Assembly (NCBI GenBank): GCA_028864885.1
Contig: JAGWLR010000011.1
Span: 1 to 53,416 of the forward strand
Source: Burkholderiales bacterium
Lineage (GTDB): Bacteria > Pseudomonadota > Gammaproteobacteria > Burkholderiales > Burkholderiaceae_C
DNA: 53,416 nt
Reading direction: 5' to 3'
The notes under the pieces were generated by a model. The model saw only the letters and a list, made by a program, of their open reading frames with translations. It did not search any database and was not told the origin of the DNA. Both the position numbers and the translations under genes were made by a program. Below are positions 1-53,416 of this stretch, in pieces; positions within the stretch are counted from its first letter, which is position 1, and each line of letters begins with the position of its first letter.

Positions 1-4
1 AATC

Positions 5-787
5 ATGTTTCAGCACTTGCGTCACGCTGTGCAGTTCGCCATATTGGCTTGTGGAGCGGCATGGGTCTCCGGGGTCCATGCGGCTGCGATCCCAGGGCAA
101 GGCACCTGGGAGTCAACTCTCCAGGCCCGTGACATTGATCATGACGGCAAGGTCGATGCCTACTACGATACGTCACTGAACATCACGTGGCTTGCCGATG
201 CTTATGCCGACGGGCCCCCAGCGGGTTTCCCCCCGGGCCGGCCGATTCGGTTCTGGAGCGAAGCACATGAGTGGACGTACAACCTGAATGTTGATGGGAT
301 CACAGGCTGGCGTTTGCCCACCGTCATCAATGACCCCTCGGCTCTGACCCTGGGTGGGCGTTCATGTGCTGACCCTGCCTCGACGATGGGATCCCTGTGC
401 GGATTCAACAGCGATCCATCTCAGTCCGAGTTGGCTCACATGTTCTACGTCACTCTGGGTAACCAGGCACTTGTCAGCACTAGCGGTGAAAGCCAACCGG
501 GTGGAGGTTTGTCGAATACAGGGCCGTTCTCCGATTTGCGTCCGGATTGGTATTGGACGGAGACTCGAGCCAATCCGGTGGGCAAATATGTCTGGATGTT
601 CGCCATGAACAGCGGGGCGCAATTCGTAACCGATCCGATGGATGGGATTCCTTATGGTGCATGGGCGGTGCACGATGGGGATATTGCTGCAGCGGTACCC
701 GAGGCCGACACCGTGCTGTTGGCGGCCAGCGGTGCTTTGGTGATGGCTGCTTGGGCCAGGACTAGACGTCGGCGCGGATCGGTTTGA
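5..787 (+). CDS. Secreted DUF1566-type protein with variant PEP-CTERM tail
   Basis: 260 residues. An N-terminal signal peptide (hydrophobic stretch about 10-25, likely cleavage after the Ala-rich end near residue 27) targets it to the envelope. The middle part (about 45-220) has the pattern of DUF1566/Lcl C-terminal domains: a D-x-D-x-D calcium-loop-like run (DIDHDGKVDA), a YYDTSLNITWLADA segment, a W-rich EAHEWTYNL helix and a GWRLPT motif. The C-terminus is VPEAD at 231-235, a hydrophobic helix to about 250, then RTRRRR, which is the layout of a PEP-CTERM sorting tail with PEA replacing PEP. Such tails are normally processed by an exosortase; none is in this window. The start lies 4 bases from the window edge, so its ribosome binding site cannot be judged. 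Function of the domain is unknown. Confidence 0.75.
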   Translation: MFQHLRHAVQFAILACGAAWVSGVHAAAIPGQGTWESTLQARDIDHDGKVDAYYDTSLNITWLADAYADGPPAGFPPGRPIRFWSEAHEWTYNLNVDGITGWRLPTVINDPSALTLGGRSCADPASTMGSLCGFNSDPSQSELAHMFYVTLGNQALVSTSGESQPGGGLSNTGPFSDLRPDWYWTETRANPVGKYVWMFAMNSGAQFVTDPMDGIPYGAWAVHDGDIAAAVPEADTVLLAASGALVMAAWARTRRRRGSV

Positions 788-810
788 TGCCTGACATCGT
801 GTGACTTTTT

Positions 811-840
811 AAAAGGCGGGCCACTGGCTCGCCTTTTTTA
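811..840. terminator. Bidirectional rho-independent terminator
   Basis: AAAGGCGgGCC (from 812), a 3-base loop ACT (823-825) and GGCtCGCCTTT form a GC-rich stem with one internal mismatch, flanked by T runs on both strands (TTTTT at 806-810 and TTTTTT from 834). It sits between the converging stops of the PEP-CTERM protein gene and terC and overlaps the terC stop codon, so it can serve both. Confidence 0.85.
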
Positions 841-1587
841 TTGTCCTTTCGCCGCCAAGCGCTTGGATCGAGCGCGTATGTTCAGGGCTTCGACCGCCAG
901 CGAGAACGCCATGGCAGCGTAGATGTACCCCTTAGGCACGTGGAGGTCAAAAGCCTCTGCGGTGAGGGCCATGCCCACCATCACCAGGAATGCCAACGCC
1001 AGCACCTTGACGGAGGGGTGTCGATCCACGAAGTCACCAATCGGCTTGGCGGCAAACATCATCACACCGACGGCTGCAATCACCGCGGCCACCATCACCC
1101 CAATGTGATCGACCATGCCGACGGCTGTGATCACGGAGTCGAGTGAGAACACGATGTCGATCACCGCGATCTGACCGATGATGCTCCAGAACAGGCGTGC
1201 GCCAGCTGCCTTCAGCGTGGCGGGATCGGTCTGTGGGGGAGCATCTTCTTCGCGTGCCTCGACCTCGACAAAGATTTCGTGAGAGGCTTTGTAGAGCAGG
1301 AACAGACCACCGAACAGCAGCACGAGATCTCGGCCGCTGATGCCCTGGTCGAACACGGTGAAAAGATCCGTGGTGAGGCTCATCACCCAACTCAAGGAGA
1401 AGAGCAGGGCCAGGCGAGAAAGCATGGCGAAGCTCAGGCCGAGCCGTCGTGCTTTGTCGCGCAACTCGGCAGGCAGGCGCCCCACGAGGATGGAGATGAA
1501 GATGATGTTGTCGACGCCCAGCACGATTTCCAGTGCCGTAAGCATGGCAAACGCAATCCAGATGTTGGGGTCGAGTAGGAATTCCAT
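838..1587 (-). CDS. TerC family integral membrane protein
   Basis: 249 residues with about seven predicted membrane helices. The family-defining acidic membrane motifs are visible: EIVLGVDN near residue 20-27 and IDIVFSLDS near 143-151. TerC/Alx-type proteins are linked to metal ion (notably manganese) export and tellurite resistance; the substrate here cannot be told from sequence. A hydrophilic loop rich in Glu/Asp (about 109-125) separates the two halves, as is usual in this family. It is the last gene of a leftward group behind folA, 90 bases away. No convincing Shine-Dalgarno is present upstream of the ATG; instead a hairpin occupies the leader (see 1595-1624). Confidence 0.88.
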   Translation of the reverse strand: MEFLLDPNIWIAFAMLTALEIVLGVDNIIFISILVGRLPAELRDKARRLGLSFAMLSRLALLFSLSWVMSLTTDLFTVFDQGISGRDLVLLFGGLFLLYKASHEIFVEVEAREEDAPPQTDPATLKAAGARLFWSIIGQIAVIDIVFSLDSVITAVGMVDHIGVMVAAVIAAVGVMMFAAKPIGDFVDRHPSVKVLALAFLVMVGMALTAEAFDLHVPKGYIYAAMAFSLAVEALNIRARSKRLAAKGQ

Positions 1588-1594
1588 GACAGAC

Positions 1595-1624
1595 CGTAGA
1601 AGGCGGGCGAATGAGGCCTCTACG
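1595..1624 (-). promoter_or_regulatory. Leader hairpin upstream of terC
   Basis: CGTAGA plus GGC (one bulged A between) pairs with GCC plus TCTACG across an 11-base loop. It ends 7 bases before the terC start, where a ribosome binding site would lie. TerC-family genes are known targets of the manganese riboswitch yybP-ykoY, but I do not see that motif's conserved core. A role is inference only. Confidence 0.3.
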
Positions 1625-1650
1625 ATAGGTCCGCTGTCAATGAAAGTAAA

Positions 1651-1687
1651 TTCGAATTAGTTTCGGAAATATTTCGATTAATTCGAA
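1651..1687. repeat. 37-base palindrome at folA 3' end
   Basis: TTCGAATTA (1651-1659) and TAATTCGAA (1679-1687) are perfect 9-base inverted arms. The 19 bases between hold a second near-palindrome, CGGAAATATTTCG. The element spans the folA stop codon (1678-1680) and is far more AT-rich than its surroundings. It could be a folA terminator, though only a short T run follows on the minus strand, or an operator for terC. Confidence 0.5.
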
Positions 1688-2172
1688 ACGACCGTTTCGC
1701 GGTCGTACACCACGAAGTGATAAGGCCAGCCATGTTCTGACTGGTGTGTTTCCCGACTGGATTCGATGAACAGCGATCGATCCCAGGTAGGGAAGAAGGT
1801 GTCTGCATCAAATTCTGCGTCGACTTCGGTCAGGATCAGCTGATCGGCCTGCGGCAGCGCTTGGGCGTACAGCTCACCCCCGCCGATGACAAACACCCGG
1901 TCCTCGTCTTTGACCAAGGTGAGGGCGTTTTTCAGCGAGTGGGCGGTGTCCACTCCGTCGTGGTGCCACTCAGCCTGCCGCGTGACGACGACGTTGCGGC
2001 GGCCGGGCAGCGGGCGTCCGATGGATTCGAAGGTTTTGCGCCCCATGATCACAGGGCAGCCGAGGGTGGTGCGTTTGAAGAACTTCAGGTCTTCAGGCAG
2101 TCGCCACAGCAATTGGTTGTCTTTTCCGATGGCGCCATTGCGCGCCACCGCAGCGATGAGGATGAGTTGCAT
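1678..2172 (-). CDS. folA: Dihydrofolate reductase
   Basis: 164 residues, normal for bacterial DHFR. It reduces dihydrofolate to tetrahydrofolate with NADPH in the cytosol, regenerating the cofactor consumed by thymidylate synthase. Visible signatures are the N-terminal LIAAVARNGAIG strand-loop, LLWRLPEDLKFFKRTT with the catalytic acid (equivalent to Asp27 of E. coli), GRKTFESIGRPLPGR for NADPH binding, and the VIGGGELY glycine motif. The gene follows thyA by 14 bases on the same strand, the common thyA-folA operon order, so co-expression is likely. Confidence 0.97.
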   Translation of the reverse strand: MQLILIAAVARNGAIGKDNQLLWRLPEDLKFFKRTTLGCPVIMGRKTFESIGRPLPGRRNVVVTRQAEWHHDGVDTAHSLKNALTLVKDEDRVFVIGGGELYAQALPQADQLILTEVDAEFDADTFFPTWDRSLFIESSRETHQSEHGWPYHFVVYDRETVVSN

Positions 2173-2186
2173 GGAGAGAGCTTGCT

Positions 2187-3017
2187 TCAGACTGCGACCG
2201 GGGCTTTGATGCCAGGGTGGTGCTGATACTCAAGGATTTCGAAGTCTTCGTATTCGTAATCGAAGATCGAGGCTGGCTTGCGCTTGATGTTGAGCACGGG
2301 ATAGGGATAGGGATCGCGGCTGAGTTGCAGCTCGACTTGTTCGGTGTGATTGCTGTAGATGTGGCAATCGCCCCCCGTCCAGATGAAATCGCCCACGTCC
2401 ATGTCGCACTGCTGCGCCAGCATGTGAGTCAATAGCGCATAGCTGGCGATGTTGAATGGGACCCCCAGGAAGATGTCAGCGCTTCGCTGATACAACTGGC
2501 AGCTGAGTTTGGGGCGTTGCCCTTCAGCCTGCGGGGGGGCCACATAGAACTGGAAGAAGGCATGACATGGGGGCAGGGCCATCTGGTCAATCAGCCCCAC
2601 GTTCCAGGCGCTGACGATGATCCGCCGTGAATCCGGGTTCGACTTCAGTTGTTTGACGACCTCGGTGATCTGGTCGACGTGGCCGCCATCAGGCTTGGGC
2701 CAACTGCGCCATTGCACGCCGTAGACGGGCCCCAGAGAGCCATCTTCACGCGCCCACTCGTCCCAGATCGTGACGCCTCGTTCTTGCAGCCATTTGACGT
2801 TGTTGTCCCCGCGGAGGAACCACAGCAACTCCACGATGATGGATTTGAGGTGGACCTTCTTAGTGGTGATCAGCGGAAAGCCCTCACTCAGGTCAAAGCG
2901 CATCTGATGGCCGAACACGCTGCGCGTGCCAGTGCCGGTGCGATCGGTCTTGAGGACACCATGGGTATGAACATGGCGCATGAAGTCTTCGTATTGGCTG
3001 CGAATGGGGCGGCTCAC
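2187..3017 (-). CDS. thyA: Thymidylate synthase
   Basis: 276 residues; converts dUMP to dTMP using methylene-tetrahydrofolate. Motifs in order: [17 protein letters not shown] near the N-terminus, [25 protein letters not shown] (phosphate-binding arginines), the active-site cysteine in [31 protein letters not shown] and GDCHIYSNH. The start is GTG at 3017; this places the QYEDFM helix where the E. coli protein begins, so the next ATG (2981) would cut into the conserved fold. The preceding ABC gene ends 36 bases upstream, and folA follows. Confidence 0.97.
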
Positions 3018-3053
3018 GGTGCGGTCCGGTAAAGAGGCTGCTGGAGGGGTGAA

Positions 3054-4865
3054 TTATCGGGCTTCTTCGAACTGCATGGATGCCAGTCGGGCGTATAGGC
3101 CATTTCGGCCCATCAGTTCGGCGTGGGTGCCGGTGTCGACGATGCGTCCGCCGTCGAGCACCACAATGCGGTCCGCGTTGACCACGGTACTGAGTCGGTG
3201 GGCGATGACCAATGTGGTGCGGTCCTTCATCGCTTCTTCCAGAGCCGCTTGCACCGCGCGTTCGCTTTCGGTGTCCAGGGCGCTGGTGGCCTCATCCAGC
3301 AGCAGCAAAGGCGCATTTTTCAGGATGGCGCGTGCAATGCTGATGCGTTGTCTTTGCCCGCCTGACAGGCGCACACCGCGCTCACCGAGATAGGTCTGGT
3401 AGCCCTCGGGCAGGCGTTCCAGGAAGTCATGCGCGTGGGCAGCCTTGGCGGCGGCAATCACTTCGGCATCTGTGGCGCCGGGCCGGCCGTATCGGATGTT
3501 TTCGATCGCGCTGGTCGAGAAAATGGTGCTTTCTTGCGGGACGATGCCAATGCGTTCTCGCAGCGCGTTCAAGGATAAGTCGCGGACGGGAATGCCATCC
3601 AGCACGATGCTGCCCGACTGCGGATCGTAGAAACGCATCAGCAACTGGAAGACCGTGCTCTTGCCTGCGCCGCTGGGGCCTACCAGCGCAATGGTTTCAC
3701 CGGGCTGGATTTGGAGGTTGAATGATTCGAGTGCCGCTTGATGGGGCCGAGAGGGGTAGTGGAACTGGAGTTGTTTGAACTCGACTTCGGCACCTCCCGT
3801 GTGTCGAGGCAAGGCACGGGGTTGTGCTGGCTCCTGGATGGGGGATTGGCTGGCTAGCAACTCCATCAGTCGTTCGGTGGCACCTGCTGCGCGGAGGATG
3901 TCGCCATAGACCTCAGACAAGGCAGCCACGGATGACAGCAGCAGGATCACGTAGACCACGGTCTGACCCATGTGACCAGCGGAGATGCGCCCGGCCACCA
4001 CGGCCTCGGTGCCTTGGTACAAGCCAAACAGCAGAGCGCCCGTGACGGCGCTGATGATGAATGCCACAAGCACGGCACGAGCACGAATGCGGCGCACGCC
4101 GGTTTTGAAAGCCGATGCGGTGGCTTCAATGAAGCGTTCAGATTCACGGTGTTCGGCGGTGTAGCTTTGCACTACCGGGATGGCGTTGAGCACTTCGGCA
4201 GCGATGGCGCTGGAGTCGGCCAGGCGGTCCTGGCTGGCGCGTGAGAGCTTGCGGACCCGACGCCCGTAGGCAATGGCAGGAATGACAACCAGCACCAGCA
4301 CGCCAAGCACCTGGGCCATCACGTACGGGTTGGTCACCACCAGCATCACGAGCGCCCCCAGCCCCATGATGGTGTTGCGCAGCCCCATAGACAGGCTCGA
4401 TCCCACCACCGTCTGAATCAGTGTCGTGTCGGCAGACATGCGCGACAGGACTTCGCCGGTGCGAGTGATCTCGAAAAACTCCGGGCTTTGTTTGAGCACA
4501 TGGCCGTACACCGCCTGCTTGAGGTCGGTGGTGATGCGCTCACCCAGCCAGGTGACGCTGTAGTAGCGCAAGGCCGAAAACAGCCCCAACGCGACCCCAA
4601 CGCCGAACAAAGCCAGGAAATGCCCCCGCAGGGCCATCACCCGCTGAGCCGGGTCGTTCGAGACAAAGCCTTGGTCAATCAAGGTTCGCAGGGCGATGGG
4701 CAAGACCAGGGTTGTGAGGGCCGCCGACACCAGAAACACAAATGCCAGGATGATTCGCACCCGGTAGGGGCGCAGAAAGGGCCTGAGGCCATTAAGGGAT
4801 TGGATGTTGGCTTTGGGAGCGGTTTCCGCCTGGGAAACAGGGGGCGAGGCAAGTGTGGCGTCCAT
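3054..4865 (-). CDS. MsbA-like ABC exporter, fused permease and ATPase
   Basis: 603 residues from the ATG at 4865. The frame stays open to 4958, but that would overlap the divergent marR gene and its operator. A six-helix exporter domain (about 25-310) is followed by a nucleotide-binding domain with Walker A GPSGAGKST, signature LSGGQRQR, Walker B LLLLDEATSALD and H-loop AHRLS. It is a half-transporter that would work as a homodimer, of the MsbA-related type (TIGR02204-like) that exports lipids or drugs; the substrate is unknown. No clear Shine-Dalgarno precedes the start. It is divergent from marR and may share its operator; thyA lies downstream. Confidence 0.9.
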   Translation of the reverse strand: MDATLASPPVSQAETAPKANIQSLNGLRPFLRPYRVRIILAFVFLVSAALTTLVLPIALRTLIDQGFVSNDPAQRVMALRGHFLALFGVGVALGLFSALRYYSVTWLGERITTDLKQAVYGHVLKQSPEFFEITRTGEVLSRMSADTTLIQTVVGSSLSMGLRNTIMGLGALVMLVVTNPYVMAQVLGVLVLVVIPAIAYGRRVRKLSRASQDRLADSSAIAAEVLNAIPVVQSYTAEHRESERFIEATASAFKTGVRRIRARAVLVAFIISAVTGALLFGLYQGTEAVVAGRISAGHMGQTVVYVILLLSSVAALSEVYGDILRAAGATERLMELLASQSPIQEPAQPRALPRHTGGAEVEFKQLQFHYPSRPHQAALESFNLQIQPGETIALVGPSGAGKSTVFQLLMRFYDPQSGSIVLDGIPVRDLSLNALRERIGIVPQESTIFSTSAIENIRYGRPGATDAEVIAAAKAAHAHDFLERLPEGYQTYLGERGVRLSGGQRQRISIARAILKNAPLLLLDEATSALDTESERAVQAALEEAMKDRTTLVIAHRLSTVVNADRIVVLDGGRIVDTGTHAELMGRNGLYARLASMQFEEAR

Positions 4866-4903
4866 CGTGGTGCGAAAAATTACCGGAATGTGATTATGAT
4901 GCC

Positions 4904-4932
4904 TTGACAATATTTGCATAGGCAAATAAATT
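4904..4932 (+). promoter_or_regulatory. Promoter of marR, apparently leaderless
   Basis: A perfect -35 TTGACA (4904-4909), a 17-base spacer and TAAATT (4927-4932, 4 of 6 matches to TATAAT). The -10 ends only 6 bases before the marR ATG at 4939, so transcription would begin at or next to the start codon. No good Shine-Dalgarno is present, in keeping with a leaderless message. Confidence 0.6.
4912..4927. promoter_or_regulatory. Palindromic candidate MarR operator
   Basis: ATTTGC-ATAG-GCAAAT is a perfect 6+4+6 inverted repeat lying in the spacer between the -35 and -10 boxes of the marR promoter. MarR family dimers typically bind 16-20 base palindromes in this position, so autorepression by steric block is the likely mechanism. 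It also lies 47 bases from the divergent ABC exporter start. Confidence 0.6.
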
Positions 4933-4938
4933 ACAGGC

Positions 4939-5493
4939 ATGTCGAAACCGTCACACACCCATCCTACGCCGCGCCCGGCGGACTTGCCGGCCCCGGCGGA
5001 TTTTTACGACGCGGCTGGTTACAGCAGCGACAACTCCATCGGCTACTTGATGCGCCGCATCATGCTGATGATCGTCAACCAGGCTGACAAGCGATTGGAA
5101 TCGCTGGATCTGACCCAGGCGCAATGGGGGCCGCTGTTCCTGATTCACCAGGGGCGGGCGACAACCCTTGCCGAGCTTTCTCGAGAACTTCAGATTGATG
5201 CCGGAGCCCTGACGCGGACGCTGGATCGTTTGGAGGCGAAGGGCTTGTGCAAGCGGGAACGTTCAACGGCAGATCGCCGCGTCGTGAACCTGGCGTTGAC
5301 GGCTGAAGGTGCCAAGGTGTCGTCAGCCGTGCCTGAAGTGCTGGCCGACGTACACAACCATTTGCTGGCTGGCTTCTCTCGCGAAGAGTGGGAAAGCCTG
5401 ATGGCGATGCTGAGGCGATTGCTGGTCAACGCCGAGGCGATGCGCGGTGGGTGCGAGTTCGGCGCCTGTCCCCATGAGTCCGATCCCTCCTGA
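4939..5493 (+). CDS. MarR family transcriptional regulator
   Basis: 184 residues with a winged helix-turn-helix domain at about 35-160. The recognition region LAELSRELQIDAGALTRTLDRLEAKG and the wing KRERSTADRRVVNLALT (DRR motif) are typical. The N-terminal 30 residues are Pro-rich and variable. A C-terminal Cys pair (GGCEFGACPH) could be a redox or metal sensor, which is inference. It is first in a rightward group with a NodT-EmrA-EmrB efflux operon 11 bases downstream, so it most likely represses that operon and is released by an efflux substrate, as EmrR/MprA does for EmrAB. Confidence 0.93.
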   Translation: MSKPSHTHPTPRPADLPAPADFYDAAGYSSDNSIGYLMRRIMLMIVNQADKRLESLDLTQAQWGPLFLIHQGRATTLAELSRELQIDAGALTRTLDRLEAKGLCKRERSTADRRVVNLALTAEGAKVSSAVPEVLADVHNHLLAGFSREEWESLMAMLRRLLVNAEAMRGGCEFGACPHESDPS

Positions 5494-5504
5494 AAGAGCT
5501 GGAC

Positions 5505-6947
5505 ATGTCTTCATCTATTTTTCATCGACGAGAGGGTTTGCCACCCATCTCACGCCTGGCCTTGCTGGCCGTTGTCGTCCTGGCGGGCTGTGCTTCGCAG
5601 GCGGGTATCGAGTCGGTCGAACGGCCGCTGTCAGCCGACGGCTTGGGCGTGAACGCGCCGGCGGTGCGAGATGCCAAGAGCAGCACTGAAGCCTGGTGGA
5701 CCGCGATGGGCGACCCAAAGTTGGATCAGTTGGTGCAGCAAGCCTTGGCTGACAGTCCTTCGATTCGGGTGGCCCAAGCTCGACTGGTTCGGGCGCAGGC
5801 CGCGGCAGGTTATCTGCGAGGCAGCGAGTTGCCGCAAATTCAAGCCAAGGGCGAGGTAGACCGGCAGCGGTACTCTGAATTGGGTCTGTTCCCACCGCCC
5901 CTGTCAGGGCATCCGATGACATTCAGCACCTTGCAGTTGGAGGGATCGTGGGAGCTGGATCTGTTTGGCAAGAAACGCTCTGAGCTCGATGCCGCCATTG
6001 GTCAGGCCAAAGCCAGTGCGGCAGATCTCGAGTCGTCTCGGCTGTTGCTGTCGAGTCAGGTGGTCAAGGCCTATGTGCAGTTGGGCCGCCTGGTGGCCCA
6101 ACGCAAAGTGCTGGATCGCTTGCTGGCTCAACGCGAAGAGGTGTTGGGCTTGGTTAAACAACGCGTGCAGGCCGGGCTGGATACGGCAGTGGAGCTCAAG
6201 CAAGGCGAGGGCGCATTGCCAGAAGCCCGCTTGCAGCGCGAGATGGTCAATGAGCAGATTGAATTGATGCGGCATGCGCTGGCTGAGCTGGTGGGGGCCG
6301 GACCTCAATCGCTGAACGATCTTTCGCCTGATCTGGATGCGATCAAGCCAGCATCGATTCCTCAGCATGTGCCGATTGATCTGTTGAGCCGCCGCGCCGA
6401 TGTTCAGGCTGCCCTGTGGCGCGTCGAAGCCTCGGGCGACCAGGTCAAGGCAGCACGGGCCCTGTTTTATCCGAACATCGATTTGGCCGTGTATGGCGGA
6501 TTCAATGCCCGTGGGCTCGAGCATCTGCTCGATACCGGTACCCAGCAATGGGGCGTGATGCCAGCGGTGACTTTGCCCTTGTTTGATGGTGGGCTGCGTC
6601 GCAGCAACCTGCAAGGCAAGGTGGCCGAGTCGGATGCCGCTGTGGCGGCGTACAACCAGACAGTGTTGGGCGCGGTACGCGACGCGTCGGATCAGGTCAG
6701 CAGCCTGCTGGCCATTGAGCGACAGAAGCAAGAGCAAGAGAAGGCTCAGATCAGCGCTGAGAGTGCGTATGACTTGGCCTTGCAGCGTTATCGCGCTGGA
6801 CTGGGGACTTACCTGACGGTACTGACATCTGAGTCAGCGGTGCTGGCTCAACGCCGCGCCTCGGTTGACCTCAAAGCACGAGTCCTCGATACACAGGCGT
6901 CCATGGTCCGAGCCATGGGCGGAGCCGTTTCCGGAGATCATTCATGA
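5505..6947 (+). CDS. NodT-type outer membrane efflux lipoprotein
   Basis: 480 residues. A lipobox LAGC with the lipid-modified cysteine at residue 29 follows a hydrophobic signal. The rest shows the duplicated TolC/OprM outer membrane factor repeat: coiled-coil helices (for example PSIRVAQARLVRAQAAAGYLR) and the RRADVQAALWRVEAS and RYRAGLGTYLTVL motifs of the NodT subfamily. It forms the outer membrane channel for the EmrA/EmrB pair encoded next. Its stop overlaps the next start by four bases (ATGA), showing translational coupling. Confidence 0.93.
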   Translation: MSSSIFHRREGLPPISRLALLAVVVLAGCASQAGIESVERPLSADGLGVNAPAVRDAKSSTEAWWTAMGDPKLDQLVQQALADSPSIRVAQARLVRAQAAAGYLRGSELPQIQAKGEVDRQRYSELGLFPPPLSGHPMTFSTLQLEGSWELDLFGKKRSELDAAIGQAKASAADLESSRLLLSSQVVKAYVQLGRLVAQRKVLDRLLAQREEVLGLVKQRVQAGLDTAVELKQGEGALPEARLQREMVNEQIELMRHALAELVGAGPQSLNDLSPDLDAIKPASIPQHVPIDLLSRRADVQAALWRVEASGDQVKAARALFYPNIDLAVYGGFNARGLEHLLDTGTQQWGVMPAVTLPLFDGGLRRSNLQGKVAESDAAVAAYNQTVLGAVRDASDQVSSLLAIERQKQEQEKAQISAESAYDLALQRYRAGLGTYLTVLTSESAVLAQRRASVDLKARVLDTQASMVRAMGGAVSGDHS

Positions 6948-8188
6948 ACACGAAGCAAGAAGTCGTGACGACCGAGAAGTCGTCGAACCCAGCGGTGCGC
7001 GCGGTGGGCATCATCGCGTTGCTGGCTGCGGCCGGCTATGGCATCTACCACTTTGTGTACGCAGGCCAGGTCGAGTACACCGACAATGCCTACGTGCAAG
7101 CCAATGTGGTGCAGGTGACTCCGGCTGTTGGCGGCACGGTGCTGTCCATCGGGGCGGATGACACAGACCTGGTCAACGCTGGACAAGTGCTGGTCAAACT
7201 GGATCCGGCCGATGCCCAGGTGGCCTTCGATCAGGCCCAGGCTCAGCTCGCGCAAACGGTTCGCGAAGTCAGAACGCTGTATGCGAACAACGGCACCTTG
7301 CAAGCACAAGTGGACTTGCGCAAAGCCGATGTGGTCAAGGTGCAAACCGAAGTGGCTCGGGCGCAGGATGATGTGAAGCGGCGTGCCCCCTTGGTGGCCA
7401 CAGGTGCGGTGGGTCAGGAAGAGTACAACCACAGCTTGTCGCAGTTGAACGCGGCCAAATCGGCATTGGCTGCGGCGCAATCGGCCTTGACGGCGGCGCA
7501 GGAGCAACTGGCTTCGAACGAATCGCTCACCGAGGGCACGACGGTGGCGCATCACCCGAATGTGGAGCGCGCTGCGGCGCGTTTGCGCGAGGCCTATCTG
7601 GCGCTCAAGCGTGTGGATCTGGTGGCGCCGCTGAGCGGCTATGTGGCCAAGCGCAATGTGCAGCTTGGGCAACGCGTGGCGGCTGGCATGCCTTTGATGT
7701 CCTTGGTCACTCTGGATCAAGCCTGGGTGGATGCGAACTTCAAGGAAAGCCAACTCAAGCGGGTGCGCATTGGTCAACCGGCGACACTGACGGCTGATGT
7801 GTATGGGCAAAAGGTGGTCTATCACGGTACCGTGGCCGGTCTGTCGGCGGGCACGGGTGCGGCTTTCTCGTTGTTGCCGGCTCAGAATGCGACGGGCAAC
7901 TGGATCAAGATCGTTCAGCGCGTGCCGGTTCGCATCGCCCTGAAGCCCGAGGAGCTGAAGGCGCATCCCTTGCGTGTGGGCTTGTCGATGGAAGTCGATG
8001 TCGATGTGCAAGATCAGAGCGGCCCGATGCTGGCGGGAGCAGCGCGACAAGAGCCCGTGGCCCAAACCCGCGTGTATGACGCCTTGCAAAAGGATGCCGA
8101 CGCGCTGATCAAGCGAACCATTGCGGCCAATGTGGGGCGCGGTGAATCGCGTCACGCCGCCGCACACGCAGACACAGCCGGAGCCTGA
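6944..8188 (+). CDS. EmrA/HlyD family periplasmic adaptor
   Basis: 414 residues. One membrane helix (about 20-38) is followed by a lipoyl half-motif (YTDNAYVQANVVQVTPAVGG), a long Ala/Gln-rich coiled-coil hairpin (about 95-195) and the second lipoyl and beta-barrel parts (VDLVAPLSGYVAKRNVQLGQ, DQAWVDANFKESQL). The YTDNAYVQ start and DANFKE are hallmark EmrA features. It bridges the inner membrane EmrB pump to the outer membrane NodT channel. It overlaps the upstream gene by 4 bases, and EmrB starts one base after its stop. Confidence 0.94.
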   Translation: MNTKQEVVTTEKSSNPAVRAVGIIALLAAAGYGIYHFVYAGQVEYTDNAYVQANVVQVTPAVGGTVLSIGADDTDLVNAGQVLVKLDPADAQVAFDQAQAQLAQTVREVRTLYANNGTLQAQVDLRKADVVKVQTEVARAQDDVKRRAPLVATGAVGQEEYNHSLSQLNAAKSALAAAQSALTAAQEQLASNESLTEGTTVAHHPNVERAAARLREAYLALKRVDLVAPLSGYVAKRNVQLGQRVAAGMPLMSLVTLDQAWVDANFKESQLKRVRIGQPATLTADVYGQKVVYHGTVAGLSAGTGAAFSLLPAQNATGNWIKIVQRVPVRIALKPEELKAHPLRVGLSMEVDVDVQDQSGPMLAGAARQEPVAQTRVYDALQKDADALIKRTIAANVGRGESRHAAAHADTAGA

Positions 8189-8189
8189 T

Positions 8190-9758
8190 ATGGCGCAAGA
8201 GCCATCCACCGCGGCGACCACCTATTCGCCACCCCCACCACTGACCGGTGGCAAGTTGATTGCCGGCACGGTGGCCTTGTCTTTGGCCACGTTCATGAAT
8301 GTGCTGGATTCGTCCATTGCCAACGTGTCCTTGCCTGCTATCTCCGGCGATCTGGGCGTCAGCATCAACCAGGGAACCTGGGTGATCACCAGCTTTGGCG
8401 TGGCCAATGCCATCTCGGTGCCTTTGACGGGATGGCTGACGCAACGCTTCGGCGCCGTGCGCCTGTTCACGCTGAGCGTGCTGATGTTCGTGCTGGCCTC
8501 GTGGTTGTGTGGGTTCGCGCCGTCGATTGAATGGCTGATTGCCTTTCGGATCATCCAAGGCATGGTCGCGGGGCCCATGATTCCGTTGTCGCAAGCGCTG
8601 TTGCTGGCCAGCTATCCCCAATCGAAGGCGGGTACCGCCTTGGCCATGTGGTCGATGACGACCCTCGTGGCCCCTGTGACCGGCCCTCTGCTGGGCGGCT
8701 GGATCACCGACAACATGACCTGGCCCTGGATTTTCTACATCAACATCCCGGTGGGGATCGGCGCTGCCTTTGTCACGTGGCGCATCTTTGCCAAACGAGA
8801 GACCCCGATCCGCAAGCTGCCTATTGACACCATTGGCTTGGGCCTGCTGGTGCTGTGGGTGGGGTCTCTTCAAATCATGCTCGACAAAGGTAAAGAGCTC
8901 GACTGGTTTGAGAGTACGCAGATTCAGATGCTGGGCTTGACAGCGTTGGTCGGGTTTGTGGTCTTTGTGATCTGGGAGCTCAAGCAGGACCACCCTGTGG
9001 TGGACATCCGATTGTTTGGTGGACGCAACTTCGTGCTGGGGGCATTGGCCTTGTCGGTGGCGTATTGCCTGTTCTTTGGCAACGTGGTGCTCGTGCCAAT
9101 GTGGTTGCAACAGTACATGGGCTACACGGCTACGGCGGCCGGGATGGCCATGGCCCCTGTGGGCTTGCTGGCGATTGTGTTGTCGCCGCTGGTGGGCAAA
9201 AACGTGTCGCGTGTGGATACCCGCGCCTTGTCCACCGTGGCCTTTTTGGGGTTTGCGTTGGTGTTGTGGATGCGTTCGTGCTTCACCACCGAAGCCGACA
9301 TGACGACGATCCTGATCCCCACGGTGCTGCAAGGTGCGGCGATTGCCTTCTTTTTCATCCCCTTGAGTGCGATCTCTTTGTCAGGCTTGCCACCAGAGAA
9401 GATTCCTTCGGCGTCAGGCTTGAGCAACTTCTGCCGGATCACCGCAGGTGCCATGGGAACCTCGGTGGTGACGACCATTTGGGATGATCGCGCCACCTTG
9501 CATCATGCGCATCTGGTGGAACACATCACCCAGACGGACCCGGGGGCGACCCAGGCGATCCATGGCCTGACTCAGTTGGGCATGACCATGCAGCAAGCCC
9601 TGGGTGTGATCAACAGACTGATCGATCAGCAAGCATTCACACGGTCAGCAGACGACATTTTTCTGGCATCGGCCTACCTGTTTTTGCTGCTCGTGCCGCT
9701 CATCTGGTTTGCTAGGCCGGTCAAGGGGGCAGCCGTCGATGCGGGTGGCGCGCATTGA
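8190..9758 (+). CDS. EmrB-type DHA2 MFS multidrug efflux pump
   Basis: 522 residues with about 14 membrane helices, the DHA2 family size. The first helix carries LATFMNVLDSSIANVSLPAI, motif C-like GTWVITSFGVANAISVPLTGWL follows, and WPWIFYINIPVGI is the conserved EmrB stretch. It exports hydrophobic compounds using the proton gradient, working with the preceding adaptor and channel. The open frame begins at 8121 but the ATG at 8190 is chosen: it lies right after the adaptor stop and starts the alignable MAQEPST sequence. Confidence 0.94.
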   Translation: MAQEPSTAATTYSPPPPLTGGKLIAGTVALSLATFMNVLDSSIANVSLPAISGDLGVSINQGTWVITSFGVANAISVPLTGWLTQRFGAVRLFTLSVLMFVLASWLCGFAPSIEWLIAFRIIQGMVAGPMIPLSQALLLASYPQSKAGTALAMWSMTTLVAPVTGPLLGGWITDNMTWPWIFYINIPVGIGAAFVTWRIFAKRETPIRKLPIDTIGLGLLVLWVGSLQIMLDKGKELDWFESTQIQMLGLTALVGFVVFVIWELKQDHPVVDIRLFGGRNFVLGALALSVAYCLFFGNVVLVPMWLQQYMGYTATAAGMAMAPVGLLAIVLSPLVGKNVSRVDTRALSTVAFLGFALVLWMRSCFTTEADMTTILIPTVLQGAAIAFFFIPLSAISLSGLPPEKIPSASGLSNFCRITAGAMGTSVVTTIWDDRATLHHAHLVEHITQTDPGATQAIHGLTQLGMTMQQALGVINRLIDQQAFTRSADDIFLASAYLFLLLVPLIWFARPVKGAAVDAGGAH

Positions 9759-9785
9759 CATCAGTATTTGCCTCTCACGGTGGTT

Positions 9786-11732
9786 TCAGTGAACCTCTTG
9801 AGGGTGGAACTTGAATACTGAAACACCGTGAGTCAAGCGTTCAGCTTGTTGGCGCAGGTTCGACGCCGATTCGTTTGAGTCGCGTACCAGAGCGGCATTT
9901 TGCGTTGTCATTGAATCGAGTTGACTGATCGATTGGTTGACCAGAATGAAGCCACTGGATTGCTCCTGTGTGGCAGAGGAAATTTCGCCAATGATGTCGG
10001 TGACCTGCTGGTTGCTGTGCATGATGGCTTGCATGTTTTCGCCTGCCTCGCTGACCAGTTGTGAGCCCGTGCCGATTTTTTCGAGGCTTTCGTTGATCAA
10101 GGATTTGATCTCCTTGGCGGAATTCGCGGTGCGTTGTGCCAGATTTCGAACCTCAGTTGCCACCACTGCAAATCCTCTCCCTGTCTCGCCGGCACGGGCT
10201 GCTTCGACCGCAGCGTTCAAGGCCAGGATGTTGGTTTGAAAGGCAATGCCGTCGATCAGGCCGATGATGTCGGCGATCTTCTGGCTTGATGCCGTGATAT
10301 CCGCCATGTTCGCCACCACCTGGGTCATCACTTGTTGACCGAGTTGGGCGGTCTGGCGTGCGGAACGAGCCAACTCATCTGCCTGCTTGGCAGACTCTGC
10401 AGTTTGTTGAACCGTGCTGGTCAGTTCATTGATGGCTTGACTGGTCGTCTCCAGGCTGCTGGCCGTGGTGTGCGTGCGTTCATGGAGTTCATGGCTACCT
10501 GAGGCGATCTGGCTCGAGGCGGCAGACACCGAATCGACCGATTGATGCAGAGAAGACAGCATCCTGACCCAGCCAATGCGGGCCGATTCAAGCGCGTTCA
10601 TGCAATCGCCAATTTCGTTGCGCGATGGCGTGGCGCAACTTCTCGTGAGGTCGCCCCTTGCAAGCGATTCGGAAACCTCTTTCATGTTTCGGATGGGGTT
10701 GAGGATGCTCTGGATCAACTTGGTCATGACCACTATGCCCGCCACTGACAACAGCGACACCAAGAGGATGACGAGCGTCATGCTTGTGCGTGCATCGGCT
10801 TGACGTGCGTCGAGCTCCTTGCTGACTTCTTTGGTGATTTGCACAGTGACGTCGTTGACATCGGCGAGATAGCCCGAGGCGTAATCAAAATAGGCCTTCG
10901 GTGTCATGGACGACAATTTGGATGGCGTGTCACCTTGGATCATCGATCGGGTCTCAGTCGAGAGCGATTTCAGCGCGTCCAGCTTTTGTAGCGCGGGCTT
11001 GACCAGCGATTGACCCAAGTCGGGGTTGAGTCGATCCACCAATTGAAGGTGGTTTTGCAAATGGGCCAAACGCTCAAGCAGTCGCCCGTGGCTGTCCAGC
11101 GCCATTTGCGCATCTGTCGCAGCATGGTCTTTGTTGTTCAGGTATGCGGTTCCCAGGCCACGCAACCGACCTGCTAGTTCGGTGATGCGAGGCCCTTCCT
11201 GAAAGCCACTGATGATCAAAAGATATGTGGTGTCTTTGGGGTCGTACAACAGATTGGATTGGGCTGCAGCATCAAACAACACGGTGAGCAACTGGTCAAC
11301 CATTTGGCTGTGTTGGTCAAAGCTTTGCTGGGGTGTCAGCGCGTGATTTTTGATCTGCTGATCCAGACTCAGGAATTGCTCGGCAACGAGGGCGACTTGG
11401 CGACCCAATCTGTCGTCGAAGCCATTGGCTTGCCATTGAGTCGAAAAGGCTTGCAGCAGCGAAGACGAGCGCGTCGCGGCATCGGACAAATCGTTTGCCA
11501 TGCTGACCTTGCCCTGCAGCCACGGGCCAGAAAGGCCACGGTGGCGCTGGATCTGACTGATGGCTTGAGTCAAGGTCAGTGCAGGTGGAATACCTTGCTG
11601 CTCGGCTTGGGTGAAGTGATAGTCATCGAGTTCGGTGTGCAGCAGCAGACCTAACGGGATCACCGCAATCAGGCAGAGAAAGAGACACAGACCAATCAGG
11701 CGCTGGCGAATAGAGAAGGCAGGCATCGTCAT
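9786..11732 (-). CDS. Methyl-accepting chemotaxis protein
   Basis: 648 residues. A membrane helix near 10-30, a helical periplasmic sensor domain of roughly 290 residues, a second membrane helix near 325-345, a HAMP domain, and a cytoplasmic signalling domain ending in the highly conserved hairpin tip ([37 protein letters not shown]). The periplasmic part contains [12 protein letters not shown], like the core of nitrate/nitrite-sensing (NIT) domains, so a small-anion ligand is possible. There is no C-terminal NWETF-type pentapeptide. GTG at 11735 is an alternative start. A GCCGATTC motif upstream resembles a sigma-28 -10 box but lacks a -35 partner. Confidence 0.93.
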
Positions 11733-11850
11733 CACTCAAGGGAAAACCATTGGGTGGGATGGTGCCTTGGCGTGAATCGGCAAAAAACGGTAAACAGCGT
11801 CAGCAAATCTTGGCTGTTCAACCCTCTTTCATCAAAAAGTGTTTTTTGTC

Positions 11851-12813
11851 CTAATTTCTAAGTGTTTTGAGCACCAAAGTGGGATCCATGCCCGTATCGC
11901 ACGCCACGATGGTGCGCCAGGGCATGCTGCGTAGCCAGGTGATCTGCCGCTTGGCCAGCTGGCGGGTGGCGGCAATGCCTCGTTCCATCACGGCTTGGCG
12001 TGCCGCGGCTTGGGTGAGGTCTGCGCCAGCATCCAGCGCTTCCCAGACCTGTCGATAGCCTACGCAGCGCATCGATGGCAGATCGAGGTGCAGATCGCCG
12101 CGTGCACGCAGGGCGATCACTTCGTCCACAAAGCCTTGCTCCATCATGAGCCGGTAGCGCAGGGCAATTCGCTCATGCAGCCAGGCTCGGTCTTGCGGTT
12201 CAAGTGACAGCAGCACGGTGTTGGCTTGACGCTGGGCCAGCTCTTGCGGCGACTTCTGGGAGTGGTAGGACGACAAAGGCCGCCCTGAGCTGTAGAACAC
12301 CTCCAGGGCACGCTGGATGCGTTGTGTGTCGCCAGGGGCCAGGCGCGCGCCTGTGATCGCATCCACCTTGAGCAACTCGGCGTGAAGGGCCTGGGCGCCT
12401 TCAGCACGCATGCGTTCATCCAACTGCGCTCGAACTGACGGATCGGCGGGGGGCATGTCATCTAGCCCCTCCATCAAGGCCTTGATGTACAGCATCGTGC
12501 CCCCCACCAACAGCGGCGTGCGGCCGCGGGACCGAATCTCCGCCATCAGTCGTTGGGTGTCTTGCACAAATCGGGCCGCGCTGTAGCTCTCCAGAGGGTC
12601 CAGGATGTCGATCAAATGGTGAGGGACTTGGGCCTGTTCTTCCCGACTGGGTTTGGCAGTGCCGATGTCCATGCCGCGGTAGATCAGAGCCGAGTCCACG
12701 CTGATGATCTCGACGTCTACCTCTTGGGCAATCGCCAGTGCAAGAGCAGTTTTGCCAGAAGCCGTGGGGCCGGCCAGGATCCAGGTTTTGTCGGAGGGTG
12801 GGGCTGCGCTCAT
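11851..12813 (-). CDS. miaA: tRNA dimethylallyltransferase
   Basis: 320 residues, the usual length. It transfers a dimethylallyl group to N6 of A37 in tRNAs reading UNN codons. Visible: P-loop [28 protein letters not shown] (catalytic Asp region), [30 protein letters not shown] and the C-terminal [12 protein letters not shown]. The next gene on this strand is the chemoreceptor, whose start lies about 120 bases further on and probably has its own promoter. The upstream neighbour, a Bcr-type transporter, ends 24 bases before the miaA start. Confidence 0.97.
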
Positions 12814-12837
12814 GGCTTGACTTTCAAATGCCGAGGT

Positions 12838-14091
12838 TCACACGCGTTGTTCTTGGGGCAAGCCATGCCGACTCACCAGCGTTTGCGCCACCCAGGCCGT
12901 GACTGCGCCCCCGGCCGTCATGCCCAATGTCATGGGGTGCAGTGAGTGGCTGAGGTGCAGGGCACCCATGATCTGGGCCAGCGCTTGCCCCACCAGGAAA
13001 GCGATCGAGGCGAGGATGAACCCGGACAAGGCTGAAGCCGATCCTGCCTGGTGCGGAAATGCCGACACCACACCCGTCTGGCCGCATGGCTGATGGATGC
13101 CATGAGCGAAGGCATACAGCCACATGCCGGGCAGCAGCAACCACGAGGGCGGCGTGTGCCCCAACCACACGAGCATCGACATCAGGGCCATGTACAGGCC
13201 CCCAGACAAAGAGAACCAGCCCGCCAGCTTGACCGTGCCAATGAGCCCGTGGGTGGGAAGCCAGCGTCGGCAAAAAAAGGTGCCGATCAGGTAAGACAAC
13301 GACAGGGTGGACATGTACAGCCCGAACACCGCGCGAGAGCAACCCAGCACATTGATGAATGCAAACGACGACAGGGATAGGTAAACGAACAGGCCACCGT
13401 ACGTGGATGAGGTCAGCAAGGCGTGAGCCTGAAAGGTGCGATGGCGGGCGATGCCCCCCCACTGACGTATCAGGTGCGCCCAATCCAAGCGGGTCTGGCG
13501 GCGGTCGGCGGGCAGCGTTTCAGGCAGGTACACCCAGACAAACAACAGGATGCCAGCCGAGCTCATGGCCAAGGCGGTCATCGTGGCGCGCCAACCCATC
13601 CACGTGGCTGTCAGTCCGCCAGTGATGGGGCCTAACAAGGCCAAGGCGCCCAAGCCAGTCATGCCACGGGCCATCACGCGCGCGCCCTCTTCGGGATGGA
13701 ACAGATCTCGAATCATGGCGCGACCACACATCACCGTGGCCGACAACATCGCGCCTTGCGCTGCCCGCGCGAGGACCATGGTGTGACTGGATTCAGCCAT
13801 CACCGTCACCAGGCTGGCGACAAAGAAGAAGGCCAGCCCGAGACGCAGCACCCAGCGCCGACCGCAACGATCCGAGATCGGGCCCCAGATCAATTGGCCC
13901 ACCCCGAACGACAGAATCAATGCAGACAGCGTCGATTGCGCAGCGGCCGAGCTCATCTGCAGTTCCCGCTGCATCTGTGGCAACGCAGGCAGATACATGT
14001 CGGTGGTCAGGGGTTGCAACCCGGTCAACAGGGCCACCGCGGTGACGATGACCCAGGCCTGGATGACCTTAGGATGCTCAGAATTGTTCAT
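12838..14091 (-). CDS. Bcr/CflA-type MFS drug transporter
   Basis: 417 residues from the ATG at 14091, with 12 predicted membrane helices. [20 protein letters not shown] in helix 1 is the hallmark of the Bcr/CflA subfamily, and [18 protein letters not shown] is MFS motif A. Family members export bicyclomycin, chloramphenicol or sulfonamides by proton antiport; the substrate here is unknown. The chosen start overlaps the stop of the preceding pseudouridine synthase gene by 14 bases, so the pair is probably co-translated. The frame stays open to 14130 but that start would overlap further. Confidence 0.9.
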
Positions 14092-15145
14092 CGGGCCGCA
14101 GGAAGCGCCATTGCCCAACCGGCAAGTCACCCAGGACCACTCGCCCCATGCGCACGCGTCTGAGCCCGACCACCTTCAAGCCCACCAGTTCGCACATGCG
14201 ACGAATCTGACGCTTGCGGCCTTCCCGCAAGACAAAGCGCAATTGGTGTTCGTTTTGCCAGGACACCTTGGCCGGCTTGAGTTGGCGGCCGTCCAGCTCC
14301 AATCCAAAGCGCAGTTGTTCGATGGCTTCAGGCGGCACCACGCGGGACACATCCGTTGCGTCGGGTTGGGCCATCCATTGCACGCGGACCAGGTATTCCT
14401 TTTCCACGCCCGAGTCCTCACCGATCAAGGCCTTGGCCACGCGGCCATCTTGTGTGAGCACCAGCAGGCCGGTTGAATCGATGTCCAGCCGACCGGCCGG
14501 CGCCAGGTTCTTCAGATGGCCCCGGGTCAGTTGGGTCGACACGCGATCGGCTGTCCATCGGTTTTCAGGGCGAATCAACACCACGGCGGGCTCATAGCCG
14601 TCTTCAGCCTGACCGCTCACATAGCCGATGGGCTTGTTGAGCAGGATGGTGACGCGCTGCGCTTGTTGCGTGCGGGCCAGTGGATCAATCGCGATGCTGA
14701 CATCTGGATAGACACGGGTGCCGAGTTCTTCGACCACCTCGCCATTGACACGCACCCATCCTTGCTCGATCCATTCGTCGGCCTCACGGCGAGACGCGAG
14801 CCCACGCTCGCTCATGAGCTTGGACAGCCGCATCTTGCCGTCGTCATGGCTGCTGACCTTGGGGGGCGCTGGGCGATAGGGCGCTGGCGAGTCGGTGTTG
14901 CGGTCGTCGGCCCGGGGTGGGCGCGGCTCTTGTCTCGATGGTCGATTGTTGCGCTCGGTCCGATCCTCGTATGGGGCGCGCTCGGATCGCTGCTCGCGGG
15001 CTTTGGCAGCCTGTTCTGCCGTCGGGCGAGCCCGAGGCGCAGATCCCGAGCCTCGGACTGGAGGACGACGACCGGAGGGGCGGGCTCCCGTCGCTTTGTC
15101 ATCTGCCGCCGGCTTGTTCAGCGTCAGCTTCTTGCGTTCTGTCAT
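14078..15145 (-). CDS. RluF/RluB-type 23S rRNA pseudouridine synthase
   Basis: 355 residues. The catalytic part starts at about 105 with an S4 RNA-binding domain ([21 protein letters not shown]), then the RsuA/RluB/RluF synthase domain with [11 protein letters not shown], the catalytic Asp in [20 protein letters not shown] and [13 protein letters not shown]. The spacing and [19 protein letters not shown] resemble RluF (U2604) more than RluB, though I would not fix the specificity. An unusual 104-residue N-terminal extension is rich in Arg, Pro, Ala and Asp/Glu and almost surely disordered; it probably adds RNA or ribosome contacts. The gene overlaps the Bcr-type gene by 14 bases. Confidence 0.9.
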
Positions 15146-15168
15146 GGCATGTGTCTTTCGGTCAGCGG

Positions 15169-17139
15169 TCAGCGGCCGCGCAGGAACAGGGCATCCAGTT
15201 CCTTGAGGGTGAGTTGGCGCCAGGTCGGGCGGCCATGGTTGCATTGGTCCACCCGATCGGTGGCTTCCATGTCGCGCAGCAATGCATTCATTTCCGTCAG
15301 GGTCAGGCGTCGATTGGCACGCACCGCGCCATGGCAGGCCATGGTGGCGAGCAGTTCATGCTGAGCACGTTGGATCACATCGCTGGCTTCGACTTGCGCC
15401 AGTTCGGCCAACACGGATCGAGCCAATTCAATGCCATCGGCCTGAGTCAGGGCTTGAGGAGTCGAGCGCAGCGCCAGCTTTCCGGGGCCGATCGCATCCA
15501 GATCCAGCCCGAGGCTGAGCAGCGTGTCTCGCTGGGTATCTGCCGTGGCCATCTCTTGTGGGGTCGCAGCAAACACGAGGGGGATCAGCAGTGGCTGGCT
15601 CTCCAGTCTCTCGTGGGCCAGTTGGGCTTTCAAGCGCTCGTACACCACGCGTTCATGTGCGGCATGCATGTCGACGATGATCAAGCCCTTGGCGTTTTCA
15701 GCCAACACATAAATCCCGCCAATCTGAGCTACCGCGCGACCCAAGGGCCAATCTTGATCAGATCCTGCGTCAACGGGGGGGGCAGCGGGCGACTCAAGCA
15801 AGGAGGCGGTCCACGCGGTGGTGTTGAGTCGCTCTTGCGCCTGCATGCCAACCGGTCGTGTCAGGGGGGTATCAAGTGAGTCGGCCAGTGGGTTGGCTTT
15901 CACAGCCAACGAGGAGCTATCTGGGCTCGACGCGGCTGTGGGCCATCCGGCCCAGCGTTGCTCAAGCGGCGCATCCGTGACTACCGGGGCCCCCAAGGGG
16001 AGGCGAGACTGATCTTTTGTCGGCAATGGCAGGGCAGGCGAAGGCACGCCATGAGCCGCTGGAATCGACATGGCTGAACCAGTAGCCGTGATGTGCAGGG
16101 CCGGGTTGCCTGCCGCTTCGGTGTCTGGGGCCTGCTGGGCGCGAGACAAGGCGAGGCTGGCCTCAACCGCCTTGCGGACCCCTTGGTGTACCTCTCGCGA
16201 GTCGCGGAACCGAACTTCGATCTTGGTCGGGTGCACGTTCACGTCGACGCGATCCGGTGCAATCTCGATGAACAGCACATAGGTCGGTTGACGCGAGCCA
16301 TGCAGCACGTCTTCGTAGGCTGCACGGATCCCGTGGGCGATCAGCTTGTCGCGCACATAGCGCCCATTGACATAACAGTATTGCCAGTCGGACCGCGAGC
16401 GCGCGGCATCTGGCAAGCCGGCGCGACCGTGGATGCGCATGGGACCGATGCTCAAATCCACGACGCGACTGGTTTCGATGAATGCCTCACCCAGGACATC
16501 TTTCAGGCGTTCTTGCGCGGTCCCCGCCCGCCATTTTTCGATCAACTTGCCCTCGTGCCACACATCGAAGCTCACGTCGGGCCGGGCGAGGGCATGGCGA
16601 CGGATGGATTCCAGACAATGCGCCAGTTCGGTGGCTTCACTTTTCAAAAATTTACGTCGGGCCGGGGTGCTGAAAAACAGCTCACGCACTTCGACGCTGG
16701 TGCCCACCTGCCGGGCAGCCGGCGCTAATTCGCCCGAGCGGGCGTCCAGCCGGTGTGCATGGGCATCCTGCTCCGTGCGACTGGCCACCGCCATTTCCGA
16801 CACCGACGAAATCGCTGCCAGGGCTTCCCCACGGAACCCCATGGTGGCAACGTTTTCGAGCTCATCCAGCGACCGAATCTTGCTGGTGGCGTGGCGGCGC
16901 AGAGCCAGCGGCAGCTCGTCGACGGGGATGCCGTGCCCATTGTCCTCCACCAGGATCTGACGGATACCGCCCGCCATGAGCTTGACGCTGACGTGGCTAG
17001 ACCCGGCGTCCAAGGCGTTGTCGACCAGCTCTCTGACCACCGAGGCGGGGCGTTCGACCACCTCACCGGCGGCAATCTGACTGATGAGTTCGTCGGGCAG
17101 TTCGCGGATCGTGCGGCGGGAGGAGGCTTCTTGCGTCAT
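15169..17139 (-). CDS. mutL: DNA mismatch repair endonuclease MutL
   Basis: 656 residues from the ATG at 17139. The N-terminal GHKL ATPase has [36 protein letters not shown] and [14 protein letters not shown] Pro/Ser/Ala-rich linker spans roughly 340-450. The C-terminal dimerisation domain holds [12 protein letters not shown], matching the DQHA(X)2E(X)4E metal-binding motif of MutL proteins that nick DNA themselves, so this is an endonuclease-type MutL as in MutH-lacking bacteria. It ends 23 bases before the pseudouridine synthase start and is divergent from the DedA gene across 37 bases. Confidence 0.96.
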
Positions 17140-17176
17140 GCCCGGGATTGTACGAAGCTGCCCTGATAATGCGCGG

Positions 17177-17827
17177 ATGGACATCGCACACTTTCTGATT
17201 GATTTCATCCTGCACGTCGACAAACACCTGGCTGAACTGGTTCAGCTGTACGGCGTCTGGGTCTACGGGCTGCTTTTTTTGATCATCTTTGTCGAAACCG
17301 GGCTGGTGGTTATGCCATTTCTGCCGGGGGATTCGCTCCTGTTCATCGTCGGGGCGCTGAGTGCCTCGGGAGCGATGAGCCTGCCGGTCTCTCTGGGCGT
17401 GCTGCTGTTGGCTGCCGTGCTGGGTGACCAGCTCAACTACAGCATCGGGCGCTTCATTGGCCCCAAGGTGTTTCAGTGGGAGGATTCACGCTGGTTCAAT
17501 CGCAAGGCGTTTGATTCGGCGCACGAGTTTTATGAGAAGCACGGTGGCATCACCATCATCGTGGCGCGGTTCATGCCGTTCATTCGCACCTTTGCCCCGT
17601 TCGTGGCGGGCGTGGCGCAGATGAACCGTGGCACCTTCACCGCGTTCAATGTTGTGGGCGGGCTGTTGTGGGTGGTGGGGCTCATCCTGGCGGGATACTG
17701 GTTTGGCAACATCCCCTTCGTGCAAACCCACCTCAACAAGATCATCCTGGCGATGGTCATCATCCCGGGCTTGATCGCCTTGTTCAGTGGCTGGAAGGCC
17801 TCGCGCGCCAAACAAGCGTCGGCGTGA
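17177..17827 (+). CDS. DedA family inner membrane protein
   Basis: 216 residues with about five to six hydrophobic segments. The DedA/SNARE-associated domain is clear: FVETGLVVMPFLPGDSLLF, the GDQLNYSIGRFIGPKVF segment, ARFMPFIRTFAPFVAGVAQM with its key arginines, and FNVVGGLLWV. DedA proteins are proposed to flip undecaprenyl phosphate and other lipid carriers, and loss affects membrane potential and division. The ATG at 17177 is chosen because the longer frame would run into the mutL start; the spacing leaves a 37-base divergent promoter region. Confidence 0.93.
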   Translation: MDIAHFLIDFILHVDKHLAELVQLYGVWVYGLLFLIIFVETGLVVMPFLPGDSLLFIVGALSASGAMSLPVSLGVLLLAAVLGDQLNYSIGRFIGPKVFQWEDSRWFNRKAFDSAHEFYEKHGGITIIVARFMPFIRTFAPFVAGVAQMNRGTFTAFNVVGGLLWVVGLILAGYWFGNIPFVQTHLNKIILAMVIIPGLIALFSGWKASRAKQASA

Positions 17828-17844
17828 GCCGGTAAGGCCGACGC
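17816..17844. terminator. GC-rich hairpin between converging genes
   Basis: GCGTCGGC (17816-17823) and GCCGACGC (17837-17844) are perfect 8-base inverted arms around a 13-base loop, covering the stop of the DedA gene and ending 4 bases before the stop of the amidase gene. No T run follows on either strand, so intrinsic termination is uncertain; it may protect or pause transcripts. Confidence 0.45.
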
Positions 17845-17847
17845 GAT

Positions 17848-19326
17848 TCAGATGGCGCGGTTGCGAGCCAGCGGGGGATTCTTCGCAAAGTAGCGTTGGA
17901 TGCCCAACAGCAGTGCGTCAGCCAACTGTTCCTGATAGTCGTCGTCGTGAAGCTTGGATTCCTCTTCCGGGTTGGAGATGAACCCCGTCTCCACCAAGAT
18001 TGAAGGGATATCCGGCGCCTTCAAAACCGCAAAGCCAGCCTGTTCGACACGGGCTTTGTGCAAGCGGCCGATCTTGCCCAGGTGGCCCAAGATGGCGTTG
18101 CCCAGCTTGATGCTGTCTTTGATCTGAGCCGTGGTCGACATGTCGAGCATGGCCTTGAGCACGCCCACATCTTTGGCGCGCACATTGACGCCACCGACCG
18201 TGTCGCTGGCGTTTTCTTTCTGTGCCATCCAGCGCGCCGCTGCACTGGTCGCACCGTTCTCTGACAGGGCGAAAACCGAGGCCCCACGCGCGTTGGGGTT
18301 AGGGAAGGCATCGGCGTGAATGGACATGAACAGATCGGCCTGCACTCGTCGGGCCTTGATCACGCGTTCTTGCAGCGGCACGAAGTAATCGGACTCGCGT
18401 GTCAGCATGGCGCGCATCCCAGGCTGCGCGTTGATCTTGGCGCGAAGCTTGCGCGCCACAGACAAGGCGACATCTTTTTCCAGCAGACCACTGGGGCCAA
18501 TCGCGCCAGGGTCTTCGCCGCCGTGTCCCGCATCCAGGGCCACGATCACCAATCGCTGTGCGCCTTGGCGACCCGCGACCCCCGTGTTTTGGTCGATGGC
18601 GGCCACGTCGTGATCGGCCTTGTCTGCATCAGGCTTGCCTTTGGCAACGGCCGTCTTGTCTGAAGGCTTGTCGCCGTTCTTGCGTTTGAGGTCGCCGATG
18701 AAATCACCCAAGGCATCGTTGACACTGCTGGCAGCTTGATTGGATAAGGGGCTGCCCGACTGAGCTGGCTTCGCTGGCGTAGTGGCATCGGCCACTGTGG
18801 TTCCTGAGGCTCCGACCGCCGAAGCGGGGGGATTCAACGAAGGCGCCGGCGGGGTGGTCGGTGCCCGCAAGGCCAATTCAGGATCTGGGCTCTTGGTGGG
18901 GTAGAGGTCGAACACTAACCGGTGCTGGTACGCGGCGACCGGTGCCAACCCAAACACCTGCGGTTTGATGGCCTGCTTCAAGTCGATCACCAGCCGAGCC
19001 ACATGCGGGCGGTTCTGCCCGACACGGATGCCGGCAATGTAAGGGTCGTCACTTGAGACCTTGCGAACCAGCTCTTTCAGCTGGGCGTTGAGTTCCAACC
19101 CCTCGACATCGATGACGAGTCGATCCGGATTGGGCACCGAGAAATACTGGGCCTTCAATTCGGTGTCAGATTCAAGGGTGACCCGGGTGTAGTCATTGGC
19201 GGGCCAGACCCGCACCGCCACCAATTGGGCGCCCCAGGCCAGCTCCTTGGGGCCCAATAGCAAGATCAACGACCCGCCAACGGCTTGGCGAATCACACGA
19301 CGGCGAGACACGCGGCTTTCACTCAT
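17848..19326 (-). CDS. amiC: Tat-exported N-acetylmuramoyl-L-alanine amidase
   Basis: 492 residues. The start MSESRVSRRRVIRQAVGG carries a twin-arginine signal, so the enzyme is probably exported folded, as E. coli AmiC is. An AMIN domain (about 30-130) for septal targeting is followed by a low-complexity Pro/Ala/Ser linker (about 140-245) and an Amidase_3 domain with zinc ligands in DAGHGGEDPGAIG and SIHADAF and the catalytic Glu in LVETGFISNPEEE. It cleaves the amide bond between muramic acid and stem peptide to split daughter cells. Its start overlaps the tsaE stop by 8 bases (ATGAGTGA), a common tsaE-amiC pairing. Confidence 0.94.
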   Translation of the reverse strand: MSESRVSRRRVIRQAVGGSLILLLGPKELAWGAQLVAVRVWPANDYTRVTLESDTELKAQYFSVPNPDRLVIDVEGLELNAQLKELVRKVSSDDPYIAGIRVGQNRPHVARLVIDLKQAIKPQVFGLAPVAAYQHRLVFDLYPTKSPDPELALRAPTTPPAPSLNPPASAVGASGTTVADATTPAKPAQSGSPLSNQAASSVNDALGDFIGDLKRKNGDKPSDKTAVAKGKPDADKADHDVAAIDQNTGVAGRQGAQRLVIVALDAGHGGEDPGAIGPSGLLEKDVALSVARKLRAKINAQPGMRAMLTRESDYFVPLQERVIKARRVQADLFMSIHADAFPNPNARGASVFALSENGATSAAARWMAQKENASDTVGGVNVRAKDVGVLKAMLDMSTTAQIKDSIKLGNAILGHLGKIGRLHKARVEQAGFAVLKAPDIPSILVETGFISNPEEESKLHDDDYQEQLADALLLGIQRYFAKNPPLARNRAI

Positions 19327-19906
19327 GAGCAGGCCCTCCTTGAAACACACTGGGGGCAGTCGTTTCAAATGATGGCTCTTCTGCAGAATCTGTCAACAAT
19401 CCCAACCAGAACTGTCCCAGTGGCGACACAGCTTTGAGCCGCACCAAGCGGTGGTCTTGCGCCAGCGGCTCGATCACCACTCGCAGATCCGGTCTGGGTA
19501 GAAGGCCGGCCGCCTTGTCAGGCCATTCAACCAATTTGAGTCCTGGTGCAGCAAACACGTCGCGAAATCCGGCGTCTTCCCATTCCTGGGGGTCGTTGAA
19601 ACGGTAGAAATCGAAGTGATGGATCTGCGCTACGGCGCATTCATGAGGTTCCACCACGGCATAGCTGGGGCTTTTGATCCGTCCTTCAACCCCCAGGGCT
19701 CGCAAAAGGTGACGCGTGAACGTGGTTTTGCCCGCACCCAACGGGCCATGCAGTTCAATGATCGCAGACACACCCTGTTCGAGCTGGCGCAGCATCACCT
19801 TGGCCAGGCGCGAAGCCGTGACAGCGCAATCCCCTTCGTCTTGCCAGGCGAAGTCGGCTTGTGTCGGACCAAGAGAAGAAGAGTCGGAGCTTGTTACGAT
19901 CGTCAC
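19319..19906 (-). CDS. tsaE: tRNA threonylcarbamoyladenosine ATPase TsaE
   Basis: 195 residues, about 40 longer than most TsaE proteins because of a Ser/Thr/Glu-rich tail after the LVRLKAVS strand. The P-loop LHGPLGAGKTTFTRHLLRALG, the SPSYAVVEPHE switch region and HHFDFYRFNDPQEWEDAGF are family signatures. TsaE works with TsaB and TsaD in making t6A37 in tRNA. The only usable start is GTG at 19906, which abuts the divergent queG ATG at 19907 with no base between them. It overlaps amiC by 8 bases at its other end. Confidence 0.94.
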   Translation of the reverse strand: MTIVTSSDSSSLGPTQADFAWQDEGDCAVTASRLAKVMLRQLEQGVSAIIELHGPLGAGKTTFTRHLLRALGVEGRIKSPSYAVVEPHECAVAQIHHFDFYRFNDPQEWEDAGFRDVFAAPGLKLVEWPDKAAGLLPRPDLRVVIEPLAQDHRLVRLKAVSPLGQFWLGLLTDSAEEPSFETTAPSVFQGGPAHE

Positions 19907-21070
19907 ATGAGTCAGGAACAGCGTGCCCAGGATCCGTCAGGTTTGTCATCCCCGCCAAAACCGGCAGTGGATGCGGCGGCCATCATGGGAAAACTGCGCC
20001 AATGGGCTACGGAACTCGGATTTTCACAGATTGGCGTAGCCGATGTCGATTTGTCAAGTGCTGAAGCGGGTTTGCTGGCTTGGTTGGAGGCCGGCTTTCA
20101 CGGCAGCATGCACTACATGCAAGCCCACGGCCTCAAACGCGCGCGCCCGGCCGAACTGGTACCCGGCACGGTGCGCGTGATCACCGCGCGCATGAATTAC
20201 CTGCCCATGGCCCACTCGGACGGTTGGATGGAAGTGGAGTGGCAGCGATTGAATCAGCCCGATCTGGCTGCGGTGTCTGTTTACGCGCGTGGCCGCGACT
20301 ATCACAAGGTATTGCGCGCGCGCTTGCAGACCTTGGCTCAAAAGTTGGCGGATGACATCGGTCCCTTGGGCTTTCGCGTGTTCACGGACTCGGCACCGGT
20401 GCTCGAAGTCGAATTGGCCACCCGAAGCGGCCTGGGATGGCGCGGCAAGCACACCTTGCTGTTGTCGCGCCAGGCCGGGTCGTTCTTCTTCCTGGGCGAG
20501 ATTTTCATCGATTTGCCCTTGCCAGTAACCGAGCCGGAGACCGCCCATTGCGGATCCTGCCGTGCCTGCATGGACGTCTGCCCCACCCAGGCCATCGTGG
20601 CGGAGCGGCGTGTGGATGCGCGTCGCTGCATCTCATACCTGACAATCGAACACGATGGGCCGATTCCGGTCGAGATGCGGCCGCTGCTGGGCAACCGGGT
20701 CTACGGTTGCGACGACTGCCAGTTGATCTGCCCGTGGAACAAGTTTGCTCAACGTGCCACGTTGGCAGATTTCGATTCAAGGCCAGCCTTGAACGGCCCG
20801 AGTTTGCTGGGCTTGTGGGCCTGGGATGAATCCACGTTTCTGCGGCTGACCGAGGGGAACCCCATACGTCGGATCGGGCATGAGCGGTGGCAGCGCAATC
20901 TGGCCGTGGCCATGGGCAATGCCCTGGCCAGTTTCCCGGGTAATGGCTTGAGCCCCGAAACACGTCGAGCCCTGCTGGAGGCCTTGCAGGCGCGGTTGAA
21001 TGCGACAGAAGGGTGTTCAGAGCTCTTGAAGGAACACATCCTGTGGGCCCTCGAATCGGCCCACGGATGA
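19907..21070 (+). CDS. queG: Epoxyqueuosine reductase
   Basis: 387 residues. It reduces epoxyqueuosine to queuosine in tRNA, the last step of queuosine synthesis, using cobalamin and two [4Fe-4S] clusters. Two ferredoxin-like motifs are visible: CGSCRACMDVCP and CDDCQLICPWN, with PTQAI and RRCISYLTIEHDGPIP around them. The N-terminal cobalamin-binding half has ELGFSQIGVADVD and FHGSMHYM. The ATG at 19907 directly abuts the divergent tsaE start, so each promoter must sit inside the other gene. The Pro-rich first 25 residues are poorly conserved, so a later start cannot be excluded. Confidence 0.95.
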   Translation: MSQEQRAQDPSGLSSPPKPAVDAAAIMGKLRQWATELGFSQIGVADVDLSSAEAGLLAWLEAGFHGSMHYMQAHGLKRARPAELVPGTVRVITARMNYLPMAHSDGWMEVEWQRLNQPDLAAVSVYARGRDYHKVLRARLQTLAQKLADDIGPLGFRVFTDSAPVLEVELATRSGLGWRGKHTLLLSRQAGSFFFLGEIFIDLPLPVTEPETAHCGSCRACMDVCPTQAIVAERRVDARRCISYLTIEHDGPIPVEMRPLLGNRVYGCDDCQLICPWNKFAQRATLADFDSRPALNGPSLLGLWAWDESTFLRLTEGNPIRRIGHERWQRNLAVAMGNALASFPGNGLSPETRRALLEALQARLNATEGCSELLKEHILWALESAHG

Positions 21071-21079
21071 AGCCTGGAC

Positions 21080-22057
21080 TCAGTCGTTGACCAGCACCAG
21101 CTTGCCCCGCACCTGACGCGAGCCCATCAGCGCAAAGGCTTCTTTCAGTTGCGACATGGGCAGCTTGTGTTCAATCACCGGCTTGATCTTGCCTTCCATG
21201 TACCAGGCGGCCAGCTGCATCAGGCAGGCCGCGTTGTTCTGCGGCTCGCGTTTGGCAAACTCACCCCAGAACACGCCCATGATCGAGGCACCTTTGAGTA
21301 GCGTCAGGTTCAAGGGGAGGGACGGGATGGTGCCGTTCGCAAAACCGATCACCAAGTGTCGGCCGCGCCAACCGATCGAACGGAAGGCCGCTTCAGTCAG
21401 GTCACCGCCAACCGGGTCGTAGATCACATCCGGGCCTTTGCCGTCGGTCAAAGCCTTGATGTCGTCACGCAGGGTGCCCTTGCTGTAGTTGATGGTGGCG
21501 TCGGCACCGAGCTCTTTGCACAAGGCGCACTTTTCATCGGACGAGGCTGCGGCAATCACCTTTGCGCCCGCTGCCTTGGCGATTTGGATGGCAGCGGTGC
21601 CCACACCACCGGCCGCACCCAGTACCAGCACGGTTTCGCCGGCCTTCAACGCAGCGCGGTCCATCAGGGCATGATAGGTGGTGCCATAAGTGCAAAGAAA
21701 TGCTGCCGCATCTTCGAACGAAAAAGCAGGGGGCAGGGGCATCAGCACCGCGGCCGGGGCCACCGTATGGGTGGCAAAGCCTCCCAGACCCGCAAAGCCT
21801 GCGACTGACATGCCTACGCTCAGGTGCTTGACGCCTTCGCCTACAGCTTCCACCACACCGGCGAACTCGGCACCCGGGACGAAGGGTGGATTGGGCTTCA
21901 TCTGATATTTGCCCTGCACGATGAGCAGGTCAGGAAAGTTCAGGCTGGCTGCCTTGATGGCCACCCGCACTTCGCCCTTGCCGGGCTCGGGCGTTGGCGA
22001 TTCTTTCCAGTTCAGAGCGTCCACCCCCGTGGGGGTTTCACAAATCCAAGCTTGCAT
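21080..22057 (-). CDS. NADPH:quinone oxidoreductase (zinc-free MDR family)
   Basis: 325 residues from the ATG at 22057. A GroES-like N-terminal domain (PGAEFAGVVEAVGEGV) and a Rossmann domain with VLVLGAAGGVGTAAIQIAKAAGA mark a medium-chain dehydrogenase of the quinone reductase (QOR) type; the zinc-ligand cysteines of alcohol dehydrogenases are absent. DPVGGDLTEAAFRSIGWRGRHLVIGFA and GVFWGEFAKREP are typical of QOR-like proteins in betaproteobacteria. It probably reduces quinones or enoyl/enal compounds with NADPH in the cytosol. It converges with queG, whose stop is 9 bases away, and diverges from the GT39 gene. Confidence 0.92.
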   Translation of the reverse strand: MQAWICETPTGVDALNWKESPTPEPGKGEVRVAIKAASLNFPDLLIVQGKYQMKPNPPFVPGAEFAGVVEAVGEGVKHLSVGMSVAGFAGLGGFATHTVAPAAVLMPLPPAFSFEDAAAFLCTYGTTYHALMDRAALKAGETVLVLGAAGGVGTAAIQIAKAAGAKVIAAASSDEKCALCKELGADATINYSKGTLRDDIKALTDGKGPDVIYDPVGGDLTEAAFRSIGWRGRHLVIGFANGTIPSLPLNLTLLKGASIMGVFWGEFAKREPQNNAACLMQLAAWYMEGKIKPVIEHKLPMSQLKEAFALMGSRQVRGKLVLVND

Positions 22058-22166
22058 GCATGTCTCCAAATTTGCAGTTCGCGGGGCATGTTAGCAGCGA
22101 CACGCAGCCTAAAATCCGCCCTCTGTTCCCTGACCTTTCAGCCTTCAGGGTTGCCCGTGCCGAGCC

Positions 22167-23711
22167 ATGTCCCGCCCAACTTCTTCTGTTCCCGACCGGT
22201 TGACCCGTTGGCTGTGGTTTGTGGCCCTGGCTTCACTGGCGACACGGCTGTGGGTGGCCGTGGCTCTGCCCATGACAGGGGACGAGGCTCTGTTCTACTG
22301 GTGGGCACGGTTCCTGGATTACGGCTATTACGATCATCCCCCCATGGTGGGCTGGTGGATTGCCGCATCGCGCACTTTGTTGGGGGACGCCACGTGGGCG
22401 GTACGCATCACCGCCGTCTTGTTGCCCCTGGGCGTGGGCGGCGCGATCTGGTGGGCCTGGGCCCCCGTGAATCGCGAGCGGGCTGCCTGGGCTGTTCTGT
22501 TGTTCTGGCTGATGCCGGTCAACTGGCTGGCATCCCTGGTGACGACCGATACCCCTTTGATTTTCTGGGCCGCGTGGTCGGCTGCGGCCATGGTGCGCGC
22601 CGAACAGCGAACGGACCGTGTGGGCGATCAGGGCCAGTCGGCCTGGGCTTTGTATGGGCTCAGTGGCGTCTTCATGGCCTTGGCGTTTCTATCGAAGTAC
22701 TTTGCCGTGTTGCTGGGGCTCGGCTACGCCTTGTATTTCGTCGCGTTTCAGCCGCGGCGCTGGCGCGGTTTTGTCTGGATGGCTCTGGCAGCCCTGCCCG
22801 GGGTAGCAATCAACCTGATCTGGAACGCCCACCATTGTTGGACCAACATCATGTTCAACTTGTTCAACCGCAATGAAGATGCGGTGTTCTCGGTGGACAA
22901 GCCCCTGACTTATCTGGGCATGATGGCCTACCTGCTGAGCCCGGTTGGAGTGTGGTTGTTGTGGCGCTATCGGCGCGAGATGTGGGGCGTGATGAAGTCG
23001 CAGCGCCTGCTGGCCTGCATGGCTTGGGTGCCTTTGCTGTGCTTTGGCCTGATGTCCGGCAAGAAGGTGATTGGTTTGCACTGGGTGCTGGGCTTTTACC
23101 CCTTCCTGTTCGTCCTCCTGGCTTGGATGTTGCCGCTGAATCGGTTGCCCTTGGCTGCCAAAGGCCTGGGCGCCTTTTTGGCGCTGCATCTGCTCGTGGC
23201 CGGTGTGGCGGGTGGCTTGCATCTGGAACAGTTGCAACGGTTCAAGTTCTATCACCGGTTGGTTGAAGCAGCTCGGGCTTCTGACATCGTTCGCCAGGCT
23301 CTGGCCGAGGGCACGGTGCTGATGGCCACGGCATACTCGTCAGCGTCCATCTATGGCTATGCCGCCGGTCAGCATGTGCCCGTGTTCGGTATGGGCAGTG
23401 TGCATGCTCGGCAGGACGATCTGATCGTGGATTACAGCAAGTTGAATGGGCGCACCTTGCGCATCATCCTGGACCGGGCGCCCAATCCGGGCGAGTTCGA
23501 TCCTTACTTCAACCAGACGCGGACCATTCCCATTCATGAAAGCGGTGCCGATTTCTACGTGGTGGAGGGCACCGGGTTTCGCTATAGCGTGTACCGGGAT
23601 CGCATCATGCAAGAGATCAATCGCCGGTACTACCACTTTCCAGCCTGGCTGCCCGTCTCGGGGTGTGCGTTCTGCCAGCACTTCTGTGGGCAAAATCGGT
23701 GCGATCGATGA
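22167..23711 (+). CDS. GT39 (ArnT/PMT-like) membrane glycosyltransferase
   Basis: 514 residues with about ten membrane helices in the first 380. The first periplasmic loop has GDEALFYWWARFLDYGYYDHPPMVGWW, the Asp-Glu and HPP signature of GT39 enzymes, which transfer a sugar from a polyprenyl phosphate carrier to lipid A or protein in the periplasm. The soluble C-terminal part is about 130 residues and ends in a Cys-rich tail (SGCAFCQHFCGQNRC) that is unusual for the family. A second GT39 gene lies at 28.7-30.4 kb; the two look only distantly related. Its acceptor is unknown. Confidence 0.85.
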   Translation: MSRPTSSVPDRLTRWLWFVALASLATRLWVAVALPMTGDEALFYWWARFLDYGYYDHPPMVGWWIAASRTLLGDATWAVRITAVLLPLGVGGAIWWAWAPVNRERAAWAVLLFWLMPVNWLASLVTTDTPLIFWAAWSAAAMVRAEQRTDRVGDQGQSAWALYGLSGVFMALAFLSKYFAVLLGLGYALYFVAFQPRRWRGFVWMALAALPGVAINLIWNAHHCWTNIMFNLFNRNEDAVFSVDKPLTYLGMMAYLLSPVGVWLLWRYRREMWGVMKSQRLLACMAWVPLLCFGLMSGKKVIGLHWVLGFYPFLFVLLAWMLPLNRLPLAAKGLGAFLALHLLVAGVAGGLHLEQLQRFKFYHRLVEAARASDIVRQALAEGTVLMATAYSSASIYGYAAGQHVPVFGMGSVHARQDDLIVDYSKLNGRTLRIILDRAPNPGEFDPYFNQTRTIPIHESGADFYVVEGTGFRYSVYRDRIMQEINRRYYHFPAWLPVSGCAFCQHFCGQNRCDR

Positions 23712-23733
23712 AATTCGGGATACCACTTAGAAT
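23705..23733 (+). promoter_or_regulatory. Possible promoter of nadB
   Basis: TAGAAT (23728-23733, 5 of 6 matches to the -10 consensus) lies 17 bases after TCGATG (23705-23710), a weak -35. It lies in the 76-base gap before nadB, so a start point near 23740 and a leader of about 45 bases would result. Confidence 0.35.
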
Positions 23734-23787
23734 GGCTTTCTTCCGCTTTGGAACGCCCTGAACAGTCTTGAAAGACGCAAAAATCAA

Positions 23788-25425
23788 ATGCCAGCCGTGA
23801 CGGATTCTTCCTTGCCCGTGGTGATTGTGGGGGCCGGTCTGGCCGGTTTGACGGTGGCGCTGCATCTGGCTGAAACCCAGCCGGTGATCGTGTTGGCCAA
23901 GCGTCGTTTCGAAGAGGCTGCCACGGCCTGGGCCCAGGGCGGCATCGTCGGTGTGCTGGGCAGCGACGACAGCATTGACTCTCATGTCAAAGACACGCAA
24001 GACGCGGGTGCTGGCCTGGTCGACGAACGCACGGCCGAGTTCATTGCCCGCCATAGCGCCGAGGCGGTGGAATGGCTGGTGAAGTGCGGGGTGCCTTTTT
24101 CACCTGATCCGCAAGGGCCTTTGGGCCTGCACCTCACGCGCGAAGGCGGGCACGCGGTTCGTCGGATTGCCCACGCCGCAGACGCCACCGGCAAGGCCAT
24201 TCACGACGTCTTGTTGGCAGAGGTGCGTCGCCATCCCAACATCGTGTTGCGCGAAAAATGGATGGCGGTGGACCTGATTACCAATCGGCATCTGAAACGG
24301 CAAGGCGAAGGGGTTCGCGATCAGGAACCACGTTGCCACGGCGTGTACGCCTTGGACATCGAAAACCAGCGTGTGGAAACCCTGGCGGCCTCCGCAGTGG
24401 TTCTGGCCACAGGTGGGGTGGGCAAGGTGTATCGGTACACCAGCAATCCTGACACCTCGACGGGCGATGGCATCGCGATGGCGTGGCGTGCCGGGTGCCG
24501 GGTGGCCAACATGGAGTTCATCCAGTTCCACCCGACCTGCCTGTATCACCCGCAGGAACGCAGCTTCCTGATCACCGAAGCGTTGCGGGGCGAAGGCGCC
24601 TTGCTCAAGTTGCCCGATGGCACCCGGTTCATGCCGATGCACGATGAGCGTGCCGAGTTGGCCCCGCGCGACATCGTGGCTCGGGCGATCGACTTCGAGA
24701 TGAAGAAGCATGGCCTGGATCACGTGTGGCTGGATGCCACGCACCTGGGCGAAGCCTTCCTGAAAGAGCATTTCCCGACGATCTATGCCCGCTGTCTGTC
24801 ATTGGGCATCGACATTGCCAAGCAACCCATCCCCGTGGTGCCCGCCGCGCACTACACCTGCGGTGGCATGGTGACCGATCTGCATGGCCGCACCGATCTG
24901 CCTGGCCTGTATGCCGTGGGTGAGACCACCTACACCGGCTTGCACGGTGCCAACCGCCTGGCCAGCAATTCCCTGCTGGAATGCGTGGTGCTGGGCCGCA
25001 CCTGTGCCGATGACATTCAGGCGCAGATCCCTGAGTCGATCCCGAAGCTGCCGGGCTGGGATGAAAGCCAGGTGTCCGATGCCGACGAAGAGGTCGTCAT
25101 CTCTCACAATTGGGACGAATTGCGCCTGCTGATGTGGAACTACGTGGGCATCGTGCGCACGACCCGCCGGCTGGAGCGCGCGCTGCATCGAATCAAGTTA
25201 CTGCGCAGCGAGATCGACGACTACTACGCGGCCTTCCGCGTGACGCGTGACTTGCTCGAGTTGCGCAACCTGGTCGACTGCGCAGAGCTGATCGTTCGCT
25301 CGGCCTTGTCACGTCAGGAAAGTCGCGGTCTTCATTTCAGCCGTGACTATCCCCGCACATTGCCTGTCAGTTTTCCGACCATTTTGTGCAAGAAAGCGAA
25401 AAAGAAAGACGCCTGGCTTCCCTGA
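23788..25425 (+). CDS. nadB: L-aspartate oxidase
   Basis: 545 residues. This flavoenzyme oxidises L-aspartate to iminoaspartate, the first step of de novo NAD synthesis. An N-terminal FAD fold is shown by [19 protein letters not shown], followed by [39 protein letters not shown] and the succinate-dehydrogenase-like [24 protein letters not shown] and [12 protein letters not shown] motifs. The C-terminal helical domain begins near 440. nadC and nadA lie just beyond on the opposite strand, so the full quinolinate pathway is clustered here. Confidence 0.96.
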
Positions 25426-25453
25426 TAGGAAGCTCAGCCCCCAGGGTCGAGGC

Positions 25454-25738
25454 TCAGCGGCGCGCGCGCATGGCCACCCGGGCCTGCACAAATTCAAAGG
25501 CGTAGCTGACGGCGTCGTTGACGAGCTTTTCGTTTTCGGCGCGCTCTTTTTCGGTCAGATAGAACGCCAGATCAACCTGGTGACGGATGTAGCGAGTGGG
25601 CAGGCGGTTCAACGCCACGCACGCCACATCGGGCAACAATTCTTCGCCCAGCATCGGGTAGTGCGGGGCAGCCGCCATCACGGCGTCCACCACCGGGTGT
25701 TCATAGTAGTTGCGCAAAGAGGTGAAGTCAGCGGGCAT
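25454..25738 (-). CDS. ComFB family (late competence development) protein
   Basis: 94 residues, soluble. The pattern NYYEHPVVDAVMAAAPHYPML, PDVACVALNRLPTRYIRH and VDLAFYLTEKERAE matches the small ComFB family, in which a short helical protein contains conserved Cys and RLPPRYI-like residues. Some cyanobacterial ComFB members have been reported to bind cyclic dinucleotides; whether this one does is unknown. It lies 98 bases downstream of nadC on the same strand and converges with nadB. Its association with the NAD genes is probably only positional. Confidence 0.82.
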   Translation of the reverse strand: MPADFTSLRNYYEHPVVDAVMAAAPHYPMLGEELLPDVACVALNRLPTRYIRHQVDLAFYLTEKERAENEKLVNDAVSYAFEFVQARVAMRARR

Positions 25739-25836
25739 GGGATGTCACTCCACGAAGAGACTTCACAGTGTGAACCAAGGGGGGCATTTTGTGGCGTGAA
25801 ATACCGCCGGGCTTGCCCCTTTGTTCACCATGAGCC

Positions 25837-26742
25837 TCACGCAAGCCGTTCCAGGACGCGCAACGAAAAGTCAACGGCCTGGATGTCTTTGGTCAGTTTG
25901 CCGATCGAAATCCGGTCGACCCCGGTGGCCGCGATGGTGCGCAGTTGATCCAGCGTCACCCCACCGGACACCTCCAGCAAGGCCGCACCTGAAGTCATCT
26001 CCTGATTGATGGCGACCGCTTCGCGCATCATCTCTTCGGTGAAGTTGTCCAGCAACACGCTGACGGCGCCGGCCGCGAACGCCTCTCTCAGTTGCCACAG
26101 CGTTTCCACCTCGATCTGGATCGTGATGTGATCGCGCAACTCGGGCTTTTGGGCCGCCACCAGGGCCTGAGCCTGGTGCAGCGCTGCGGTGACGCTGCCA
26201 GCGGCTGCGATGTGGTTTTCTTTGATCAAGATGCCGTCATACAAGGCCAGCCGCTGGTTGGCGCCGCCACCGACACGCACCGCATATTTTTGTGCCAGAC
26301 GCAGCCCAGGCAGGGTCTTGCGGGTGTCCAGGACGACGCAGCCACGCGGGTTGGGGGAGGCCCCGGCGATGGCCTGCATGTGACGCCAGGTCAGGGTGGC
26401 CACAGCCGACAGTGTCTGCAGGAAGTTGATGCTGGGTCGCTCCGCCGTGAGCAAGGCCCGCGCATCGGCTTCAATCAGGCAGACCTCAGTGTCGGCCTTC
26501 ATCAGATCACCTTCGGCGTAGGCCCAGGTCACCTTGGCTTGAGGGTCGAGCTTGAAGAGCGTGCCTTCCAGCCAGTCGCGTCCACACAGAATGGCTTCTT
26601 CCCGAACCAGCAGGCGTGCTTTCACGCGCTGTCCCCCCGGTACCAGTTGAGCCGTCCAATCACAGATGCCCACGTCTTCGAACAGGGCATCGCGGATGTT
26701 GCGCTCACGCGCTTCGGTCAGGGTTTCGTTGTGGTCAAACAT
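25837..26742 (-). CDS. nadC: Nicotinate-nucleotide pyrophosphorylase (quinolinate PRTase)
   Basis: 301 residues. It converts quinolinate and PRPP to nicotinic acid mononucleotide with loss of CO2. Conserved blocks: EDVGICDWTAQLVP near the N-terminus, NFLQTLSAVATLT, LDTRKTLPGLRLAQKYAV, GGGANQRLALYDGILIKENH (substrate-binding Arg/Lys/His) and EVSGGVTLDQLRTIAATGVD near the C-terminus. It starts 23 bases after nadA stops, on the same strand, so the two are surely one transcript and supply consecutive steps. Confidence 0.97.
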   Translation of the reverse strand: MFDHNETLTEARERNIRDALFEDVGICDWTAQLVPGGQRVKARLLVREEAILCGRDWLEGTLFKLDPQAKVTWAYAEGDLMKADTEVCLIEADARALLTAERPSINFLQTLSAVATLTWRHMQAIAGASPNPRGCVVLDTRKTLPGLRLAQKYAVRVGGGANQRLALYDGILIKENHIAAAGSVTAALHQAQALVAAQKPELRDHITIQIEVETLWQLREAFAAGAVSVLLDNFTEEMMREAVAINQEMTSGAALLEVSGGVTLDQLRTIAATGVDRISIGKLTKDIQAVDFSLRVLERLA

Positions 26743-26765
26743 GTTCAGACTCGATGGATAACGGT

Positions 26766-27884
26766 TCAGGCAGCGCCGATGTTGGGTACAAAACCCTGGG
26801 CAGGCTTGGCGATGGCGGACGGGTTGTGGGCCACAAAGTCGAGCATGCGATCGATGCAGCCCTTGGCCTGCACGCGAATGGCCTCGTCCACCAAGATCTC
26901 GCCGGTGCGGTGCTCTAGGCAGGACAGCACGCCTTGCAGGCTGTTCATGGCCATCCAGGGGCAGTGTGCACAGCTCTTGCAGGTTGCGCTGTTGCCGGCG
27001 GTAGGTGCCTCGATCAACACTTTATTGGGCGCCATTTGCCGCATGCGGTGCAGGATGCCGTTGTCTGTGGCCACGATGAACTCTGCCGCATCAGATTCCA
27101 CGACCGCCTTCAGCAGTTGAGAGGTCGAACCCACCACATCGGCTTGGGCCACCACGCTTTCGGGCGATTCGGGGTGCACCAGAACCAGCGCCTTGGGGTG
27201 ATCCTTTTTCAGCAGATCCAGCTCCAGCCCCTTGAATTCGTCATGCACGATGCAGGCCCCATTCCACATCAGCATGTCGGCGCCTGTTTGCTGCTGGATG
27301 TAGCGCCCCAGGTGGCGATCTGGCGCCCACAAGATTTTTTCGCCCTGGGCTTTGAGATGGCTGACGATGGCCAGCGCACAAGAACTGGTCACCATCCAAT
27401 CGGCGCGCGCTTTGACAGCCGCGCTGGTGTTGGCATAGACCACCACCTTGCGATCCGGATGGGCGTCGCAGAACTTGGCAAAGTCGTCAGCAGCGCAGCC
27501 CAGATCCAGTGAGCAGGTCGCATCCAGATCGGGCATCAACACCGTCTTTTCCGGACTCAGGATCTTGGCGCTTTCGCCCATGAACTTCACCCCGGCTACG
27601 ATCAGGGTCTTGGCTGAATGGTCGCGACCAAAGCGCGCCATTTCCAGTGAGTCTGCCACGCAGCCGCCGGTTTCCAGGGCCAGATCCTGCAGGTCGCCAT
27701 CTACGTAGTAATGCGCCACCAGCACGGCATTGTGCTGAACCAGCAGTTCCTTGATGCGCGCTTGTGTGCGCGCCTTTTCAGCTGCGTTCAAGGGGGCTGG
27801 TACCTTGGCCCAGGCGTGCGCCGTGCAGCTTTCGCCGGTTGCATCCTGTCGGGTGTAGTCGTATGAGACGGATTGTGTAGACAT
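26766..27884 (-). CDS. nadA: Quinolinate synthase
   Basis: 372 residues. It condenses iminoaspartate with dihydroxyacetone phosphate to quinolinate using a [4Fe-4S] cluster. Cluster cysteines and neighbours are visible in [13 protein letters not shown], the Cys of [14 protein letters not shown] and [29 protein letters not shown] near the N-terminus and [17 protein letters not shown] are substrate-binding segments. nadC follows at 23 bases. Upstream, the PAP2 phosphatase gene ends 22 bases before the start, so nadA may be read through from the envelope cassette. Confidence 0.97.
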
Positions 27885-27906
27885 GGTGTGTCATCCTGTC
27901 AGATGG

Positions 27907-28677
27907 CTAGGTTCTCGTGGAACCCGAAGCTCGATTTTGCTTGCATGAAGGTGGCTGTCGCCTGCTCCACATCAGCACCAATTCGTTGCAGACCCAGACT
28001 GCATAGAAGGCAAAGAGGATGTCGCTGAAAAAATGACCGCCTTGCAGCATACGTCCCAAGCCGACCACCCCACCGGTGACGGTGCCAATCCACAGCCAGC
28101 GGCGGCGCCAGACCGGCCCACAGGTCAGGCCCAAGCTCATCAACGCGAATCCTGCCGCAGCGTGGCTGCTGACAAAGCTTTTGTGGCTACCAGGGTCGTC
28201 GCCCCACTGGAACGGTCCACGATAAGGCACGTTGCCGCCCAGTTCAACCACCTGCACGGGCCGGGGCCGGCCGGCGACGTTTTTGAAGATGCCTTCGATC
28301 AGCAGGCCAGGGCCCAACAAAGCCGACACGAGTGCGAGAACAGCCAGTTGGCGCCAGGGGCCTTGGCATTTGTCTGCCACGTCTGCTTGTCCACGCTTGC
28401 GAAACCAGGCCGCCAAGAAACCATTGAATCCCCATAACAAGGCCAGCAGTAGGATCAATACGCGACCGATCCTTGGCGTCCAGTGATACATCGCCAGCAC
28501 GACCGGATTTTCTCGGTAGACGAAGCCGACCCCAGGCTGAAAGTAATGCGAAGCGATCATCAGGTCAATTTGGGGAAATTTGGCAAACGCGGCGACGCAA
28601 AAAAACAGCAGGGCCCAGATCAGGCGGGTGTCCAACTCCGGGATGTCATGTGGATCCGGCGGCTCGCGGTTTCGCAA
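27907..28677 (-). CDS. PAP2 superfamily membrane phosphatase
   Basis: 256 residues with about six membrane helices. The full three-part acid phosphatase signature is present: K132-x6-R139-P140 (KNVAGRPRP), S-S-H at 170-172 and R209-x5-H215-x3-D219. This predicts hydrolysis of lipid phosphates or diphosphates, such as undecaprenyl diphosphate or lipid A phosphates (LpxE-like), on the periplasmic face. The start is TTG at 28677, one base after the stop of the preceding GT39 gene, so translational coupling is likely. It sits in a leftward cassette of envelope glycosyltransferases. Confidence 0.88.
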   Translation of the reverse strand: MRNREPPDPHDIPELDTRLIWALLFFCVAAFAKFPQIDLMIASHYFQPGVGFVYRENPVVLAMYHWTPRIGRVLILLLALLWGFNGFLAAWFRKRGQADVADKCQGPWRQLAVLALVSALLGPGLLIEGIFKNVAGRPRPVQVVELGGNVPYRGPFQWGDDPGSHKSFVSSHAAAGFALMSLGLTCGPVWRRRWLWIGTVTGGVVGLGRMLQGGHFFSDILFAFYAVWVCNELVLMWSRRQPPSCKQNRASGSTRT

Positions 28678-28678
28678 T

Positions 28679-30397
28679 TCAGCTCTCCGGATCTTGATGG
28701 CCGGCGTTGCCAGTTTGCTCGTCGTAGCTTAGAGCGTCATAGCCCAAAAAGCCTTGCAGCAAGAACACATGGATTTCTACGGCCTGATCAGGGGCCACGG
28801 CAACCTTGACGGATTTCAGCAGACGTGCGCTGCCAAAGCGCTGCAAGATGCCATCCGGGTGTGCGTTGTCGGCCACCAAGATGACACTTTGGCCCACCTT
28901 GTTGGGGAAGCTATAGAGCAACTGATAGTGATCGTGGCGGGTGCCTTTTGGGTTCCACGCATAGGTCTTCACCTTGTGTGATCGCCAGTGGTAAGCCGCT
29001 TGCGTGATCAGCAGACGTTGCGAGGCCAGCACGGGCAGGCCTTGCGTTGCGGGGTCATCCCAGATGGGCTCCAGGGCATCAAAAGCTTCCTGCCAGCCGC
29101 GCATGCGCACCATCACATCCCAGCGCCCAGGCAGTTTGCCGCCGGCCAGGTCATGCAGATGCAAGACCACCGAAGTGAGCAGCAGATTGCTGACAATCAC
29201 CCCTACCAGCCAGCGGTTGGGTTTGGGTGTGGCGATGGGCACCAGTGGCGGGCTCAAGCGGGTGGCGATCAGCATGGTCAGACCGATCATGGCAGGGGCG
29301 GCCCAATTCACATGGGCGTCGGCACGAAGGGCCTGCAAGATCGCGATCAACAGGAGAGGGACGCTGGTGGCCCATAAAAAGCGATAGGACGACACCGACG
29401 CAAAGTAGTGGGCGGAATTCTTGGCGGTGCCCGTGCCGGGAGCGGATTTCCATTGGCTTGGCGGCATCATCTGGCTGGATGCCGCCCACTGGCTGGCCGG
29501 CACCGTGTCAGCGATCTGTGCATAAGGGCGTTTGAACAACCACAGACCCGCCCACACAGCCACAGGCCCCAACATCAGAACCTGCCCCAGCAGAAACACA
29601 AGGGTTGGGCCCAAACCACCAGAGCGACCGCTTTCTGCGGTCAACTGCGCGGTGTGTTCGAATGTCGGGTAGTGATTTTGGGCATTCCACCAAATGTTCG
29701 GTGCCACGACGAGGGCGGCCACGATGATAGCCAACCAGGGGCCCGGGCGTGCGATACCGCGTTGGGGGCCGTGGATGCCCCACAAGGCCCAGATCGCGGT
29801 CAACGCAAACGCTGCCATGGTGTACTTGTCCATGACGCCGATGCCGCAGATCAGGCCACACAAGGCCCACAACTTCAGGCGGTTGGTGAGCTGGGCGCGC
29901 CACAAGGCCCAGGCGGCGAGAGTCCAGCACAACAACAGCGGACCATCGGTACTGACGACCAGGCTAAGCAGGCCCACCATGGGCAGGCTCAAGTACACCC
30001 CTCCGGCTACGATGCCCGTGCGGACGCCGCCTGATGTGGGCCACAAGGCTCGCGCAAATCCAACCATGGCCAATGCTGTGGCTGGGAAGGTAAGCATGCC
30101 CAGTGCCTTGACTCCCAGCACGCCCGACCCAAACAATTTGGTGCTCAGCCAAATCATGCCGGCCACGAAGGGGGGTTTGGAGAAATAGCCCCAATCCAGG
30201 TGACGCGACCAATCCCAGTATTGGGCTTCGTCAAAGAACAGAGAGATGCCACTGAAGTGGATCACCCAGAACCGGTATGCGGTCACCAGGGCGGTGAACG
30301 CCAGCAGCTTGACGAACCTGGGGCCCCAGATGCGCGGCCAGCGATGACTCTTGGCCGGTGTGGGGCGGGTGGCTTGGTCGGCAGTCGACATGGTCAT
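28679..30397 (-). CDS. GT39 family membrane glycosyltransferase
   Basis: 572 residues from the ATG at 30397 (a second ATG at 30391 is equally possible). About 11-12 membrane helices. FFDEAQYWDWSRHLDWGYFSKPPFVAGMIW in the first loop carries the Asp-Glu and KPP signature of GT39/ArnT-like transferases. An unusual hydrophilic insertion (about 300-350, QWAASSQMMPPSQWK) breaks the membrane region. It should take sugar from a polyprenyl phosphate carrier, plausibly made by the GT2 enzyme encoded 13 bases upstream, and pass it to a lipid or envelope acceptor. PAP2 follows directly. Confidence 0.87.
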   Translation of the reverse strand: MTMSTADQATRPTPAKSHRWPRIWGPRFVKLLAFTALVTAYRFWVIHFSGISLFFDEAQYWDWSRHLDWGYFSKPPFVAGMIWLSTKLFGSGVLGVKALGMLTFPATALAMVGFARALWPTSGGVRTGIVAGGVYLSLPMVGLLSLVVSTDGPLLLCWTLAAWALWRAQLTNRLKLWALCGLICGIGVMDKYTMAAFALTAIWALWGIHGPQRGIARPGPWLAIIVAALVVAPNIWWNAQNHYPTFEHTAQLTAESGRSGGLGPTLVFLLGQVLMLGPVAVWAGLWLFKRPYAQIADTVPASQWAASSQMMPPSQWKSAPGTGTAKNSAHYFASVSSYRFLWATSVPLLLIAILQALRADAHVNWAAPAMIGLTMLIATRLSPPLVPIATPKPNRWLVGVIVSNLLLTSVVLHLHDLAGGKLPGRWDVMVRMRGWQEAFDALEPIWDDPATQGLPVLASQRLLITQAAYHWRSHKVKTYAWNPKGTRHDHYQLLYSFPNKVGQSVILVADNAHPDGILQRFGSARLLKSVKVAVAPDQAVEIHVFLLQGFLGYDALSYDEQTGNAGHQDPES

Positions 30398-30410
30398 CCC
30401 TTTGTTGCCC

Positions 30411-31409
30411 TCAAGAAACGTGGTGCCAAGCCTGATCGTCAGCCAGGGCAGGTTTGGTCGACGTGTGGTACGGGGCGATTTCACCGCGGTCGTAGTAGAT
30501 CCGGATCAAGAGTTCGGCAAGCACGCCCGTGGTGAGGAACTGCAGGCCGCCCAGAACGCAGAAAAAGCCCAGCCACAATAAGGGGCGGCCACCGATGTTC
30601 TGCCCCAGCATCTTGAGCACCGCGAGGTAGCTCAGGATGGCCGCACCCAACAGGCCCACACCCAAGCCGACCCCGCCAAAAAAGTGCCCAGGCCGGCCGG
30701 CAAATCGCAGAAAGAAGTTCACGGCCAGCAGGTCGAGCACAACGCGCAAGGTGCGTGAGATGCCGTATTTCGACTCGCCGCGTGTGCGCGCATGGTGACT
30801 GACGGGCAACTCCGCCATCCGTGAGGGCGACGTGACAGTCGCCATCCAGACCGGAATGAATCGGTGCATTTCGCCGTACAGGCTCACCCGTTTGAGCACG
30901 CTGGCTCGGTAAGCCTTCAGGCTGCAGCCGAGATCCTGGAATTCGAGTTGGGTGATGCGATGGATCAGTCGATTGGCGATTTTGGACGGGATCTTGCGCA
31001 GGAACATGCCATCTTGGCGATTTTGCCGCCAGCCCGCGACCAGATCCAGATCTTCCTTGAGCAGCTTTTCAACCAGCTTCGGGATGTCGACGGGGTCATT
31101 TTGCAAATCGCCATCGAGGGTGACGATCACATCGCCCCGAGACGCATCGATGCCAGCCTGCATGGCGGCCGTCTGGCGGAAATTGCGCCACAAATGAACG
31201 GGGCGAACATGGGGGCCACGCAGCCGGGCCTGTTCGTCGAGCGCCTGTTGCGTGCCATCACGGCTGCCGTCGTTGACGATGATGAGTTCCCAGTCGTAGG
31301 GATAGGTATCAAGCGCCCGGTGTACTGCCGTCACGAAGGGCTCGACGTTGTCGACTTCGTTGTACATCGGGACCACGATGGAGAGACGATGCGGCGGGAT
31401 GGCGTTCAT
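30411..31409 (-). CDS. ArnC/GtrB-like polyprenyl-phosphate glycosyltransferase (GT2)
   Basis: 332 residues. A GT-A domain (1-230) has VVPMYNEVDNVEPF, VNDGSRDGT and the DxD metal motif D99-G-D101 in LDGDLQNDP. HARTRGESKYG is the conserved membrane-face motif, and two membrane helices follow at about 240-265 and 275-300. These features define the dolichol-phosphate-mannose-synthase/ArnC/GtrB type, which moves a sugar from a nucleotide carrier to undecaprenyl phosphate on the cytosolic side. The sugar is unknown. It lies between the LPG-like membrane protein gene (19 bases upstream) and the GT39 gene, suggesting a donor-lipid, transport and transfer unit. Confidence 0.92.
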   Translation of the reverse strand: MNAIPPHRLSIVVPMYNEVDNVEPFVTAVHRALDTYPYDWELIIVNDGSRDGTQQALDEQARLRGPHVRPVHLWRNFRQTAAMQAGIDASRGDVIVTLDGDLQNDPVDIPKLVEKLLKEDLDLVAGWRQNRQDGMFLRKIPSKIANRLIHRITQLEFQDLGCSLKAYRASVLKRVSLYGEMHRFIPVWMATVTSPSRMAELPVSHHARTRGESKYGISRTLRVVLDLLAVNFFLRFAGRPGHFFGGVGLGVGLLGAAILSYLAVLKMLGQNIGGRPLLWLGFFCVLGGLQFLTTGVLAELLIRIYYDRGEIAPYHTSTKPALADDQAWHHVS

Positions 31410-31428
31410 CGCGAGTGTCTACTTCGAT

Positions 31429-32409
31429 TCAGGGGCGCGACGTGGGACGTTTGAACTGGCTGAGCAAGGACGCTCCCAGCCCGGCGACCACGGCGCAAAT
31501 CAGAAAACAAATGTGCAAGGCCAGGGCGGCGCTGACGGCGTGCGCCAGTGCCGGAGATGCTTTGGGTAGATGCGTGGCCATGCCAGCCCACACGCCCATT
31601 TCATAGGTGCCGAAGCCAGCCGGGCCCTGCAAAGGGATCACTGCGGCGAGTTCACCGCCCAGAGCCCCAGCCCACGCCTCGGTCCATGAGGTCTGGGTGA
31701 TGGCCGACAGCAAGAACGCACCAGCGCTGAGCTTCAGACACCAGTTGGCGGAGGTCAAGATCCAGGCCATGGGTTGATGGTGGGTGGACTCTGTCAGGGC
31801 GGCCCGCAGTTTGGACAGCACGCGATGAACCCGAGGGCTGTCGGGGATCCTGGGTAGAGCCCAATTGATGGCAAACCACCCCAGAACCGCGGCTAACATG
31901 CCCGCCGCCCGCCACAGAGGAGGCAAGCCAGGCCAGATCAGCATCCCCAGCAGCAGCAACACGATCAGATCCTGGATGCGCATCCACAGCAGGCAGGCCA
32001 CGGCCCGACTAACCGGCATGCCCAGTTCGCGCGACGCCAGCCAGGGGAAACTGAGTTCACCCGCTCGCATGGGCAGCAAATTGATCGCGGCGTTGTGCAT
32101 CAGGATCACGCGAAGCGCGTCGGTCCGCAGGCCCAGCCAGCGTCGTGGGGCCTGGCCCACGGCGTCCAGGTCCATGACCACTTGCAGCCGCGCCGCGCGC
32201 AGCCCATAGCTGATCAGCAGTCCCGACAGTGTCAGCAACCAGGCGCCGAGGGTGGGCTGTCGAAACGCCTCGGCGACCTGTTGAAAAGGGGTGTGCCGCA
32301 ACAGGAGCGCCAACAGCCCCATGCCGAATGCCCACGCCGCAACGAGCTTCAGCTTGCGGTGCCAAAGCGATGGGGGGGGGGCGGTGCTCAGGTCAGTCGA
32401 CGTAGTCAC
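31429..32409 (-). CDS. LPG synthase/UPF0104-like integral membrane protein
   Basis: 326 residues from a GTG at 32409; the frame is open to a TTG at 32466, so the start is uncertain. Eight or so membrane helices. HNAAINLLPMRAGELSFPWLASRELGMP and LQGPAGFGTYEMGV match the lysylphosphatidylglycerol synthase membrane domain family (PF03706-like), here without the soluble aminoacyl transferase domain. Stand-alone members are often found beside GT2/GT39 genes and are suspected to move lipid-linked sugars; that role is inference. It is first in the leftward envelope cassette, 175 bases after the end of the sugar transferase gene and behind its terminator. Confidence 0.83.
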   Translation of the reverse strand: MTTSTDLSTAPPPSLWHRKLKLVAAWAFGMGLLALLLRHTPFQQVAEAFRQPTLGAWLLTLSGLLISYGLRAARLQVVMDLDAVGQAPRRWLGLRTDALRVILMHNAAINLLPMRAGELSFPWLASRELGMPVSRAVACLLWMRIQDLIVLLLLGMLIWPGLPPLWRAAGMLAAVLGWFAINWALPRIPDSPRVHRVLSKLRAALTESTHHQPMAWILTSANWCLKLSAGAFLLSAITQTSWTEAWAGALGGELAAVIPLQGPAGFGTYEMGVWAGMATHLPKASPALAHAVSAALALHICFLICAVVAGLGASLLSQFKRPTSRP

Positions 32410-32507
32410 AAAAAGTGGGCGGCGAATGAGGATCCGCGGATGGGAAAACCCGGTATTGTCCCGCAACTTTTCACACGGGGCGAAGCCATGGGTGTTCTGG
32501 TCAGACG

Positions 32508-32536
32508 AAAAAGAAACGGCGCACCTCAGTGCGCCG
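32508..32536 (-). terminator. Rho-independent terminator of the EPS locus
   Basis: CGGCGCAC (32517-32524) and GTGCGCCG (32529-32536) form a perfect 8-base GC-rich stem with a CTCA loop. Read on the minus strand, TTTCTTTTT (32516-32508) follows. It lies 49 bases beyond the sugar transferase stop and upstream of the LPG-like gene, so it separates the polysaccharide locus from the envelope cassette. Confidence 0.9.
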
Positions 32537-32584
32537 AAACATCATCCGGGCAGTGCCCGATTCCCCGGTTTGGGCTTCTGGTTT

Positions 32585-33988
32585 TTATTGGGCGCCTTCC
32601 CGGAACAGGACCACGCTGACGGTTTCAAACAAAACCAGCAAATCCAGGAAGAGAGAATTGTTCTTCACGTAGTACAGGTCGTATTGGTGCTTGTGCAGTG
32701 CATCCTCTACCGAAGCGCCGTAAGCGTAGCGAACCTGCGCCCAACCGGTCACCCCGGGCTTCACGCTGTGACGGATGTCGTAGTACGGGATTTGTTCGCG
32801 CAACTGGGCCACGAAGGTGGGGCGCTCAGGGCGGGGGCCGACCATGCTCATTTCACCTTTGAGCACGCTGATCAACTGGGGCAGTTCATCGATCCGGGTC
32901 TTGCGAATGAAGGCGCCAACGCGGGTGATACGGGAGTCGTTCTTCGTTGCCCAGACGGCCACGCCATCCTTTTCGGCATCGGTGCGCATGCTGCGGAACT
33001 TCAGGCACATGAAAGTCCGGCCACCCAGGCCGACACGTTCCTGACGGTAGATCACCGGGCCTTTGCTTTCCAGCTTGATGGCGATCATGGTGATCAGCAT
33101 CACTGGCGAAGCGATGAGCAGCAATGTCAACGATGAGAGCACATCGAAGATGCGTTTGGTGACAATTCGAGTGCGGTGTTGAACGAATCCACGGCCATAC
33201 ACCAGCCAGCTGGCCTTGAGACTGTCGATGGGCACTTCACCAGTCGTTTGCTCGTAGAAATCAGCCAGGTCCATCACCGGAACGCCCTGGATGCGAGCCG
33301 ACAGCAGTTGGTCCATCGGCACATTGCCGCCACGTTGTTCTTTCACGGCCACGATGATCTGGTTGACGTCGTGACGTTGAACGATGTCCTCGATGTTCAG
33401 GGCACGCGGGAAAATATTGAAGCGCTTGTCGTCTGTGGGAAGGGAGAGTTCACCAGCCGGATAAAAGCCGACGACAGCGTGGCTGCGCAAGCGACGCGAG
33501 CGCAGATCGGCTGCCACAGCCTGAGCCTCGGAACCCGTGCCCACGATCAGAATACGTTGCTGAAGCAAAGCACCACGCCACGCGGAAAGCAGCAAGCCGC
33601 GAACCAGGATGAGTCCAACCACCAAGTACGCGATGGCAAAGCCCATCAGTTGATGCGCGTGATCCCCCTCAACTTCGGTTTTCACCGCGAGTTGGTAGGC
33701 AATGGGAATGGCCAGCAAGCAGCCCAGCACGGCACGGCCGAGCTTCTCTTTGTTGGTTTTGCGTTGGGCGCCTTCGCGATAAACGCCCACCAGGCCGCAG
33801 TGCAGCGGAATCAGCAAAGCGAAACCCAAACCAGAACGCAGGGCAGAGCCCACGCCCAGATCGCTGGAGCCAGACAAGTGGACCAGGGTCAGGGTGCCGA
33901 GGACCACAGCCAAAAAGCTGGTGAGGCTGTCAGCCAGCAACTCAGCCAGGGTGGCCAGTGAAATGTGATGTTGAAAAACCCGGAGCAT
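32585..33988 (-). CDS. EpsB-type initiating sugar transferase, PEP-CTERM associated
   Basis: 467 residues. Four N-terminal membrane helices, a CoA-binding-like Rossmann middle domain (ILIVGTGSEAQAVAADL) and a C-terminal bacterial sugar transferase domain (from about 275) with KRIFDVLSSLTLLLIASPVM, YRQERVGLGGRTFMCLKFRSM, RKTRIDELPQL, GEMSMVGPRPERP and KPGVTGWAQV. It transfers a sugar-1-phosphate to undecaprenyl phosphate to start a polysaccharide repeat. The length and the FREGAQ end fit the PEP-CTERM-associated subfamily (TIGR03013). A good ribosome site (AGAGG) lies 6 bases before the ATG. The 223-base gap upstream may hold its own promoter; a terminator follows. Confidence 0.92.
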   Translation of the reverse strand: MLRVFQHHISLATLAELLADSLTSFLAVVLGTLTLVHLSGSSDLGVGSALRSGLGFALLIPLHCGLVGVYREGAQRKTNKEKLGRAVLGCLLAIPIAYQLAVKTEVEGDHAHQLMGFAIAYLVVGLILVRGLLLSAWRGALLQQRILIVGTGSEAQAVAADLRSRRLRSHAVVGFYPAGELSLPTDDKRFNIFPRALNIEDIVQRHDVNQIIVAVKEQRGGNVPMDQLLSARIQGVPVMDLADFYEQTTGEVPIDSLKASWLVYGRGFVQHRTRIVTKRIFDVLSSLTLLLIASPVMLITMIAIKLESKGPVIYRQERVGLGGRTFMCLKFRSMRTDAEKDGVAVWATKNDSRITRVGAFIRKTRIDELPQLISVLKGEMSMVGPRPERPTFVAQLREQIPYYDIRHSVKPGVTGWAQVRYAYGASVEDALHKHQYDLYYVKNNSLFLDLLVLFETVSVVLFREGAQ

Positions 33989-34211
33989 GATTGCCTCTCA
34001 AGTCGGGTGGGAGCGAGGAAACCCTTGGCTTCTTCGCGAACCCGTAAACTTTTGTAATTGAGCCATTGTCAGGGGGGCGCCCAATTCGTAACACCCTGTG
34101 TTTATGGGGGAGGGCCCTAACATTGGGGGGGCTTCGTGAATATTGCCCAAATATGTCAAATGGTGAGGCTATTGCCTTGGGGAATCGAGCGGGCACAAGC
34201 TATCAAATTCC
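33989..34211 (-). promoter_or_regulatory. 223-base gap, probable sugar transferase leader
   Basis: On the minus strand it contains a perfect -35-like TTGACA (34157-34152) but no good -10 at 16-18 bases from it, and several C/G runs (34132-34126 and 34110-34106 region). No small ORF with a ribosome site, tRNA or strong hairpin with T run is visible. A promoter for the sugar transferase is likely in here but cannot be placed. Confidence 0.3.
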
Positions 34212-36404
34212 TTAAAAATGGGTTTTGCCGGGAGAAATCCGAGCTGGCCCCATTTGAGCTTTGGCCCAGGAGATCAAATGCTCGGCCACGCGATTGGCTG
34301 AATGCCCGTCCCAGAATTTCGGAAGGCGTCCTTTTTTACCGCCCCCACGCAGAATTTCGGCCACCGCGCGAGATATCAGGCTGGTATTGCGACCCACGGC
34401 AATATTCGATCCTTGTTCGACGGTGATTCTGCGTTCCGTGAAATTATGAAGCGTCAGGCACGGGACACCCAAAATCGTGGCTTCTTCTTGCAGCGTGCAG
34501 GAATCGGTCAGCACACAGGCGGCTGTGCCAATGAGCCCGATCATCTTGAAGTAAGGGATGGTGGGCAGCAAGATGATGTGCCCCTCAGCCTGCGCCTTGA
34601 TCAAGTCGGGGTGATTGAGCAGGGGGCGAATTCGGTCTGAACCTGCCCAGATCAAGGGCATGTCTCGGCTGATGGTGTGGAACACGTGGGCCAATTCGTG
34701 CAGGCGATCTGGATCTTTGGCCACGCCGCGACCTTCCAGGTAGACCAAGCCGTAGCCTTGCTTGTTTTTGAGGAAATCGGTGTTGTGATTGAACTGCCGC
34801 AGGGTGTACTTCGGGGGCGAGGCCTGAGGCAGCATGCTGCGGATCGTGTCCATCAACACGTTGCCAACAAACTGGATCCGGTCGGCGGGGATGCCTTCGC
34901 GCGCCAGGTTGTCATGGGCCACCCACTCGGAAGTCAGCAGCATGTCAGCCATGTGGTCACACATCATGGCGTTGATTTCCTGTGGGCGACTGCGGTCGAA
35001 GCTGCGCAAGCCCGCCTCCAGGTGCACGATGCGGATGCCAAGGCGTTGCGCGACCAAGCTGGCCGCGAGGCCGACATCGTCTCCGGCTTGCACGATCACC
35101 GCAAACGGTCGGTATTCGGACAGCAGGTGATCGAGCTGGCGCATGCCGTCGGCCAGCAGGTTCACCGGTGTGCCGGCAGGCAGTCGCAGGCGGAAGTGCG
35201 GCTCTTGGAGGCCGGTGTGCTCCATCAACTCGGCTGACAGCTCGAAGTGCCCAGGGCAGTCAATTTGCAAAACCTTGAGCGACGGCACCCCTGCCCGGGT
35301 GGCGAAGGCTTGCTGTAGCGCCGCGGCACGCAGGGCTCCCGCCATGGAGCCAGCAATCAGCAAAAAGTAGAGTCCTGCGGAGCCATTCGTGTCCCCCTGG
35401 TCGTTTACCGAGTAGCTGGGCTCGAATGCCGCGGGGCCCGACGACGCCCAATCGCCAGGTTCCACGCTGTGTGTGAGTGTGGGGATCACCAGGGGGCGAG
35501 GGGCATGGGGGTCGACGTCGGATGGCGCCGACGTGCTGCTGGGGGGGGCATCGGATGCGGGCGCGGCCACGCGCGAGGGCAGCGCTTCGCCGATTTCGGC
35601 GCGAATCTCCATCGCAATGCGTGCGACGGCGGCCGCCGTGATCTCATCGCCTCCGGCCAGGAAGGTGGACAGCAAGATGCGGTTGCACAGCAAATTGATG
35701 CGCCTTGGGGTGCCTGAGGTCCACTGGTACAACTCGTCGAAGGCGTCGTCATCAAACCGGGGGTGCTCTCCGGTCCAGCCGACCTTGGTCAGCCGGTGCT
35801 CGACGTAACGACGGGTTTCCTCGCGGTCCATCGGGCCCAGGTGATATGACGCGATGACACGTTGGCGAAGCTGTTCGAGGCTGCGCGACAGCAGCATTTC
35901 GCGCAGCTCGGGCTGACCAATCAAAAAACTTTGCAGCAGCGCCTGGTTGCCGTACTGGAAGTTCGACAACATGCGAAGCTCTTCGATCGCATCCCGGCTC
36001 AGGTTTTGTGCTTCATCGACGATGAGCACCGCCCGCTTATTCTGCGTGGCCAGCAGTGTCAGATAGGCTTCGAGGGTCGCGATCAGCTCGGCCTTGGAGT
36101 TGCCTTTGAGTGGAATACCAAAGGCCGTGATGGCCGAGCGAAGCAGGTCGCCAGCCTCCAGTTGGGTGCTCACCAACTGGGCTGCCACCACCTTTTCAGA
36201 GTCGATGTCGCTCAACAACGTGCGGACCAGCGTGGTCTTGCCCGCGCCGATGTCGCCTGTGACGACGATGAAGCCTTCCGCCTGGTAAAGGCCGAACTTC
36301 AGGTAAGACAGTGCGCTGCTGTGACCCTTGCTCCCGAAGTAAAAACTGGGGTCGGGGTTGAGCAGGAAAGGGGGGCTGGAAAAGCCGAAGTAGGTTTCGT
36401 ACAT
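34212..36404 (-). CDS. PEP-CTERM-locus ATPase fused to UDP-GlcNAc 2-epimerase-like domain
   Basis: 730 residues in one uninterrupted frame. Residues 1-270 are an ExeA/GspA-type AAA ATPase of the PEP-CTERM-locus kind (TIGR03015-like): start MYETYFGFSSPPF, Walker A GDIGAGKTT (50-58), Walker B VLIVDEAQ (126-133), TSGTPRRINLLC (229-240). A Pro/Ser/Ala linker spans 275-340. Residues 345-720 are a WecB-like fold: AGDD (440-443), HLEAGLR (461-467), PQEIN (474-478), TDSCTLQEEATILGVPCLTL (633-652). Several catalytic positions differ from WecB: GTRPE is GSMAG (352-356), the His of the GHRRE motif is Glu557, and EANR is EINA. The two parts are usually separate neighbouring genes. It follows the outer membrane protein gene by 9 bases without a clear ribosome site. 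Confidence 0.9.
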   Translation of the reverse strand: MYETYFGFSSPPFLLNPDPSFYFGSKGHSSALSYLKFGLYQAEGFIVVTGDIGAGKTTLVRTLLSDIDSEKVVAAQLVSTQLEAGDLLRSAITAFGIPLKGNSKAELIATLEAYLTLLATQNKRAVLIVDEAQNLSRDAIEELRMLSNFQYGNQALLQSFLIGQPELREMLLSRSLEQLRQRVIASYHLGPMDREETRRYVEHRLTKVGWTGEHPRFDDDAFDELYQWTSGTPRRINLLCNRILLSTFLAGGDEITAAAVARIAMEIRAEIGEALPSRVAAPASDAPPSSTSAPSDVDPHAPRPLVIPTLTHSVEPGDWASSGPAAFEPSYSVNDQGDTNGSAGLYFLLIAGSMAGALRAAALQQAFATRAGVPSLKVLQIDCPGHFELSAELMEHTGLQEPHFRLRLPAGTPVNLLADGMRQLDHLLSEYRPFAVIVQAGDDVGLAASLVAQRLGIRIVHLEAGLRSFDRSRPQEINAMMCDHMADMLLTSEWVAHDNLAREGIPADRIQFVGNVLMDTIRSMLPQASPPKYTLRQFNHNTDFLKNKQGYGLVYLEGRGVAKDPDRLHELAHVFHTISRDMPLIWAGSDRIRPLLNHPDLIKAQAEGHIILLPTIPYFKMIGLIGTAACVLTDSCTLQEEATILGVPCLTLHNFTERRITVEQGSNIAVGRNTSLISRAVAEILRGGGKKGRLPKFWDGHSANRVAEHLISWAKAQMGPARISPGKTHF

Positions 36405-36413
36405 CTGATGAGG

Positions 36414-37961
36414 TCAGAACCGATAGCCCAGGCCTGCGAAGGCCGCAGATTCATCGCTGTCACCGGTTTTGGTGCTGTGCGAGATTTGTCTGCGTAGCCC
36501 GAAGGTGGCAGACGTGCGGGGGGCAAGATCGGTGGAGTAGGCGGTGCTCCAGCTGAAGCTGCGTGCGAATTCGTAGGGCTGGCCGACCGTGCTGTTGTTC
36601 AGTCGGTTCCAGCGCAAGTTCGCAATCAGCCGGGAGGTGGGGGTGAGCAGGTGGTTTAGCTCGCTGTAAAAGAAGTACTGCCGGCTGGTAGAGGCCGCAG
36701 TCAACAGTGCCACCGAGGCGGTGAGCGGTTCGGCATCGATGCGGCCCGCGGTCAAGGTCAAGGTGTTGCGCCGCCCCATGACGACCATGCGTCCGGACGC
36801 TTCTTTGCGCAACTGAGCATTGAGGTTGTAGATGTCTCGGATGCCGTTGACACTGGTGGTCAGCTTCTTGGTGGTGATGATGTCGTCAACCGCCTTGGCC
36901 CGTTCGGCAGGATCGGGGATGTAGGTCGTCAACATCGAGTCAAAGAGGTCGCGGACCGTGCTGCCTTGCGCCACGGTACCCAGCGAAGACGCGTAGGTGG
37001 TGGCGACTCGGTTGAACGTGCCGCTGAAAGCCAGCCAAGGCATGCGGTGGCTGGCGTTGACCTGCCAGGCTTGACCGAAGAAGCGGCGTTCAACCTGAGC
37101 GTCGAGCAAGGTGCGTTCTTCAGGTGTCCAACGCAGCAGCCAGCCATGGACACTGTCGTTGTAAGAGTCGAGCAAGACCTTGTCTGATTCTCGTCCGATC
37201 AGGGCGCCGACGATCAGATCAGGAGTCAGGGCGTAGAGGCCCTTGGCTCGGCCAATCGATTGAGTCAGAACGGGATCGCTTTGGCCTGTGACATGGGTGG
37301 TCTGGTGATTCGCACCGATTTCATAGCCAAAAGGCACGGGGCGACGATCGAGCGAGGCCTGTCCAGTCGTGACCTGGGTGTCGGGTCGGTCTGGGGTGTT
37401 GGATCCGATCCGGTTGGAGTGCACCCAGGACTGATCCACCCGCGCCTTGACGGTGGTTTCGGCCGACAGTTTGTGATCCAGGAAGGGCGAAAGCCGCCAT
37501 TCGGTGGTGGAGTAGCCGCGCTGTATCAGGCCGCTATCGGAGTTGCCGGCGTAGAGATCAGGCTCTTGTCTGGCGCTCCAGGCCGCTTCGATGCCCAGGC
37601 CGGTGTCGTGAGATTCGGTTCGGCCTAGCAACTGGCCGGTGGGGATCACCTGATTGGGTCGGGTCTTCTTGCTGTAGTAGTAGGCGTCGGCCTTGACATC
37701 GCCCTGAACCAGGCTGTTGTTGCCTCTGGCATTGACTTTGAGTCCGGGAGAGACCTGGGTCACCCATTCGCGGGTTTGGCTGCCAAAGCTGGTGGTGCCG
37801 GGCACGTTAGTCTGGTGGACGTAGGACTCGAGCACGTCCACTGACGGTTGGATCACCAAAGGCTCAGCAAGGGCCGTGCTTGCCAGGACCGCCCCAGCCA
37901 GGGGAGCAAGCTGGAAAGGCCGGCGGCGTTGGCGGTTTGCGGCTGGGGTGGCAGTGATCAT
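36414..37961 (-). CDS. TIGR03016-like outer membrane protein of PEP-CTERM loci
   Basis: 515 residues. A Tat- or Sec-like signal (RQRRRPFQLAPLAGAVLAST, cleavage after ALA near 32) is followed by VIQPSVDVLESYVHQTN and then alternating amphipathic strands throughout, ending in the barrel-closing GLGYRF with terminal Phe. This is the layout of the beta-barrel proteins found in exosortase-linked EPS loci (TIGR03016), thought to help export the polysaccharide. It is first of the three-gene leftward locus and a weak ribosome site (AGGAC) precedes the ATG. No charged catalytic motif is evident. An annotation as capsule or general porin is less likely given the adjoining ATPase. Confidence 0.85.
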   Translation of the reverse strand: MITATPAANRQRRRPFQLAPLAGAVLASTALAEPLVIQPSVDVLESYVHQTNVPGTTSFGSQTREWVTQVSPGLKVNARGNNSLVQGDVKADAYYYSKKTRPNQVIPTGQLLGRTESHDTGLGIEAAWSARQEPDLYAGNSDSGLIQRGYSTTEWRLSPFLDHKLSAETTVKARVDQSWVHSNRIGSNTPDRPDTQVTTGQASLDRRPVPFGYEIGANHQTTHVTGQSDPVLTQSIGRAKGLYALTPDLIVGALIGRESDKVLLDSYNDSVHGWLLRWTPEERTLLDAQVERRFFGQAWQVNASHRMPWLAFSGTFNRVATTYASSLGTVAQGSTVRDLFDSMLTTYIPDPAERAKAVDDIITTKKLTTSVNGIRDIYNLNAQLRKEASGRMVVMGRRNTLTLTAGRIDAEPLTASVALLTAASTSRQYFFYSELNHLLTPTSRLIANLRWNRLNNSTVGQPYEFARSFSWSTAYSTDLAPRTSATFGLRRQISHSTKTGDSDESAAFAGLGYRF

Positions 37962-38159
37962 GAGGTCCTGTCGGTTGGGAACGTGTCAGGCAGATACAAA
38001 TCGCAAATCCTACAGGAGCCACTTTTGGCGAGGCAAGACCTCAGATGGACGGGGCTCGGGCAAGAGCCACCAGCGCCTGGGGCGGATATGAGCGGTTATG
38101 CTTGCTGCCGATTTTGTTAGAAAAATGCCTTGTGCGCCCTGTTATTTGAAAGGAAAAAC

Positions 38160-38657
38160 ATGTCCGCCTCATTTGCGACCTGTGACTTTTGCGATGAACA
38201 CAAAAATGACACCGATGGTGCATTTCGCGTTTTGCCGCCGGTTTTTCGCGATTTTGGCAAGCGGATCAAGTTTTCCGGGCAGGTCAGCACCGTGAAATGT
38301 TTTGAGGACAATACTTTGGTCAAGGCCGCAGTCGATTCTCCGGGCATGGGCCGGGTATTGGTGGTGGACGGTGGCGCCTCGCTGCGGCGCGCCTTGGTGG
38401 GCGGCAATTTGGGCAAGTCTGCGACCAAAAACGGCTGGGCCGGTGTGATCGTCGATGGCTGTGTGCGTGATGTGGCCGAGTTGGCCGAATGCGACATCGG
38501 CATCCGCGCGCTGGCGTCCATGCCGCTGCCCACCGAAAAGCGCAACGAGGGCCAAAAAGACATCGCGGTGCAAATCCAGGGGGTCTGGATTCGCCCAGGC
38601 GATTATTTGTATGCCGATGAAGACGGCATCGTGGTGTCGCCCACGCCGCTGATTTGA
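38160..38657 (+). CDS. rraA: RraA family protein (HMG/CHA aldolase or RNase E regulator-like)
   Basis: 165 residues from the ATG at 38160, preceded by AAAGGA at good spacing. The RraA core is clear: KFSGQVSTVKCFEDN, DGGASLRRALVGGNLGKSATKNGWAGVIVDGCVRDV, and PGDYLYADEDGIVVSP. E. coli RraA binds RNase E and lowers its activity. Many bacterial homologues instead have 4-hydroxy-4-methyl-2-oxoglutarate aldolase activity, which needs the conserved Arg-Asp of the GCVRD segment seen here. Which role applies cannot be decided. It is monocistronic, divergent from the EPS locus across 198 bases. Confidence 0.92.
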   Translation: MSASFATCDFCDEHKNDTDGAFRVLPPVFRDFGKRIKFSGQVSTVKCFEDNTLVKAAVDSPGMGRVLVVDGGASLRRALVGGNLGKSATKNGWAGVIVDGCVRDVAELAECDIGIRALASMPLPTEKRNEGQKDIAVQIQGVWIRPGDYLYADEDGIVVSPTPLI

Positions 38658-38686
38658 TTCAGCTTTCACATATTCGGTCAATCTCG

Positions 38687-38707
38687 GGGGGATACTGAAA
38701 ATCCCCC
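38687..38707. repeat. Hairpin between rraA and HDOD gene
   Basis: GGGGGAT and ATCCCCC are perfect 7-base inverted arms around ACTGAAA. It lies 30 bases after the rraA stop with no T run, so it may end or stabilise the rraA transcript or sit in the leader of the HDOD gene. Confidence 0.4.
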
Positions 38708-38736
38708 TCAGGTTCTGACGTCGTTGGACGAATTGC

Positions 38737-38753
38737 TGCATGTCGGTCATGCA
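38737..38753. promoter_or_regulatory. Inverted repeat near HDOD ribosome site
   Basis: TGCATG-TCGGT-CATGCA, perfect 6+5+6 arms, ends just before the AAGGGGG ribosome binding site of the HDOD gene. It could be an operator or an RNA hairpin influencing translation; no regulator can be named. Confidence 0.35.
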
Positions 38754-38767
38754 CAAGGGGGTCCAAT

Positions 38768-39631
38768 ATGCTCAATCTCGAAGCGGTTTCCAAATCCATT
38801 GACGCGCCAGAGGTCCGGTCCTTGATCAAGGATCTGGGGGTGCCGGCCAGGCCCAGTGCCTTGCTGGATGTGCAAACCGAGTTGCGACGAGACGAGCCAC
38901 GCATGCCGGTTCTCGCCCAGATCGTGGCGTCGGACGTGGCGATGTCGGGCGCCTTGCTGAAAGTGGCCAATTCGCCCTGGATGGGTTTGTCGCGTCAGGC
39001 AGAGACCATCCAGCAGGCCTTCATGCTTTTGGGCGCGACCCGGTGCGAACAACTCTTGATGGAAATCGCGTTACGCAATGCGCTGCCGGCGGAAGGGCCC
39101 GCTTTGGTGCGATTTTGGGATGTGTCATCCAAACGAAGCCAGGCGATGTGGTCGCTGGCGCCTCGGGTCGGCTTGCAACCGGCATTGGCGCAAACGGTGG
39201 GCTTGTTTGCAGATGTGGGCATCCCTTTGCTGGTCAAACGGTTTCAAAATCCCTCCTACTTGGAGACCCTGTCTCAGGCGAATCGAAGCGACGAGTGCTT
39301 CACCACCATCGAGCAGGCCCGCCATCAAACGGACCACGCCATCGTGGGCGCCTTGTTGGCGCGCTCTTGGGGCGTTTCACAGACAGCGACCTTGGCCATT
39401 CGCCTGCACCACGATTACGACCTGCTGAAAGAGGCACAACCGGCAGAAGTGGCCGATCTGGTGGCGCTGTGTCTGGTCGTCGAACACATCATCCAGCGCT
39501 TTCAGGGCTTGAACCAGCACGATGAATGGGCCAAGGGGGGTGAGGCCGCAATGCGGGTGTTGGCCCTGTCGAGCAGTGATGTCGAGTCTTGGTGTGACGA
39601 TCTGTTTGATCAGTTCGCGGTCGAAGGCTGA
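38768..39631 (+). CDS. HDOD domain signalling protein
   Basis: 287 residues. An HDOD domain (about 20-225) is recognised by VPARPSALLDVQTELRRDEPRMPVLAQIVASDVAMSGALLKVANS, the helix GLSRQAETIQQAFMLLGATRCEQLLM, and H-rich RHQTDHAIVGALLARSWGVSQTATLAIRLHHD. HDOD proteins relate to HD-GYP domains but lack the metal-binding HD pair and act as scaffolds in signalling, motility or stress. No other effector domain is attached. A strong ribosome site (AAGGGGG) precedes the ATG. Its 3' end overlaps the convergent outer membrane channel gene by 22 bases. Confidence 0.88.
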   Translation: MLNLEAVSKSIDAPEVRSLIKDLGVPARPSALLDVQTELRRDEPRMPVLAQIVASDVAMSGALLKVANSPWMGLSRQAETIQQAFMLLGATRCEQLLMEIALRNALPAEGPALVRFWDVSSKRSQAMWSLAPRVGLQPALAQTVGLFADVGIPLLVKRFQNPSYLETLSQANRSDECFTTIEQARHQTDHAIVGALLARSWGVSQTATLAIRLHHDYDLLKEAQPAEVADLVALCLVVEHIIQRFQGLNQHDEWAKGGEAAMRVLALSSSDVESWCDDLFDQFAVEG

Positions 39632-40881
39632 ACCCGTTTCCACGGATTTTGGGTATCGGCCAGCCAGTTCCATTGCTGGGATTTGAGCTGAAAGAAGCGC
39701 TGGACCAGGTCGGCTTCTTGTTGGGCGGCCTGGCGTTGGGTCACCAAAAGATCGGGCACCGAGGTTTCGCCCAGCGCGACCCCCTTGCTTTGAGACTGCA
39801 CGACGGCTTGGAGTCGGGCGTGTGCGAGACTTTCCTGGTTCCACTGCTCATACCCACTGCTCAGTGCCGTGCGTTCGGTTTCCAGTGCTTGGCGGACGTC
39901 TTGCACCACCTGCTGGTATCGCGCTTGGGCGGAAGCTTCATCCTGTGCAGCGGCACGCGAGGCAGCTTGTCGATAGGCGCCACCCAGCGGCACGGAAACG
40001 GAAACGGTCCATGTTCGCTCGCGTCCGCTGTTGTCATGGGCCCAGTTCAACCCGACTGTGGGGGCAGGGCGGGATTCCGCCTGAACCTGTTGGGTATTGG
40101 CCTCTTGAAACAGGGCCTGCGCGTGTGCCAATTGCACATCGGGATGTTGCTCGATCCACGTGTCGAGTGAGGCCTGGCTCGGCGTGGGGGGAGACGTTTC
40201 CATCAAGCTGGCATCAGCAGCCGGCGGGGTTTGAGGCCAATTCGGAAAGCGGGCTCGCAGCAGTGACGATGCTTGACGAACCTGTTGTCGGGCTTCTGCC
40301 AGTTTGGCCTGAGTTTGCGCCAAGGTGGCTTCCATCAGCATGACATCGACGCGAGGGGCGTCGCCCAGCGTCTGCCTTTTTCCCAAGCCATCAAGTTGTT
40401 GTTGGGTGATTCCCATCTGACGCGACCAACTGCGCTCGATCATCACGGCCGACAGCCAGTTCTGATGCAGCGACAGGAGCTCTTTGACTTGCCCCATCCA
40501 AGCTTGTTCGAGCTGCTTTTCACCGAGTTGGCCCGCCAGATCCGATGCGTGCTCGGCCGCCTGCCCTTGCCCCAGCCAGCGAGTTTCTTTCTGGATGCCC
40601 AGCGACCATTCTCGGGTGCGAGCCTCTGCAGGGGCACTCCAGGGCGCTCGATTGCGACGCTGGCCGTAGCTGGCCTGGGTGCTCCATTCCTTGTCGATGT
40701 GGCGAATCTGATCTGCACGTGCCTGCATGGCTTGGACTTGCGCCAACTGGGCCTGCCAGCCCGGGCTGCTTTCGATGGCGTGGACCAGCACCGGCTCAGG
40801 CGGCAGCCAGGTGTCTGCGTGGGCACTGAATGCCCAGCTCAGGCTCGAACAGATCAAGAGGGAGAAGAGGCGTTTCATCAT
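39610..40881 (-). CDS. CzcC-type outer membrane efflux channel
   Basis: 423 residues. A Sec signal (MMKRLFSLLICSSLSWAFSAHA) is followed by TolC-family coiled-coil repeats, with LAQTQAKLAEARQQVRQASSLL and DVQLAHAQALFQEANTQQVQAE in the two halves and GETSVPDLLVTQRQAAQQEADL near the end. It is not lipidated. It should form the outer membrane duct for the CzcA-like pump. The start overlaps the pump stop by 4 bases (ATGA). Order on the minus strand is adaptor, pump, channel. Confidence 0.9.
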   Translation of the reverse strand: MMKRLFSLLICSSLSWAFSAHADTWLPPEPVLVHAIESSPGWQAQLAQVQAMQARADQIRHIDKEWSTQASYGQRRNRAPWSAPAEARTREWSLGIQKETRWLGQGQAAEHASDLAGQLGEKQLEQAWMGQVKELLSLHQNWLSAVMIERSWSRQMGITQQQLDGLGKRQTLGDAPRVDVMLMEATLAQTQAKLAEARQQVRQASSLLRARFPNWPQTPPAADASLMETSPPTPSQASLDTWIEQHPDVQLAHAQALFQEANTQQVQAESRPAPTVGLNWAHDNSGRERTWTVSVSVPLGGAYRQAASRAAAQDEASAQARYQQVVQDVRQALETERTALSSGYEQWNQESLAHARLQAVVQSQSKGVALGETSVPDLLVTQRQAAQQEADLVQRFFQLKSQQWNWLADTQNPWKRVQPSTAN

Positions 40882-43800
40882 GCAGCAGACTCAGTCGATG
40901 AGGGCTCGACACCAAAGCGGGCGTAGGCCAGGGGCAGCAGCAGCAAGGTCAGAATCGTCGAGGTCAGCAAACCGCCCGAGACGACGATGGCCAGTGGCTT
41001 CTGGATTTCACTGCCAGGACCGGTGGCAAACAACAGGGGGAGCAGACCACCGGCAGTGATGGCTGCGGTCATCAGAACGGGGCGCAGTCGGCGGGCTGCC
41101 CCGAGGCGAACGGCTTCGATGGCAGAGTAGCCATCCAGCACGAGCTGGTTGAAGTAACTGACCATCACGACCCCATTGAGAACGGCGATCCCCAGTAGAG
41201 CGATGAAGCCCACCGAGGCTGGCACCGACAGGTATTGCCCCGAGATGAACAGTGCAGCGATGCCGCCAATCAGGGCCAGGGGCACGTTGGACATCACCAG
41301 GGCGGCTTGCCGAACGGATCCGAAGGTCGAGAACAACAGGAAGAAAATCAGGAACAGCGCAATCGGGATGACGATGGCCAGCCGCTGTGTGGCGCGTTGC
41401 TGGTTTTCAAACTGGCCCCCCCAGGTGATGCTGTAGCCGGTGGGCAGGGGCATCTGCTTGGCCAGCACGGCCTTGGCATCGTTGACGAAGCTGACCAGAT
41501 CGCGGCCTCGCACATTGGTCTGGATCACCACGTAACGTTGTGCCCGTTCGCGGTCAATCTTGACCGGGCCATCCACATGGTCCATGCGCACCACGGTTTG
41601 AAGCGGAACCGATTCGCCGGTGGTCGAGGTGACTTGCAGAGCTTTGAACGCCGCGGGGTTATCGCGCAAGCTGGCATCCCCTCGGATCACCAATGGAGTG
41701 CGGCGGCCTTCCTCTTGGATGAGTCCGATCGTCTCGCCTTCCACCCACTTCTTCAGGTCTGCCTGGATGTCCTGAGCGTTCAATCCCAATTGGCCCGCGG
41801 CTTGCCGGTCGATCCCGATCTTGAGGTATTGCACGCCGTCGTTTCGCAGGCTCAAGGTGTCCGTGGCGCCGGGCACTTTGGCGATGATGGCCTCAGCTTG
41901 CCGAGCCAGTTCATTCAGCTTGGTGAGATCTGTGCCGTAAATCTTGATGGCGACGTCGCCGCGCACGCCCGTCAGCATTTCGGACACGCGCATGTCGATG
42001 GGCTGGGTGAACGCGATGTCGACCCCAGGGAAGTCTTCCATCGCCTGACGCAACTCGCCGATCAACCATTCCTTGTCGGGCTGGCGCCATTGCTCAATGG
42101 GCTTGAGGGTGAGGAAGCTGTCGGTCTGGTTCAACCCCATCGGGTCCAGCCCCAATTCGTCAGAGCCGCTGCGAGCAATCACGTGCGCCACTTCAGGCAC
42201 CTTGGCACGCAGGTGCTGCTGCACGCGGGTGTCGAGGTCGGTGGTTGTGGCCAAGTTGATCGACGGCAGCTTTTCGAGTTGAAGGATCAGGTCACCTTCG
42301 TCCAGCGTGGGCATGAAAGTCTTGCCCAGCATGGTGAACAGAACCGCGGCCAGCACCAAGGCCACCCCCGCACCCGAAAACATCCATTTGGGATGCCGCA
42401 GGGCGCGGTCGAGCAGAGATTCATAGCGGCCTTGAATCTGTCGCATCAGCCAGGGCTCTTGATGGTGACCAGCCTTCAGCAGCCAGGACGCCAGCACGGG
42501 CACCACGGTCAGTGACAGGATCAGGGATACGCTCAGGGCAAAGACAATCGTCAAGGCCACGGGGGCAAACAGCTTGCCCTCTAATCCTTCAAGACTGAGC
42601 AGAGGCAAGAACACGATGACGATGATTGCGATGCCTGATACGACGGGCATGGCCACCTCTTGGCTGGCCCGGTAGATCACTTGCAGCATGGATGGCGTGT
42701 GGTCGCCTGCATGAGGCTTCGCCAGGTGGCTTTCAATGTTCTCAACCACCACCACCGCACCGTCGACCAGCATCCCGATGGCAATCGCCAGCCCGCCCAG
42801 ACTCATGAGGTTGGCGCTCAGGCCGAACCACTTCATCAGCATGAAGGTGCCGAGCGCAGACAAGGGCAGCATCACCGCCACCACTGTGGCAGCACGGATC
42901 TGCCCCAGGAACGCCAGCAGCAGCACGACCACCAGCACGATCGCTTCAAACAGGGCTTTGCCAACGGTGTGTACGGCCTTATCCACCAGATTGGCGCGGT
43001 TGTAGAAGGTCTGAATCTGCATGCCTTTGGGCAGGGCAGGTTGCAGTTCATCGAGCTTCTTGCTCACACCTTGCACCAGTTCACGGGCATTGGCGCCGCG
43101 CAAGCCCAGCACCAGCCCTTCGACAGTTTCGCCTTGGCCATCTCGTGTCACCGAGCCGTATCGTGTCAATTCGCCATAGCGAACGGTGGCGATGTCGGCC
43201 ACGCGGGTGATGCGACCATCTTTTTGCTGGACGACGGTGTTTTTCAGGTCGTCGAGCGTCTGGATGGCGCCCTCAGCGCGCACGATCAGGGCTTCTTCGC
43301 CTGCATTGAGTCGGCCCGCGCCGTCGTTTTGGTTTGATTGTCTGACGGCTTCTTCAAGCATGCGCAGGCTGACGCCGCGTGCTTGCAGGGCCAAGGGGTC
43401 GGGTGCCACCTCGAAGGTGCGGACTCGCCCACCCAGGCTGTTGACGTCGGCCACTCCAGGCAGCGACCTCAAAGCTGGCCGGATGACCCAGTCCAGCACG
43501 CGTCGCCGTTCCTCCAGGCTTTGCGGGCCTTCGATGGTGAACATGTACATCTCACCCAGCGGCGTGGTGATCGGCGCCAGGCCGCCCGTGGCATTGGCTG
43601 GCAGGCTGCTCATCACGCCAGCCAGTCGTTCGCTCACTTGCTGACGCGCCCAGTACACATCGGTGCGGTCCTCGAAATCCAGGGTGATGTCAGCCAGCGC
43701 GTATTTCGATGTCGAGCGCAGCATTTTTTGCTGCGGGATGCCCAGTAACTCCTGCTCGATCGGAACGGTGATGCGAGATTCGACCTCCTCTGGTGTCAGC

Positions 43801-43964
43801 CCTGGGGCCTTGATGATCAGCTTGACCTGGGTGCCGGATACATCTGGGAAAGCATCAATCGGCAAGCCCCGCCAAGCCATCAGGCCGAGCCCGCTGAGCA
43901 TCACCGTCAGCAGCACAATCAGCGCACGTTGGCGCAGGGAAAACTCGATGAGTCGGTTCAACAT
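40878..43964 (-). CDS. CzcA/CusA family heavy-metal RND pump
   Basis: 1028 residues, the family size, with two six-helix membrane halves and large periplasmic loops. It opens MLNRLIEFSLRQRALIVLL and has AWRGLPIDAFPDVSGTQVKL, typical of HME-RND pumps driven by protons. The helix-4 motif is AIGMLVDGAVVVVEN (395-409): Ala395 replaces the first Asp of CzcA's DFG, as in CusA, while DGA and VEN are as in CzcA. The CusA methionine-ligand positions look replaced (Leu in PMGLNQ, Glu in MRVSEM), so a divalent cation is likelier than Cu(I)/Ag(I). The substrate remains open. Confidence 0.92.
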   Translation of the reverse strand: MLNRLIEFSLRQRALIVLLTVMLSGLGLMAWRGLPIDAFPDVSGTQVKLIIKAPGLTPEEVESRITVPIEQELLGIPQQKMLRSTSKYALADITLDFEDRTDVYWARQQVSERLAGVMSSLPANATGGLAPITTPLGEMYMFTIEGPQSLEERRRVLDWVIRPALRSLPGVADVNSLGGRVRTFEVAPDPLALQARGVSLRMLEEAVRQSNQNDGAGRLNAGEEALIVRAEGAIQTLDDLKNTVVQQKDGRITRVADIATVRYGELTRYGSVTRDGQGETVEGLVLGLRGANARELVQGVSKKLDELQPALPKGMQIQTFYNRANLVDKAVHTVGKALFEAIVLVVVLLLAFLGQIRAATVVAVMLPLSALGTFMLMKWFGLSANLMSLGGLAIAIGMLVDGAVVVVENIESHLAKPHAGDHTPSMLQVIYRASQEVAMPVVSGIAIIVIVFLPLLSLEGLEGKLFAPVALTIVFALSVSLILSLTVVPVLASWLLKAGHHQEPWLMRQIQGRYESLLDRALRHPKWMFSGAGVALVLAAVLFTMLGKTFMPTLDEGDLILQLEKLPSINLATTTDLDTRVQQHLRAKVPEVAHVIARSGSDELGLDPMGLNQTDSFLTLKPIEQWRQPDKEWLIGELRQAMEDFPGVDIAFTQPIDMRVSEMLTGVRGDVAIKIYGTDLTKLNELARQAEAIIAKVPGATDTLSLRNDGVQYLKIGIDRQAAGQLGLNAQDIQADLKKWVEGETIGLIQEEGRRTPLVIRGDASLRDNPAAFKALQVTSTTGESVPLQTVVRMDHVDGPVKIDRERAQRYVVIQTNVRGRDLVSFVNDAKAVLAKQMPLPTGYSITWGGQFENQQRATQRLAIVIPIALFLIFFLLFSTFGSVRQAALVMSNVPLALIGGIAALFISGQYLSVPASVGFIALLGIAVLNGVVMVSYFNQLVLDGYSAIEAVRLGAARRLRPVLMTAAITAGGLLPLLFATGPGSEIQKPLAIVVSGGLLTSTILTLLLLPLAYARFGVEPSSTESAA

Positions 43965-43979
43965 GGCATGTTCCCTCGT

Positions 43980-45053
43980 TTATTTGCTGACGAGGGACTG
44001 CAGGGCTGCGGTGCCTTTGAATACGACCTGACTGTCGGGTGGGAGCCCTCGCGCGGTGGCGCCTTCAGGCCCCTGGGATAGGATTTCGACCTCTTGCAAC
44101 TGATAGCGTCCGGCTGCCTTGCGGATGAACACCTGGGTTTTCTTGCCTTGTGTCAGGATCGCACTGCTGGGCACCTGTGCTGCGTGGTCAGCACCTTCGG
44201 TGGCGATCGCAACCTGAGTGAGTTGCCCAGGCTTCAGTTGCAACTGCGGATTTTGTACTTGGGCATACAGCCGAACTGTTTGAGTGGCCTGGTGGACGGT
44301 GGCGGCTGAACCGGTGATGCGGCCCACAGCGGCATCCGAATGACCCGGCACGCTGACCGACACCGGCGAGCCCACCCGGATCGCGCCGGCTTGAGCCGCT
44401 GGGACCTGGATGTCAACCCAGATCGGATTCAGGCTACCGATGCGATACAGCGGCGCCATGGCCTCCACCCGCTGACCCAGCGTGGCCATTTGTTCCAGAA
44501 CCCAGCCCTGCTCCGGGGCCGATACGGTGATGGTTCCATGAGGGGCCTGGGATCGACCGGAAGCGTCGTTCCAAGCCTGGCGCTTTTGGGCCTCTTGGGC
44601 CTGCGCCTGTTGTGCCTGTGTTTTGCTGCTGTCGAGACGGCTTTGGCTGATCAAGCCCTCCTTGAACAAGGCCTGATCCCGTTGATACTGGGTCTGGGCC
44701 CAATCGGCTTGACTTTTGGCCGCTTGCCAATCCAATTGCAGGTTTTGTGCTTGGACGCTGTAGAGCCGCACCAAGGGCTGGCCCTTGCGCACGGGATCAC
44801 CTTCTCGCACCGTCATGCCCTGAACGAGTCCGGCAGCAGGGGCGCTGACCAGCCATTGGCGGTCGGGGGGCAAGACCACCTGAGCTGGGAACGTTTGCTT
44901 GGACTGGCTGACAGGTCGGGCAGCTGTCGACTGAATGCCCAGCTTTTGTTCTTGCTGGGCTGTCAGTTCGACTGCTCCGGGTGTGCCGGCAACGGCCAAC
45001 AGAGGCAGACTCAGGGTCAGGCAGACGAGGGGAGAGCGTAGATCGTTCTTCAT
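43980..45053 (-). CDS. CzcB/CusB-type periplasmic adaptor
   Basis: 357 residues from the ATG at 45053. A signal peptide ends near residue 23 (LLAVAGTPG). Then a lipoyl half (WLVSAPAAGLVQGMTVREGDPV), a Gln/Ala-rich coiled-coil hairpin (about 110-165) and a second lipoyl and barrel (TVSAPEQGWVLEQMATLGQRVE, LNPIWVDIQVPAAQ). It links the inner membrane pump to the channel. No Met- or His-rich metal-binding N-terminus is present, unlike CusB or CzcB proper. It is first in the operon; the pump starts 16 bases downstream. Confidence 0.9.
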   Translation of the reverse strand: MKNDLRSPLVCLTLSLPLLAVAGTPGAVELTAQQEQKLGIQSTAARPVSQSKQTFPAQVVLPPDRQWLVSAPAAGLVQGMTVREGDPVRKGQPLVRLYSVQAQNLQLDWQAAKSQADWAQTQYQRDQALFKEGLISQSRLDSSKTQAQQAQAQEAQKRQAWNDASGRSQAPHGTITVSAPEQGWVLEQMATLGQRVEAMAPLYRIGSLNPIWVDIQVPAAQAGAIRVGSPVSVSVPGHSDAAVGRITGSAATVHQATQTVRLYAQVQNPQLQLKPGQLTQVAIATEGADHAAQVPSSAILTQGKKTQVFIRKAAGRYQLQEVEILSQGPEGATARGLPPDSQVVFKGTAALQSLVSK

Positions 45054-45076
45054 GGCCGTCAGCATGCCGCCCGAAT

Positions 45077-45093
45077 CTGAAGGAAACCTGAAG
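45077..45093 (-). promoter_or_regulatory. Tandem response-regulator box upstream of RND operon
   Basis: On the minus strand CTTCAG-GTTTC-CTTCAG: two identical hexamers with 11-base period. This spacing is that of OmpR-type regulators binding as head-to-tail dimers, and the pattern resembles the PmrA/QseB box YTTAAK-N5-YTTAAK with A to C at position 4. It lies 24 bases before the adaptor start, closer than an activator site usually sits, so the site may lie within or below the promoter. Confidence 0.5.
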
Positions 45094-45133
45094 GCGCCAA
45101 GCCGATGGCCTTAGTGTGCAGTGATAAGGTTGG

Positions 45134-45142
45134 CTTCAGGTT
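45134..45142 (+). promoter_or_regulatory. Inverted copy of the CTTCAGGTT box
   Basis: CTTCAGGTT on the plus strand repeats, in the opposite direction, the CTTCAGGTT of 45085-45093. It lies 29 bases before the response regulator gene, so it could mediate autoregulation. The second hexamer (CGTGCT) is degenerate. Confidence 0.4.
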
Positions 45143-45170
45143 GCCGTGCTAGGGTTCAAAGTAGGGGGGC

Positions 45171-45842
45171 ATGATGCGCTTGCTATTGCTGGAAGACGAT
45201 GCGGTGTTGGGTGAGGGATTGCGAGATTTTTTGCAGTCGGATGGGCATCAGGTGGACTGGGCGCGTCGACTCAGCGCCGCCCGCGCTTTGCAGGATGAGC
45301 CCTACGACGCCTTGTTGGTGGATTGGCAACTGCCCGATGGCTCCGGGCGCGAGTGGGTGGCAGCCCTGCGCCGCAGTGGCGATGCCAGGCCCATCCTGAT
45401 GTTGACAGCCCGAGACCTGTTGCAAGATCGGCTGGCCGGGCTGGAGAGTGGTGCAGACGACTATCTGGTCAAACCCTTTGCACCCGAAGAACTGGCGGCA
45501 CGGTTGATGGCGGTGTGGCGCCGTTCTGCGGGGGCCCCTGGCGGCCGGTTGCGGTTTGGTCCTGTGGAAGTTGACCTTCAGGCCCGGGCCGTTCAGTTGC
45601 AAGACGAAACCGGTGCCCATCCCGTTGAATTGACCGCGCGTGAGTGGACCTTGTTGCAAGCCCTGGCCACGCGTGCGGGGCGCATTGTGGCCAAAAGCGA
45701 CCTGGAGGGATTGATCCTGGGTTTGGACAGCGAGGTGTCGAGCAATGTGGTCGAGGTTCACATCGCCAATCTGCGGCGCAAGCTGGGGCGCGATCTCATC
45801 GATACGGTCCGCGGCCTGGGCTATCGCATTCATTCCACTTGA
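45171..45842 (+). CDS. OmpR/PhoB family response regulator
   Basis: 223 residues. The receiver domain has the acidic pair E8-D9-D10, phospho-acceptor Asp51 in LLVDWQLPDGSG, Thr79 and Lys101. The C-terminal winged helix (about 130-222) has ELTAREWTLLQAL, SNVVEVHIANLRRKLG and TVRGLGYRI. It is closest in feel to QseB/PmrA/CusR types. The gene is divergent from the RND operon and followed after 5 bases by a histidine kinase, so it probably controls metal efflux. A run of G (45164-45169) is the ribosome site; its spacing suits the second ATG at 45174 better than the first. Confidence 0.94.
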   Translation: MMRLLLLEDDAVLGEGLRDFLQSDGHQVDWARRLSAARALQDEPYDALLVDWQLPDGSGREWVAALRRSGDARPILMLTARDLLQDRLAGLESGADDYLVKPFAPEELAARLMAVWRRSAGAPGGRLRFGPVEVDLQARAVQLQDETGAHPVELTAREWTLLQALATRAGRIVAKSDLEGLILGLDSEVSSNVVEVHIANLRRKLGRDLIDTVRGLGYRIHST

Positions 45843-45847
45843 AGAAC

Positions 45848-47155
45848 ATGACGTCCATTCACGCCCGCATCTCCCAGATTGTGTTGATCCTGGCCGGCCT
45901 CAGCGGTCTGGGGATGCTGTTGATCCTGGGGGGCGTGTTGCACCGCTCGGTTGACACGGTGATGGATGAGGGCCTGCAAGAATCGGCCGAGCTGCTGTAC
46001 GGCCTGATGGCCGCCCACCCGGAACGCTTGGATGCCGTTGACGGCATCCTGCCAGCCCCGCCGCACAAGGAGGGAGTGGTTTGGCAGGTGGTGGATAACC
46101 ATGGATCGACCCGCCTGAGATCGCACCAGGCCCCAACCATCCCCCTGTCATCTCAAAGCGCCAAAGGATTTTCGGATCAACCCCGTTGGCGGGTGTATTC
46201 GATGCAGTTGGGTCAGGGCGGTGGCGTGCTTCACGTGGCCCAACGGGCCGGGGATCGATCTGCCACCCAATGGCAAGTGTTGGGCAGTGCCCTGGGCATG
46301 ATGTTGATCGTCGGCACGACTTTGGTGATGTGGCTGAATCGCCGCCTGCGATCCGAGTTGAAGCCCTTGCAGGATTTGTCCGAGGCTGTGGCCCGATTTG
46401 ACCCACTGGCCACCGAGGTCGGTCTGCCCGATCCAACCCGAGAGGAGCTGGTGCCCGTGATCAAGGCCATTCATGAATTGGGTGACCGATTGGCCAGCCA
46501 TGTGGCCCACGAAAGGGCCTTGGCGGCCCACTCAGCCCATGCTTTGCGAACGCCCTTGGCCGGAATCGATGCCCAACTGGCCGTGGCCATTCGACAAAGC
46601 GAAGGCCCCTTGCAGGCACGGTTGCTGCAAACGCGGGCCGCCGCCGCCAGGCTTCAACACGTGGTATCGGCCTTGATCAATCTGTTTCGCTCCGGTGGCG
46701 AGATGCGTTGGCAGCAGGTGTCGTTGGCTGAGCTGGTGGGCAACTTGCCCCTCAAAGGCGCACACGTCTCAGTTTTGTCCACCGAGCCCATCGAGGCCGA
46801 TCCTGATCTGCTCTCGGCAGCCTTGTTCAATCTGCTGGACAACTCGGTGCGACACCAGGCGTCCGAAATTGAGATTCGGGTGGAGTTGGGCGATCCATTC
46901 ACCGTTCTCAGCATCCTTGACAACGGCGAGGGGATCACGAGCGATCGCCTGGAGGTGGTCGAATCCGCCTTGAGAGGCGAGTCAACCGAATCCGGCCTGG
47001 GGCTGGGGTTGGCGATGACGCAATTGGTGGCGCGAGCCCACGGCGGGCAGGTTCAGATCCGAGCGCGGACCGACGGGCGATCAGGTGTGGAGGTTCTTCT
47101 CTCGTTGCAGCGCCACAGCCTGCTTGCCCAAGACCCAGGCGATCGCCAGCCATGA
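45848..47155 (+). CDS. Sensor histidine kinase
   Basis: 435 residues from the ATG at 45848. Two membrane helices (about 10-32 and 143-163) enclose a periplasmic domain of about 110 residues with no metal-ligand-rich motif. Then a linker, a dimerisation helix with phospho-acceptor His231 in HSAHALRTPLAG, and an ATPase domain with N-box LFNLLDNSVRH, G1 ILDNGEGI and G2 ESGLGLGLAM. It partners the response regulator 5 bases upstream. Its last 75 bases overlap in antisense with the 3' end of the convergent transporter gene. Confidence 0.92.
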   Translation: MTSIHARISQIVLILAGLSGLGMLLILGGVLHRSVDTVMDEGLQESAELLYGLMAAHPERLDAVDGILPAPPHKEGVVWQVVDNHGSTRLRSHQAPTIPLSSQSAKGFSDQPRWRVYSMQLGQGGGVLHVAQRAGDRSATQWQVLGSALGMMLIVGTTLVMWLNRRLRSELKPLQDLSEAVARFDPLATEVGLPDPTREELVPVIKAIHELGDRLASHVAHERALAAHSAHALRTPLAGIDAQLAVAIRQSEGPLQARLLQTRAAAARLQHVVSALINLFRSGGEMRWQQVSLAELVGNLPLKGAHVSVLSTEPIEADPDLLSAALFNLLDNSVRHQASEIEIRVELGDPFTVLSILDNGEGITSDRLEVVESALRGESTESGLGLGLAMTQLVARAHGGQVQIRARTDGRSGVEVLLSLQRHSLLAQDPGDRQP

Positions 47156-48382
47156 CAAGCTGATCGGAACGGACAGCCATAACATCGCTCCGGACGAGAT
47201 CCCCAGGCCCCGCAGCCCACTGAGCAACCAGATCGAACTGGTGTCACCGGTTCGATGCACCAGGGTGTCGATCACGTTCTTGGCGCGGTATTTTTGTTCT
47301 GGCGGCAACACATTGAACAAGGTTTCGCGAGCCGGTTTGCTGATCGCGTATTCGCCTGCTCGTCGCACCACGCCCAGGATCAGCAAGATGGTGACCACCG
47401 GCATGGCCGCCAGCACTGCGTAGCCCACCACGGAAATGGCCGGCATGGCCATCAGCAGGGCGCGTGTGCCCAGGCGACGAATCAGCGGGGCGAACGCCCC
47501 GATCTGGATCAGCAGTGTCACCCCATTGACCAGCAGGTCGACACCCGCCAGCAACTGAGTGCGGTCCGTGCTGTTTTGAAATGCCTTGGGCACCAGCTCG
47601 GTTTGTTGAAAATACAGCAACGAAGACAGCAAGGCATAGGCAAACAGAAAGCCGCAAATACCCAGCAGGTAGGGGGACCGAATCACGTCGACCAAACCGC
47701 TCAATAGCCCGCCTTTGAACGCGTGTTCATCGCGCTCGGCCTCGTCGGGGGTGCCATCCAGATCCAGCCTGGGATGTCGTGCATGCCATTGACGCAGGCG
47801 CCAGATGGCCCCGACGCACACCATCAGCAGCATCGCCGAAACCACCACCAAGCCCTTGGGGCCCAGGGGGCGCACCAGTGCCGCGGTGACAACCGGCCCG
47901 CACAAGGCCCCGGCTGTGCCGCCGGCGGCGATGAACCCATACAGGCGTTGTGCTTGCTGTGTGGTGAACAGATCGGCCATGAAGCTCCAGAACACGGAGA
48001 TGGCAAACAAGTTGAACACGCTCACCCAGACGAAGAACACGCGTGCCACCCAAGGCGACTGCTGCCCCTCAAACAACAGCACACCATGAAACATCAGCAA
48101 ATTGCTGGCAAAGAAGGCGTAGAGCCAGGGCAACAAACGACGGCGCTCAAAGCGCCGGGTCAGCCACCCAAACACGGGCACCAGCCCCACCATGCAGATG
48201 AACACGGCAGAGAACAGTTCTTTCAGAACATCCGGCCCAAGCTGGATCCCCATTTCGTCGCGCAGCGGACGCAGCACGTAATACGCCGCCAGCAATGAAA
48301 AGAAGTAGACGAAAGACCATCCCGCGGCGACGCCTTCGTCACCTTCGGTCTGAACCAATTGCGTCAGCAGGCGAGACAGCAC
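47081..48382 (-). CDS. TlcC/NTP-NDP exchange-like MFS transporter
   Basis: 433 residues with 12 predicted membrane helices. SFVYFFSLLAAYYVLRPLRDEMG in helix 1 and ISKPARETLFNVLPPEQKYRAKNVIDTLVHRTGD towards the C-terminus are the signatures of the group often annotated as ATP/ADP translocase-like or NTP/NDP exchange MFS proteins (COG3202-like). In obligate intracellular bacteria true members import host ATP; in free-living bacteria the substrate is unknown. It lies 4 bases after serB on the same strand, so the two are co-transcribed. The C-terminus overlaps the histidine kinase gene by 75 bases tail to tail. Confidence 0.85.
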   Translation of the reverse strand: MLSRLLTQLVQTEGDEGVAAGWSFVYFFSLLAAYYVLRPLRDEMGIQLGPDVLKELFSAVFICMVGLVPVFGWLTRRFERRRLLPWLYAFFASNLLMFHGVLLFEGQQSPWVARVFFVWVSVFNLFAISVFWSFMADLFTTQQAQRLYGFIAAGGTAGALCGPVVTAALVRPLGPKGLVVVSAMLLMVCVGAIWRLRQWHARHPRLDLDGTPDEAERDEHAFKGGLLSGLVDVIRSPYLLGICGFLFAYALLSSLLYFQQTELVPKAFQNSTDRTQLLAGVDLLVNGVTLLIQIGAFAPLIRRLGTRALLMAMPAISVVGYAVLAAMPVVTILLILGVVRRAGEYAISKPARETLFNVLPPEQKYRAKNVIDTLVHRTGDTSSIWLLSGLRGLGISSGAMLWLSVPISLSWLAIAWVLGKQAVALQREKNLHT

Positions 48383-48386
48383 GAGG

Positions 48387-49106
48387 TCAACGCACGACTT
48401 CCAGCACCCGATCCAGGCCGCCTTCGTTGATGGCGATCATGGCCTGTTCACGCACCTTGGGTTTGGCGTGATAGGCCACACTGAGGCCGGCCACGCCCAT
48501 CATCAGCAAGTCGTTGGCACCATCGCCTACAGCAATCGCCTGTTGGGGATCGCAGCCGATGCGTGCACACAGATTCAACAGGTGCTGCTTTTTGGCTTCG
48601 CCATCCACGATGTCGCCCAGCACCCGCCCGGTCAACAGGCCGCCTTCGATCTCCAGCGTGTTCGAGTGCGCTTCGTGCATGGCAAGGCGGGCCTTGACGC
48701 GGTCGGCAAAGAAGGTGAACCCTCCCGACACCAACAAGGTTTGCAGCCCGCTTGCTTTGGCTGCCTCGATCAACTCTGGCGCACCCGGGTTGATTTTCAG
48801 TCGCTGATCGTAGACTTCTTGAAGCGATTCAGCCGGCACCCCTTTCAACAGGGCCACCCGGCGGCGCAGGCTGTCTTTGAAGTCGGTGATTTCACCCCGC
48901 ATGGCCGCCTCGGTGATGGCAGCCACTTCGGCTTTCTTGCCCACCGCATCAGCGATCTCGTCAATGCATTCGATGCTGATCAACGTCGAGTCCATGTCGA
49001 ACGCGATGGCCTTGAATGCACTGAGCGTCAGCGGGGGAACAAAACGTTGAATGACAAGGCCGGGGGCGAATTCTTGAGCGGACATGGTCGAAAGCGTTGG
49101 GTTCAC
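48387..49106 (-). CDS. serB: Phosphoserine phosphatase
   Basis: 239 residues, a HAD-family enzyme making the last step of serine synthesis. Motif I FDMDSTLISIECIDEIAD (nucleophile and acid Asp), motif II LLVSGGFTFFADRV, motif III Lys in EAKKQHL and motif IV VGDGANDLLMMGVAGLSVAYHAKP are all present. It lacks the N-terminal ACT-like region of the longer E. coli enzyme, as many betaproteobacterial SerB proteins do. An alternative start at the Met of MSAQEF (residue 8) is possible. The TlcC-like transporter follows after 4 bases. Its 5' side faces the TfoX-domain gene. Confidence 0.95.
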   Translation of the reverse strand: MNPTLSTMSAQEFAPGLVIQRFVPPLTLSAFKAIAFDMDSTLISIECIDEIADAVGKKAEVAAITEAAMRGEITDFKDSLRRRVALLKGVPAESLQEVYDQRLKINPGAPELIEAAKASGLQTLLVSGGFTFFADRVKARLAMHEAHSNTLEIEGGLLTGRVLGDIVDGEAKKQHLLNLCARIGCDPQQAIAVGDGANDLLMMGVAGLSVAYHAKPKVREQAMIAINEGGLDRVLEVVR

Positions 49107-49194
49107 TCGGTGGCAAGCGCGCCACCTTGAAGGTTAAGATTATCGCCGCTGGTTGATCAACTGGCAGTTGGGCGCTTTGCACCTGGAGGCAATC

Positions 49195-49584
49195 ATGGGG
49201 TCATTGAAACCAGTCACGCCAAAGCAGGCCTTTGCCCAATTTATTGTCGAACAGATGGCGGGCTTGGGGCCCGTTCAAGCCAAGGCCATGTTCGGTGGCT
49301 TTGGCCTTTACCTGCAGGGCCTGATGTTTTCCTTGATTCTGGACGACACCGTCTACATCAAGGTAGACGATGCTTCTCGTGAGCGTTTCGAATCTCAAGG
49401 CCTCGAGCCATTTCGCTATGAGGCCAAAGGCAAGGTCGCGTCACTCAAATACTTTCAAGCCCCCGCAGAGGCCTACGACGATCCGTCGGCGATGATGGCG
49501 TGGGCCCGACTCGGTTACGAGGCTGCAGTTCGGCAGCATGGTCAGTCTGGCCGCACGCGGCGCCGCTCGACGGTTAAACCTTGA
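49195..49584 (+). CDS. TfoX/Sxy N-terminal domain protein
   Basis: 129 residues from the ATG at 49195, which has GGAGG 5 bases upstream. AKAMFGGFGLYLQGLMFSLILDDTVYIKVDD and the RYEAKGKVASLKYFQAPAEAYDD segment are the TfoX N-terminal fold. The C-terminal TfoX domain, found in competence regulator Sxy, is missing; a short basic tail (SGRTRRRSTVKP) ends the protein. Single-domain members are widespread and of unknown role, so a competence function should not be assumed. The last 11 bases overlap the convergent mfd gene. Confidence 0.88.
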   Translation: MGSLKPVTPKQAFAQFIVEQMAGLGPVQAKAMFGGFGLYLQGLMFSLILDDTVYIKVDDASRERFESQGLEPFRYEAKGKVASLKYFQAPAEAYDDPSAMMAWARLGYEAAVRQHGQSGRTRRRSTVKP

Positions 49585-52500
49585 TCGGTTGCCCCAGTGA
49601 CCGAAGCAGGTCTCGAACGTATTGCGCACGATCCTTTGGGTCCTTGAGTTCTTTTTCGATCCGAAGCTTGTCGTTGCCTGCCAACTTGATGTGCTTGTTC
49701 TTCTGAACCAGCTCAATGATGCGCATGGGTTCGATCGGTGGATTGGGTCGGAAGGTGATGTTGATCACCCCGGGCGCCGCGTCAATCTTGATCACTCCAT
49801 AGGGTTTGGCCATCACGCGCAGCTTGTGGGTATCAAACAGTGCTTGTGCCTGGGGCGGCAGTTTGCCGAACCGGTCGACGATCTCCTCCAGCATGGTTTC
49901 GATCTTGTCGAGTGAATCGGTTGTGGCCAGGCGTTTGTACAAACTCAGTCGCACATGCACGTCGCCGCAGTAGGCGTCGGGCAGCAGGGCCGGGGCGTGT
50001 AGATTGATATCGGTGTTGCTGCCGAACATGCCCAGCGGAGACAGCAGGTCGGGCTCTTTGCCTGCCTTGAGTGCCCGCACGGCTTCGGCCAGCATCTCGT
50101 TGTAGAGCTGGAAACCCACTTCCATCATGTTGCCGCTCTGACTGTCGCCCAGCACCTCGCCGGCGCCACGGATTTCCAGGTCATGCATGGCCAGGTAAAA
50201 GCCAGAGCCCAGCTCTTCCATGTTCTGGATGGCTTCAAGTCGTTGGGACGCTTGTTTGGTCAGCCCCTCCACATCGGGCACCAGCAGGTAAGCATAGGCC
50301 TGGTGGTGCGAGCGCCCCACGCGGCCGCGCAACTGATGCAGCTGCGCCAGACCGAATTTGTCGGCACGGCTGATGATGATGGTGTTGGCCGAGGGCACGT
50401 CAATGCCCGTTTCGATGATGGTGGAGCACAGCAGTACGTTGTAGCGCTGGGCCACGAAGTCGCGCATCACACGCTCCAACTCACGCTCTGGCATCTGGCC
50501 GTGGGCTACGGCGATGCGGGCCTCGGGCAGCAATTCCGTCAACTTGTCGCGGCGGTTCTCGATCGTCTCCACTTCGTTGTGCAGGAAGTAGATCTGTCCG
50601 CCGCGCTTCAATTCGCGCAGCACTGCTTCGCGAATCACGCTTGAGTTCTCATTGCGCACAAAGGTCTTGATGGCCAGGCGGCGTTGTGGCGCCGTGGCGA
50701 TCACGCTGAGATCGCGCAAGCCCTCCATGGCCATGCCCAAGGTGCGGGGAATAGGCGTGGCCGTGAGGGTCAGCACATCGATATCGGCCCGCATCGCCTT
50801 GATGGCCTCTTTATGGCGCACGCCAAAGCGGTGTTCTTCGTCAATGATGAGCAAACCCAGGCGCTTGAACTTCACCGATTCGCTCAACAGCTTGTGCGTC
50901 CCCACCACGATGTCAATGGTGCCGTCTTCAATGCCTTGCATCGCCACCTTGATTTCTTTGGCAGAACGGAAGCGCGACATTTCGGCCACCTTGATCGGCC
51001 ATTGGGCAAAGCGATCTGAGATGTTCTGGTAATGCTGTTCCGCCAACAAGGTGGTGGGCGCCAGCAGGGCCACTTGCTTGCCGCAGGTCGCCGCCAGGAA
51101 CATGGCGCGCAGGGCCACTTCGGTCTTGCCAAAGCCCACATCGCCGCACACCAAGCGGTCCATGGGCCGGGGGCTGATCATGTCCTGGATGACCGCATGA
51201 ATGGCCGCCAACTGATCAGGCGTTTCTTCAAAGCCGAAGCTGGCGGCAAAGGCTTCATAGTCCTGCGCATTGAAGCGGAAGGCGTAGCCTTCACGAGCGG
51301 CACGGCGAGCATACAGGTTCAGCAACTCTGCGGCGGTGTCTCGCACTTGCTCGGCGGCCTTGCGCTTGGCCTTATCCCATTGGCCTGAACCCAGCTTGTG
51401 CAGGGGCGCTTCTTCCGGACTGACGCCGGTGTAGCGGCTGATCAGGTGCAATTGCGAAACCGGCACATACAGCGTGGCCTTGTCCGCATATTCGAGGTGC
51501 AGGAACTCGGATGGGCCATCGCCCAGATCCAGATTGATCAGCCCCTGGTAGCGTCCGATGCCATGGTTGGCATGCACCACCGGGTCTCCCACATTCAGCT
51601 CGGACAAGTCCTTGATGAGCGAGTCGACGTCGGTTGCCTGCTCCGCTTTGCGTCGACGGCGGGTGGTCGGCGCGGCATCAAACAGCTCGGTTTCGGTGAT
51701 GAATTGCAGGCCTTGGCCCGGCTGACCCGGTTCTTGCCAGATGAAGCCGCCAGCCAAAGGGGCAACCACCATGGCGCGCGGGTGATCGCTTTCCGCAAAG
51801 GCCTGCAGGGTGTCGACGGCGGGCAGTTCGATGCGATGGTCGCGCAGCAATTCCAGCAGGCTTTCGCGGCGGCCTGCGCTCTCGGCCACGATCAGGGTGC
51901 GATAAGTTGTTTGCGAGAGATATTGCTCAAGCCTGCGCAAAGGGTCTTGCCCCCCACGCTCCACACTCAGGCTGGGCAGCGGGCGAGCCCAGTCCACGGG
52001 TTCGCTACCTCGGATGGCCAACTGGGCGTGGGCATTGGCTAAGGTGAAAAAGTCCTCTGGCTTGAGAAACAGATCCTCTGGTGGCAGGATGGGGCGTTCC
52101 GGGTCGTGCTGCAAAAAGCGATGCCGCTCGCGCGTTTCAACCCAGAAGCGACGCAGCGCTTCGTCGATGTCGCCATGCAGCACCACCTGAGCCTCGGCAC
52201 CCAGGTGCTGGAAGATCGTGGCCGTTTCGTCAAAGAAGAGCGGCAGGTAGTACTCAATGCCCGCGGTGGCCACGCCCGTGCCGATGTCTTTGTAGATGCG
52301 CGATTTGGTGGGGTCGCCCTCAATGCGTTCGCGCCAGCGGTTACGGAAGGCGCCGCGTGCGGCCTCATCCATGGGGAACTCGCGCCCCGGCAGCAGCCTG
52401 ACTTCGGGCACGGGGTACAGGCTGCGCTGGGTGTCCGGGTCAAACGTGCGGATCGAATCGACCTCGTCCCCGAACAAGTCCACCCGGTAGGGCACAGGCG

Positions 52501-53050
52501 AGCCCATCGGGTACAAGTCGATCAGTCCGCCGCGTACCGCGTATTCGCCGGGCGAGACAACCTGGCTAACGTGGTTGTAGCCCGCCAAGGTCAACTGCGA
52601 TTTCAGCTTGGCTTCGTCCAGCTTCTGCCTTTGCTTGAAATGAAAGGTGTAAGCAGCCAGAAAGGAGGGCGGAGCCAGTCGCGTGAGCGCCGTGGTGGCG
52701 GGCAACAAAACCAAATCCACGCCCGTTTCCGCCTTCACACCTTGCTGCACCCGCCACAAGGTAGCCAGTCGCTCCGAGATCAAATCCTGGTGCGGCGAGA
52801 ACGTGTCGTAAGGCAGGGTTTCCCAGTCGGGGAAGATTGCGCAACGCAGACTTGGCTGAAAGAAGGCCATTTCGTCCAGCAAGCGCGCCGCATCGGCCGG
52901 GTCGGCCACGATGACGGCGGTGAGCTTGCCCGCCTGCTTCTGTGTCACCGCGAACTGGCTGATCAGCAGGGCATCAGATGAGCCAATGGGCCTGGGCAGG
53001 GCAAAGCGTTTGCCGGTGGACAGACTGGGAATCGAAAGCTTAGGAAGCAT
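49574..53050 (-). CDS. mfd: Transcription-repair coupling factor
   Basis: 1158 residues. Mfd removes RNA polymerase stalled at DNA damage and recruits UvrA. In order: a UvrB-like N-terminal module (about 1-340, with DWETLPYDTFSPHQDLISERL), a CarD-like polymerase-interaction domain (GDPVVHANHGIGRYQGL, LHLEYADKATLYVPVSQLHLISRY), a RecG-like motor with Walker A GDVGFGKTEVA, Walker B IIDEEHRFG, TATPIPRTLGMA and QLRGRVGRS, and the C-terminal TRCF domain. The ATG at 53050 is chosen over 53080 since conserved sequence starts at MLPKLS. It is divergent from ispD across 100 bases. Confidence 0.97.
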   Translation of the reverse strand: MLPKLSIPSLSTGKRFALPRPIGSSDALLISQFAVTQKQAGKLTAVIVADPADAARLLDEMAFFQPSLRCAIFPDWETLPYDTFSPHQDLISERLATLWRVQQGVKAETGVDLVLLPATTALTRLAPPSFLAAYTFHFKQRQKLDEAKLKSQLTLAGYNHVSQVVSPGEYAVRGGLIDLYPMGSPVPYRVDLFGDEVDSIRTFDPDTQRSLYPVPEVRLLPGREFPMDEAARGAFRNRWRERIEGDPTKSRIYKDIGTGVATAGIEYYLPLFFDETATIFQHLGAEAQVVLHGDIDEALRRFWVETRERHRFLQHDPERPILPPEDLFLKPEDFFTLANAHAQLAIRGSEPVDWARPLPSLSVERGGQDPLRRLEQYLSQTTYRTLIVAESAGRRESLLELLRDHRIELPAVDTLQAFAESDHPRAMVVAPLAGGFIWQEPGQPGQGLQFITETELFDAAPTTRRRRKAEQATDVDSLIKDLSELNVGDPVVHANHGIGRYQGLINLDLGDGPSEFLHLEYADKATLYVPVSQLHLISRYTGVSPEEAPLHKLGSGQWDKAKRKAAEQVRDTAAELLNLYARRAAREGYAFRFNAQDYEAFAASFGFEETPDQLAAIHAVIQDMISPRPMDRLVCGDVGFGKTEVALRAMFLAATCGKQVALLAPTTLLAEQHYQNISDRFAQWPIKVAEMSRFRSAKEIKVAMQGIEDGTIDIVVGTHKLLSESVKFKRLGLLIIDEEHRFGVRHKEAIKAMRADIDVLTLTATPIPRTLGMAMEGLRDLSVIATAPQRRLAIKTFVRNENSSVIREAVLRELKRGGQIYFLHNEVETIENRRDKLTELLPEARIAVAHGQMPERELERVMRDFVAQRYNVLLCSTIIETGIDVPSANTIIISRADKFGLAQLHQLRGRVGRSHHQAYAYLLVPDVEGLTKQASQRLEAIQNMEELGSGFYLAMHDLEIRGAGEVLGDSQSGNMMEVGFQLYNEMLAEAVRALKAGKEPDLLSPLGMFGSNTDINLHAPALLPDAYCGDVHVRLSLYKRLATTDSLDKIETMLEEIVDRFGKLPPQAQALFDTHKLRVMAKPYGVIKIDAAPGVINITFRPNPPIEPMRIIELVQKNKHIKLAGNDKLRIEKELKDPKDRAQYVRDLLRSLGQPIKV

Positions 53051-53124
53051 AACCGCGCAGAAATGACAAAGCGCCCGCAAATCACCCCAGGTGGGATGTG
53101 CAGGCGTGTGGCAGACGAGTTAGC

Positions 53125-53145
53125 GATTGTAGGTGCGCGACAATC
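53125..53145. repeat. Inverted repeat in mfd-ispD promoter region
   Basis: GATTGT and ACAATC are perfect 6-base arms around AGGTGCGCG, 5 bases before the ispD ATG. No Shine-Dalgarno precedes ispD, only a C run. The element may be an operator or chance. Confidence 0.25.
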
Positions 53146-53150
53146 CCCCC

Positions 53151-53416
53151 ATGTCGCTCACGATTGCTTCCTCTGATTTTCAACCGCGTTGCTTTGCTTT
53201 GGTGCCCTGTGCCGGGGTGGGCGAGCGAGCCGGGGCGGGTGGCCCCAAGCAGTACCACTCCATCGCAGGCCGTCCCATGGTGGCTCACACCCTGGCGTCT
53301 TTGCGCGCCGTGTCTCGCATCGAAGCCACTCTGGTCGTGCTGTCGCCTGACGACGACCAATTCGAGCAGCACGTGCCCGAATGGCATGGCGCACAGGCGT
53401 GGGTGGCGCGGGTGGG
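53151..53416 (+). CDS. ispD: IspD, 2-C-methyl-D-erythritol 4-phosphate cytidylyltransferase (partial)
   Basis: The first 88 codons are present and the gene runs off the window. The product starts MSLTIASSDFQPRCFALVPC, followed by AGVGERAGAGGPKQYHSIAG, which is the CTP-binding signature of IspD (usually PAAGxGxRMGxxxPKQY; here PCAG), then GRPMVAHTLASL. It couples CTP to methylerythritol phosphate in the non-mevalonate isoprenoid pathway. Head-to-head arrangement with mfd is common in Burkholderiales. No Shine-Dalgarno is seen, only CCCCCC before the ATG. Confidence 0.93.
   Translation, partial: MSLTIASSDFQPRCFALVPCAGVGERAGAGGPKQYHSIAGRPMVAHTLASLRAVSRIEATLVVLSPDDDQFEQHVPEWHGAQAWVARV

Follow-up and report, generated by a model that had tools for sequence, protein, structure and literature searches.

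A TIGR03015-type ATPase fused to an apparent pseudo-epimerase in Aquabacterium and related genera

The XrtA/PEP-CTERM system-associated ATPases of family TIGR03015 are presumably ExeA-like AAA ATPases, and we know of no role assigned to them in exopolysaccharide (EPS) loci. In the excerpted account of the Rubrivivax gelatinosus biofilm cluster (PMC3684757), the ATPase and epsC are separate genes standing in the same gene order as at the locus analysed here. For the WecB-type UDP-GlcNAc 2-epimerases, residue roles were taken from excerpts of two reports (PMC10622841 and PMC11464976), in which Asp95 is the catalytic base and Ser290 and Glu296 provide phosphate and ribose contacts; exchange of His213 for Asn alone in the E. 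coli enzyme is given there as lowering kcat,app 50-fold (PMC10622841). Pseudoenzymes have precedent in EPS assembly: EcpK, a BY pseudokinase of Myxococcus xanthus, is proposed in the excerpted report (PMC12004946) to be a scaffold for the polysaccharide co-polymerase (PCP) in a Wzx/Wzy EPS pathway.

The window, a 53,416-nucleotide stretch of DNA from a Burkholderiales bacterium (contig JAGWLR010000011.1), contains a gene that unites an ATPase and a WecB-like domain in a single open frame of 730 codons (730 amino acids plus stop; Table 1). The preliminary description had recognized this uninterrupted frame and both of its halves, leaving out only the strand, which is minus, and profile searches bear it out. 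Residues 1–270 scored 364.7 bits against TIGR03015, above the NCBIfam cut-off of 324.5, and the Walker A and Walker B motifs are intact as had been described. The WecB-like half spans residues ~345–715 and scored 185 bits against Pfam Epimerase_2 (PF02350, gathering score 30.6), though residues 374–710 reached only 151.1 bits against the WecB profile TIGR00236, below its cut-off of 210.15. The closest solved structure in a PDB search was the M. jannaschii 2-epimerase 4neq (E 3e-40). In 22 Aquabacterium sequences, 190 of 272 positions of the ATPase half are invariant; for the linker (residues 280–335, Aquabacterium sequences) the count is 1 of 56.

Table 1. Features of the fusion gene and its neighbours, in window coordinates; residue equivalences refer to E. 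coli WecB
Feature	Coordinates	Strand	Basis
Fusion gene: TIGR03015 AAA ATPase and degenerate WecB-like (apparent pseudo-epimerase) domain	34212..36404	-	ORF, profile matches; same architecture in relatives
ATPase half, residues 1–272	35589..36404	-	TIGR03015 365 bits, Walker motifs
Walker A, residues 50–57, GDIGAGKT	36234..36257	-	intact in translation
Walker B, residues 127–132, LIVDEA	36009..36026	-	intact in translation
Linker, residues 273–344, Pro/Ala/Ser-rich	35373..35588	-	sequence, conservation
Apparent pseudo-epimerase half, residues 345–730 (WecB/Epimerase_2 family by sequence)	34215..35372	-	Pfam, TIGR00236, PDB matches
Gly441, position of catalytic base Asp95	35082..35084	-	alignment
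Gln475, position of Glu131	34980..34982	-	alignment
Glu557, at the His213 position, a site that varies in relatives	34734..34736	-	alignment
Cys636-Thr637, position of GG of SDSGG	34494..34499	-	alignment
TIGR03016 outer-membrane protein, directly upstream of fusion, 9-base gap	36414..37961	-	profile; fusion neighbour in 19/33 loci
TIGR03013 EpsB_2 sugar transferase, downstream neighbour	32585..33988	-	profile; near fusion in 15/33 loci

The fusion was present in 26 of 42 genomes of Aquabacterium, the genus to which the window's genome belongs, as 24 complete copies and two cut by contig ends (L023 and L025, left out of the residue counts). The doubt that a sequencing error had merged two frames is thereby answered: because 24 separate genomes carry the complete fusion, cultured strains among them (A. 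commune DSM 11901 and A. parvum B6), an assembly error or frameshift artefact was ruled out. The fusion-bearing group consists of freshwater bacteria. Beyond the genus, a search for the same two-domain architecture among the long-frame candidates that were fetched brought up 25 further fusion proteins. They come from 22 genomes and are spread over 11 other genera of the same family. Of 399 genomes sampled from the family, 113 had a match to the epimerase half at E ≤ 1e-30, and at least 27 carry a fusion, counting five of Aquabacterium and leaving out matches below 90 bits. Among 399 genomes sampled from the order, eight gave matches at E ≤ 1e-112, a limit that would miss more diverged fusions; two of these (G000 and G305) were uninterrupted, both from the window's family, so that the sample held no uninterrupted fusion outside this family at that limit. 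In the other six, the ATPase and epimerase genes abut in frame with a single stop between them. At class level (369 genomes), 20 long-frame places were chosen in the matches listed: one ATPase frame (L274) had an epimerase match and the other 19 had none in frame, L290 having a separate epimerase gene nearby. None of 22 plasmid records spanned 80% of the fusion query.

That the two are separate adjacent genes elsewhere, as stated in the preliminary description, agrees with the R. gelatinosus cluster as excerpted (PMC3684757) and with 48 of 58 loci of standalone relatives in the order (L034, L035 and L127–L182), in which a TIGR03015-type ATPase in its own frame adjoins the epimerase gene on the same strand, often overlapping it. 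An ATPase match was absent from the fetched stretch in the remaining 10 of the 58.

Some genomes carry more than one such gene. G624 has two fusion genes ~4 kb apart (L252, 4588–6798 and 8703–10667), and a member of the EpsB_2 cluster (c5) lies in the interval. G811 (L247/L266) and G692 (L248/L267) have two fusion paralogues each, with L266 and L267 in an EPS operon and L247 and L248 beside genes labelled by eye as formate-dehydrogenase-like. G305, the genome with the fusion of L126, has a further long frame of 682 residues. Other long C-terminal tails, e.g. with a transmembrane stretch, were seen in the TIGR03015-like ATPases of L275–L293. The ends of these tails, labelled by eye, we take to be OmpA-like or nuclear-transport-factor-like. 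Added C-terminal parts thus recur in TIGR03015-like ATPases.

The active site was compared in an alignment of E. coli K-12 WecB, 77 standalone WecBs picked by similarity to the window's epimerase half (an earlier residue table used 57 rows) and 49 fusions (24 from Aquabacterium, 25 from other genera). All four of Asp95, Glu117, Glu131 and His213 are present in 77/77 standalone proteins and in 0/49 fusions, which keep at most two of the four. The standalone proteins are also invariant (77/77) at Arg135, Arg214, Ser290, Gly292 and Glu296 and nearly so at Arg10 (76/77). Retention in the fusions of Aquabacterium and of the other genera, respectively, is 0/24 (all Gly) and 4/25 for Asp95, 24/24 and 6/25 for Glu117, 0/24 and 2/25 for Glu131, 3/24 and 0/25 for His213, 0/24 and 1/25 for Arg214, 1/24 and 18/25 for Arg135, 0/24 and 0/25 for Gly292, 22/24 and 4/25 for Arg10, 22/24 and 13/25 for Ser290, and 24/24 and 16/25 for Glu296. 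In the window's protein, Glu463, the equivalent of Glu117, is the sole survivor of the four, and the EAGLR, QEE and TER motifs are retained. Asp95, Glu117 and Glu131 had all been described as kept; this stands for Glu117 only, since Asp442 and Glu476, read as Asp95 and Glu131, are off by one (they align with positions 96 and 132) and the true equivalents are Gly441 and Gln475. The changes described at Arg10 (to Met354), Arg135 (to Ala479), His213 (to Glu557) and the GG pair (to Cys636-Thr637) were reproduced by alignment with E. coli WecB, the first being limited, among the 24 Aquabacterium fusions, to the window and its nearest relative. Judged by these residues, the epimerase half of the fusions looks like a pseudoenzyme.

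That the half is an enzyme acting on a new substrate or by new chemistry is a very unlikely alternative, to which the preliminary description had given room. Aquabacterium fusions do have conserved new pocket residues (Gly95 and Asp97 in 24/24, Gln131 in 22/24), and 24 of the 26 fusion genomes contain no second Epimerase_2 protein; of the 16 Aquabacterium genomes without the fusion, 12 lack Epimerase_2 proteins altogether and the remaining four carry an ordinary standalone one. Against new chemistry, the base Asp95 is gone in 45 of 49 fusions, and the same positions carry different residues in different fusion genera. The His-to-Glu exchange, whose conservation the preliminary description had proposed to check, proved not to be conserved: the position holds Gln in 14, Thr in three, His in three, Glu in two and Ser in two of the 24 Aquabacterium fusions. 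Glu557 as a new catalytic residue was accordingly ruled out; the position varies, Glu being one of its states and no pointer to a new Glu-based enzyme.

The loss extends to the pocket in which 2-epimerases bind their allosteric effector UDP-GlcNAc. Gln38, His39, Arg214 and His246 are replaced by Cys, Pro, Gly and Ser in the window's protein. Gln38 is present in 77/77 standalone proteins, 0/24 Aquabacterium fusions and 0/25 other fusions; of the 49 fusions, one retains His39 and one Arg214. Of 109 near-invariant columns of the standalone WecBs, 43 are replaced in Aquabacterium and 47 in fusions of the other genera, and the loss at the effector pocket exceeds that of random column sets: among 5000 such sets, the fraction as low was 0.0014 for Aquabacterium and 0.0000 elsewhere, in a test for which E. 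coli positions 248 and 308 of the residue sets were assigned by eye. On the evidence of the alignment, the allosteric pocket is selectively lost in the fusions. For this reason, a sensor of UDP-GlcNAc, one of the two roles raised in the preliminary description, is disfavoured. Gating of the ATPase by UDP-sugars would likewise not be the favoured reading.

A broader form of the idea is that the remodelled Aquabacterium active site binds a uridine nucleotide or UDP-sugar and thereby switches the ATPase, which we regard as unlikely. In its favour are the high retention of Ser290, Glu296, Glu117 and Arg10 in Aquabacterium and the constraint on the catalytic-floor positions there, which keep one majority residue, partly of new identity, with a mean majority of 0.94, at the 97th percentile of random sets, where ancestral invariants average 0.80. 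This conservation hints at a remaining ligand, and with the uridine/phosphate floor (Ser290 and Glu296) persisting, nucleotide binding may be preserved in this genus. Loss of the base is by itself no argument against binding, since both UDP-GlcNAc and UDP co-purify with D98N, a catalytic-base mutant of the enzyme from T. thermophilus, according to the excerpted report (PMC10622841). Against it stand the selective loss of the effector pocket, the absence of Gly292 from all 49 fusions and of Arg10 from the window's own protein, and the pattern in the other genera, where Ser290 and Glu296 are only partly retained and the catalytic floor shows no special constraint (12th percentile of random sets), so that binding of a ligand is not conserved across the architecture. 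It is more doubtful still that such a uridine-nucleotide pocket signals precursor supply to the AAA ATPase joined to it, coupling EPS assembly to sugar-nucleotide pools in one polypeptide; if it did, the fusions would be polysaccharide export ATPases of a pseudoenzyme-regulated class, which took the place of the XrtA-linked type.

Among the best 30 (closest) of 179 pairs, dN/dS was 0–0.39 for the N part and 0.006–0.35 for the C part of the epimerase half, compared to 0.05–1.09 for the linker and 0.005–0.12 for the ATPase. The epimerase half is therefore under purifying selection, and the linker is drifting. A tolerated relic, in which the fused half decays without a role, would be in keeping with the replaced ancestral invariants and with the long branches in the epimerase tree, but it is highly improbable given dN/dS values well below 1 beside a drifting linker, and given a WecB-like half that is still recognizable in 49 fusion proteins from 12 genera.

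In the neighbourhoods of 33 fusion loci, clusters of a PCP (22 loci), a BY-kinase (21), a Wza-like export protein (19), the TIGR03016 outer-membrane protein (19) and EpsB_2 (15) recur, in an order that differs between genera; the names of the first three families were taken from L036 (TIGR03007, TIGR03018 and TIGR03027). In Aquabacterium, the fusion is a member of an EPS operon with export protein, co-polymerase, tyrosine kinase, outer-membrane protein and EpsB_2. Nine of the 33 loci, none from Aquabacterium, have none of these five neighbours (L126, L243, L245, L247, L248, L251, L261, L263 and L268), so the architecture is not always tied to EPS. At the first five of these, the fusion lies beside genes resembling formate dehydrogenase (label by eye).

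The EPS genes of the window's genome are split over two contigs, with export protein, PCP and kinase on C110 and outer-membrane protein, fusion and EpsB_2 in the window (36414–38000 of the window versus L302 4947–8061). The PCP on C110 scored 497 bits against TIGR03007, and the kinase and export protein beside it share 58% and 78% identity with their counterparts in relatives such as L036. Together, the two contigs hold the gene list of an XrtA/PEP-CTERM locus (TIGR03016, TIGR03013, TIGR03007 and homologues of TIGR03018/TIGR03027). In the nearest relative (L045), the contig starts with a kinase-like end followed by the outer-membrane protein. After EpsB_2, the window carries flippase-like (LPG_synthase_TM), GT2, PMT_2 glycosyltransferase and PAP2 genes (27907–32466, minus strand), and the recurrence of this set in the same order at other Aquabacterium loci suggests a linked lipid-glycosylation set.

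The preliminary description had referred to PEP-CTERM EPS loci; the locus is not of the XrtA type, though exosortases of another kind are encoded in the window's genome (130 and 107 bits against TIGR02602, with a cut-off of 105.55). XrtA (TIGR03109) was above its cut-off in 0/26 Aquabacterium fusion genomes, the best score in the window's genome being 134.6 bits against a cut-off of 208, and in six of the 42 genus genomes, all among the 16 without the fusion. TIGR03007 exceeded its cut-off in 31 of the 42, namely 25/26 with the fusion (the exception is 71% complete), 6/6 with XrtA and 0/10 with neither. From the counts of XrtA and TIGR03007 together, the Aquabacterium fusion marks an EPS locus without XrtA. 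Two of the six XrtA-bearing genomes (G006 and G024) have no Epimerase_2 match, so the epimerase may be dispensable to the XrtA-type locus.

In an ATPase tree, 35 fused rows fall on one side of a branch (SH-aLRT 99) and 63 separate rows on the other; in an epimerase tree, 36 fused and 77 separate rows are likewise divided (SH-aLRT 100). A single fusion event would explain all fusions placed in the trees, with caution over long branches and root, as the trees were quick ones with long-branch warnings and an unknown root, each omitting 13 or 14 near-duplicate fusions. The closest kin of the window's epimerase half are mostly wecB genes beside TIGR03015 ATPases. An independent TIGR03015–WecB fusion of 739 residues occurs in another order of the class (G882, L274:4890–7106, plus strand). 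It has the domain order and similar length of the window's protein; in contrast to the latter, its epimerase half is intact at 17/17 checked positions (311 bits to TIGR00236) and its ATPase groups with separate genes in the tree. The notion that fusion as such always costs catalysis was rejected because L274 is both fused and intact, and L274 is a natural comparator for the degenerate fusions.

We consider it probable that the epimerase half is a retained pseudo-epimerase, catalytically dead, that acts as a scaffold or regulator of the attached ATPase. Retention of the fold is suggested by sequence family and selection, loss of catalysis by the missing residues, and a scaffold role by analogy to the pseudokinase EcpK as described in the excerpt (PMC12004946). 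In the mechanism we propose, neighbouring ancestral EPS genes, a TIGR03015 ATPase followed by wecB, would have fused in the window's family, once according to the trees. The fused WecB half would then have lost the 2-epimerase chemistry and the UDP-GlcNAc effector pocket and stayed as a folded pseudo-epimerase. The product would be a cytoplasmic AAA ATPase scaffolded or regulated by its own C-terminal GT-B-type domain, possibly through dimerization or through docking to the PCP/tyrosine-kinase base or a glycosyltransferase, in a Wzx/Wzy-type EPS assembly independent of XrtA. The conservation of the Aquabacterium catalytic floor, the nine loci without EPS neighbours and the lone Epimerase_2 protein in 24 of 26 genomes count against a pseudo-epimerase scaffold.

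No NCBIfam model of the fused architecture was listed for the four degenerate fusions scanned (the window's, L126, L257 and L250), which, apart from weaker matches, scored above the TIGR03015 cut-off in three cases, below it in L126, and below that of TIGR00236 in all. The literature search found no description of an ATPase–epimerase fusion, though the print record may still hold one; in the literature searched, no paper mentions TIGR03015, pairs a secretion ATPase with PEP-CTERM, joins a pseudoenzyme with an epimerase name, or joins Aquabacterium with exosortase and exopolysaccharide. Both component kinds are already known, and what is new is the joining of a pseudoenzyme domain to an established ATPase family. 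With the ATPase tied in 12 genera to an epimerase that is apparently dead yet preserved, clues to the ATPase's target can be sought on the surface by which the pseudo-epimerase would contact a partner. In Aquabacterium, the fusion is confined to genomes in which XrtA was not found. If the fusion genomes were annotated by domain name (UDP-GlcNAc 2-epimerase), they would be credited wrongly with UDP-ManNAc synthesis.

Compared to known systems, the window's protein resembles the TIGR03015 ATPases in its N-terminal 270 residues, which score above the cut-off (some fusions of other genera, such as L126, do not), in its Walker A and B motifs and in the TIGR03016 gene directly upstream, and it differs from them by the fused C-terminal half and by a genome in which no XrtA was found. 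That half is by sequence a member of the WecB/MnaA non-hydrolyzing UDP-GlcNAc 2-epimerases (TIGR00236, PF02350), yet it lacks the catalytic base, Glu131, His213, Arg214, the GG pair and the effector pocket, and scores 151 bits against a cut-off of 210. EcpK differs in being a pseudokinase rather than a pseudo-epimerase, with no ATPase fusion reported in the excerpt (PMC12004946); the likeness, by analogy, would be that of a dead enzyme kept in a Wzx/Wzy EPS pathway.
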